A DNA stretch of 39,865 nucleotides from NCBI GenBank assembly GCA_018816555.1, contig JAHIVT010000050.1, positions 1-39,865 on the forward strand, given 5' to 3'. The notes under the pieces were generated by a model. The model did no database searches and was not told the DNA's origin. It saw only the letters and a list, made by a program, of their open reading frames with translations. Source of the DNA: Pseudomonadota bacterium. Lineage in GTDB: Bacteria; Desulfobacterota; Desulfobulbia; Desulfobulbales; SURF-16. Numbering within the stretch: the first letter of the stretch is position 1; every line of letters starts with the position of its first letter. Shown in pieces: positions 1-39,865 of this stretch. A program made the translations under genes and the position numbers.

Positions 1-253
1 TATTTGGGTATAGTTCAAATTTTCTCTCAATCAATTGTTTTAAATTGTGCCTGTAATTGTCGCTGTCCTTTAAGCCCGGATTAAATTTTTCATAATCAGC
101 CACCACTGAATTTAATTTTTGCCCAATGTCTGCCTCAGGATAAAGGGAAATATTCCAAGCGGTGCATGCACAGTTCAAGTAATTTTGTTTTTCATAAAGA
201 TCCCGGCCACCAGATATGATGTCTGCTGCGAATTCTGAAATTATTTCTGACAT
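1..253 (-). CDS. Unknown protein, 3' end cut by the window edge
   Basis: An uninterrupted frame runs on the minus strand from an ATG at 253 to the window edge, giving 84 codons without a stop. The peptide begins MSEIISEFAADIISGGRDLY and carries a Cys-Ala-Cys near residue 34. A weak purine-rich AAAGAGAAAA stretch precedes the ATG. I do not recognise the family, and there is no signal peptide or membrane segment in the visible part. The sequence is clearly more AT-rich than the rest of the window, which suggests a different origin. The uninterrupted frame over 253 bp of AT-rich DNA is the main evidence that it is coding. Confidence 0.5.
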   Translation of the reverse strand, partial: MSEIISEFAADIISGGRDLYEKQNYLNCACTAWNISLYPEADIGQKLNSVVADYEKFNPGLKDSDNYRHNLKQLIERKFELYPN

Positions 254-628
254 TTTTCTCTTTGTTGAAGTTTTGAATTTTTTTAATTTTCTTAATTTGT
301 TCATTGCTGAAAACTATATACTTTTGATTTTGGATGTTTATTTTATGGTGCTAATCACGGCGAAGTTGCCGGGAACTTGAATTATCCAAGTTTGCATATC
401 ACACCAGAAGGATATACGGAAAGCAGCTAACAATTATATGATTTCTCGATAACTACCACATTCAGAAAGGCTTGCCAAAAAAAATTTAAATCCTGTATTT
501 TTTCTTAGTCGAGATGCAACCTTATCAATCCGATAAAAAAACTCCCTATACATCGTGGTCCCGGTTCGCGGGTTGCAACACCATCCCGCATAACGGGTAA
601 AGGGCAACAGATAGATTTAATACTAATA

Positions 629-656
629 GGGCGAGCATAAAATCCGCCCCTACGCC
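629..656. repeat. Short intergenic palindromic repeat, copy 1
   Basis: GGGCGAGCATAAAATCCGCC followed by CCTACGCC. A GGGCG arm faces a CCGCCC arm, and the downstream tail CCCCTAC matches the tail of the palindrome at 8594-8618. This suggests two members of a dispersed intergenic family. Confidence 0.35.
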
Positions 657-770
657 TAAATTACCTGCGAAAAGCGGGGATATTGAGTAGCGGCGAAACT
701 ATCTCCCCAACATGGAAAGCGAAAGCTTGAAATCGGGAATTTATTCTTGGTGAAGAGATAATTTAAGGTA

Positions 771-804
771 GCGCGGCTCCGGCAAATATCTGCCGGAGCC
801 GCGC
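771..804 (-). terminator. Strong hairpin downstream of the split-Soret-like gene
   Basis: A 14-bp perfect stem: GCGCGGCTCCGGCA at 771-784, loop AATATC, complementary arm at 791-804. It lies 63 bp beyond the stop of the minus-strand gene at 868. There is no clean T-run after it on either strand, so an intrinsic terminator is likely but not certain. Confidence 0.5.
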
Positions 805-867
805 CAAGAGAGGTACTGCTGTAACATAACCCCAAGCACTGGCCAAAGTGCTCAGGTTTTGGGAGGC

Positions 868-1662
868 TTATTTCTTGGCCATGGGAGCTGTAGGAACATC
901 ATCGCCGTGGCATTCCATGCAGTTCATCTGGGCGGTGATGCCGTAATCCTTGACCGGCGTATGCGTGCTTGAAGGTTCGTACTTGCCGTCTTTCCAGCTG
1001 TTGAGCAGTTCAACAAGATGGAAGGCGTTACTGGCCGCCACCCGTGCGCACCTGTCTTTCCGCTCCGGGCTGCCGATTGGATAACCCGAAGCCTTCATCC
1101 ATTTACCGACGGAAACGTGACACAGGGGGGACTCGGCTGTGGTCTTGACAAGTTCAGTGGTGACCTTGGGATTTTTCGGGACAAAAATCGGCATGGAAGC
1201 ATCGGAATACCACTCGAACATATCCTCGCTGATATGATGGCCTTCCGGGGCACCCGCGGTTCGCGGCCCGATGATAAGATTGGCGACGATAGCAGCGCCG
1301 GTATTGGAGCCGCATGTCATGCCCCAGCCCACCATGCCGCCTTCAAGAAAGACAAAGGAATCCACGGGGAAAGATGTATAAGGTTCACCGACCTTTTCCC
1401 GTAATTGGCTGAAAACGCTGTTGATTACTGCGGCACCGCAGAAAACCCGGTACCATTCTTCGTAAGCAATCTCTGCGGTCTTGGCAGGATCGAGCTTTTC
1501 ATAGGGCCATGGCCATTTTTCGGTCGGACCTCCCTTTGCCTCAGCGGATTTCAACAGGCCACCAAAGTGGGCCATGGTCGCACCTGCCGCCAGGGCGCCG
1601 GTACCGATCATCATCTGACGCCGTGAGAGGCCCCAATTTCCCATTTTTTCATCTGACTTCAT
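868..1662 (-). CDS. Split-Soret cytochrome c-like, Tat-exported C_GCAxxG_C_C-family redox protein
   Basis: The protein is 264 aa from the ATG at 1662, which sits 9 nt after GGAG; a TTG one codon earlier is also open. The N-terminus has a twin-arginine motif (SRRQMM) followed by a small-residue hydrophobic stretch and an AEA-type cleavage site, so periplasmic export by Tat is expected. The core carries the scattered cysteines of the C_GCAxxG_C_C family: FCGAA, MTCGSN, PLCHVS and DRCARV, the last followed by the typical VELLNSW. A single heme motif CMECH lies near the C-terminus. Family proteins such as Desulfovibrio split-Soret cytochrome carry heme plus an iron-sulfur centre; the physiological partner is unknown. 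The gene appears monocistronic. Confidence 0.7.
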   Translation of the reverse strand: MKSDEKMGNWGLSRRQMMIGTGALAAGATMAHFGGLLKSAEAKGGPTEKWPWPYEKLDPAKTAEIAYEEWYRVFCGAAVINSVFSQLREKVGEPYTSFPVDSFVFLEGGMVGWGMTCGSNTGAAIVANLIIGPRTAGAPEGHHISEDMFEWYSDASMPIFVPKNPKVTTELVKTTAESPLCHVSVGKWMKASGYPIGSPERKDRCARVAASNAFHLVELLNSWKDGKYEPSSTHTPVKDYGITAQMNCMECHGDDVPTAPMAKK

Positions 1663-2233
1663 CAATTTTTTCTCCTTAATATTCAGGTTTCAGTCTCTTC
1701 CTGCAGAGTGGCTGGCAGTTGCAATCCTGGCCAAACGTTGGCAACACGAATGTCCCGGCTGAACCACCTGCAGAAAGATGTCTCTATGTTGCGCACCGAG
1801 AAGTGCGCGTCGGCATGCTACAAAAAACCTTTCCCGGTACTGCCCAAAACTGATTCCGTTGAAGGTCACACCTTGGCAAAATCTATAATAAACGGGCCTT
1901 GGCAATCGGCGAGATCCGCAAGCCAAACCGCCTTGTTCATAATGTGTATGCAAATGGAATTGATACTCTCAGAAGTTTATGCATTGTAATATTAGGCCCT
2001 CCCCCTTACACCACAATGTCGCATGCCACATTGTGTTATTTTTTAACAAATCATACAGGATATGTCAACGATTGATATCATTTTTATGCAGCAAAAATTT
2101 ACACTCACTATGAAAGGCGAATAATTCACTTTTTGCCGCGTCTACAGCGATTTTTTTCGGGACCTTCAGAGCCTGAGAAATGAGAGCTAAAAGTGCCTGA
2201 GAGAGCCTGCCCCTCTTTACTAATGGAATCAGC
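1663..2233. other. Intergenic region with leader of the cytochrome-like gene
   Basis: About 570 bp with no convincing gene. Short open frames on both strands (for example 1708-1989 plus) show no family resemblance or ribosome-binding site. It must contain the promoter of the split-Soret-like gene, but I cannot place a -35/-10 pair with confidence. A hairpin followed by a T-rich run lies at 2012-2045. Confidence 0.4.
2012..2045 (+). terminator. Terminator-like hairpin without an obvious cognate gene
   Basis: CACAATGT at 2012-2019 pairs with ACATTGTG at 2028-2035 around an 8-nt loop that contains GCATGC. It is followed by TTATTTTTTAA. The arrangement fits an intrinsic terminator for a plus-strand transcript, although no plus-strand gene precedes it. 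It could equally be an operator. Confidence 0.4.
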
Positions 2234-3514
2234 TTAACGCAGAATCCAGAACAGCAGGCAACCGGTAAGGGCGAAACAGCAACAGGGCGCCACCAGCCGG
2301 CGCCAGGCACGGGCCAGGTCAGCTCCGAAGAACTCGCAGGTAAGGATAAAACAGATGTGGATGGGGGAAATCATTACCCCGGTGAAGCCGGCAAAGGAGG
2401 CCAGCACCAGATAGGGGATCATCAGCTCCCGCAGGTTCAGGGCATCGAGCAGGCCCAGCAGCAAGGGAAAGGTGGCGCCGACAAAGGCCACATTGATGCC
2501 TGACACCATGCCCACCAGAAAGGGCAGGAAAACCGAGGCGGCGAACAGGGCGATGCCGTCCCCGGCGGACAGGGCCATGGCGTCCACTACACCTGCGGCC
2601 TGCATGATATCCTTGAAGATGAAGATGGCGGCAATGACAAAGAGCATGGTGCGCAGGCTTTTCTTGGTCAGCACATCAAAGAGAAAGGCCCCGCCCAGCC
2701 GGTTCTGGACCATGACGCAGACCACGGCCACAAAAAGCGCCGCAATCACCCCCCACTCAAAGGGCACGCTGGGCGCCCATTCGGAAAGACTGCCCTCAAG
2801 ACCCACGGCCCCGACAATGGCCACCAGCAGCGGCACCCCCTCTTTCAGGGCAACCCGGATACTGCGAGGCGCAGTGGAAGGGGCCACCACCAGATCGGCG
2901 CTCTTCAGCACACCGGGCCGCAGGAAAAATATCCAGCCCAGGGTAAACATCGCAATCACCCCCGGCCAGGTGCGGGAAATAAAGGTGACAATGGGGATAT
3001 CGGCCAGGGCCACGGTGAGGATGATGCCCGGATAGAGCGGCCAGGCCAGCTCCCACACATGGCGGAACCAGTAATTGATCACCACGCGCTCCTCGTTTTT
3101 CAGCGCCATCTCCGCGGACACGGCCTTGACCATGGGGGCGGAGAAAACCGCGCCGCCGGGCATGGGCAGCAGGCCGATGAGGGCCGGGAAAAAGACCAGC
3201 CGCAGCCGGGGGCTGGTCAGATAGCCGGACAGAGCGTCCATGAGGCGGCGGGACTGGCCGGAGCGCTCCAGGGCATCGGAAAGGATCAGGATCAGCCCGA
3301 CAATGGCGGCCAGGAAAAGAAACTTCTCCATGGTCAGCGCCACGGCGGATAGCCGCAGCAGGGGCATGGGGCCGAGGTAAAAGAGAAAACCCATGGCCAC
3401 CCCGCCGGCCAGGATGGACAGGCCGAGGCCGATCCTGAGACGGATGCCCAACAGAATGAGACCAAAGGCGCCGAGCACCTTTATAAAGGGAAGTGATGCA
3501 ATCAACCAGTCCAT
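2234..3514 (-). CDS. DUF401-family integral membrane protein, probable transporter
   Basis: The protein is 426 aa from the ATG at 3514, placed 7 nt after AGG; an upstream TTG is also open. It is almost wholly hydrophobic, with about ten predicted membrane segments, and carries the DUF401 hallmarks PALIGLLPMPGGAVFSAP near residues 110-130 and INYWFRHVWELAWPLYPG shortly after. The conserved polar residues within membrane segments resemble those of anion-transporter-like permeases, but no substrate has been established for DUF401. The C-terminal region (MISPIHICFILTCEFFGADL) is also typical. It stands alone: flanking intergenic regions are several hundred bases long, so its partner or substrate cannot be inferred from neighbours. 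Confidence 0.75.
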   Translation of the reverse strand: MDWLIASLPFIKVLGAFGLILLGIRLRIGLGLSILAGGVAMGFLFYLGPMPLLRLSAVALTMEKFLFLAAIVGLILILSDALERSGQSRRLMDALSGYLTSPRLRLVFFPALIGLLPMPGGAVFSAPMVKAVSAEMALKNEERVVINYWFRHVWELAWPLYPGIILTVALADIPIVTFISRTWPGVIAMFTLGWIFFLRPGVLKSADLVVAPSTAPRSIRVALKEGVPLLVAIVGAVGLEGSLSEWAPSVPFEWGVIAALFVAVVCVMVQNRLGGAFLFDVLTKKSLRTMLFVIAAIFIFKDIMQAAGVVDAMALSAGDGIALFAASVFLPFLVGMVSGINVAFVGATFPLLLGLLDALNLRELMIPYLVLASFAGFTGVMISPIHICFILTCEFFGADLARAWRRLVAPCCCFALTGCLLFWILR

Positions 3515-4145
3515 AGACAAACCTGCGCCGAAAAAAAATTGCCGTCCATATGATTTCTTATGACATCAGGGTATCTTGAATAATGAGAATTTTCGTCTGA
3601 GATCAAGGAACAGTGAAAATGAAAAAGCACCCAACGGGGTATAAACTCCGCATATTAGGTATATGTGAGCATTTTCCATTTTTGCTGTGACACAGAAATC
3701 GGGCGAAAAGGCAATTATTCAAGATGCCCATCAATCGGGCCGCCAGTTATGCACAACGGTCTGGTGTCTGATGAAATCCGCCTGCTGAAATTTAATGCCC
3801 CATTAATAGTTCCCGGCACCGCAACTTCAAGTACTTTATACCCGCAAGGGGCACAAGGACATTTTAAGTACTTTAGTCACTCTTCGCGAACTGCAATTCG
3901 AGTATCACGGCAAAATATACCGAGGTCATGTTGTCTGAATTTACGCATGACGCTGAAAAGAATTCTACAAAAAAAATGCGGCAGATGGTAAAAAGACCAA
4001 ATATTCCGCTGGAAAAGTGGACTGTTTCCAGCGGGAATAAAGAATAGCTGCACGGCATCCGTCTCTCAGCACACGTCACATTTCGCATCATGCCGCGCAG
4101 ACCACCGATTTTCAAGACCCTATCCGGAAACCAGAGGAGAATGCC
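3515..4145. other. Gene-free stretch upstream of the Lrp-type protein
   Basis: About 630 bp. Short open frames at 3665-3991 (plus) and 3873-4115 (minus) overlap each other and show no protein-like composition, so I do not call them. It holds two AAGTACTT palindromes (3829-3836 and 3866-3873) and a 13-bp imperfect inverted repeat at 4003-4038. Confidence 0.4.
4003..4038. repeat. Inverted repeat upstream of the Lrp-type gene
   Basis: ATTCCGCTGGAAA at 4003-4015 pairs with TTTCCAGCGGGAAT at 4025-4038, with one bulged G. On the minus strand a CTTTTT run follows, so it may terminate minus-strand transcripts. Alternatively it is a leader structure for the gene at 4146. Confidence 0.4.
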
Positions 4146-4421
4146 ATGGTGACTTCCATTATTCTGATGAATGTTGAGCGATCAAAAATAAATGAAACAG
4201 CGGAAAAGCTGGCTGAGACAGAGGGCATCTCCGAGGTCTATTCGGTGAGCGGCAACTATGATCTGGTGGCCATTGCCCGGGTCCGCTCTAACGATGACCT
4301 CTCTGATCTGGTGACCAACCACCTGCTTAAGATCGACACCATCCGCAAGACGGAGACCATGCTCGCCTTCAAGGCCTTTTCCCGCCATGATCTGGATGCC
4401 ATGTTCGCCATCGGCATCTGA
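4146..4421 (+). CDS. Stand-alone Lrp/AsnC ligand-binding (RAM) domain protein
   Basis: The protein is 91 aa, starting at ATG 4146 behind GAGGAG; the ATG at 4141 is out of frame. It matches only the C-terminal ligand-binding domain of Lrp/AsnC regulators: an initial strand (MVTSIILMNV), then VYSVSGNYDLVAIARVRSND, and a final strand IRKTETMLAFKAF. There is no DNA-binding helix-turn-helix. Such single-domain proteins form dimers or octamers and bind amino acids; some act as effectors of full-length Lrp proteins. The gene is isolated between convergent neighbours, so its role here is unknown. Confidence 0.85.
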   Translation: MVTSIILMNVERSKINETAEKLAETEGISEVYSVSGNYDLVAIARVRSNDDLSDLVTNHLLKIDTIRKTETMLAFKAFSRHDLDAMFAIGI

Positions 4422-4462
4422 CGCAGCCGGACAGACTGAAATCCCAGTGGGCCGCCGGAGAG

Positions 4463-4996
4463 CTATGCTTGCCCGCGAAAATCTGCTGTCCCCAGTTCTG
4501 CAAGGATTGCGGCGCTGACATCTTCCGGGCTTCGCCTCCTGCAGTCGATGCTGAGGTCAGCATACTGCAGATACAGAGCGGAACGTTCGGCAAACAGATC
4601 CTCCAGGGTCTGCTCCGGCCGCTTGACAAGCCCCCTTGTGTCGAAATCATGAATCCGTGCCCGCAGGGTGGGCAGATCCACCTCCAGCAGGACGATGACG
4701 CCCTGCTTACGCAGATGGGCCATGGCGACTTGGCTGTAAACCGCGCTGCCGCCGGTGGCAATGACGTGGTTTGAGCAATGGAGTTCAAGCAGAACCTTCT
4801 CCTCGAGCCGGCGCAGGGCAAGATATCCTTCCCGGTCAACGATGTCCTGCAGGGAACGACCCTGGGCAGCAGTCCTGATAAGCTTGTCGGTATCAATGAA
4901 ATGCATCGAGGCGCGCTGGGCCAGGAGGCGGCCCACGGAAGACTTGCCCGCGCCGGGCATGCCGATCAGCACTATATTTGAACGGGAATCAGACAT
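4463..4996 (-). CDS. aroK: Shikimate kinase
   Basis: The protein is 177 aa, the normal length of the family. It phosphorylates shikimate at the 3-hydroxyl with ATP in the chorismate pathway, in the cytoplasm. Visible motifs are the P-loop GMPGAGKSS at residues 12-20, the shikimate-binding FIDTD near 33-37, GGSAV (the Walker B-like GGG loop, here with Ser) near 82-86, and the lid arginine region TRGLVKRPEQ near 120. No other aromatic-pathway gene is adjacent. A tandem heptamer repeat lies just upstream of its start codon, in the leader. The ribosome-binding site is weak. Confidence 0.88.
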   Translation of the reverse strand: MSDSRSNIVLIGMPGAGKSSVGRLLAQRASMHFIDTDKLIRTAAQGRSLQDIVDREGYLALRRLEEKVLLELHCSNHVIATGGSAVYSQVAMAHLRKQGVIVLLEVDLPTLRARIHDFDTRGLVKRPEQTLEDLFAERSALYLQYADLSIDCRRRSPEDVSAAILAELGTADFRGQA

Positions 4997-5016
4997 GGGA
5001 TGAGGATACTATTGAA

Positions 5017-5044
5017 GGCATAAGGCATAAGGCATAAGGCATAA
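5017..5044. repeat. Tandem heptamer array, 4 units
   Basis: Four perfect head-to-tail copies of GGCATAA occupy 5017-5044, followed by related GGAAGGG/TAAGGG sequence. It lies in the leader of shikimate kinase, about 20 bp upstream of the start codon on the minus strand. A degenerate array of the complementary unit occurs at 8631-8689. Confidence 0.85.
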
Positions 5045-5090
5045 GGAAGGGTAAGGGAAACGGGGAATCTTGTCAACCGTTTAGGTGCAA

Positions 5091-5360
5091 TCAGTCGCCT
5101 CTGTGCCAGATCAGCTGTCCGTCCTTGAAGACCTGGCGCACCCGGTGAAACGGGATCGAACAGGTTTCGCCGTCAGGGTCGAAGAGATAAAAGGAAAAAT
5201 GGTCACCGGGAATCAATTCCATCATGGAGAAAGGGACTCTGATAATTGTATCTTTAACCCGGTCGTAATAGCCGATCTCAAAACTTCCCCGGCCAAAATC
5301 TCTGTCCCAGATGATCCTATTGAGCAGATCCCGGAGAGGTATCATCTGCTTGCGTTTCAT
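5091..5360 (-). CDS. DUF504 / MJ1316 RNA cyclic-group end recognition domain protein
   Basis: The protein is about 89 aa from ATG 5360. Adjacent ATGs at 5363 and 5345 are possible, and the frame is open further upstream. The sequence matches the MJ1316 domain (formerly DUF504): LRDLLNRIIWDRDFGRGSF at the start, EIGYYDRVKDTI, a MELIPGDHFSF segment, and the closing SIPFHRVRQVFKDGQLIWHR. Members are thought to bind RNA ends with 2',3'-cyclic phosphate; that is family knowledge and not proven for stand-alone bacterial copies. The start overlaps the end of the preceding secreted-protein gene by about 44 bp, which suggests translational coupling. Confidence 0.75.
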   Translation of the reverse strand: MKRKQMIPLRDLLNRIIWDRDFGRGSFEIGYYDRVKDTIIRVPFSMMELIPGDHFSFYLFDPDGETCSIPFHRVRQVFKDGQLIWHRGD

Positions 5361-5757
5361 CATCAGGCAATGCCTGCGCCGGAACATCTTCTGGCTGCCC
5401 GCTATGATTCTGAGCCTCCTGCTGGGCTCTGTCGCAGATGATCCTGTCGCCGTCCGGAAAGGCAATCAGCAGGGAATCTCCGCGAAAATTATAATAATAG
5501 TTCACCGGACCATATGCCCCCTCCACCCGGATCGCGCCGGTCACCATGGTGTAGGTGGTCCTGTTGCCGTTCATATCAAAATTTTCCTTATCAATGAACA
5601 GCTTGACCTGCTGCCCATGGATACTCACACACTGCCAGTCGCCCCTGACCCGTAGCGCACCATGCTGGAACTGGGCGGCAAAAACCCATGGCACGGTAGA
5701 AAAAAGAACCTGGCTCAATACGAGACCGGACACAAACGCCTTTCCAATACATTTCAT
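5317..5757 (-). CDS. Secreted protein of unknown function
   Basis: The protein is 146 aa from ATG 5757, chosen because MKCIGKAFVSGLVLSQVLF begins a textbook signal peptide ending in VFAA. The frame stays open 21 codons upstream but without a signal. The mature part has a beta-rich core (DWQCVSIHGQQVKLFIDKEN, then MVTGAIRVEGAYGPVNYYYN) with two cysteines, followed by an acidic, Gln/Asp/Pro-rich tail of about 35 residues that looks disordered. I do not recognise the family. It is the first gene of a two-gene unit with the DUF504 protein, an odd pairing of an exported and a cytoplasmic RNA-related protein. Confidence 0.65.
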   Translation of the reverse strand: MKCIGKAFVSGLVLSQVLFSTVPWVFAAQFQHGALRVRGDWQCVSIHGQQVKLFIDKENFDMNGNRTTYTMVTGAIRVEGAYGPVNYYYNFRGDSLLIAFPDGDRIICDRAQQEAQNHSGQPEDVPAQALPDDETQADDTSPGSAQ

Positions 5758-6033
5758 GTTATGCCTTTCAGCCGACTTCTGAGGTTCAAAGCAACTCCTG
5801 TCATCCGCTGCAGGCTTCATTTGCGCGGTTGCAGCTTCCCGTTGACAGTTGCCGGTAGGCCAAACTCTAGCATGAACCCCGGCTGCATGGCAAGACTCTT
5901 GTCATGGGGACGGCAAAGAAAATGCATAGCAAAATATAGTATAAATCGGAAATTGCAGTTTCCAATAAAAGCAAATCCAGAATTTCAGGGGCGTCTGCCT
6001 TGGTCACAATGCGGGCAGCAGGTCAGCGCAACC

Positions 6034-7335
6034 TCACCCCACCCACAGATGACAGATGACAACCGAGGCGATGATGCCTGCCGCATCGGCACACAGGGCG
6101 GCGGGCAGGGCATGGCGGGTTCTTCTGATGCCCACGCTGCCGAAATAAACGGCCAGCACGTAAAAGGTGGTTTCCGTGGAGCCCTGCATGGTGGAGACCA
6201 GCAGGGAGAGGAAGCTGTCCGGATCCTTGTTGACGATTTCGCTCATGATGCCAAAGGCGCCGCTGCCGGACAGGGGCCGCATGAGCGCCATGGCCAGGGC
6301 CTCGGCCGGCATGCCCACCGCCTCGGTAAGCGGTGACAGGAGTTTTATCATGATATCCATGGCGCCGCTGGCCCGGAACATGCCGATGGCGACAAAAATC
6401 GCCACCATGAAGGGAATGATGCGCACGGCGGTGGAAAATCCCTCCTTGGCCCCGTCGGTCAGGGTTTCGTAAATCTTTACCCCCCGCAGGTAGCCGAAGA
6501 TGAGCAGGACGGAGATGAGCACGGGAATCAGCCAGCTTGAGATGGTATTTAAGGTGTCGGCCGAGCTCATGGAAACCGCGGGCGCGTTCTGCCACTGATA
6601 AATCACGCCGCCGAAAAAGGCAATGATAAGCAGCCAGATGAAGATCCTGCCGCTTCTGCCCGGCAGCAGAAGATCAGCCCCCTCCTCCCCGTTCTTTTCC
6701 TCACTGTCGTCCGCCTTTTCATAGGGAGAAGTCTGTAGTACCTCATTCCGGCCGGCCAGCATTTTGGCCATGAAAATGGCAACAAAGGTGGAGCAGCAGG
6801 TGGCGACCAGCGACGGAATGAGCACGGCGGCCGGACTGGTGGCATTGGCCGCGGCCCGCACCGTGATCACTCCCAGGGGAAGCAGGGTGACGCTTGAGGT
6901 GTTGATGGCGAGAAACAGGCACATGGCATTGGTGGCCGTGCCCTTTTCCACCGCCAGCTTGTCCAGCTCCTGCATGGCCTTGATACCCATGGGCGTGGCC
7001 GCATTGCCCAGCCCCAGGGCATTGGCCGCCATATTCATGATCATGGCGCTCATGGCCGGATGATCAGGGGGCACATCCGGGAAGAGCCACACCATGACGG
7101 GGCGCACCCAGCGGGCGACAATGCGCAGCAGGCCGCCTGCCTCGGCCACCTTCATGATGCCGAGCCAGAGGGCCATGGGGCCGATGAGACCGATGGCCAG
7201 GGTGACCGCCCCCTTGGCCGATTCAAAAGAGGCCTTGGTGACTTCATCCATCCTGCCGGTATAGGCTGCGGTCACAGTGGCGATGAGCACCATGGAAAGC
7301 CATATGATGTTGATGGCAGAAGGTTTCTGCTTCAT
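6034..7335 (-). CDS. SpmA-SpmB fusion (nucleoside recognition, Gate-domain) membrane protein
   Basis: The protein is 433 aa from ATG 7335, 7 nt after GGAG. It fuses the two halves that are separate spmA and spmB genes in Bacillus. The first half contains the nucleoside-recognition (Gate) core with GPMALWLGIMKVAEAGG near residues 50-66 and NALGLGNAATPMGIKAM near 110-126. A charged linker (about 200-230) separates it from the second half, which has the repeat AVGMPAEALAMALMRPLSGS and the family's STETTFYVLAVYFGS near 390-405. Transport or envelope-maturation roles are proposed for the family; outside sporulating bacteria the function is unknown. It is flanked by unrelated genes. Confidence 0.85.
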   Translation of the reverse strand: MKQKPSAINIIWLSMVLIATVTAAYTGRMDEVTKASFESAKGAVTLAIGLIGPMALWLGIMKVAEAGGLLRIVARWVRPVMVWLFPDVPPDHPAMSAMIMNMAANALGLGNAATPMGIKAMQELDKLAVEKGTATNAMCLFLAINTSSVTLLPLGVITVRAAANATSPAAVLIPSLVATCCSTFVAIFMAKMLAGRNEVLQTSPYEKADDSEEKNGEEGADLLLPGRSGRIFIWLLIIAFFGGVIYQWQNAPAVSMSSADTLNTISSWLIPVLISVLLIFGYLRGVKIYETLTDGAKEGFSTAVRIIPFMVAIFVAIGMFRASGAMDIMIKLLSPLTEAVGMPAEALAMALMRPLSGSGAFGIMSEIVNKDPDSFLSLLVSTMQGSTETTFYVLAVYFGSVGIRRTRHALPAALCADAAGIIASVVICHLWVG

Positions 7336-7479
7336 GCAACCACTCCGCTTAGTTTTTGCCGAAATTGGTAAACTGTTGCTTATTCTGCCACAGCATACGC
7401 AAAATATCTTCCCACGGCAAACTATTCATGTGGATTTTGCTAAAGGGCAGTGATGGCGGGGAATGGAGAGGGGAAACTA

Positions 7480-7869
7480 TCAGGTGACGGTGTCCACCAG
7501 CAGACCCTGGGTGGTGGCGTCAGCGGCCAGGAGATCTTCCACCGTGCCTTTCAGGTCAAAGGACTGGTTTGTCTGGCTGTCAACCAGCCTGACGGTGGAC
7601 TCATCGCCGGTGGAGGATATCTTAAACTGGGTTTCAGGCCGGCCCAGTTCATCGAGTTTTTTGTTGAGTTCGCGGATTTTTGTCTCCAGCTCCCGCCGGG
7701 TCCTGGTTGTTTCAATGGTCTTCTGGGTGGTGGTTTTTTTGGCAATCTCGGTCTCGGAACCCTGTTCCCGCATCACCTGTCTGGAAACCTGGACCTGACT
7801 GCTGCGCTCATACTGCGTGGTTCTGCTGATCTGGCCTGAATTGGATAAGGTAGCATTTATCGCTTTCAT
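7480..7869 (-). CDS. Small coiled-coil protein with weak FlaG-like C-terminus
   Basis: The protein is 129 aa from ATG 7869, placed 8 nt after GAAGG; a GTG at 7884 is an alternative. The N-terminal half is rich in Gln, Thr, Ser and charged residues (SSQVQVSRQVMREQGSETE) and is followed by a heptad-like helix ETKIRELNKKLDELGRPE. The C-terminal third, QFKISSTGDESTVRLVDSQT, resembles the beta-hairpin of FlaG-type flagellar proteins, but the diagnostic VIRQIP motif is absent, so I do not assign it. There is no signal peptide. No flagellar gene is nearby. Confidence 0.55.
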   Translation of the reverse strand: MKAINATLSNSGQISRTTQYERSSQVQVSRQVMREQGSETEIAKKTTTQKTIETTRTRRELETKIRELNKKLDELGRPETQFKISSTGDESTVRLVDSQTNQSFDLKGTVEDLLAADATTQGLLVDTVT

Positions 7870-8027
7870 AACTGGAACCTTCACCGGTTAAATGAGCATA
7901 TGGGTGCCTTAAGCTTGACCTCGCTTCCTCTTTTATCTTATAAACCCGATAACACTAAGTCAACAGCTATGCATCTATTAATAATGCCATTACCCCCCTG
8001 CAAGGTCAATCTACATCCTGTAAAATT

Positions 8028-8585
8028 ATGGAACCAGTCACCCTTATTTTCATAGCCTTGGCCCTGGCCATGGATGCCTTTGCCGTGGCCCTGGCCGCCG
8101 GCGTTGCCCTGCACCCGGTGAGCAAAAGACAGCTCTTCCGCCTGGGCTTTCACTTCGGCCTTTTCCAGGGCCTCATGCCGATCATCGGCTGGCTGGCCGG
8201 TCTCAGCGTCCAGGGTCTGATCAGCGCCTATGACCACTGGCTGGCCTTCGGCCTGCTTTCCTTTGTCGGGGGCAAGATGATCTTCGAGGCCTTTCAGGAT
8301 GACGAGGAAAAACAGAAAACTGACCCCACCAAGGGGGCGACCATGGTGATGCTCTCCATTGCCACCAGCATCGACGCCCTGGCAGTAGGCCTGTCCCTGG
8401 CCGTTATCGGCGTCACCATCTGGACCCCGGCCCTGGTGATCGCCGTAACCGCCTCAGCCCTGACCGTGGTCGGCATGCTGCTGGGAGGTAAAATCGGCAT
8501 GATCTGGGGCAAGCGGGTGGAGGTGCTGGGCGGCCTGCTGCTCATCGGCATCGGGGTAAAAATCCTGGTGGAACACCTGGGATAA
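8028..8585 (+). CDS. mntP: Manganese efflux pump MntP
   Basis: The protein is 185 aa, the usual MntP length, with six predicted membrane helices arranged as two three-helix repeats. Each repeat carries the metal-path aspartate: ALAMDAFAVALAAG near residues 11-24 and ATSIDALAVGLSLA near 112-125. It exports Mn(II) across the inner membrane in family members studied. The start is ATG 8028; the ribosome-binding site is poor. I looked for a yybP-ykoY manganese riboswitch in the 150 bp upstream and could not recognise one. The gene is monocistronic and followed by a perfect 20-bp palindrome. Confidence 0.9.
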   Translation: MEPVTLIFIALALAMDAFAVALAAGVALHPVSKRQLFRLGFHFGLFQGLMPIIGWLAGLSVQGLISAYDHWLAFGLLSFVGGKMIFEAFQDDEEKQKTDPTKGATMVMLSIATSIDALAVGLSLAVIGVTIWTPALVIAVTASALTVVGMLLGGKIGMIWGKRVEVLGGLLLIGIGVKILVEHLG

Positions 8586-8593
8586 GGGCCTGA

Positions 8594-8613
8594 GGGCGGT
8601 TCGCGAACCGCCC
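8594..8613. repeat. Perfect 20-bp palindrome after mntP (REP-like copy 2)
   Basis: GGGCGGTTCGCGAACCGCCC is fully self-complementary and is followed by CCTACACT. It starts 8 bp after the mntP stop and could act as a terminator stem, though no T-run follows. Its CCGCCCCTAC tail is shared with the element at 629-656. Confidence 0.7.
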
Positions 8614-8630
8614 CTACACTTCTTCCTGTT

Positions 8631-8689
8631 GCCTTATGCCCCTTGCCTTTTGCCTATGCCCTATGCCCTATGCCCTATGCCTCTTGCCT
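8631..8689. repeat. Degenerate tandem heptamer array, about 8 units
   Basis: Successive units GCCTTAT, GCCCCTT, GCCTTTT, GCCTAT, GCCCTAT (three times) and GCCTCTT. This is the complement family of the GGCATAA array at 5017-5044. The array runs into the 3' end of echF and provides its last codons and stop. Confidence 0.8.
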
Positions 8690-9036
8690 TCCTCCCCACT
8701 TTTCACTTCCACCTTCAGCACCACACTCTCCCGCTCCCGCACCGCCGGGCGCCACTGGCTGAGCTGCGATAGGCTGCCGGTGGGACAGGCCTCCACGCAC
8801 ACCCCGCAGAAGACGCAGGCAAAGGGTTCGTATTGCCACAGACCCTCCTTACGACTGACCGTGAGGCATTGGGAGGGGCAGGTGCGGGCGCAGGTGCCGC
8901 ACAGGATACACTTACCCGCATCATTGACCAGCTGGCCACGGCTGCCGGCAAAAAGCTTCCGCGGGCTCTGGGGGTACGGTCGGGTGGCGCAGCGGCTAAA
9001 CAGGTTTTTCAGAACAACCGGGATCATGAACACCAT
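8668..9036 (-). CDS. echF: Ech hydrogenase 2x[4Fe-4S] ferredoxin subunit
   Basis: The protein is about 122 aa from ATG 9036, 7 nt after GGAG; the frame is open nine codons further upstream but that part lies in the repeat element. It has two ferredoxin motifs, CILCGTCARTCP near residues 44-55 and CVFCGVCVEACP near 74-85, each binding one [4Fe-4S] cluster. In Ech it carries electrons from reduced ferredoxin toward the NiFe subunit; it is homologous to NuoI. This is the last gene of echABCDEF. Its final residues (GKRHRA) and its stop codon are encoded by the heptamer repeat at 8631-8689, so the C-terminus may vary with repeat number. Confidence 0.9.
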   Translation of the reverse strand: MVFMIPVVLKNLFSRCATRPYPQSPRKLFAGSRGQLVNDAGKCILCGTCARTCPSQCLTVSRKEGLWQYEPFACVFCGVCVEACPTGSLSQLSQWRPAVRERESVVLKVEVKSGEEGKRHRA

Positions 9037-9047
9037 ACTCTCACTCC

Positions 9048-9203
9048 TTATTCCAAGTTGCATTCAGACCAAGACCGCGAAGGCAAGCGAGCAGCGACGA
9101 GACAGTACATTGGGTACGGCGAGGAGCCGCACAGCGCAGCCGATTCAGTTCAATCCCCCCTCGAGTGGGACAAAGGTATTGGTCTGAAGGTGACTTGGAA
9201 TTA
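9048..9203. mobile_element. 150-bp MITE-like element with terminal inverted repeats and 3-bp TTA duplication
   Basis: The ends are TTCCAAGTTGCATTCAGACC at 9051 and, in inverse orientation, TTGGTCTGAA...ACTTGGAA ending at 9200. The first 8 bp are perfectly inverted; after a 4-bp mismatch, a 10-bp TTCAGACCAA block is again perfect. The element (9051-9200) is bounded by TTA at 9048-9050 and TTA at 9201-9203, which looks like a target duplication. It has no transposase. The inside is GC-rich with short hairpin-forming segments such as GTACATTGGGTAC. It fills nearly the whole echE-echF gap. Confidence 0.75.
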
Positions 9204-10277
9204 CCTTTCCGTGCAGCTGACGCAGGGATCAATGGACAGCAGCACCACCGGCACATCGGCCAGCTCAATACCCGGCAGCATGACGGTCAGGGCCGGGATA
9301 TTGGCAAAGGTCGGGGTGCGGATGCGCAGGCGGTCCAGGAATTTGCCGCCGTTTGCCTTGATATAGTAGAGACACTCGCCCCTCGGCTGCTCGGCCCTGG
9401 CCACAATCTCCCCCTCCGGCCTGCCCTTGACCGGCACGCTGATGTCGCCTGCCGGCAGTTTGCCAATGGACTGGCGGATCAGATCAATGGACTGGCCCAG
9501 CTCGGCAAAGCGCACCCGGCACCTGGCATAACAATCGCCATCCCGCTCCACCACCGGGGCAAAATCAAGCTCCCCGTAGGCGGCATAGCCCAGCAGGCGC
9601 ATGTCCTGGGCCACCCCGCAACTGCGCAGCATCGGCCCGACGCAGCCAAGCTCCAGGGCCTGCTCGCGGGAAAGGACACCTTTGCCCCGGGTGCGCTTCT
9701 GCACCGTGTAATCATGCAGGATGGTGCGGCCCATGGCCTTGATCCCCTTTTCCACCTCCGCAAGTTCCGAGAGAATCCAGCCGGTCTGGCCGGGGTCCAG
9801 ATCCCGCCGCACCCCGCCGATGACGTTGACCGAGAGGATCACCCGGTTGCCGGCCGTGGCCTCGTTCATGTCCATGATCCGTTCCCGCACCTTCCACAGC
9901 TGCATGAACAGGCTCTCAAAACCCATGGCATCGGCAAACAACCCCAGCCATAACAAATGGCTGTGCAACCGGTGCAGCTCCGACCAGATGACCCGCAGGA
10001 ACCTGGCCCGGGGCGGTGGCTCCACCCCCATCAGCGACTCAAGCCCCTGACAGTAGGTGAGGGCGTGGATCATGGAGCAGATGCCGCACACCCGCTCAAC
10101 GACCTGGATCATCTGGCGGAAATCCCGGATATCCGCCAGCTTTTCCAGGCCGCGGTGCACATAGCCGAAGGCCGGGGTGGCGGAGATAACGATCTCGTCC
10201 TCAATCTTGAGGTTAAGATGCAGGGGCTCCGGCAGCACCGGATGCTGGGGCCCGAAGGGAATAACGGTGCCGGCCAT
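9201..10277 (-). CDS. echE: Ech hydrogenase NiFe catalytic (large) subunit
   Basis: The protein is 358 aa from ATG 10277 behind GGGGGAG; a GTG at 10283 is also possible. It belongs to the group 4 large-subunit family, homologous to NuoD. All four nickel-ligand cysteines are present: RVCGICS near residue 66 and DPCVSCTER at the very end. The protein stops directly after CTER, so there is no C-terminal peptide for a maturation protease to remove. It reduces protons with electrons from ferredoxin, or runs in reverse, coupled to ion movement by the membrane arm. Its TAA stop is the insertion point of the MITE-like element. Confidence 0.95.
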   Translation of the reverse strand: MAGTVIPFGPQHPVLPEPLHLNLKIEDEIVISATPAFGYVHRGLEKLADIRDFRQMIQVVERVCGICSMIHALTYCQGLESLMGVEPPPRARFLRVIWSELHRLHSHLLWLGLFADAMGFESLFMQLWKVRERIMDMNEATAGNRVILSVNVIGGVRRDLDPGQTGWILSELAEVEKGIKAMGRTILHDYTVQKRTRGKGVLSREQALELGCVGPMLRSCGVAQDMRLLGYAAYGELDFAPVVERDGDCYARCRVRFAELGQSIDLIRQSIGKLPAGDISVPVKGRPEGEIVARAEQPRGECLYYIKANGGKFLDRLRIRTPTFANIPALTVMLPGIELADVPVVLLSIDPCVSCTER

Positions 10278-10279
10278 CT

Positions 10280-10645
10280 TCACTCCCCCCTGTCCGGCCC
10301 GCTGGGCCCGCGGAAAGGCGGAGCGCTGTCTTCGCCCTGCAGGTACAGGGTGCGCTGGTAATCCGGAGTAAGCCCGATAAAACGCAGGCCGAACTGGTCC
10401 TGAATCTCATTTTCCACCAAAAAGGCTGATGCATAGATGCCACAGATGCTGGGCACCTCATCGCCGCTGACTGTCAACCGCAGATGGCTGAGCGAGAGCT
10501 CCCGGTCAAAATGATAGAGCAGCTCGGCCCCGGCGCTGTCGGCCCTTACACAGGTGATGGTGACAAAACGGCAGCCTTGTTCCTTCAAAGCGGCAACCGC
10601 CCGGCACAGCTCCCCGCTTTCGATTCTGTCCGCGGTAATGGTCAT
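10280..10645 (-). CDS. echD: Ech hydrogenase subunit D (NuoC-like)
   Basis: The protein is 121 aa, homologous to the 30-kDa NuoC subunit of complex I. The recognisable part is YHFDRELSLSHLRLTV followed by VPSICGIYASAFLVENEIQD and the family signature DQFGLRFIGL near residues 82-91. Its start codon overlaps the echC stop (ATGA) and its end abuts echE, so the three are translationally coupled. It forms part of the soluble hydrophilic arm with EchC, EchE and EchF and has no cofactor of its own. Confidence 0.88.
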   Translation of the reverse strand: MTITADRIESGELCRAVAALKEQGCRFVTITCVRADSAGAELLYHFDRELSLSHLRLTVSGDEVPSICGIYASAFLVENEIQDQFGLRFIGLTPDYQRTLYLQGEDSAPPFRGPSGPDRGE

Positions 10646-11106
10646 TTCCCCTCCCCTTTTCCTTTGCTTTTTTCCCTGAATTTTTCCAGGGCCAGTACCA
10701 CCCCGTCGATGATGGCCTCGGGCCGGGCCGGGCAGCCGGGCACATAGACATCCACCGGGATGACCTTGTCCACCCCGCCCACCACATTGGGCGCCTCCCT
10801 GAATATGCCGCCGGAGAGCCCGCAGGCGCCGATGGCCACCACCACCTTGGGTTCCGGTATCTGCTCAAAAAGAACAGCCAGCACCTCCCGGTTGCGAAGA
10901 TTGACCGTGCCTGTCACCAGCAGGATATCGGCATGCTTGGGATTGCCCACGTTCACCACCCCGAAACGCTCCACGTCATAGACCGGGGTCAGACAGGCCA
11001 GGGTCTCAATGTCACAGCCGTTGCAGCTGCCGCAGTCAAAGTGCAGCAGCCAGGGCGATCTGCGCCGGGCCGTGCTGATCAGATTATCGATGAGTCCCAT
11101 GCCCAT
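10642..11106 (-). CDS. echC: Ech hydrogenase small subunit (NuoB-like, [4Fe-4S])
   Basis: The protein is 154 aa. It carries the proximal [4Fe-4S] cluster ligands: CGSCNGCDIE near residues 25-34, then VVAIGACGLSG and YVPGCPARPEAI, as in NuoB and group 4 small subunits. The start at 11106 directly follows the echB stop, with AAGGGG as ribosome-binding site; a second ATG two codons later has better spacing. The subunit passes electrons between the EchF ferredoxin clusters and the NiFe site in EchE. The C-terminal tail is Lys-rich (KFREKSKGKGEGK). Confidence 0.93.
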   Translation of the reverse strand: MGMGLIDNLISTARRRSPWLLHFDCGSCNGCDIETLACLTPVYDVERFGVVNVGNPKHADILLVTGTVNLRNREVLAVLFEQIPEPKVVVAIGACGLSGGIFREAPNVVGGVDKVIPVDVYVPGCPARPEAIIDGVVLALEKFREKSKGKGEGK

Positions 11107-11961
11107 TTACCCCTTAAGCCAGAAGAGATTAAACGCGGACAGGATAAAGGACGCACCCCAGCCCCAGCCGAGCATCCAGCGCCAGGTCAGACGGGCTGCG
11201 ACGTTGTCCAGGACAATGACCGCAAAAAAAACCGCCAGGGGCAACAGGATCATCCCTTTGGCATCGGTTGCCCAGAACAGGGAACAGATGGCGAGATAGA
11301 GCATCACCTCCAGCCAGTGAGCGATTTCCAGCAGGCCGAGATAGGGACCGACGTATTCGGTGAACACCCCGCGCACCAGCTCCTGATGGGCATGATGGCA
11401 GCCGGCCAGATCAAAGGGCGATTTGCGCATCTTAACGGTCAAGGCAAAGAAAAAGGCGGCAAACAGCAGCGGCAGACGGTAAAGCAGCGGCTCCGGCAGG
11501 GCAGACAATTCACTGAGGCGAAAGCTGCCCGTGGTGAGATAGAGCGCCCCGGCAATGAGAAAAAGCAGGGTCTCACAGCTCAGCATCTGCCACAGTTCCC
11601 GCTGGGAAGCTGTCTGACTGTAAGGCGAAGGGGAAGCCATGGCCCCCAGCACCAGAAAAACGCCGCCCACCATATGGACAAAGAGAATCACCAGCAGATC
11701 CCCCTGCAGGGCAAAAAGAACCAGGGCAACGGCGGCGGCAGCAAGGCTTGCCACCGGAGAAAATGCCTGCCACGGGTTGGTGACCATCCTCTCCTTGGCC
11801 ATGAGCTTGATGACATCAAGAAAAGGCTGGATCAGTGGCGGACCCTGGCGTGACTGGAGGCGGGCCGTCAGCCGCCGGTCTATGCCGCTGAGCAGCCCTC
11901 CCAAGAGGACCGCGGCACAGAGCACTGCCAGGGCAAGAGCGGTTGTCTTCATCATTTCCAT
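11107..11961 (-). CDS. echB: Ech hydrogenase membrane subunit B (NuoH-like)
   Basis: The protein is 284 aa from ATG 11961, which overlaps the echA stop by 10 bp; the frame is open further upstream inside echA. It has about eight membrane helices. NuoH/HycD signatures are visible: LQSRQGPPLIQPFLDVIKL near residues 35-53, and KMRKSPFDLAGCHHAHQELV near 175-195, which faces the hydrophilic arm in complex I. The subunit anchors the catalytic arm to the membrane and couples it to ion movement with EchA. Confidence 0.92.
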   Translation of the reverse strand: MEMMKTTALALAVLCAAVLLGGLLSGIDRRLTARLQSRQGPPLIQPFLDVIKLMAKERMVTNPWQAFSPVASLAAAAVALVLFALQGDLLVILFVHMVGGVFLVLGAMASPSPYSQTASQRELWQMLSCETLLFLIAGALYLTTGSFRLSELSALPEPLLYRLPLLFAAFFFALTVKMRKSPFDLAGCHHAHQELVRGVFTEYVGPYLGLLEIAHWLEVMLYLAICSLFWATDAKGMILLPLAVFFAVIVLDNVAARLTWRWMLGWGWGASFILSAFNLFWLKG

Positions 11962-13868
11962 AAAGCACCGCCGAGGATGAAAAGAAGAAGCCCTGCGGCG
12001 GCAAGATTCAGCCACAGGGTCCAGCGCTCTTCGCCAAAAAGCGGGGCAAGATAAGCGTTTTCCACCACCGCCCGCACCGGCCGGTTAAGGGGCCCGACAA
12101 AATGATCAGGCAGCCCGGCGTTTGCTCCGGACATATAGGCAGTGCCCTTCCTGCCGACCATGGCCTTGCTGACCCCGGACAGGGCCAGCAGCCCGATGAG
12201 CGCCGCCACGGCAAAGACCACAATAAGGGGAAACGACCCCACGGCAGTCGTCAGCACCCCACCCCTGCCGGCAGAGAACGCCCGGCCGCCAGGGAACAGT
12301 GAAGTAAGCGGCACAAGCAGACGGGCGTAGAGAATAGGTGCGGCAAGCCCCAGCAGGCCGGCGCCGCACCCCAGGGCCGCAAGCGGGAAACGGGTGAGAA
12401 ACGGCTTGATCTCGGGCTTGAATCCTGTTGTCTGGCCGCTGGCCAGCAGGGTCCCGGCCAGTCGTACCCAGTAGAGGAGAGTAAAAGAGCTGCCCAGCAC
12501 CAGCATGAGATAAAAAACAATATGATCCGCCCCGGCCTCAAAGACCAGCCATTTGCCGAGCAGCATGCCGAAGGGCGGCACAATGATCGTCAGCATCCCC
12601 AGCACCGCAATCATGCCGGTGAACGGCATTTGCGCGCACAGGCCCCGCATCACCTCGATATCGCGGCTGTGCACCTGCTGCTCCGCCGTGCCGACGCAGA
12701 GAAAAAGCAGACCCTTGGAAACGGCGTGGAAGAGAATCAGCAGGATGCCGGCCGCCACGGCACCAGGCGTGCCGATCCCGGCGCAGGCAAAGATCAGGCC
12801 CAGGTTGCTGATGGTGGAATAGGCCAGCACCTTTTTGGCATTGCGCTGACCAATGGCAAGAGCCGCGGCGGCAAAAAAGGTGAAGCCGCCGGCCAGCATG
12901 AGCCCCTGGGCGAGCAGGGTGTGGGCAAAGGCCGGGGCAAAACGCAGGGCCAGATACACCCCGGCCTTGACCATGGTGCTGGAATGGAGAAGCGCCGAGG
13001 TGGGTGTCGGCGCCACCATCGCCCCCAGCAGCCATTTCTGCCAGGGCAGCTGGGCGGATTTGGTGAAAGCCGCCAGCACAAGCAGGCTAAGAGGCAGCAG
13101 GGCCGCGGGTTTTCCGGCTGTTGCCGCCACCAGCCCGTTCATATCAAGCTGGGCGCTCTGGCTATAAAGTCCCCAGATGGCGAGCAGCAGCAGTAAACCG
13201 CCGGCCCCGTTCATCCACAGGGCGGTCAAGGCGTTGCCCACCGCTTCCTCGGTGCGGTCATGGGCGATCAGCAGAAAGGAGCAGAGGGTGGTCAGTTCAA
13301 AGAAAAAATAGAAATGGGCCAGATGATTGGTGAGCACCAGCCCGTTCATGGCGCCGAGAAACAGGAGCAGCACGGCAAAGAACTGCGGCTGGCGCGATCG
13401 GGCAAGATTTTGATGCTGCTCATGGGCCTGCATGTAGGGAATGGCGTGCAGACAGATAAGCCCGCCCACCGTACAGACCACCCGGACCAAAATAAGCGAC
13501 AGAGCGTCAGCGGCGAACAGGGCAGGACCCTGGTCTTCGGCAAAGACAAAAAACTCAAGCCAGGCAAACAGGCCAAGCTGGCTGGCCGTCAGCATGATAA
13601 TGAGGAAATTACGGTAACGGCAGCCCAGAAAGAACATGATGGCCAGCAGCAGGAAATCCCCGCCGGTGATCACCGGGTCAATGATCCCGGCCCACCGCAT
13701 GCCGGCATCCGGGGCAAGAGGCCCCTGCAGCAGCAGACTGCTGACGGCAAGCCCTGCGACGGTGGCGATGACGATAAATGAGCGGCAAGCGGATGAACGG
13801 ATAAGAAGACACGCCAGGGCGGCAAGAAAAGGAACAATGATGAGAACGACCAGAATGGCCTCTGACAT
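11952..13868 (-). CDS. echA: Ech hydrogenase antiporter-like membrane subunit A (NuoL/Mrp-type)
   Basis: The protein is 638 aa with about 16 predicted membrane helices, and is the first gene of the ech operon. Proton-translocation signatures of NuoL/HyfB/MrpA proteins are intact: the FFFELTTLCSFLLIAHD glutamate, AFTKSAQLPWQKWLLGAM with its lysine, APTPTSALLHSSTMVKAG, and AYSTISNLGLIFACAG. It is the ion-translocating subunit. The 160 bp between it and the divergent sigma-54 regulator must hold the promoters. I found no good -24/-12 element for ech there; the closest candidate has 11 instead of 10 bases between GG and GC. Confidence 0.93.
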   Translation of the reverse strand: MSEAILVVLIIVPFLAALACLLIRSSACRSFIVIATVAGLAVSSLLLQGPLAPDAGMRWAGIIDPVITGGDFLLLAIMFFLGCRYRNFLIIMLTASQLGLFAWLEFFVFAEDQGPALFAADALSLILVRVVCTVGGLICLHAIPYMQAHEQHQNLARSRQPQFFAVLLLFLGAMNGLVLTNHLAHFYFFFELTTLCSFLLIAHDRTEEAVGNALTALWMNGAGGLLLLLAIWGLYSQSAQLDMNGLVAATAGKPAALLPLSLLVLAAFTKSAQLPWQKWLLGAMVAPTPTSALLHSSTMVKAGVYLALRFAPAFAHTLLAQGLMLAGGFTFFAAAALAIGQRNAKKVLAYSTISNLGLIFACAGIGTPGAVAAGILLILFHAVSKGLLFLCVGTAEQQVHSRDIEVMRGLCAQMPFTGMIAVLGMLTIIVPPFGMLLGKWLVFEAGADHIVFYLMLVLGSSFTLLYWVRLAGTLLASGQTTGFKPEIKPFLTRFPLAALGCGAGLLGLAAPILYARLLVPLTSLFPGGRAFSAGRGGVLTTAVGSFPLIVVFAVAALIGLLALSGVSKAMVGRKGTAYMSGANAGLPDHFVGPLNRPVRAVVENAYLAPLFGEERWTLWLNLAAAGLLLFILGGALWK

Positions 13869-14083
13869 GCTGCTCCCCGATATAAAAAAAGAAAATCGAG
13901 CCGGACAAACCCGGCAGGAACCGTCATTTTTTTTAACTTACCATAAAATCCGGGTAAAATCTGCCGAAGATCCATGGCAATGCCGTAAAAGCCCAAACCC
14001 TAACCAATGCTATTGCCTTACCGAAAAAGGTGTTGATCAGGTTCCTGTTGACCTTCCCACCAGCAGGACTTATAAAACAAGAC

Positions 14084-15475
14084 ATGAGCGGAGGCACAAA
14101 AAAAAACAAGCCAACCATGTCCACCCCCACGGAAGCGATCCTGGAGAGTATCTCGGACGGGGTTTTTACCATTGATATGGAATGGCGCATCACCTCGTTT
14201 AACCGGGCAGCCGAGGAGATTACCGGCGTCCCCAGGGAGGAGGCGATCATGCGTCTCTGTTCCGAGGTCTTTCGCTGCAGCATGTGCGGCGCTAACTGCG
14301 CCCTGTTGCTGACCCTTGAAACAGGCAAACCGATTATCGGCAAATCCGGCTACATCATCAATAGCGACGGCAACCGCATCCCAATCAGTATCTCCACCGC
14401 GATGCTCAAAGATGCCAAGGGCAAGGTGGTCGGGGGGGCAGAGACCTTCCGCGATCTGAGCGAGGTCGAGGCCCTGCGCCGGGAGTTGGACAGCCGCTTC
14501 CGGGTTGGTGATCTGGTGAGCCGCAGCCCGCTGATGCAGCGGGTGTTCGAGGTCCTGCCCGCCATCGCCGCCAGTCCCAGTACAGTGCTGATCCTCGGCG
14601 AAACCGGCACCGGCAAGGAGCTGATGGCCCGCACCATCCACAGCCTGAGCCCCAGGCGGGAGGGTCCGTTCATCGCGGTCAACTGCGGGGCTCTGCCGGA
14701 CACCCTGCTTGAGTCCGAACTCTTCGGCTACAGGGCCGGCGCCTTTACAGGGGCGACCAAGGACAAGCCGGGACGTTTTGCATTGGCCTCCGGGGGCACC
14801 ATCTTTCTTGACGAAATCGGCGATGTCAGCCCGGCCCTGCAGGTGCGGTTCTTGCGCGTGCTGCAGGAGCGGACCTATGAACCCCTGGGTGCCACCCGGT
14901 CCGAGACCACGGATGCGCGGGTCATCGTCGCCACCAACCGGGACCTGGCGGAACTGACCCGCAGCGGCGCTTTCCGGGAGGACCTCTTCTACCGGGTGAA
15001 CGTGGTCCGGGTACAGCTCCCGCCCCTGCGCCGCCGCCAGGAGGACATCCCGCTGTTGGCGGAGCATTTTATCAACCGTTTCAACCGACTGCAGGGCAAA
15101 GCCATCCAGGGCATTGACGCCGAGGCCCTTTCCCTGCTCATGGCCCACCACTGGCCCGGCAATGTGCGGGAACTGGCTAATGTCATCGAACGGGCCTTCA
15201 TCATGTGCAACGAGGGGCTGATCAGCATCGACCATTTCCCCGAGGAGCTGACGGCCCGCGGCGCATCAACAGCCAGAAGCGCGGATGTGCGCTCAGCCCA
15301 TGATATGCTCGATGCCCAATCCATCCGCACGGCGCTGGAGCGCAACAATTACAACCGTCTGGCCGCTGCCCGCGAGCTTGGCATCCACAAGACCACCCTG
15401 TTTCGGCGCATCAAAAAACTGGGTATCGCCCTCCCCCAACAGGACGGCCGCTCCCCCAAGACATCGAAACAGTAG
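14084..15475 (+). CDS. PAS-domain sigma-54-dependent transcriptional activator (Fis-type HTH)
   Basis: The protein is 463 aa from ATG 14084; ATG 14117 is a shorter option, and neither has an ideal ribosome-binding site. The domain order is PAS (about residues 15-128), AAA+ (about 140-370) and Fis-type HTH at the C-terminus (ARELGIHKTTLFRRIKKLGI). Motifs include Walker A GETGTGKE at 172-179, GAFTGA at 219-224 for sigma-54 contact, and Walker B GGTIFLDEIGD. The PAS domain has four clustered cysteines (about 59, 65, 68 and 72; C-X5-C-X2-C-X3-C) that could sense redox or bind a metal centre. It is divergent from ech and directly upstream of a sigma-54 promoter, so it probably drives the following ORP-like genes, possibly also ech. 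Confidence 0.92.
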   Translation: MSGGTKKNKPTMSTPTEAILESISDGVFTIDMEWRITSFNRAAEEITGVPREEAIMRLCSEVFRCSMCGANCALLLTLETGKPIIGKSGYIINSDGNRIPISISTAMLKDAKGKVVGGAETFRDLSEVEALRRELDSRFRVGDLVSRSPLMQRVFEVLPAIAASPSTVLILGETGTGKELMARTIHSLSPRREGPFIAVNCGALPDTLLESELFGYRAGAFTGATKDKPGRFALASGGTIFLDEIGDVSPALQVRFLRVLQERTYEPLGATRSETTDARVIVATNRDLAELTRSGAFREDLFYRVNVVRVQLPPLRRRQEDIPLLAEHFINRFNRLQGKAIQGIDAEALSLLMAHHWPGNVRELANVIERAFIMCNEGLISIDHFPEELTARGASTARSADVRSAHDMLDAQSIRTALERNNYNRLAAARELGIHKTTLFRRIKKLGIALPQQDGRSPKTSKQ

Positions 15476-15520
15476 CGCTTACGCACCCCTCTTCACGTAC
15501 ACAGTAGCGCATACGCCACC
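15470..15520 (+). promoter_or_regulatory. Pair of direct repeats, candidate enhancer sites of the sigma-54 activator
   Basis: CAGTAGCGCTTACGCACC at 15470-15487 and CAGTAGCGCATACGCCACC at 15502-15520 are near-identical and start 32 bp apart, about three helical turns. They lie roughly 90-135 bp upstream of the -24 element, the usual distance for enhancer-binding proteins. The first copy overlaps the stop codon of the activator gene. Confidence 0.6.
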
Positions 15521-15605
15521 AAATCACTTCTCCCCACCCCATACATGCGCTCCATTTATAACGCAATAACAACGTGTTAAATATATTTCTCCAACAATCC
15601 AAATT

Positions 15606-15622
15606 TGGCACGGCAAATGCAA
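15606..15622 (+). promoter_or_regulatory. Sigma-54 (-24/-12) promoter
   Basis: TGGCACGGCAAATGCAA has GG at 15607-15608 and GC at 15619-15620, exactly ten bases apart. It differs from the consensus TGGCAC-N5-TTGCA only by A for the first T of the -12 box. The expected transcript start is near 15632, 18 bp before the ATG of the NifX-domain gene. Confidence 0.8.
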
Positions 15623-15649
15623 TCACTCAAACCAAAGGATGCACAGGAT

Positions 15650-16042
15650 ATGAGAAAAGCGGCATTTGCATACTGGGACAATCGCCTCGCACCGGTTTTT
15701 GACAGCGCCCGTCAGCTTTACCTGGTTGAGGTGGATACCAGAGGGATCGCCTTGGAAACCCAGGAGATGCTGCCCGATGATCAACCGGCGCAAAAGGCAC
15801 TCCGCCTGGCGGAGCTGACCGTTGACACGCTGGTCTGCGGCGCGATTTCCAGATCTCTGCACGAGATGGTCAGCGCTTATGGTATCCGGGTGATCCCCTT
15901 TGTGGCCGGCGAACTGCGTGAGATCATCCTGGCCTGGCAGAGCGGCAATCTCCAGGAGGATGCCTTTGCCATGCCGGGCTGTCGCCGGCAACGCCGCAGC
16001 TTGCGCAAATGCGGCCTCCAGAGCAGAAGCAATCTCCCCTGA
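15650..16042 (+). CDS. NifX/NifB-type dinitrogenase iron-molybdenum cofactor-binding domain protein (ORP-like)
   Basis: The protein is 130 aa from ATG 15650, because the upstream part of the frame overlaps the sigma-54 promoter. The NifX fold starts with KAAFAYWDNRLAPVFDSARQ and the domain continues through TVDTLVCGAISRSLHEMVSA and YGIRVIPFVAGELREIILAW. Desulfovibrio orange-protein (ORP) homologues bind Mo-S-Cu clusters, while NifX/NafY carry FeMo-co precursors; the cofactor here is unknown. The C-terminal tail is Arg/Cys-rich (MPGCRRQRRSLRKCGLQ). It is the first gene under the sigma-54 promoter and is followed by DUF5320 and Mrp genes, as in many anaerobe ORP-type clusters. Confidence 0.82.
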   Translation: MRKAAFAYWDNRLAPVFDSARQLYLVEVDTRGIALETQEMLPDDQPAQKALRLAELTVDTLVCGAISRSLHEMVSAYGIRVIPFVAGELREIILAWQSGNLQEDAFAMPGCRRQRRSLRKCGLQSRSNLP

Positions 16043-16163
16043 ACAAACAGCAGGGAGATAAAAAATATTCAAAAAAGCCTTTTGGGAAAATGACTCAAAA
16101 ATGACAAATATTCTGATCCGAAATGTTTCCATATTATTAACAAATTGAAATTGGGAGAAAATG

Positions 16164-16565
16164 ATGAAAAAAATGAGAATTTTCAAGAAATTGTGTGGCA
16201 GCAGCCTGGCAGTGACGGCATTTACAGTGTTGGTTGCCGCCGGTACATCCAGCGCTGCCTCAGACATGGCAGGCATGATGGCTGAAGGTATTCCCTATGA
16301 ATGTGACGAGGCGCCGAAATGTAAAGCCGCCCCAAACGATAATCGTGCCGACATGGAGGCCTTAATGACGGAGGGCATTGTTTATGCCGATTCCATCATT
16401 GCCGACGATGAAGTGTTGATTAAGCTGGACCACCGGCAGACGTTGCTCCAGAGCATGGAAGCATGTCTCTGTGAAGATCCCACATCATTGGTTGTTGAGA
16501 GCCAGATAGCCTACTACACGAGACAGGCTCTTGATTCGAAGCCCGCCGCACAGAGCGCGAAATAA
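16164..16565 (+). CDS. Small exported protein of unknown function with an internal duplication
   Basis: The protein is 133 aa from ATG 16164, 7 nt after GGGAG; an in-frame ATG lies one codon earlier. It has a signal peptide of about 32 residues ending SSAA. The mature part shows two related short segments, MAGMMAEGIPYECDEA and MEALMTEGIVYADSII, about 25 residues apart, and four cysteines (CDEAPKC and CLC). I do not recognise the family. It lies between the NifX-domain and DUF5320 genes and is plausibly co-transcribed, though 121-bp and 128-bp gaps flank it. Confidence 0.65.
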   Translation: MKKMRIFKKLCGSSLAVTAFTVLVAAGTSSAASDMAGMMAEGIPYECDEAPKCKAAPNDNRADMEALMTEGIVYADSIIADDEVLIKLDHRQTLLQSMEACLCEDPTSLVVESQIAYYTRQALDSKPAAQSAK

Positions 16566-16628
16566 ATAGTACACTGCAAGTACCGGCGCTGCATAAGAGC
16601 CTGAAATAGAAATTCAAGAAGAGTGCTG

Positions 16629-16646
16629 AAGTACTTCAAAGTACTT
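16629..16646. promoter_or_regulatory. Two AAGTACTT palindromes 10 bp apart
   Basis: AAGTACTT occurs at 16629-16636 and 16639-16646, on the same helical face, and the first lies within the 12-bp palindrome TGAAGTACTTCA. They sit about 50 bp upstream of the DUF5320 gene. The same octamer occurs twice at 3829-3836 and 3866-3873. Confidence 0.35.
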
Positions 16647-16693
16647 TTATAGAAATCACATACGACAAAAAAACTACCAGGGAGGAGATGACA

Positions 16694-17008
16694 ATGCCAA
16701 GACGACAAGGAACAGGCCCCATGGGAATGGGGGCCATGACGGGCCGTGCAGCCGGATTCTGCGCAGGCTCGTCAATACCCGGTTATGCAAATAAAGCTCA
16801 GGGACGCGGTCCCGGCGGTTGCCGCCGGGATCAGCGACGGCGCTGCTCTGTCGTAAGCGGGCAGGGCACAGGGCGCTCCAGGGGAAATAGCTCACCGTAT
16901 CAGATGCCCGGCCAGGCGAGAGGAGAATTCAACTTGAGAGATAAGTGCGATGCCCTGCAAGCGGAGCTGAACCACCTCCGGATGCGCCTGGAGGAAATTG
17001 AACCCTGA
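16694..17008 (+). CDS. DUF5320 family protein
   Basis: The protein is 104 aa, starting at ATG 16694, 8 nt after GGAGG; the ATG two codons earlier is too close to that site. The N-terminus PRRQGTGPMGMGAMTGRAAG is diagnostic of DUF5320. The middle is Gly/Arg-rich (GRGPGGCRRDQRRR), and the C-terminus forms a short coiled coil (LRDKCDALQAELNHLRMRLE). DUF5320 proteins have no established function but are consistently encoded next to NifX-domain and Mrp/MinD ATPase genes in anaerobes, as here. Confidence 0.85.
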   Translation: MPRRQGTGPMGMGAMTGRAAGFCAGSSIPGYANKAQGRGPGGCRRDQRRRCSVVSGQGTGRSRGNSSPYQMPGQARGEFNLRDKCDALQAELNHLRMRLEEIEP

Positions 17009-17287
17009 TTGCCGCCCGGCAAGGGCAAGCAGGACGGCATCATCGGCTATTTGGCCGGTGCCGCCGCTCAAGGGAGAAAAATGGAGATGGCAGAATGGCG
17101 CCATTAGCATTAGTATTGCATAAAAATAAAGGCCTGCTCCTGTACCGTGTCCGCCAGGCATTTCAAGGATATCGCCGGGAAAAAAGATGCTGGAGGTCAC
17201 GAATCCACCGAGGAACTAAGCTTGTCCCATCAATAAAAAGTTACTGCAATAATGCAGACACGACGCAACAAGAGGAAACAGCAAAAG

Positions 17288-18289
17288 ATGCAATCCACAG
17301 ATGAGAATGACACCAACCACGGACAAGCGGAACCAGACCAATCCGCCCCTCACACCGGCAAAACCTGCGGAACTTGCGGTGACACCAGTTGTTCGGCATC
17401 CCTGCGTCAAGCGGAAGAAAGCGCGGAAGATTTTGCCGAACGCCTGAAACTTGCGTCACGGCTCTGCCATATCGGTCACAAGGTGGTGGTGATGTCCGGC
17501 AAGGGCGGGGTCGGCAAGAGCACGGTGGCGGTCAATCTTGCCGTGGCCCTGATGCTGGCCGGCAAGCGGGTCGGACTGCTGGACGTGGATATTCACGGCC
17601 CCAGCATTCCGACCATGCTGGGCCTTGAGGGCGAAACGATCAGGGCGGATGGCGAAGATCTGCTACCCGTGGACAGGGACGGGCTGAAGGTGATGTCCCT
17701 TGGTTTTTTACTCAGGAACCCGGATGATGCGGTGATATGGCGGGGGCCGATGAAAATCGGCGTCATCAAACAGTTTCTGATGGAAGTGGCCTGGGGCGAG
17801 CTGGACTTCCTGATCATCGATTCCCCGCCCGGAACCGGGGATGTGCCCCTTACCATCTGCCAGCTCATTGACGGACTGGACGGCGCGGTCATTGTCACCA
17901 CCCCGCAGAAGGTCGCCACAGTGGATGTGCGCAAATCCATCACCTTCTGCCGGGAACTCAAGGTGCCGGTGCTCGGGGTGGTGGAGAACATGAGCGGTTT
18001 TGCCTGCCCGAAGTGCGGTGATGTAACACAGGTTCTCTCGTCAGGTGGAGGCCGGGGCATCGCCGAGTCCATGCAGGTGCCGTTCCTGGGGGCCATCCCC
18101 ATGGACCCCATGGTAGCGGAGGCCTGCGATAGCGGCCGCGCCTTTGTCCGGCATTATGCCGCTTCTCCCACGGCAAAAATCATGCAGGAGATTATCGCGC
18201 CGATTGCCGCGCTGGATCAGGAGCAAGCACCTGCCCCAGCGCAACCGGCCGAAAAACAGGCAGCCGCTCATCTGGCCGGCACGCTGTAG
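17288..18289 (+). CDS. mrp: Mrp/NBP35-type P-loop ATPase, iron-sulfur carrier
   Basis: The protein is 333 aa from ATG 17288, 11 nt after GAGGA. An N-terminal cysteine cluster (CGTCGDTSC, about residues 27-35) resembles the NBP35 [4Fe-4S] site. The deviant Walker A SGKGGVGKS is at about 70-78, followed by LLDVDIHGPSIPTMLGL, the Walker B-like DFLIIDSPPGTGD, and the CxxC of FACPKCGDV that bridges a cluster in the dimer. Family members carry and transfer Fe-S clusters with ATP. In ORP clusters, MinD/Mrp ATPases accompany NifX-domain proteins and are thought to load their metal clusters. The C-terminal 25 residues are Ala/Pro/Gln-rich. Confidence 0.92.
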   Translation: MQSTDENDTNHGQAEPDQSAPHTGKTCGTCGDTSCSASLRQAEESAEDFAERLKLASRLCHIGHKVVVMSGKGGVGKSTVAVNLAVALMLAGKRVGLLDVDIHGPSIPTMLGLEGETIRADGEDLLPVDRDGLKVMSLGFLLRNPDDAVIWRGPMKIGVIKQFLMEVAWGELDFLIIDSPPGTGDVPLTICQLIDGLDGAVIVTTPQKVATVDVRKSITFCRELKVPVLGVVENMSGFACPKCGDVTQVLSSGGGRGIAESMQVPFLGAIPMDPMVAEACDSGRAFVRHYAASPTAKIMQEIIAPIAALDQEQAPAPAQPAEKQAAAHLAGTL

Positions 18290-18299
18290 GCGGGTGACA

Positions 18300-18734
18300 A
18301 TGCCTGTATCCACTGAATCCTGCACCGCCTGCTACCCCGTCAATGACCACGCCCTGTGTCTACCGGGCAGCTACCAAAATCCCTGGTCACTGAATCTGTC
18401 ATTCCTGTCGGAAAAAGACGGGGTTGTCTCCACGCAATTCAAGGGGCACGCCGGACTGCAGGGTTATGAAGGCATCCTGCATGGCGGCGTCATTGCCGCG
18501 CTGTTTGATACGGCGATGGCCAACTGCCTGTTTTATCATGGCGTTGAAGCGGTCACCGGGGATCTTCGTGTGCGGTTCGTCAAACCTGTTTCCTGTACCG
18601 ATACTCTGGAAATACGGACCTGGGTGGTGTCAAGCTGTCCGCCGCTCTATCATCTGAAGTCGGAAATGGTCGTTGCCGGCTCCACCAAGGCCCGGGCCAA
18701 GGCCAGATTCATGCAGCGCCGGGTGATGTCATGA
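18300..18734 (+). CDS. Hotdog-fold thioesterase (PaaI-like)
   Basis: The protein is 144 aa from ATG 18300, 10 nt after the mrp stop with GGCGGG as ribosome-binding site. The hotdog motif GYEGILHGGVIAALFDTAMA near residues 58-77 contains the conserved HGG and the acidic residue of the central helix, and GDLRVRFVKPVSCTDTLEIR forms the following strands. Such enzymes hydrolyse acyl-CoA thioesters; the substrate is not predictable. It is coupled to mrp upstream and overlaps the next gene by 4 bp, so it belongs to the ORP-like transcription unit. Confidence 0.82.
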   Translation: MPVSTESCTACYPVNDHALCLPGSYQNPWSLNLSFLSEKDGVVSTQFKGHAGLQGYEGILHGGVIAALFDTAMANCLFYHGVEAVTGDLRVRFVKPVSCTDTLEIRTWVVSSCPPLYHLKSEMVVAGSTKARAKARFMQRRVMS

Positions 18735-19489
18735 TTGCGCCGAAACCGACCATCACCATTGTGGTCGATAACCAGGCCGGGGACGGCCTGCTGGCGGACA
18801 ACGCCGGCAAACTGAAAATCGGGCTGGAGCAGACTGATATCCTGGTGTTGAGCCACGGTCATCACGACCATACCGGGAGGATACCCCTTGTTCTGAAAGC
18901 TGCGCGGAAGGCAAAGGTTTACTGCCACCCCGGGGTGGTGCAGCCCCGCTACTCCACGCGGAACGGGACGGCAAAAGCGATCCACATGCCGCGCGAGTCC
19001 ATGGCCGCCATTGATAAACTACCGACAGAGAAGCTCAACTGGATGCCCCGGGCGCGGCTGGTTGCCAGGGGGATCGGTCTCACCGGCCCCATCCCGAGGG
19101 AGACAGACTATGAAGACACGGGCGGCCCCTTCTTCCTTGATCACCAGGGAAAGCGGGCGGATCCCATTGACGACGACCTTGTCCTGTGGATACGGACGGA
19201 ACAGGGGCTGGTTGTCTGTGTCGGCTGCTGCCATGCCGGCATCGTCAACACCATCAAGCATGTCTTCCGTCTTTCCGGTATGCGCACACTACGCGCCCTC
19301 ATCGGCGGCTTCCATTTACTGAACGCCGATGATAAGCGTCTGGCGCAAACTATTGCAGCCCTGCGCTCCTTTGCCCCTGAGCTTATCGTCCCCTGTCACT
19401 GCACCGGCGCCAAAGCCATGCAGATGCTGACCTCCTCCTTCGGCGAGCGTGTTGAGCCGGGCAGGGCAGGGGCACGATACTCCTTCTGA
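18731..19489 (+). CDS. Metallo-beta-lactamase-fold hydrolase (COG1237 type) with an apparent N-terminal internal deletion
   Basis: The protein is 252 aa and its ATG overlaps the thioesterase stop. The metal site is present: LVLSHGHHDHTG near residues 38-49, GCCHAGIVNTIKHV, GGFHL and PCHCTG. This matches the family of dihydropterin/methanopterin-related MBL proteins. The beginning is odd. TITIVVDN is followed at once by QAGDGLLADNAGKLKI, whereas family members normally have about 35-40 further residues (GLS strand, ILFDTGQ) in between. Part of the first beta sheet is therefore missing, and the protein may be inactive or unusually folded. It is the last gene of the plus-strand unit. Confidence 0.8.
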   Translation: MIAPKPTITIVVDNQAGDGLLADNAGKLKIGLEQTDILVLSHGHHDHTGRIPLVLKAARKAKVYCHPGVVQPRYSTRNGTAKAIHMPRESMAAIDKLPTEKLNWMPRARLVARGIGLTGPIPRETDYEDTGGPFFLDHQGKRADPIDDDLVLWIRTEQGLVVCVGCCHAGIVNTIKHVFRLSGMRTLRALIGGFHLLNADDKRLAQTIAALRSFAPELIVPCHCTGAKAMQMLTSSFGERVEPGRAGARYSF

Positions 19490-19516
19490 ATCAGACGCTA
19501 AGACAGCCGCCCCTCT

Positions 19517-21244
19517 CTATTTCGCCCCTCTTGACTCATTATCGAGATACTTCTTGAGCGTAGCCCCGTATTCCTTGTTAAAACGGGAAAGCTTTGCTTC
19601 ATAGCGCCATTGCATCCTGGCTTTCGCGCTTTTCTCAATAAAGGTCCTGCACGGTTCTCCGTAATCTGCGCTGCCCAAAGTCTCCCCTTCGCACTGGCTG
19701 ACAACCTTAGCTGACACCACATCCTGCCAGAGCGGATCGCCTGGGAGAAAACTGTACTGAAGGCTCAAGCGCGCCAGTTGCACCGCTTCGGCGGAGGTTA
19801 AGCGGTATTGGCCGGCCGCATAGATCCATTCACTGGTGAAGTCGGCATAGGAAACCCCCTCGTCGTCCGTGGAAAAAGAAGCAGGAACCCCATACTCTCT
19901 GAAATATTGCGGAAACGGATGCTCCTTACCCGCGACCCCCAGGATCTGCGCATTGCTGGTGAACGGAATTTCCACCAGGGTGTTGTTGCGGTGCATCAAA
20001 GCTGCCACCTCAGCCTTGTCCGCATCATTCAGACAGGTAAAGGAAACGGCATGTCCCACCCGTTTCGCCCCCGCCTGTATCGGGCCGGTAATATGCTCCT
20101 TCAGCGCCGGATTGCCATCACCCACGAAACAGGGGGTGATCTCGCCGCCATGCAGGGCGATGTTCACCCGTGGAAACCGCTTATGGAAATAGCTGAAAAA
20201 CTGCATCTGCGTATTGAAGCTTTGCATGGAAACGGGCAGGTCTTCGCCGCTGAGCAGATTCACCCCCACCACCCTTCTTTCCGTATCGGCCAGCAGGCAT
20301 GACAAGGCGGTCTGGGTGAATATTTTCGGCAGATCGGCACTCCTGTCTTTTAATGACGAATTCCGGTTTACAGCAGCCTGAAAGTCGAATAAAACCTCGC
20401 AGGCCGGGTCCGGTGAGGCGATTCCGCACTTTAAGAAGACGTTCACACTGTCCACATAGGTGACGACATCCTTTTGCGCCGCGGCCACCGCTTGCTGCAA
20501 TCCTGCGCTCAGCAGATAATCGAACAAAGCCGGATAATGATCGGCTTGAGTGTAAGTCACAGCGTCCGGATATTTCTGCCGCAACAGGTCGGCAAGGCGG
20601 CTGACCTCCCTGGATTGGAAAGAGATCATGGTTTCAACATAGCTGACATTCTCCGCATTTGCCTGTTGCAGGAGTTTGGCAAGCATTGGCCCCGTATTTT
20701 GGGATGAACCGGATAATGCTCCGAACCGACCAAAGGTTGCAAAAAACTGGTCGTGCCCGGCCTGAATCGACCTAAGCCCCTTATCATTGAACTGGTACAT
20801 GGAAAACGACCGCATCAACTGCTGCCGCTCTTCGGCAGTTGCCTGCGCCAACGGCTTAAAATCGCCATTGCAGACGCCGGGTGCAGTGGCATTCGCTGTC
20901 GTGTACATGCCCGATACAAGCGGGTCAGGCCCAAAGCAGTCACCTGCCGCGCTGCCGAGGGCAATATAGTCTTGCGGCATCACCGTCCCCGAAAGATGGT
21001 TATGCAGATCAGCGCCCTTGGGGAATTTCGTCAGGGCCTCCACAAGTTCCGGTCGCTCCCGTTTGGTGCTCTCGATGAGGCCGAAATAATCTTTTACGGC
21101 AAGGTTGTCCTGAGCGCAGACGGTGTCCACCACAGCGACCGAAGTCGGCGCCGGTTGCCCGAGAAGCGCGCACCCCTGAAGCAGAGAAAGGCCCAGCAGT
21201 AATGGCGGCAGGAAAATTCGCAAGAGTGCATTGTTACGGGACAT
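19517..21244 (-). CDS. Exported adenosine-deaminase-family lipoprotein
   Basis: The protein is 575 aa. The N-terminus is a lipoprotein signal with lipobox SLLQGC, so the mature protein is probably membrane-anchored outside the cytoplasm. Metal and catalytic motifs of adenosine/AMP deaminases are all visible: GADLHNHLSG near residues 77-86, NIALHGGE near 357-364, KRVGHAVSF, and FSTDDEGVS near 460-468. The length and the long inserts with cysteines resemble secreted ADGF/CECR1-like deaminases. It probably deaminates extracellular adenosine or a related purine. The ribosome-binding site is AGGAGG just before the start; a small hairpin (21263-21290) lies directly upstream. Confidence 0.82.
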   Translation of the reverse strand: MSRNNALLRIFLPPLLLGLSLLQGCALLGQPAPTSVAVVDTVCAQDNLAVKDYFGLIESTKRERPELVEALTKFPKGADLHNHLSGTVMPQDYIALGSAAGDCFGPDPLVSGMYTTANATAPGVCNGDFKPLAQATAEERQQLMRSFSMYQFNDKGLRSIQAGHDQFFATFGRFGALSGSSQNTGPMLAKLLQQANAENVSYVETMISFQSREVSRLADLLRQKYPDAVTYTQADHYPALFDYLLSAGLQQAVAAAQKDVVTYVDSVNVFLKCGIASPDPACEVLFDFQAAVNRNSSLKDRSADLPKIFTQTALSCLLADTERRVVGVNLLSGEDLPVSMQSFNTQMQFFSYFHKRFPRVNIALHGGEITPCFVGDGNPALKEHITGPIQAGAKRVGHAVSFTCLNDADKAEVAALMHRNNTLVEIPFTSNAQILGVAGKEHPFPQYFREYGVPASFSTDDEGVSYADFTSEWIYAAGQYRLTSAEAVQLARLSLQYSFLPGDPLWQDVVSAKVVSQCEGETLGSADYGEPCRTFIEKSAKARMQWRYEAKLSRFNKEYGATLKKYLDNESRGAK

Positions 21245-21262
21245 TCATTCCTCCTATCATTA

Positions 21263-21290
21263 GAGCAGGCAATCCGGAGAAAACCTGCTC
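21263..21290 (-). other. Leader hairpin before the deaminase-like gene
   Basis: A 7-bp stem GAGCAGG (21263-21269) and CCTGCTC (21284-21290) lies immediately upstream of the AGGAGG ribosome-binding site. There is no T-run, so it is not a standard terminator. It may affect translation of the downstream gene. Confidence 0.3.
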
Positions 21291-21435
21291 ACCGTATGAC
21301 TTTTTTGACTCTGAGAGAGCCCCGATCCACTTCAACCGCTCCTGCTCATCCATAGGTGAACCTACACCACCGGGCATATGGGTCGGCTTTTCTTTACCAA
21401 CCGGAGCGTCTTGCCATACTGGCAAATCAAAGGAA

Positions 21436-22575
21436 CTACCACCTTGAATGCTCTTTTCTCCATCTGAGAGCGGATTTCAGTCCTTCCCGGGCGACCCTTC
21501 TCCCCTGGATCTCATCAAACAGGGCAAAATTCACAGCATTGATGGCATCAACGTTTCTCTTGCTTTTATCCTCAAAAGCTTCCCGGTTGAGAACTTCACG
21601 GAAAACAATTTTAAATTCTTGCAGCCTGTTTTCGGTGAAGATCTCCTGGAAGTGAACCTGAGGCTGTTCAGCATACCCCAGTTCATCAAACCGCTTCATG
21701 ATATACGTGAGCGTTCTCACTGCCAGCTTGAAGCCAAAGGTCTCTTCCAGTATTGCTTTGAAGACGAGCGGCAATGTCGCCTGGTCCGATTCATCCGCAC
21801 GAATCTCTTGGGAACCGGGCTCAGGGGCAACCGGAGGCGCCAACTTTGCTTTCCCTTTTCGGGTTCTCTGCAGCTGATGAACCTCTGCCTGTCGGCATAA
21901 GTGCTCCGCCTGCAGAGCAGCGGCCTGCAGGTAGGCGCTCAAGGTGTAGAAGCCAGTGTGGATATAAGCAGGAAGCGCATCCCCGCTTCGGCTGAATACA
22001 TATCTGTATTTGTGGTCGATCTCGCCCCATGCCTCCTCGAGGATAGTCCGTAATTGAAACTCGACCTGCAGCCCTTGCAAATCAGCGGTTGCCTCTGCAT
22101 TCTCGCCCAGCTCCACCTGGTAGTGAATGGAGGAGTAACCGCTGTAGCGAAGATCCAGGCCTTGCGGAATCGTCTCCCCGGGGTCTACCGGCAGAACAAA
22201 TGATCTCTTGTGTGCCGGTCTGCGGATGAATCGCAGGATTTTCTCCTCGGCCAGAAGTCCAAGATACGCTTCGACTCTCTTGATATCTGAAAGCCGGAGG
22301 CAGATCAGTCTGATTCCCAGCAGATCGCCGATTCTTTCCTGAAAATTCTTTTGCGTGATAGGCGCAGCTTCACCCCCAAGTTTTTTGTTCTCTTCATCGA
22401 TTTTCTCTATGAGCCTCGCATTATCCTTGATGCGATAGATAATTGTATGCAGACTTTCCTTGGGCGAGGAAGGATCGTCCCTGATGAGATGAACAATGAA
22501 CGATGCGAGTTTCTCGTATTTCTCCTTCTGCTTGAAGAACGAGATTAAAATATCTTCCTTCTGACGTTTTCTCAT
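21436..22575 (-). CDS. RelA/SpoT-domain alarmone synthetase without hydrolase domain
   Basis: The protein is 379 aa from ATG 22575, 6 nt after GGGGACC. The synthetase domain is intact in its landmarks: YRIKDNARLIEKI, then RIGDLLGIRLICLRL, the G-loop-like SGYSSIHYQVELG, and VEFQLRTILEEAWGEIDHKYRY. There is no HD hydrolase domain and no TGS/ACT regulatory region. A C-terminal extension of roughly 170 residues, partly Ala/Pro-rich then helical, is unlike RelQ/RelP small synthetases. It would transfer pyrophosphate from ATP to a nucleotide, or possibly to RNA as in toxic relatives. The gene directly upstream encodes a two-helix membrane protein, and no house-keeping partner is near. Confidence 0.8.
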   Translation of the reverse strand: MRKRQKEDILISFFKQKEKYEKLASFIVHLIRDDPSSPKESLHTIIYRIKDNARLIEKIDEENKKLGGEAAPITQKNFQERIGDLLGIRLICLRLSDIKRVEAYLGLLAEEKILRFIRRPAHKRSFVLPVDPGETIPQGLDLRYSGYSSIHYQVELGENAEATADLQGLQVEFQLRTILEEAWGEIDHKYRYVFSRSGDALPAYIHTGFYTLSAYLQAAALQAEHLCRQAEVHQLQRTRKGKAKLAPPVAPEPGSQEIRADESDQATLPLVFKAILEETFGFKLAVRTLTYIMKRFDELGYAEQPQVHFQEIFTENRLQEFKIVFREVLNREAFEDKSKRNVDAINAVNFALFDEIQGRRVAREGLKSALRWRKEHSRW

Positions 22576-22686
22576 GTACCAGGTCCCCTGTGAAGATCCC
22601 GAATCTGCCCGGAAGCAACTACCTATATATATTAACATCGCACGAAAAGCTCAACACCCGCTGACAGACAACTGCGCAGCAGCAGG

Positions 22687-23307
22687 TTATTCGCGGTCAG
22701 CTTGAGCGACTGATTGGAACCCCATATCCCCATTCGTCATCGCTTCCGGCCCGGACCGGAAGACTGGTCGGACAGACGCCAGACGCTGGTAAAGATTGAT
22801 ATTTCTGAGCCGGGGGAACCATTCGATCAAAAAAGTCGCCAGGGACTCCCACAGTGAGACCCAGGCTGCGACGATGAGCCCCTCCGAGAACACATAGGCC
22901 ACCACCGTGCGTTCCGATCCCAGCCAGCGATTAACCCATACGGAGATGAACAGGATGGCAATGCCGATACAGAAGAGAATAAGCGACCGCCGAAGCATCT
23001 GCCGGACCTTTTGCCGCTCAATTTCGACCAGGTACAGGAAGAAGTTGTTGATGCTCCCCCTGATACGGGAGAGTCCGGTGTCATCCGGCGGCTGGGCAAG
23101 GGTGAAGCTGACGGTGAATGGTTCATTGCCCAGCTCTCTTGCGCAGTCGATCAGGTAATCGACCAGGTCCTGGTCCAGATCCCTGCGGATGTAGGGCGCA
23201 CTCTTGTCAAAATCACTATAGAGATCTTCCACCTTGTCAGCAGCAACATCGATCAGGATGCTGCCGTGAGAGTCGCGTTCGTACCGATTGAGAACGTCTT
23301 TCTTCAT
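22687..23307 (-). CDS. Two-helix membrane protein of unknown function, paired with the alarmone synthetase
   Basis: The protein is 206 aa from ATG 23307. The first 110 residues are soluble and acidic (LIDVAADKVEDLYSDFDKSA, then RRDLDQDLVDYLIDCARELG), followed by two membrane helices, LILFCIGIAILFISVWV near 109-125 and a second near 135-155 (VFSEGLIVAAWVSLWESL). The basic/aromatic C-terminal part is probably cytoplasmic. I recognise no family. It lies 111 bp upstream of the alarmone synthetase on the same strand and 96 bp downstream of the NADH dehydrogenase gene, so a two-gene unit is likely. Confidence 0.7.
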   Translation of the reverse strand: MKKDVLNRYERDSHGSILIDVAADKVEDLYSDFDKSAPYIRRDLDQDLVDYLIDCARELGNEPFTVSFTLAQPPDDTGLSRIRGSINNFFLYLVEIERQKVRQMLRRSLILFCIGIAILFISVWVNRWLGSERTVVAYVFSEGLIVAAWVSLWESLATFLIEWFPRLRNINLYQRLASVRPVFRSGPEAMTNGDMGFQSVAQADRE

Positions 23308-23403
23308 TCTCCATCACCAAAAAAATACTCTGTAATTTCTGTTATTATGTCATTTGCAAGGGGGAACCAATATTCTCCTCCGCCGAATACCTCTTCCCTA
23401 ATT

Positions 23404-24687
23404 TTACCCTTCTTTATGTTTTTCGTCTGTATTCTTACGGTAAAAACGCCATTCCTTATTGATGATCAGCCGGGCACCGCGGCGAAAATTAAAAAAGGAC
23501 CAGACCCAGTGCAGGGTCACAAAAAATTTATTTTCAAAGCTGATGAGATAATAGATATGGATAAACACCCAGATCAGCCAGGCCAGGAAGCCATTAAGGC
23601 GCATGCTCCCAAGTTCGATGATCGCATTGCTGCGGCCGATGGTGGCCAGTTGGCCTTTATCAAGATAACGGAAATTGCCCCGGGCTTTGCCGGCTGTTTC
23701 CCGCAGAATGTTGCGGGCGATAAAACGTCCCTGCTGCAGGGCAACCGGTGCCAGGCCCGGCAGGGGAGTGGCGCGACCGTGGGAAAAATTGGCCAGATCC
23801 CCGGCAACAAATATTTCAGGATGATTTTTGATGCTGAGATCGGCTTCCACCACAATCCGGCCCATCCTGTCAGTTTCCACACCCATACTTCTGCCGATGG
23901 GTGAGGCCTCAACCCCGGCAGCCCAGAGCACAGTGCTGGCCTCCAGCCGTTCGTCACCGATCTGCACCCCCTCGCTGTCAATGTTGGTAACCTGGCTTGC
24001 GGTGCGGACCTGGACACCGAGTGCCGTCAGGTCATGGGTCGCCTTGTCCGCCAGTTTTTCGGAAAAGGATGGCAGAATGCGGGGTCCTGCCTCAATCAGG
24101 ATGATGCGCGCCTGGCGCGGGTTGATGTTGCGGAAATCCTTGGCCAGGGTGTAGCGGCTTATCTCGCCGATGGCGCCTGCCAGCTCTACCCCGGTCGGGC
24201 CGCCTCCCACGATGACGAAGGTGAGATTTTTGCGCTGCTTGCCGCAATCGCTGGTCCGTTCCGCCGCCTCAAAAACGTTTAAAACCCGCCGCCTGATCTC
24301 GGTGGCCTGCTCAATGGTTTTAAGGCCCGGCGCGTATTCCTCCCACTCTTCGTGGCCGAAATAAGCATGTTTGACGCCGCAGGCAAGAAGCAGATAGTCA
24401 TAGTGGAGACTGCACTCCATGGCGGTCACGGTGCGCTGCAGGGGATCGACCCCGGTCACCTCATCCTGCAGCACGGTGATATTACGGTATCCGGCCAGAA
24501 TACGGCGGATAGGCACGGCGATTTCCGCCGGACTCAAAGCCGCCATGGCAACCTGGTAGAGCAGGGGCTGGAACAGATGATGATTGTGATTGTCAATCAG
24601 GGTGACGCGGATATCTGTCTTGTTGCCCAGGATCTTAGCGGCATTCAGCCCGGCAAAGCCCCCGCCTACAATAATTACATGTTTCAT
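23404..24687 (-). CDS. ndh: Type II NADH:quinone oxidoreductase
   Basis: The protein is 427 aa. It has the N-terminal FAD Rossmann motif VGGGFAGLNAAK at residues 6-17, the NAD(P)H-binding motif VIVGGGPTGVELAGAIGE near 158-175, the conserved ILWAAGV-like TVLWAAGVEASP, and FVAGDLA near 295. The C-terminal part contains a hydrophobic segment (NGFLAWLIWVFIHIYYLI) followed by basic residues, typical of membrane-bound Ndh. It oxidises NADH without ion pumping and reduces the quinone pool. Upstream lies a 408-bp AT-rich region that separates it from the divergent heptaheme cytochrome. Confidence 0.9.
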   Translation of the reverse strand: MKHVIIVGGGFAGLNAAKILGNKTDIRVTLIDNHNHHLFQPLLYQVAMAALSPAEIAVPIRRILAGYRNITVLQDEVTGVDPLQRTVTAMECSLHYDYLLLACGVKHAYFGHEEWEEYAPGLKTIEQATEIRRRVLNVFEAAERTSDCGKQRKNLTFVIVGGGPTGVELAGAIGEISRYTLAKDFRNINPRQARIILIEAGPRILPSFSEKLADKATHDLTALGVQVRTASQVTNIDSEGVQIGDERLEASTVLWAAGVEASPIGRSMGVETDRMGRIVVEADLSIKNHPEIFVAGDLANFSHGRATPLPGLAPVALQQGRFIARNILRETAGKARGNFRYLDKGQLATIGRSNAIIELGSMRLNGFLAWLIWVFIHIYYLISFENKFFVTLHWVWSFFNFRRGARLIINKEWRFYRKNTDEKHKEG

Positions 24688-25095
24688 GGCAGCATAAAAA
24701 ATTGGTTTAAGTTAATCCCGAAGTCTTCGCCAGGGGAGTGATTGCCTTTTCCCGCAGGAAGCAAGGAGATACCGTGAGTCATTCTTTACATTATCGGCCT
24801 TTTACCTAACGAAAAGCAAGATGGAATCCCGTTCTATTATGAGTTTTTCAGCCTACCTTTTTCCCCTCAGTGCTCTCCAATATCAGCTATCGGAATTTAT
24901 TAAAAACAAATCGATATTAATTATTTATTTGATTTTTCGCTCAAAATGCATTATTTTATTATTTGTCTAGGTAGAAATACATAGACAGTAGATCAAAATG
25001 GCTAATAGACTGAAAAATGATGATTTTTGGGAATTACCAGTACAGCGTAGAAGTGAAAATCACTTTTGTGCCAAAAATCTTCATGAGGTGCCGCA
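24688..25095. other. AT-rich divergent promoter region, ndh / heptaheme cytochrome
   Basis: 408 bp between divergent genes, strongly AT-rich at 24890-25010. It must contain both promoters. I could not identify a convincing FNR/CRP-type palindrome or a -24/-12 element. A short frame from 24998 overlaps the cytochrome start and is not called. Confidence 0.45.
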
Positions 25096-26319
25096 ATGCG
25101 CGTACTTGTCAAGTCATTTTGCTACTACCAGCGCTGTTCAGCTAAGATCAGTAAAAAAATTTCTTTAGCATCCTCCCTGCCTTTCTTCGCTTTTCTTCTC
25201 TTTTTGCTTGGATTTGCTGCAACGGTCAACGCCGGTACCTCAATAGGCATCTGCTCAAACTGCCATACCATGCATAACAGCCAGGACGGGGCTGACATGG
25301 GCCTGCTAGGCGCAGCAAACGACGCCAACCCCTATTTGACCCGCGGCAGTTGTACGGGATGCCACGCCATGGGTTCAGGCTCTAAGATAGTAACCATTGG
25401 CGATACACAGATCCCCCAGGTCATGCATACTGACGGCACCGGCGACCTGGCCGGAGGCAATTTCGCCTATATGCTGGGCACGAAAGGCGGTGGCGCGTCA
25501 GACGGCAAGGGCCATAATGTTATTGACTTTCCAGGAGAAGAAGACGAAGACCTCTATGGCCCCCCTGGTGGGATAGTTCTTTTTTCCCATGCTGACGGTG
25601 GGGTAGTCAATGACACCAACCTGACCTGCGCCGGCACCAACGGCTGCCACGGCTACCGTTTCAGCAGTTACGGCAGCGGGGTCAGCGCCTTGAACGGCGC
25701 GCATCACGCCAATGTTGAAGGCAAATGCGACATCGCCGACACGCCGGCCAACAGTTACCGGTTTCTCTATGGGGTCAAGGGACTGGAGAATCAGAATCCA
25801 ACCGGCAAATGGCAGAATGTCTCATCAGGAAACCATAATGAATATTTCGGGCAGACCATGCCGAAACAGCTCTCCTGCGGCGCTCCGACAACAAGCTGCC
25901 ACAATGCCAGCGGCATCGGGCCGCCCAACAATACCATGAGCGAATTCTGCGCCACCTGTCACGGCAACTTTCACACCCTGACTGTAGGAAGCTCTGAAGG
26001 TATCGGCACCGGCATCAAGCCCTTTATCAGGCATCCCACTGATATTGCCCTGCCGAACAGTGGCGAATATTCCGGTTATAACGGCGATAACAGCTACAGC
26101 GTTGAGGCTCCGGTCGCCCGGGCCGGCGCGGTGCCCGCCGCCGTGAGCAGTTCGGTAAATCCTGCATCCGGAACTGATGTGGTGATGTGCCTGTCCTGCC
26201 ACTTCGCCCATGGAAGTAATTATAATGATATCCTGCGCTGGGATTACACTGACATGGTGGCCAATGGCGGAGCAAACGACACAGGCTGTTTTGTGTGTCA
26301 TACCACCAAGGATGACTAA
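25096..26319 (+). CDS. Exported heptaheme c-type cytochrome with two expanded heme motifs
   Basis: The protein is 407 aa behind GAGGTG. A signal peptide with hydrophobic core at about 25-44 ends VNA-GTS. Five standard CxxCH motifs have their histidines at 57, 90, 289, 369 and 402. Two more are expanded: CAGTNGCH (C178/C184/H185, CX5CH) and CGAPTTSCH (C261/C268/H269, CX6CH). Extra histidines (HTMH, HHANVEG, HFAHG) could be distal ligands. CSNCHTMH and CLSCHFAHG resemble doubled-CXXCH/NapC-NrfH-like cytochromes of sulfate and metal reducers. It is monocistronic, with a strong terminator at 26418-26450. It probably carries electrons in the periplasm; the partner is unknown. Confidence 0.85.
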   Translation: MRVLVKSFCYYQRCSAKISKKISLASSLPFFAFLLFLLGFAATVNAGTSIGICSNCHTMHNSQDGADMGLLGAANDANPYLTRGSCTGCHAMGSGSKIVTIGDTQIPQVMHTDGTGDLAGGNFAYMLGTKGGGASDGKGHNVIDFPGEEDEDLYGPPGGIVLFSHADGGVVNDTNLTCAGTNGCHGYRFSSYGSGVSALNGAHHANVEGKCDIADTPANSYRFLYGVKGLENQNPTGKWQNVSSGNHNEYFGQTMPKQLSCGAPTTSCHNASGIGPPNNTMSEFCATCHGNFHTLTVGSSEGIGTGIKPFIRHPTDIALPNSGEYSGYNGDNSYSVEAPVARAGAVPAAVSSSVNPASGTDVVMCLSCHFAHGSNYNDILRWDYTDMVANGGANDTGCFVCHTTKDD

Positions 26320-26417
26320 ACAGACATTTACCTGAGACATCTCAGGCCAGGCTGGTGTTCTTGCCTTATTTGCGGCTCAGGGTATGCAAAACCAATAATT
26401 CTTTTCAAAAAAGCAGG

Positions 26418-26450
26418 TACAGGAGTGCGGTATTTTACCGCACTCCTGTA
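26418..26450. terminator. Bidirectional intrinsic terminator between convergent genes
   Basis: A 15-bp perfect stem (26418-26432 with 26436-26450) with a TTT loop. On the minus strand it is followed closely by CTTTTTTG, a good T-run for the ThiC-like gene. On the plus strand the tail is less T-rich. It serves the cytochrome and the ThiC-like gene together. Confidence 0.85.
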
Positions 26451-26511
26451 TTGAATTGCCTTTCTCCATCCTCTTCAGTCGGATATCAGCACTTCCTGTA
26501 AAAAATCATGT

Positions 26512-27834
26512 TCAGCGCAGACATTCGCTGATCTTGTCGCCCCGGATGTCACTCTGAAAGAGGGACATTCCCCGTTCCATGGCGCAGAAGTCGCCGCACA
26601 TGGTGCAGGTTTTCTGATTGCCCGGGGTGCGGCTCCGCCGGATTTGCGCCGCCTCCTCCGGGAACATGAGCAGGCGGAAATGGTCGTCCCAGCGTGTATC
26701 CCGCCGGGCCAGAGCCACGGCCTTTTCCCGCTGCCGACGCTCCGGGTACTTGGCGATGTCGCCGATGCGGGCGGCCAGCCGGGTGGCCCGGACGCCCTGG
26801 CGCACATCATCCTCTGAGGGCAATGCCAGGTGTTCCGCCGGGGTGATATAGCAGATCAGATCGGCCCCATAACGTGCCGAACTGGCCGCGCCGATGGCCG
26901 CGGTGATATGGTCATAGCCCGCACCGCTGTCAGCCGGCAGCGGACCCAATACATAATAGGGAGCGTTGCCGCTCATCCTTTTTTCCAGCAGGATATTGGC
27001 CTCGATCTCATCGAGCGGCACATGGCCCGGCCCTTCCACCATCATCTGGCAGCCCATTTCCCTGCCGATCTCCGCCAGCTCGCAGTTGATGATCATCTCG
27101 GCCATCTGGGCCCGGTCATGGCTATCGTGGATGGCTCCGGCCCGCAAGCCGTTGCCCAGGGACAGCACCGCATCATATTTTTTCATCAGACCGCAGACCC
27201 GGTCAAACTGCTCGTACAGGGGATTTTCCCGGTTATTGTACTCCATCCAGGAAACCATGAAGGTCCCGCCTTTTGACACCAGGCCGCCATAGCGGAAGCC
27301 CTGCCGACGCAGCCGGTCGATGCTGAAGCGGTTGATGCCGCAGTGGATGGCCATGAAGCTTATGCCGTCGGTCAGCTGCCGTTCGATCAGCTCAAAAAGA
27401 TACTCGGGATCAAGCTTATTGGGATTGCGGTACTTACGCGCTGCCTCGGAAAAGGCCTGATAGAGCGGAACGTTGCCCACCGGCAGAGAGGTTACAGCGA
27501 GGATCTCCCGGCGGATGACATCCAAACTGCCGCCGGTGGAAAGCTCCATCAGTGTATCGGCCTCTTCGTCTTCTGCAATGCGCGCCTTTCGTTTTTCCAT
27601 CTCCACATCATGGATGTCAGATGAGGTGCCGATGGAGGCATTGACTTTGGTGCGGAGTCCTGTGCCGATGCCGACGATCTTCTGGCCCGGTCGGTTGGGA
27701 TTGTTGGGGATGACGATCTCGCCCAGGGCCACCCTGGCCCTGATCTCTTCCTCTGCACCCTGTTCATCGCGGGCGACCTGCTTCATCTGCGGGGTGACAA
27801 TACCTTCCCTCGCCAGTTCAATTTGGGTTTTCAT
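26512..27834 (-). CDS. bzaF: ThiC-superfamily radical SAM enzyme, probably 5-hydroxybenzimidazole synthase BzaF
   Basis: The protein is 440 aa. The ThiC fold is clear: KVNASIGTS near residue 84, MELSTGGSLDVIRRE, MVEGPGHVPLDEIEANI near 265-281, and the C-terminal radical-SAM cluster CTMCGDFC (CX2CX4C). Canonical ThiC has SLGDGLRPG; here it is SLGNGLRAGAIHDSHDRAQ, followed by MAEMIINCELAEIGREMGCQ, which as I recall is typical of the ThiC paralogue BzaF/BzaA/BzaB. These convert 5-aminoimidazole ribotide to 5-hydroxybenzimidazole, the lower ligand of cobamides made anaerobically. The cobalamin riboswitch upstream, rather than a TPP riboswitch, supports that. The alternative is ordinary ThiC; no thiamin gene is adjacent. 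Confidence 0.8.
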   Translation of the reverse strand: MKTQIELAREGIVTPQMKQVARDEQGAEEEIRARVALGEIVIPNNPNRPGQKIVGIGTGLRTKVNASIGTSSDIHDVEMEKRKARIAEDEEADTLMELSTGGSLDVIRREILAVTSLPVGNVPLYQAFSEAARKYRNPNKLDPEYLFELIERQLTDGISFMAIHCGINRFSIDRLRRQGFRYGGLVSKGGTFMVSWMEYNNRENPLYEQFDRVCGLMKKYDAVLSLGNGLRAGAIHDSHDRAQMAEMIINCELAEIGREMGCQMMVEGPGHVPLDEIEANILLEKRMSGNAPYYVLGPLPADSGAGYDHITAAIGAASSARYGADLICYITPAEHLALPSEDDVRQGVRATRLAARIGDIAKYPERRQREKAVALARRDTRWDDHFRLLMFPEEAAQIRRSRTPGNQKTCTMCGDFCAMERGMSLFQSDIRGDKISECLR

Positions 27835-27885
27835 CTCTCTGCTCCTTCGGGCCGTTCAGCCGCTTTGTTCACCTGTCCTGCGGGC

Positions 27886-27936
27886 AAAAAAAAATCCGTG
27901 CTGCACAAACCGCAAAAGCGATTCTGCAACACGGAT
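27886..27936 (-). terminator. Intrinsic terminator between cobalamin riboswitch and bzaF
   Basis: On the minus strand, ATCCGTGTTGCA (27936-27925) pairs with TGCAGCACGGAT (27905-27894), with one mismatch, and is followed by nine T residues. It lies between the aptamer and the start codon, the position expected for the expression platform of a termination-type riboswitch. Confidence 0.85.
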
Positions 27937-27956
27937 TCAGGACGTTTCCATGGTTC

Positions 27957-28132
27957 ATGATCCTGGCAGGTCTTCTGACTTGCAGATCAACCCGGAACCA
28001 CGCCTTCCCATCTTTTAACGACAGTGGCATTGTATGGTTTCAGTCCCTGCTTACAGCGCTGGCCCAACGTTACGGATTTGCACCGTATTCCCTTTTCACC
28101 GCCAATCCGGAGACCGGCGACACCGAGATCAT
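27957..28132 (-). ncRNA. Cobalamin riboswitch (B12 element)
   Basis: Reading the minus strand from 28132: a P1 arm ATGATC, then GGTGAAAAGGGAATACGGTG, a CAAATCCGTAACG segment, GCGCTGTAAGCAGGGACTGA, the conserved GCCACTG, GGGAAGGCGTGGTTCCGG, and the B12 box AAGTCAGAAGACCTGCC. It closes with GATCAT pairing to the first arm. These are the ordered hallmarks of adenosylcobalamin-type riboswitches. It precedes the terminator at 27886-27936 and bzaF. Confidence 0.92.
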
Positions 28133-28179
28133 CTCTGCAAAGAGAGAGAGAATTACCGAAACAGAGCAAGAATGCAAGT

Positions 28180-28214
28180 CAAAAAAAACAGTGGCCAGCG
28201 GTCAGGCAGGCCAC
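28180..28214 (-). terminator. Intrinsic terminator of the RRM protein gene
   Basis: On the minus strand, GTGGCC (28214-28209) and GGCCAC (28196-28191) form the stem around a 12-nt loop. They are followed by TG and eight T residues. It lies about 80 bp after the stop at 28296. Confidence 0.8.
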
Positions 28215-28295
28215 ACTTTCCAGAAACATCAACTTGATCAGGAAGTTACCCATTGAGAGAGGCAACATATTCTGCCCGGCGGTATACTCCGGCAA

Positions 28296-28685
28296 TTAGT
28301 ATTGACTGCCGCCGCCTCTTCTTCCGCCGCCACCACCATATCCTCCGCCACCCTGACTGCCGCCGCCTCTTCTTCCGCCGCCACCACCACCAGGTCGTCC
28401 GCCGCCGCCGCCAGGCCGTCCGCCACGTCCCCCCGGTTTGTCCGCCCGGGGCCTGGCCTCACTTACGGTGAGTTTTCTTCCTTTCAGTTCCTTTTCAGTT
28501 AAGCCATTGATCGCTGCCTGCGCTTCAGCTTGAGAGGGCATCTCGATGAAACCAAATCCTTTCGATTTACCGGTGAACTGATCTTTAATGATGATGGATG
28601 ATTCCACCTCGCCGAATGCCTTAAAAGCATCCTTTAATTCCTCTTCCGTGACCTCATACGACAAATTGCCTACATAGATTTTCAT
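28296..28685 (-). CDS. Glycine-rich RNA-binding protein with one RRM domain
   Basis: The protein is 129 aa from ATG 28685, 6 nt after GAGGGG. The RRM fills residues 1-80: RNP2 KIYVGNLSY at 2-10 and RNP1 KGFGFIEM at about 46-53. The C-terminal 50 residues are Gly/Arg-rich (RPGGRGG, GGGGGRR, GGGSQ). It resembles the cold-inducible Rbp proteins of cyanobacteria and many proteobacteria, which bind RNA in the cytoplasm. Two exact 35-bp DNA repeats (28304-28338, 28355-28389) encode the tail and probably arose by slippage. It is monocistronic with its own terminator. Confidence 0.92.
   Translation of the reverse strand: MKIYVGNLSYEVTEEELKDAFKAFGEVESSIIIKDQFTGKSKGFGFIEMPSQAEAQAAINGLTEKELKGRKLTVSEARPRADKPGGRGGRPGGGGGRPGGGGGGRRGGGSQGGGGYGGGGGRRGGGSQY
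28304..28389. repeat. Two exact 35-bp direct repeats inside the RRM gene
   Basis: 28304-28338 and 28355-28389 are identical and offset by 51 bp (17 codons), keeping frame. They encode the GGGGRRGGGSQ-type tail units. Gain or loss of a unit would change tail length without a frameshift. Confidence 0.9.
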
Positions 28686-28896
28686 TTGTTTCCCCTCGTT
28701 GAAGCAGAATCCGCTTCCGGATTGCGCCGATCATGTGACCACGCAGAAAAGGCTGACAGACAATGTGCCCGTTCCTGGTCTCCTATTGTTCTAAGATCTC
28801 TATAGCACATAGTTTTTTAACGATCTATTTATTTCTTTGGCTGATTGAGGAAATATGAGGTGGGACTGTTTATGGGCGCCTTATATTTGCTTATTT

Positions 28897-29511
28897 TTAA
28901 GCGGATCTTTTTTTGCTCTTGCGTTTGCGCACCGAAAAGCCGAAGCGGCCGATAACCGGTCCCAGGGCGAAATACTGGCCGAGGCCGTAAGCCAGCAGCC
29001 CGGCTTTGTCCAACCGGAATTTACCCCTGGCATCCAGCAGGGCCGAAGTGACCTGCACGGCAACCACCTCCGCCAGAAACATTGTGTGCGTGCCCAGGAG
29101 CAATGCCTGCCACACCCGGCACTCAATATTGATGGGGCATTCCAGGATAATCGGGCACTGCACCTTAAGGGCCGGGGCGGGAGTCAGGCCGGATTCGGCG
29201 AACTTGTCCACCTTGCTGCCGGAGACCATGCCGCACCAGTCCGTTGTCTTGGCCTGCTGTACGGACGGCACATTGACGACAAACTCGCGAGTGGTCTCAA
29301 TGATTTCATAGGAATAGCGCTCAGGCCGAACGGAGATGGACAGCATGGGGGGATCGCTGCACACGCTGCCGGTCCAGGCAATGGTAATGATATTCGGCTG
29401 CCATTGCTCCGTGCCGCCGCAGCTGACCAGCACCACCGGCAACGGTGACAGAACATTTCCCGGCTTCCAGGACTGCTTCTCGATCCGTTCTTTTCTTGCC
29501 ACTCGTTTCAT
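28897..29511 (-). CDS. Flavoredoxin / flavin reductase-family FMN protein
   Basis: The protein is 204 aa. It matches the FMN-binding split-barrel flavin reductase family: PLPVVLVSCGG near residues 24-34, NIITIAWTGSVCSDPPMLSI near 40-59, RYSYEIIETTREFVVNVP, and TTDWCGMVSGSKVDKF. Flavoredoxin of Desulfovibrio takes part in thiosulfate reduction electron transfer; the role here is by analogy. The C-terminal tail is strongly basic (SVRKRKSKKRSA). It lies downstream of the Old Yellow Enzyme homologue on the same strand with a 51-bp gap, so the two may be co-transcribed. Confidence 0.87.
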   Translation of the reverse strand: MKRVARKERIEKQSWKPGNVLSPLPVVLVSCGGTEQWQPNIITIAWTGSVCSDPPMLSISVRPERYSYEIIETTREFVVNVPSVQQAKTTDWCGMVSGSKVDKFAESGLTPAPALKVQCPIILECPINIECRVWQALLLGTHTMFLAEVVAVQVTSALLDARGKFRLDKAGLLAYGLGQYFALGPVIGRFGFSVRKRKSKKRSA

Positions 29512-29562
29512 CCTTCAGGCCGGTATGCCCAGCCATGCTCCTCTTTTGCGTGCAGGCAAGGC

Positions 29563-30693
29563 TCAACTGTAGGCAGACTCCGCCTCTTCCTTATTTTCGC
29601 CACGCTCCCTGGTGACACAATAGACACCCTTGCCGCTAAAGCCCGGGGCAAAACACAGATTGTCCGACACGCATTCCGCCTTGCGCCGATCCCCCGCCTG
29701 CCAGCGCTTGATCAACTCAGGTTCCCGGATAAACGGTCGGCTCATGGAGATATAGTCGGCAATGCCGTCGCAAACAAGCTTTTCCGCCACGGTGAAAGAG
29801 CGCATGCCTCCCACCAGGATCAGGGGGATAGTAATTTTTTTCTTCAACTCTCTGGCATACTCCCGGTAATAGGCCTCTCTGTCTTCGGAGTGGATACCGG
29901 GACGGCTGGGGGAAAGTTTGCCGGTGCGGATAATGCCGCCGCTCAGCTCAATTGCATCAAAACCTGCGGCGGCAAACATCTGCGCCGCCTGCATGGAGTC
30001 CTCGGCTGTGAGACCGTTATCGATAAAATCGCCGCAGTTCATTTTAATCAGCAGCGGGAAATCAGCTCCCACCTCCTGCCGCACGGCCCGGCACACGGCA
30101 AGATGGATGCGGGCCCTGTTTTCCATGGCGCCGCCGTATTCATCCCGGCGCCGATTGAATGCCGGAGAGAGAAACTGGCTGAGCAGATAGCCATGGCCCG
30201 CATGGATCTGCACCCCGTCAAAACCGGCCTCCCGGGCCCTGCGTGCGGCCGCGGCAAAGGCGGCGATAATCCTTGCGATTTCCCGACCGCTTATCTCGAT
30301 CGCCCCGGCATCTGCAGGGCCGTCTCCCTTGGACACCGCCAGGGCAGGCAGGCCGGTGAGACCCACCTCGGCAAAGGCGCCGGCATGGGCCAACTGCATG
30401 ACAATCCTGCCGCCATCATCGTGCACCGCCGAGGTCAGCTCCTTGAGGCCATCCACCAGTTCATCCCTGTAGACGCCGATCTGCCAAGGCGTGCCCTGGC
30501 CTTCCGGGCTGACGTAGGAATGACTGCAGATAATCAGGCCTACCCCTCCCCGGGCAAGACCGATAAGGGTATCGATCAGCCGCGGCGTCACCGCTCCGTG
30601 ATCGGTGGCCAGGCCTTCCCAGGTGGCGGAGCGGACGAAGCGGTTTGCCAGGGGCATGCCGTTGATAAAACTGCGCGCAAATAATTCACTCAT
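29563..30693 (-). CDS. Old Yellow Enzyme-family NADH:flavin oxidoreductase
   Basis: The protein is 376 aa from ATG 30693, chosen because MSELFARSFINGMPLANRFV is the usual family start; a TTG eight codons earlier is open, and neither has a strong ribosome-binding site. It is a TIM barrel with the FMN and substrate motifs RSATWEGLA, VMQLAHAGAF near 100, FDGVQIHAGHGYLLSQFLSP near 165-184, LILVGGMRS and YISMSRPFIREP. The C-terminus has cysteines (CVSDNLCFAPGFSGKGVYC), but there is no second FAD/NAD module as in 2,4-dienoyl-CoA reductase, so it is the short form. The substrate, probably an enone or related electrophile, is not known. Confidence 0.87.
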   Translation of the reverse strand: MSELFARSFINGMPLANRFVRSATWEGLATDHGAVTPRLIDTLIGLARGGVGLIICSHSYVSPEGQGTPWQIGVYRDELVDGLKELTSAVHDDGGRIVMQLAHAGAFAEVGLTGLPALAVSKGDGPADAGAIEISGREIARIIAAFAAAARRAREAGFDGVQIHAGHGYLLSQFLSPAFNRRRDEYGGAMENRARIHLAVCRAVRQEVGADFPLLIKMNCGDFIDNGLTAEDSMQAAQMFAAAGFDAIELSGGIIRTGKLSPSRPGIHSEDREAYYREYARELKKKITIPLILVGGMRSFTVAEKLVCDGIADYISMSRPFIREPELIKRWQAGDRRKAECVSDNLCFAPGFSGKGVYCVTRERGENKEEAESAYS

Positions 30694-31044
30694 AACGTTA
30701 TGATGGACTCGTAACAACTGTAAATTTACACAGAGAGCTCAGAGTTAACTGACTGTAATAAAAAATATTTCTCTGTGATCTCAATGTGCTCTGCGGTGAA
30801 AGCCCTCTCCTTTTTAACCGATCAGACAATAATTTAAAGGGAATTGACAGTCAAACAAAATTCACGTCAGGCCACAACTCCCGCCGCACAGCACGTACCC
30901 ACCGAGGCGAAACATTGACGTTAAAGGTCACCGTGAGTTCCGGGTTAAACAAATGGAAAAAAATCGGCCATTTTACTTTTCCCGTTGATTTTGCTAAATA
31001 AATAGTAGTAACACTGATTATCAGCATAAATGAGAGATAAAAAA
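30694..31044. other. Divergent intergenic region with CACAGAG-type repeat
   Basis: 351 bp between the OYE-family and SH3-anchor genes, without a supported gene. Positions 30728-30748 (ACACAGAGAGCTCAGAG) and 30768-30800 (TTTCTCTGTGATCTCAATGT, then GCTCTGCGGTGAA) are inverse-related and resemble a CACCGCAGAG-CACAGAGAA sequence I have seen between genes in other bacteria. Nothing else was recognised. Confidence 0.35.
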
Positions 31045-31782
31045 ATGACGGTTAAGATAATGAATAGAGATATTTGTTCCCTGAAGAGTGTTCTGTTTTT
31101 TCTTCTGTTTTCCCTTTTTTTTGTTCCAGCAGCCCAGGCGGAGGTAGTGTATGTGACCGATCGGCTTGTGGTGCTGCTGCGCAGTGAACAGGGGGCCGGA
31201 GAAAAAATCGCCAAACTGTTCTCCGACACGCCCCTGCAACTGCTTGAAAGAAGCGGACGCTTTCTGAAGGTACGCACCCAGGATGGCGATGAGGGCTGGC
31301 TGGATGAGCAGTACACCACCACCGATCCTCCCAAACAGATTATCATTGACAGCCTGGAAACGGAGATCAAACGCCTGGAGGCAAGCATTACCCAGTTATC
31401 CAAGGAAAGGGGCCCTCTCGGTGAACAGCTTGAGAAGAGCAAACGCGAACATGCCGAGCAGGTAAAGTCGCTTGAAGAAAACATTAACCGACTCCAGACT
31501 GAAAGGGATCAGCTTGCCACCAAGTATCAGGAAGCGGAAACCGCCTACAGGGATATCCGGGGAAAATCAGGCAATGTTGTGGAGATTGCCGAACAACTTA
31601 CACGCCTGCAGGGTGGATACAGTCAGCTGGAAGTGCAGAATAAACTGTTCAGAGAGGAAAATGAGACTCTCAAGAAAAAAGCCAATCTCTACTGGTTCTT
31701 TGCCGGCGCCGGCATTCTTTTCCTGGGTTGGATCATCGGCAGAATCCCCCGGCGCCGGGGCAGCGGGAAACTATCCATGTAG
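31045..31782 (+). CDS. SH3-domain and membrane-anchor protein (TIGR04211 type)
   Basis: The protein is 245 aa from ATG 31045, with GAGA 7 nt upstream. It has a signal peptide of about 33 residues ending AQA. A bacterial SH3 domain follows (VVYVTDRLVVLLRSEQGAGE, then FLKVRTQDGDEGWLDEQYTT), then a long coiled coil from about residue 95 to 210. A single C-terminal membrane helix, LYWFFAGAGILFLGWIIG, ends in Arg-rich RIPRRRGSG. This is the domain order of the YgiM/TIGR04211 family. It would be anchored in the inner membrane with the SH3 domain in the periplasm. The FadL-like gene follows at once. Confidence 0.85.
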   Translation: MTVKIMNRDICSLKSVLFFLLFSLFFVPAAQAEVVYVTDRLVVLLRSEQGAGEKIAKLFSDTPLQLLERSGRFLKVRTQDGDEGWLDEQYTTTDPPKQIIIDSLETEIKRLEASITQLSKERGPLGEQLEKSKREHAEQVKSLEENINRLQTERDQLATKYQEAETAYRDIRGKSGNVVEIAEQLTRLQGGYSQLEVQNKLFREENETLKKKANLYWFFAGAGILFLGWIIGRIPRRRGSGKLSM

Positions 31783-33088
31783 AGACTCCCAACTTCCTAC
31801 TCCTGTCATAGGCTACAGGCGCAAAGCTCACATAACCCTGCTGGTGTTGAGCCTGCTGCTCTGGCCCCTGTCCGCCCGGGCCACCAACGGTTACTGGGCC
31901 CATGGCTATGGTTCCAAGAGCAAGGGCATGGCCGGAGCCGGGGCGTCCATGCCCTTGGATGCCATGGACGCGGCCCAGAACCCGGCTAAAATGGTCTTTC
32001 TCGGCAACCGTATGGATTTCGGCGTTGCCGCATTCATGCCGGAACGGAGTTTTACTGCCAACGATGACGGCGGCAACGGCTACCCCGTTATTTCTCCAGG
32101 CACCTATGACAGTAAAAATGATATCTTCTTTATTCCCTACTTCGGCCTCAACCGGATGCTGGACGCCACATCCTCCGTGGGTATCAGCATCGGCGCCAAC
32201 GGCGGCATGAATACGGAATATGACGCCGCGGTTTTCTCGGCCTTCAATAATACCGGCGGCACAGCCAGCTCCCCCACCGGCATTGACTTCAAACAGCTTT
32301 TCCTCGGCCTGACCTACGCCAGAAAAATCGCGGACAACCACTCCTTCGGCATCACCCCCATTGCCGCAGTCCAGTCTTTCAAGGTGACCGGCCTGCAGCC
32401 CTTTCAGCCCTTTTCCTCCGACCCGGAACATGTGACCAACAACGGTTACGACTATTCATACGGCGGCGGGCTTAAAATCGGCTGGCTGAGCCGGATAACT
32501 GACACCCTTTCCTTTGGCCTCTCCTATCAGACCCAGCTGTGGATGTCGAAATTCGATGCTTACCGTGGTCTTTTTGCCGAGCAGGGCAACTTTGACATCC
32601 CGGCCAATTTCACCGCCGGCCTGGCCTGGGAAATGACGCCATCGCTAACCCTTGCCATGGACGTGCAGCGTATCTTCTTTGAAGATGTGAACTCCATTGC
32701 CAACAGCGGCACCATGGTGCTGCAACCCGGGCAAATCAGCCTGGGCACCGACGACGGCATCGGTTTCGGCTGGCAGGACATGACCGTCGGCAAATTCGGT
32801 CTGCAATGGCAATGTCTTGATGATCTGACCTTGAGGGCCGGCTACAGCATCAGCAACCAGACCATTCCCGACGAGCAGGCCCTTTTCAACATCCTGGCCC
32901 CTGCCGTGGTCACCGAACACTATACCCTCGGGCTGACCAAAACATTTGCCGACATGGAACTCAATCTGTCATTGCTCTATGCCCCGGCAAACAAGGTGAG
33001 CGGCTCCAATCCCAATACCGGCCCGCAGACCGGCTCGCTGGAAATGAGCCAGTACGAGGTGGAGGTGGGAGTCGGTTTTTTCTTTTAG
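31661..33088 (+). CDS. FadL/OmpP1-family outer-membrane protein with an unclear start
   Basis: The mature part is clear: TNGYWAHGYGSKSKGMAGAG, then MDAAQNPAKMVFLGNRMDFG, a beta-barrel pattern to the end and a terminal phenylalanine (VEVGVGFFF). FadL proteins let hydrophobic molecules such as fatty acids cross the outer membrane. A good signal core (ITLLVLSLLLWPLSARA) lies at about 31830-31880, but no ATG, GTG or TTG precedes it at a usual distance. The only in-frame ATG with a ribosome-binding site (AGAGAGGAAA) is 31661, inside the SH3-anchor gene, which would give a 50-residue extension before the signal. An ATA at 31808 would give IGYRRKAHITLL. The start is unresolved. Confidence 0.75.
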   Translation: MRLSRKKPISTGSLPAPAFFSWVGSSAESPGAGAAGNYPCRDSQLPTPVIGYRRKAHITLLVLSLLLWPLSARATNGYWAHGYGSKSKGMAGAGASMPLDAMDAAQNPAKMVFLGNRMDFGVAAFMPERSFTANDDGGNGYPVISPGTYDSKNDIFFIPYFGLNRMLDATSSVGISIGANGGMNTEYDAAVFSAFNNTGGTASSPTGIDFKQLFLGLTYARKIADNHSFGITPIAAVQSFKVTGLQPFQPFSSDPEHVTNNGYDYSYGGGLKIGWLSRITDTLSFGLSYQTQLWMSKFDAYRGLFAEQGNFDIPANFTAGLAWEMTPSLTLAMDVQRIFFEDVNSIANSGTMVLQPGQISLGTDDGIGFGWQDMTVGKFGLQWQCLDDLTLRAGYSISNQTIPDEQALFNILAPAVVTEHYTLGLTKTFADMELNLSLLYAPANKVSGSNPNTGPQTGSLEMSQYEVEVGVGFFF

Positions 33089-33589
33089 GGGCCGTTGCGA
33101 AAAACCACTTACCTCTCTAACCTTCTCGTTACGGCCCTTTAAGCCGTTCACAGTATTGCGCTGTTACAAGTTTTTTTTACAAGCGTTTAACCGACGCATC
33201 TGATCGTTTATCTCCTGACCACCATCTTCTGCTCCACGGTCCCGACATATCCACACTTTTACGACAATTTTCTTAAAGCACCTGCTCCATTTGCCGGAAA
33301 GAGCTATAATAACCACCGGCCATAATGGCAGATCATGCCTAGTCAAACGGCGTCACTTTCTTTCCGTTACATTTTCTCTCCAGGCAGACAAAACCCCGTT
33401 AACACAACATAACCTGCTGTATTTTCAGGAGAACACCTGTAGCCATCCATTATTTCTGCTTCTTTTTCGGCAAACACCTGTGCTATCCTGAAACTGAAAT
33501 GCTCATTTTCCGGTGCCGGGGCAATCCGAAAAGAAAAGCATGGGGTTTGCCCGTAAACAAGCTCTTAACCAGCAAATTTGGAGTGCAAA
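33089..33589. other. Intergenic leader of the TonB receptor gene
   Basis: 501 bp with no supported gene. A weak terminator-like inverted repeat (GGGCCGT 33089-33095 with ACGGCCC 33131-33137, then TTT) follows the FadL-like gene. Two copies of AACACCTGT occur at 33432-33440 and 33473-33481. I saw no riboswitch; the cobalamin and c-di-GMP consensus blocks are absent. Confidence 0.4.
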
Positions 33590-35665
33590 ATGCCGAGCTA
33601 TCCCTTCATGATACAGGTAAGGGTCCTTGCCTTTTTCATCCTGCTGCCTTTCGCCCTGCCAGGCCAGACGGTCGGCCAGACACAATCGCCTGATGAACTG
33701 ACGGAATTAAGCCTTGAAGAGCTGATGGATATCAAAATTGTGGCTGCCTCCAAGAAAAAACAGAGGATCTCCCAGGTGGCTGCCTCGGCCTTTGTCATCA
33801 CCCGGGATGATATCCGGCGTTACGGTTATCGCACCCTAGGTGAATCCTTGCGGAGAATCAGCGGCCTCTATCTGAGTTCTGACCGCAATTATGATTATCT
33901 CGGGGTGAGGGGATTCAGCCTGCCCGGTGATTATAACACCAGAATTCTGGTGCTGATTGACGGCCATCGGGTCAACAATGCAATTTATGACGCGTCCCTG
34001 CTTGAAGACGGTTTTCCCATTGACATTGAAAGCATTGAACACATCGAAGTGGTTAAGGGACCAGGTTCCGCCCTGTGGGGCAGCAATGCGCTTTTTGCCG
34101 TGGTAAACGTCGTCCCCCGCAAAGGAAGCGACATGGACGGCGGACGGGTACTTGCCGAAACAGGAAGCCATCTGCGCAAAAAAGGCTTTGTGGAATATGG
34201 CCGACTTTTCGACAATGGTTTAGAGATAGCCGGCTCGGTTTCCGGCATGGACTCGGATGGGGAAAACCACATCTACTTTCCGGAACTCGACCAGCCCGGC
34301 TTTCATCATGGCGTGGCCGCAAGAGTTGATGACGAGGATGCCTCCAAAGTCTATATCACCCTCTCCTATCATGATGTCGGGCTCATGCTCTACAAGAGCA
34401 AACGCCGGAAAACTGTGCCCACCGCGGCCTGGGACGGGGCTTTCAATGACAGCGGCACCTACACGGATGACGGCTTCACCAGTGCTGAGCTGAGCTATGA
34501 AAAGGACCTGAGCAACAGCAGAAACGGCCATTTTCTGGCCCGCATCTACCATGATGACTACGATTATTCCGGCGAATATCCCCGCTATGACAACGGCGGC
34601 TGGGCTGGAACCTACGTGCTCAACAAGGACGAAGGCTGGTCCAGGCAATGGGGGGCTGAACTGCGCTACGGCATGGATATCACCGAGGATCTTACCTCAA
34701 CCTTCGGGGTTGAATACCAGGACGTCTATGAAATCCATCAGCAAAACTGGGACGCCTCTCCTTATTACGCCCTGTCCCTGGACACCGGGACGGATCAGAA
34801 CGCCTACCACTCCTCAGCCTATTATCTGCAGGGAGAATACGGATTGCTGGACAATCTTAGTCTCATCGGCGGAATCCGCCTGGACGACTATTCCACCATC
34901 GGCAAACAGTGGAACCCGCGGGCCGCTCTGGTCTACTCTCCCCGCCTGGCGACGATTTTCAAGCTGCTCTATGGTGAGGCGTTCCGCGCTCCGAATGATT
35001 ATGAACGCAACTACGATGACGGCGGATGGCAGATCGGCAATGACAGTCTGAAACCGGAAACAATCAGAACATGGGAACTGGTCTGCGAGCAGAATATCGC
35101 CAGCCATTCCCGGCTGGTGGCCAGCATCTTCCGTTTTGAACTCAAGAATCTCATCAGCCAGGTGGAAACCGCGGATTACCTGCTCCAGTTTCAGAACAAT
35201 CCGCACACGGTCAGAAGCGACGGGGTGGAGATCCAGCTGGAGTCCCGTTTTGAAAACGGCATTGAGGGCTATCTGGGGGTCAGCACCGTCAATACCAAGG
35301 ATCTGGACCTGGATGCACGGCTGACAAATTCTCCGACGTTTCTGGCTTCCGGCGGCATCTCCGTACCGATCTGGTCAAAAAATTTCTATCTCTCCCCGGA
35401 TTTTTTCTATGTGGACGGGCGCAAATCGGCTGACATGACCGAGGATGCAGGTTCCTATTTTCTGACAAACCTGACGATCACCTCCGGCAACATTTTCAAG
35501 GATATCAGAATGTCGTTTGCGGTCTACAACCTGTTTAACAAAAATATCATTGCCCCCGGAGCCGGCGAGCATTACCATTATGATCCGGATGCTGATCATT
35601 ACATCTATTTTAATATTCCCCAGGAGGGCAGAACCTTTCGTTTCCAGCTTTCCTGCAGTTTTTAA
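33590..35665 (+). CDS. TonB-dependent outer-membrane receptor
   Basis: The protein is 691 aa from ATG 33590, 6 nt after GGAG. It has a signal peptide ending near GQTVGQT. The mature N-terminus ELTELSLEELMDIKIVAASK contains a TonB-box-like segment, then a plug domain (SAFVITRDDIRRYGYRTLGE, RILVLIDGHRVNNAIYDASL, IEVVKGPGSALWGSNALFAV) and a beta barrel ending in RFQLSCSF. The substrate is unknown. Receptors with a LSLEELMDI-type start often neighbour YfiR-family genes, and here a YfiR gene follows after 35 bp. It may act in signalling with YfiR rather than in metal uptake only. Confidence 0.9.
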   Translation: MPSYPFMIQVRVLAFFILLPFALPGQTVGQTQSPDELTELSLEELMDIKIVAASKKKQRISQVAASAFVITRDDIRRYGYRTLGESLRRISGLYLSSDRNYDYLGVRGFSLPGDYNTRILVLIDGHRVNNAIYDASLLEDGFPIDIESIEHIEVVKGPGSALWGSNALFAVVNVVPRKGSDMDGGRVLAETGSHLRKKGFVEYGRLFDNGLEIAGSVSGMDSDGENHIYFPELDQPGFHHGVAARVDDEDASKVYITLSYHDVGLMLYKSKRRKTVPTAAWDGAFNDSGTYTDDGFTSAELSYEKDLSNSRNGHFLARIYHDDYDYSGEYPRYDNGGWAGTYVLNKDEGWSRQWGAELRYGMDITEDLTSTFGVEYQDVYEIHQQNWDASPYYALSLDTGTDQNAYHSSAYYLQGEYGLLDNLSLIGGIRLDDYSTIGKQWNPRAALVYSPRLATIFKLLYGEAFRAPNDYERNYDDGGWQIGNDSLKPETIRTWELVCEQNIASHSRLVASIFRFELKNLISQVETADYLLQFQNNPHTVRSDGVEIQLESRFENGIEGYLGVSTVNTKDLDLDARLTNSPTFLASGGISVPIWSKNFYLSPDFFYVDGRKSADMTEDAGSYFLTNLTITSGNIFKDIRMSFAVYNLFNKNIIAPGAGEHYHYDPDADHYIYFNIPQEGRTFRFQLSCSF

Positions 35666-35700
35666 CTGAATTTAAAAAAACAGCAACCAGCCGCCCATCC

Positions 35701-36264
35701 ATGAAAAATGCCTTGTCCATACTGGGGAAATTTCTTCCTCTCACAACGATGATGCTGGCTCTGGTGCTTTGTTTCACATCCTATGCCGAGGCTGAACAGC
35801 TGACCAGCGGCGAGTATCAGGTCAAGGCGGTTTTTCTATTGAATTTCGCCAAGTTCACCCAGTGGCCTGCCGGGGCATTCGCCAACGAGCAAAGCAGCAT
35901 TGTGCTGGGGATCTGCGGTGACGATGATTTTGGCGACGCCTTAAACGCCATAGACGGCAAAACCGCCAAGGGCCGTAAACTGGTTATCAGAAAACTGGGC
36001 AAAGGTGGAAATCTGCAGGGCTGCCATATTCTCTTTATCAGTTCCTCGGAAAAATGGCGCCTGCAGCAGATCCTCTCCGAACTTGCGGACCAACCGGTAT
36101 TGACGGTGGGGGATATGGATCATTTTGCCGAACAGGGTGGGATCATCTCCCTCAGAAACGAGGGGAAAAAGATTAGACTCACCATCAATCTGGCATCAGC
36201 GCAACGGGCTGATCTCAAGATCAGCTCCCAGCTCCTGAACATCGCGACGATAGTGGGTAACTGA
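35701..36264 (+). CDS. YfiR-family periplasmic protein (DUF4154)
   Basis: The protein is 187 aa with a signal peptide ending YAEA. YfiR features visible are SGEYQVKAVFLLNFAKFTQW near residues 38-57, VLGICGDDDFGDALNAI, LQGCHILFISSS, and VLTVGDMDHFAEQGGIISLR. The two cysteines (GICG and QGCH) correspond to one conserved disulfide of Pseudomonas YfiR, the periplasmic repressor of the diguanylate cyclase YfiN. It is 35 bp behind the TonB receptor and 13 bp from the convergent PAS-GGDEF gene, which suggests a shared c-di-GMP input module. Confidence 0.88.
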   Translation: MKNALSILGKFLPLTTMMLALVLCFTSYAEAEQLTSGEYQVKAVFLLNFAKFTQWPAGAFANEQSSIVLGICGDDDFGDALNAIDGKTAKGRKLVIRKLGKGGNLQGCHILFISSSEKWRLQQILSELADQPVLTVGDMDHFAEQGGIISLRNEGKKIRLTINLASAQRADLKISSQLLNIATIVGN

Positions 36265-36277
36265 CCATGATGGGGTG

Positions 36278-37396
36278 TCAACTGCCATTATTCTTCTCTT
36301 TTCTACTGCGTTTGCACTCATACATCTTTTGGTCCGCCTCGGCCACAAGCTGCTCCAGCGTGCAGGGATTTTCCGGGTCAAAACGGGCCGAGCCAAAACT
36401 GATCTCCAGTTGATATCTCCGGTCCGGCCTGGCATTAAGTTCACGCTGCTTTGCCTTGATGCGTTCCAGCACCGGGTGTTCACCCTGCACCATGGTAACG
36501 CTGGTAAGCAGCATGGCAAACTCGTCGCCTCCCAGTCTGCCGCAGCCAACGAGATCAGTTCGCCTGAGCGAGCAGCATATCAGCTGGGCGACATCACAGA
36601 TGGCCTCATCACCCATGTCATGCCCGAGAGTATCATTTATCCATTTCATATTGTCGATGTCGGCAAAAATAAGATAGAGCTCGCATTTGATTCTTTCCGC
36701 CAGCAGGATCTGCTTTTCAGCAAGCTGCATGAAACCTCGGCGGTTTGAAATACCGGTCAGATCATCGGTGAGGGAAAGCTCCTTGAGTTGTTCCTCCAGG
36801 GCCTTGCGTTCAGTAAGATCGGTAAAGGTTTCGATAAGGCAGAGACTGCCCCGCAGAGTAGTGGCGATCACCGATTTCAGCACCGGCATTTGTGTGCCGT
36901 CGGCCTTCAACAAGATCCGCTCCGAGCGGTCAATAATCTGGCCCTGATCGGCAATGGGACACTCACCGCGACTATTGGGGCAGATATAGTTGTGGCATTT
37001 GCGGCCGATAATCTTTTCCCGGGCCACCCCGATCATTTCCCGGGCTGCGGGATTGACATCAAGGATGCAACGGCTCTGCCGGTCAATCACCACCATACCG
37101 GTCTGCATCGTCTTAAAAAGTGCTGTGGCGTATTGTTCCGATTCCTTGAGGGCGGCCTCGATGCGTTTACGTTCCGCAACCTCCCGGCGCAGCGCTTTCA
37201 TCTGCCGCATGCCGAGGTAACCAATTCCGCAGCCGGCAATCAACAGAAAAATAAAAAACTCATCAACTTGCAGGTACTCAAAACGATGACTCAACCCGAA
37301 AAGAATCTCGGCCAGGTCAAAATAAACACTCAGGGCATAGAGAATGAGACAGATGACGATAACCGTGAAGATTTCATAACGGCGTTTGTCAATCAT
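36278..37396 (-). CDS. Membrane-bound PAS-GGDEF diguanylate cyclase
   Basis: The protein is 372 aa. Two membrane helices lie at about 9-26 and 46-63 with a short outside loop of about 20 residues, then a coiled linker, a PAS domain (about 85-198) and a GGDEF domain (about 205-365). The active-site motif RLGGDEF at 287-293 is intact, so it should make c-di-GMP. An RxxD inhibitory-site motif (RRTD) is present, but seven residues separate it from GGDEF where five is usual. The PAS domain has cysteines at 134, 139 and 146 (CHNYICPNSRGECP). It converges on the YfiR gene; the small outside loop differs from the periplasmic PAS of YfiN. Confidence 0.9.
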   Translation of the reverse strand: MIDKRRYEIFTVIVICLILYALSVYFDLAEILFGLSHRFEYLQVDEFFIFLLIAGCGIGYLGMRQMKALRREVAERKRIEAALKESEQYATALFKTMQTGMVVIDRQSRCILDVNPAAREMIGVAREKIIGRKCHNYICPNSRGECPIADQGQIIDRSERILLKADGTQMPVLKSVIATTLRGSLCLIETFTDLTERKALEEQLKELSLTDDLTGISNRRGFMQLAEKQILLAERIKCELYLIFADIDNMKWINDTLGHDMGDEAICDVAQLICCSLRRTDLVGCGRLGGDEFAMLLTSVTMVQGEHPVLERIKAKQRELNARPDRRYQLEISFGSARFDPENPCTLEQLVAEADQKMYECKRSRKEKNNGS

Positions 37397-37429
37397 AAAG
37401 CCCTCTCTTATTTAATGAAAGGGATATAA

Positions 37430-39049
37430 TCAATCATCCAGCAGCCCTGCCATCTGCAGCATGGCCCAGCCCGCCTCATCCTCAGCGGCTGCTGAGTAGG
37501 CCGCATCCCGACGGCGACCGGCAAAATGACCCAGCAGCCGGGTGGCCAATTTTTTGCCGAGCTGCACCCCCTCCTGATCAAAGGAGTTGGTGTTCCAGAT
37601 AAACCCCTGGAAGGCGATCTTGTTTTCGTAAATTGCCAGCAGAGCGCCCATGCTGCGCGGGGTCAGCAGCTGCCCCATGAGGATGGAATTAGGCCGGTTG
37701 CCCGGGAAACGCCGATTGGGATTTTCATGTTCCTGCCCCGTGGCCAGGGCCAGGGACTGGGCCAGCAGATTGGCCAGCAGCTTTTCCTGGGAGCTGGTTT
37801 CCTTGACCAGCATATCCTGATCATACTGGCTGTGGCGAAAGCCGATGAACTCCACGGGGATGACGGTGGTGCCCTGGTGGATGAGCTGGTAAAAGGCGTG
37901 CTGGCCATTGGTGCCTGGCTCACCCCAAATAATGGGACCGGACTGATAGGCAAGCTTCCCGCCCTGACGATTGATTGATTTGCCGTTGCTCTCCATATCA
38001 CACTGCTGCAGATGGGCGGCAAAACGAACCAGCCCCTGGCTGTAGGGCAAAACGGCCAGGGTCTCGCAGTTTAAGAAATTATGATTCCAGATGCCGATAA
38101 GCGCCATGAGCAGGGGGATATTTTTACGGATATCCCGCTGTTCCGCCGCCACGTCCACCTCGTGCGCCCCGTGCAGGATCTCGACAAAGCCCTCATAGCC
38201 CAGGGCAAAGCCGAGCATCACCCCGCCCACCATGGAGGTGGCGCTGTAGCGGCCGCCGATATAATCGAACATATAAAAGGAGCGGAGATAACGCTCCGGG
38301 TTGTCCATGGGGCTCCCCTCGCCGGTCACGGCAACAAAATGGTCCTTGGGTTTGAGTCCGGCATTGCTGTAGGCCTGGCGCACCAGCTCCTCATTGGTCA
38401 GGGTCTCCAGGGTGGTGCCGCTCTTGGATACCACGTTGACCAGGGTGCGGGAAAGATCAAGACCATTAAGCACGGCAGCCGCATCATCCGGGTCCACATT
38501 GGAGATGAAATCAACCCGCCGGCCACTGATGCGAAAGGCGGCCAGGGCATGATACAGCGCCCGGGGACCGAGATCAGAGCCGCCGATGCCCACCTGTACC
38601 ATGCCGGTAAAGGACTCCCCCCGGCTGTTGACAAGAGCGCCGCCGGCCAGATCAGCCAGGAACCGCTGCAGCTTCTCCAGTTCCTTTGCGGCCTGGGCCG
38701 AGGACGCGGGCTCCAGAGGTGATTCGGAAAAGACATCCCGGGTGGCTGTATGCAGGACCTGGCGGTTTTCACACTCATAGCCTTCAATGCGGTTCATCAC
38801 CGCCCCCTTTTTCATGGCCAGAAACTGCTCCACCGCTCCGCCTTCATCCGCCAGCTGCTGCAGGGCAGCAAGCACCCCATCATCCACCCGCTGGGTACCA
38901 TAAAGAAGATCAAAGCCGGCGGTGGAAGAAACACAGCTTTGGATACGTTGCGCAGCCACAGCGCCCCGGGCAGTCAAATCAAAGGGACTGCGGGCCAATG
39001 TTTTCAGGGTGGCGTAAGAAGGAAGTTGATCAAGATCGATATAACTCAT
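37430..39049 (-). CDS. pgi: Glucose-6-phosphate isomerase
   Basis: The protein is 539 aa from ATG 39049, which has AAGGA at proper spacing; an ATG two codons upstream is too close. It interconverts glucose-6-phosphate and fructose-6-phosphate in the cytoplasm. Family signatures include MVQVGIGGSDLGPRALYHAL near 150-170, VVSKSGTTLETLTNE near 205-220, GGRYSATSMVGGV near 270, the substrate/catalytic GEPGTNGQHAFYQLIHQGT near 375-395, and NSFDQEGVQLGKKLA near the end. The length fits the long bacterial form. It is followed by the PAS-GGDEF gene on the same strand 33 bp away, probably an accidental neighbour. Confidence 0.95.
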   Translation of the reverse strand: MSYIDLDQLPSYATLKTLARSPFDLTARGAVAAQRIQSCVSSTAGFDLLYGTQRVDDGVLAALQQLADEGGAVEQFLAMKKGAVMNRIEGYECENRQVLHTATRDVFSESPLEPASSAQAAKELEKLQRFLADLAGGALVNSRGESFTGMVQVGIGGSDLGPRALYHALAAFRISGRRVDFISNVDPDDAAAVLNGLDLSRTLVNVVSKSGTTLETLTNEELVRQAYSNAGLKPKDHFVAVTGEGSPMDNPERYLRSFYMFDYIGGRYSATSMVGGVMLGFALGYEGFVEILHGAHEVDVAAEQRDIRKNIPLLMALIGIWNHNFLNCETLAVLPYSQGLVRFAAHLQQCDMESNGKSINRQGGKLAYQSGPIIWGEPGTNGQHAFYQLIHQGTTVIPVEFIGFRHSQYDQDMLVKETSSQEKLLANLLAQSLALATGQEHENPNRRFPGNRPNSILMGQLLTPRSMGALLAIYENKIAFQGFIWNTNSFDQEGVQLGKKLATRLLGHFAGRRRDAAYSAAAEDEAGWAMLQMAGLLDD

Positions 39050-39127
39050 GGGCATGTCCTTGTGGTTTCTTTATTTTAACGATTCATCAGTTGAAAACGA
39101 TCATCAGGCAGAGAAAAATTCATCATA

Positions 39128-39177
39128 ATATGAGCCTTTTTCAAGAGGCTCATATGGGAAATTTGCTAAAAATTCCC
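39128..39177 (-). terminator. Hairpins after the 102-aa unknown gene
   Basis: A 10-bp perfect stem, ATATGAGCCT (39128-39137) with AGGCTCATAT (39146-39155), is joined to a second, weaker GGGAA/TTCCC hairpin at 39156-39177. On the minus strand an AT-rich tail with TTTTT follows. It probably ends transcription of the gene at 39210. Confidence 0.6.
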
Positions 39178-39209
39178 ATTAACTATTTCAACACAAGGAA
39201 CGCCGCCAG

Positions 39210-39518
39210 TCAAATTTTTTTCCGCTCCTGATCGAGGAAATCCGGACTTTCAAGCTGATAGAGGCGTACCTGCCTGCTGCGGGGAAACTCTCTTTTGGCC
39301 ATGGATTTGAGCACCCTGGCCAGGTCGGCGAAACAGACCTGCATTTCCTGCTCTTCATACCCACGCTCCCTGACCAGATAACTGTCTTCGTCCAGCCTGA
39401 TGACGGAAACGCCGCGGTTACGTTTATAGGTCAGCATTTCAACGCCCCGTGGTGGCTCTATTTTAGCGACCAGCAGCAGCACCCGTTTGATCGCCGTGTC
39501 TATGTTGATTAAGGCCAT
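39210..39518 (-). CDS. Small protein of unknown function
   Basis: The protein is 102 aa from ATG 39518, with AGGTAAAG upstream. It is soluble, charged and without signal peptide: MALINIDTAIKRVLLLVAKI at the start, then GVSVIRLDEDSYLVRERGY, and a basic C-terminal segment KSMAKREFPRSRQVRLYQLE. The alternating strand/helix pattern suggests a compact alpha/beta domain. I do not recognise it. It lies between pgi and the divergent isocitrate dehydrogenase, with a hairpin terminator after it. Confidence 0.65.
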   Translation of the reverse strand: MALINIDTAIKRVLLLVAKIEPPRGVEMLTYKRNRGVSVIRLDEDSYLVRERGYEEQEMQVCFADLARVLKSMAKREFPRSRQVRLYQLESPDFLDQERKKI

Positions 39519-39641
39519 TTTTCTTTACCTACAAATGAGATAAAAAACGATTACTTCCATTCCGGGACGAGATTGATATTTGCAATCCCAATCCGTATAT
39601 GCTATTGCTGTCTTTCGGCACATAGCTGCTGTCACTGCTGA

Positions 39642-39865
<224 letters not shown>

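Follow-up and report, generated by a model that had tools for sequence, protein, structure and literature searches.

The ech gene cluster of the window

The window, by which we mean the whole stretch of DNA that was analysed (39,865 nucleotides), has six clustered genes on its minus strand that encode a membrane-bound [NiFe] hydrogenase of group 4 (Table 1). EchE contains the motif ERVCGIC and, at its very C-terminus, DPCVSC (the protein ends DPCVSCTER-stop). Among solved structures it matched best the alpha subunit of a membrane-bound hydrogenase (6cfw_L, E = 3.1e-72). In an NCBIfam scan of four subunits, only the 20-kDa subunit passed a cut-off, with a NuoB subfamily model, and no Ech model was among the matches listed. 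The gene order, the ERVCGIC and DPCVSC motifs and the match to 6cfw_L make the label Ech a reasonable one for the cluster. The final EchE cysteine lies four codons ahead of the stop, so that altered last codons would affect the metal site of which the C-terminal cysteines are presumably a part. A low-complexity tandem of CCCTATGCC-like units (window ~8627-8690) is located between a manganese-efflux gene (8028-8585) and echF. At gathering scores, Rfam matched the window at a single place, a cobalamin riboswitch (27948-28142, minus strand, 107 bits).

Table 1. Positions of the ech genes and of the parts of the junction element in the window, and sizes of the transposase-bearing elements found in other genomes
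Feature	Position in window	Strand	Length	Basis	Remarks
Proton antiporter	11952-13868	-		domain match	
NADHdh	11107-12015	-		domain match	
Oxidored_q6	10642-11106	-		domain match	
30 kDa	10280-10645	-		domain match	
echE, large subunit of group-4 [NiFe] hydrogenase (49 kDa-NiFe)	9201-10283	-		domain, motifs, structure match	
Right target-site duplication, TTA	9201-9203			sequence	echE TAA stop (on minus strand)
MITE (TTCCAAGT...ACTTGGAA)	9051-9200	+	150 bp	flanks, arms, folding, other copies	orientation of covariance model R1
Right terminal arm, inverted	9174-9200	-		inverted-arm comparison	
Optional module, TTCAGTTCAATCCCCCCTCGAGTGGGA	9144-9170	+	27 nt	comparison with other copies	
Conserved core	9078-9143	+		family alignment	apical GTAC/GTAC hairpin and purine mismatches
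Left terminal arm, TTCCAAGTTGCATTCAGACCAAGACCG	9051-9077	+		inverted-arm comparison	
Left target-site duplication, TTA	9048-9050			equal to 9201-9203	second TAA on minus strand, abutting echF ribosome-binding region
echF ribosome-binding region, GGAGTGAGAGT	9037-9047	-		position and motif only	
echF, ferredoxin-like subunit	8668-9036	-		domain match	
Element L351			1112 bp		TTA duplication; same place as L279
Element L352			1156 bp		TAA duplication
Element L353			1156 bp		TTA duplication
Element L361			1156 bp		TAA duplication
Element L357			1133 bp		TAA duplication

A miniature inverted-repeat element in the echE stop codon

The junction between echE and echF holds a 150-bp element with TTA on either side, as a preliminary description of this DNA had stated. 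The duplicated triplet is indeed the echE stop codon, which reads TAA on the minus strand (9203-9201). Removal of the element together with one TTA restores TAA-GGAGTGAGAGT-ATG on that strand, again as described, and the insert is seen to widen the distance from the echE stop to the echF start from 11 to 164 nt. By this arrangement echE keeps its stop and echF its ribosome-binding region and start, and the two proteins are left intact, in agreement with the earlier account. The inverted ends that had been quoted as 8 nt are present, but the arms are in fact 27 nt each and are 85% complementary. Miniature inverted-repeat elements (MITEs) are shorter than 500 bp and carry terminal inverted repeats, and the element, with its 150 bp and 27-nt arms, has both properties. 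It is predicted to have no coding capacity, since its copies differ in length by single bases, which is incompatible with a conserved frame. Rfam 15 gave no covariance-model match to the element at gathering scores, nor up to an E-value of 1 within 9040-9210.

An uninterrupted echE-echF junction is found in three relatives, G001, G004 and G011, whose EchE proteins are 96, 89 and 79% identical to that of the window. The echE stop at these empty junctions is TAA in G001 and G004 and TGA in G011, and the echF ribosome-binding region and start follow directly. The window genome (4.93 Mb) has three copies of the element in total, the window copy and one each on contigs C91 and C136. In contig orientation the C91 copy is flanked by TGA/TGA (TCA in the orientation of the family model) and the C136 copy by TTA/TTA. 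Both are 27 internal bases shorter than the window copy and have no counterpart of its optional module; short repeats similar to this module are found elsewhere, and one (TTCAGTTCAATCCCCCCTTGAGGGGGA) occurs outside the MITE in G010, G013, G020 and G028 (loci L023, L024, L025 and L026). The same end sequence was recovered in five stretches of named assemblies, which belong to Desulfobulbaceae, Desulfocapsa and unclassified Deltaproteobacteria or Proteobacteria metagenome-assembled genomes. The loci L029 and L104 of G001 show additional hairpin inserts.

The preliminary description had taken the segment for a MITE-like insertion and had proposed a search for further copies and for empty sites in related ech operons. 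Both exist: there are two more copies in the window genome and others in relatives, 3-bp duplications flank copies, and three related ech junctions have no insert. Neither of the outcomes that it had named as contrary to an insertion, namely an insert at this place in all orthologous ech operons or a unique element with coincidental flanks, was found.

Distribution of the family and its target-site duplications

A covariance model of the family, R1, was built from 21 copies. The window copy, itself one of these 21 rows, matches the model with 128 bits (E = 4.6e-28). When 146 genomes from the order were searched and the best candidates of each scored (up to 24), R1 matched in 37, the window genome included. 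In a sample of 395 genomes from the phylum, again including the window genome and with up to nine best candidates scored, matches were found in 37, and 30 of these lie outside the order. One genome of the survey, G115, holds at least 24 copies.

The flanks of 125 copies were examined; most of these were top-scoring, and they came almost entirely from the order. Exact 3-bp duplications are present at 70 copies and absent from the other 55, and all 70 have the form TNA. In model orientation the duplicated triplet is TAA in 31, TTA in 28, TCA in 10 and TGA in one. Copies flanked by TCA or TGA contain no TA at that position, and the target rule is therefore one of 3 bp and not the dinucleotide TA. 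TAA and TTA are even in number, and TCA and TGA, at 10 to 1, are uneven. No clear target motif was detected past the TNA, only weak preferences. The terminal TTCCA...TGGAA is almost invariant across the family; the remaining arm sequence varies by subfamily and is mostly still complementary.

A conserved hairpin core on variable arms

The window element folds better than all of 200 dinucleotide shuffles on the plus strand (z = -4.66) and on the minus strand (z = -4.85). A longer stretch (9010-9215, minus strand) folds no better than its shuffles (z = -0.48). An early idea of a strand preference in folding was dropped, as the element span folds equally well both ways.

The core is better conserved than the arms that enclose it. 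In an alignment of 83 rows (A2), pairs of copies with arms averaging 50% identity keep cores that are 80% identical; core identity is 81% at arm identities of both 61 and 77%, and 86% in the remaining bin, which comprises arms above 85% and two partial rows. Compensatory changes support the structure. Paired cells make up 95.3%, where shuffles reach 81.7% and slid controls 28-36%, figures that come from non-independent cells in an alignment fitted to the model. Core pairs that have changed on both sides include 33-130 (GC to AU in 25 copies), 34-129 (CG to AU in 24), 43-118 (CG to UA in 15) and 52-109 (GC to AU in 24). On the model strand, G-U outnumbers A-C in the core by 54 to 9 in A2 and by 29 to 20 in alignment A3.

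The core model had no match within the elements at six transposase-bearing loci, the single hit (E = 0.52) lying outside the element. This result and the steadiness of core identity across differing arms suggest that core and ends have separate histories, as they seem to do. The family would then appear, from comparison of its copies, to be a conserved hairpin on exchangeable ends. Our guess is that the core serves mobility rather than host regulation, forming a single-stranded or cruciform hairpin, since the copies are evenly oriented relative to host genes.

Candidate parent elements

Transposases were reached via similar ends located outside known MITE copies. In a wider transposase search of 193 genomes, 13 yielded a total of 21 matches. 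Of 16 loci that were scanned, 5 contain an element of 1112-1156 bp that is complete from end to end, has TTC(C/T) at its ends and is flanked by an exact TNA duplication (Table 1). The remaining 11 loci gave no end-to-end element with an exact duplication. Locus L289 has fitting ends, but its flanks are unequal (TAA and TTA). In L351, L352, L353 and L361 the transposase is divided between two overlapping frames, both open, of 170-191 and 190-195 codons, and in L357 it is broken into three frames of 179, 101 and 84 codons. The overlapping two-frame layout is identical in the four elements, as if read by frameshifting.

Transposase parts matched the Pfam families DDE_3 or HTH_33 (DDE_3 for L279 and L260). 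The likeness to the IS630 family lies in the second transposase frame, which passes the NCBIfam model transpos_IS630 (NF033545, cut-off 100 bits) with 113.7 bits in L279 (ORF2), 110.2 in L260, 109.7 in L353 and in L361 and, narrowly, 101.1 in L352. An 81-aa fragment of L357 scored 35.3 bits. The ends of L357 (TTCTAAGTTGCATTC and TTCCAAGTTGCATTC) are the nearest to the window arms: the left arm is identical to them at 21 and 20 of 27 positions, and the right arm at 19 and 18 of 27.

IS630 elements classically duplicate the 2-bp target TA. By contrast, the duplication is the 3-bp TTA or TAA at 5 of the 16 loci, and TCA and TGA occur as well among the MITE copies. Because 3-bp TNA duplications stand where TA is the usual rule, the transposase-bearing relatives look like a variant IS630-like group. 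They differ from the IS630 family further in that four of the five have a transposase split into two overlapping frames.

Searches of the window genome for transposases with similar ends found no cognate enzyme. This genome has nine IS630-type matches, two of them over the cut-off and three of them weak ones on contigs C99, C119 and C21; TTCC ends are absent at three further IS630-type loci there, those whose ends were scanned. The window copy is therefore probably orphaned now. The expectation in the preliminary description of a transposase with matching ends and 3-bp duplications is thus borne out in part, by similar ends and TNA duplications in other genomes, and not in the window genome.

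Two candidate parents were rejected. An IS630 element at the contig end in a G001 copy (L096/L104) sits inside the MITE between TA repeats (L104, L010). It belongs to another IS630 group and splits the MITE copy, and the contigs are broken there (L104 2998-3221 and L010; contigs C123 and C155 of G001). An IS630 with ends like those of this interrupting element also occurs in the window genome (L323). An IS5/IS1031-like parent, which the TNA duplication had first suggested, found no support; the transposases to which the recovered ends belong are of IS630 type.

Stop codons as landing sites

With genes taken from simple ORF calling, 26 of the 68 duplicated copies with enough flank adjoin an open frame of 100 codons or more that ends, in frame, on the duplicated triplet, and 21 of the 26 stop-hit proteins, EchE included, match a Pfam family. 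Under a stricter rule, in which non-overlapping ORFs were picked first, 20-21 of the 68 are at stops, 25-35 are non-coding and 13-22 are inside ORFs, the ranges spanning variants of the rule. In 400 kb taken from ten of these genomes, 6.1-12.5% of the TNA sites that are either stops or non-coding are stops, and the enrichment of stops over non-coding TNA sites has an odds ratio of 5.9-9.8 (P = 4.8e-8 to 7.4e-12). In a per-locus conditional test 20-21 copies were observed at stops against 8.8-11.3 expected (P = 1.5e-4 to 1.4e-6); the rule least favourable to enrichment gives a local expectation of 11.3 against 21 observed. A first control, in which 252 of 4925 TNA sites were stops (5.1%), was set aside because coding sites were included in the count. 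A per-locus expectation of 11.4-18.3 of 68 was replaced because it had included loci with the site inside an ORF. Orthologous placement was seen for just one pair among the 68 copies, and the copies thus represent nearly all separate events. Stop codons are over-represented as a landing place across the whole family, and the echE insertion is not a one-off.

Tight same-strand junctions like that of echE and echF are present at L176, L196 and L201, where an ATG follows 13, 20 and 23 nt past the duplicated stop; of the three upstream ORFs, that of L196 has a Pfam family (PilN). Stop-hit genes run in the same direction as the model in 12 cases and in the opposite direction in 14. Among the five transposase-bearing elements, L353 alone is placed at the stop of a long ORF (100 codons or more), a frame of 168 codons. 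In the window genome a solitary element end sits directly at the TGA that terminates an RNase III gene (L100 2998-3019, G000:C116:15864; TIGR02191, 238 bits), and another lies at the TGA stop of a long open frame in JAFLKM (L098 5691-5715); both are partial copies.

The TAA of a cysZ-like gene is occupied in different species by elements of two subfamilies, subfamily 1 in G094 and G152 and subfamily 2, at the identical TAA, in G106. The gene has a bare TAA in G051, and its stop is free of both elements in those more distantly related members of the genus that were examined. The G106 gene has an earlier in-frame stop six codons upstream, so that the TAA of the element is no longer its first stop. 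Two independent insertions are the simplest reading, and replacement of one element by another is possible. By a hand estimate, about 0.06-0.09 coincidences of this kind are expected by chance, and the single case is therefore not conclusive for targeting.

Origin of the insertion and its rivals

Very probably, the 150-bp segment is a MITE that entered the echE TAA after the split from G001, was moved by a TNA-cutting transposase, and belongs to a family whose copies survive at stops. The event would have been the insertion of a non-autonomous MITE after divergence of the window species from G001. A transposase that cuts TNA with a 3-bp stagger would duplicate the TAA and so keep both the echE stop and the echF start region. 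To judge from the similar ends and equal duplications, this enzyme most likely came from the IS630-like, TTCCA-ended, TNA-duplicating group of the same order. Accumulation at stops may reflect the fact that TAA and TGA fit TNA, together with the near harmlessness of an insertion there, insertions within genes or ribosome-binding sites presumably being purged by selection.

The transcript across the junction would carry the predicted hairpin. Coupling of echE and echF by re-initiation is unlikely, given that a ribosome stopping at echE is now 164 and not 11 nt from the echF start; this separation and a strong hairpin in the mRNA probably end translational coupling of the two genes.

The excess at stops could also arise if terminating ribosomes, transcription ends or DNA structure actively targeted the element to gene 3' ends and made stops true hot spots. 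The odds ratio over non-coding TNA sites and the presence of two subfamilies at one cysZ TAA, empty in G051, are what such targeting would produce, but selection against other sites is expected to leave the same pattern. There is in addition no clear extended target motif, the cysZ coincidence is a single one that element replacement could also explain, and four of the five transposase-bearing elements are not at such a stop. We consider active targeting unlikely, though it is the strongest of the rivals.

It is much less probable that the element by now serves the ech operon as a regulatory RNA structure and is retained for tuning EchF. Strong folding of both strands, the transcribed one included, and compensatory changes throughout the family would suit such a role, and related repeats elsewhere are RNase targets (PMC10969869). 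Against it, three related ech operons do without the element, copies of the family adjoin unrelated genes in either orientation, and no promoter-like or terminator-like site was found within 8950-9300. A chance inverted repeat with chance TTA flanks and no insertion at all can practically be dismissed in view of the relatives that lack the element, the copies with TNA duplications and the transposase-bearing relatives.

Insertion of a TNA-targeted MITE has a wider consequence. The TNA rule and the 3-bp duplication turn stop codons into self-healing landing sites, and tight operon junctions become invadable with both proteins unbroken. More tentatively, and at rather less than even chances, the core may be the real unit: a module selected for pairing that sits on the ends of varied TNA-cutting IS630-like transposons, occurs across many families of the phylum and prefers stops that are restored by the insertion itself. 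If that is true, the core would amount to a hairpin that hitch-hikes on exchangeable transposon ends, and its near-neutral landing niche would be inherent in the genetic code.

Relation to known elements

In the openly licensed literature we found no earlier report of this MITE family or of IS630 elements with TNA duplications, and none on miniature inverted-repeat elements in Desulfobulbaceae. What is described here is a MITE family whose hairpin core is conserved, together with IS630-like elements whose duplication is unusual. Two questions thereby become accessible to experiment: whether MITEs are directed to the ends of genes or simply persist there, and what causes the conservation of the core to exceed that of the MITE ends. 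Singly, MITEs, IS630-type parents, operon insertions and stop-supplying repeats are already known (PMC2229807, PMC3049150, PMC10969869).

RUP of Streptococcus pneumoniae, which is thought to be moved by IS630-Spn1, is also short and non-coding with IS630-type inverted ends (PMC2229807). It inserts at TA, whereas the window family has 3-bp TNA duplications, and the accessible portion of that source mentions no conserved core on exchangeable arms such as is seen in the window family. The further comparisons, with BOX, Chunjie, Correia elements and ERIC, are by description and not by sequence. BOX, from the same species as RUP, is likewise modular, and of 58 coding sequences that overlap a BOX, 36 have the overlap at their very 3' end, where the stop codon is encoded by the repeat (PMC3049150). 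The BOX repeat thus supplies the stop itself, whereas in the window family the target duplication restores it; BOX has been compared with ISSpn2 and not with IS630 (PMC3049150). The Correia elements of Neisseria and ERIC, from other hosts, are transcribed repeats subject to cleavage by RNase III or RNase E (PMC10969869). Chunjie of Geobacter uraniireducens is also a MITE in an operon, and the title of the original report (PMC2516098, via PMC10969869) has the operon structure undisturbed. It measures 178-235 bp as against the 150 bp found here, and according to the review Chunjie-1 disrupts a phosphate uptake operon (PMC10969869).
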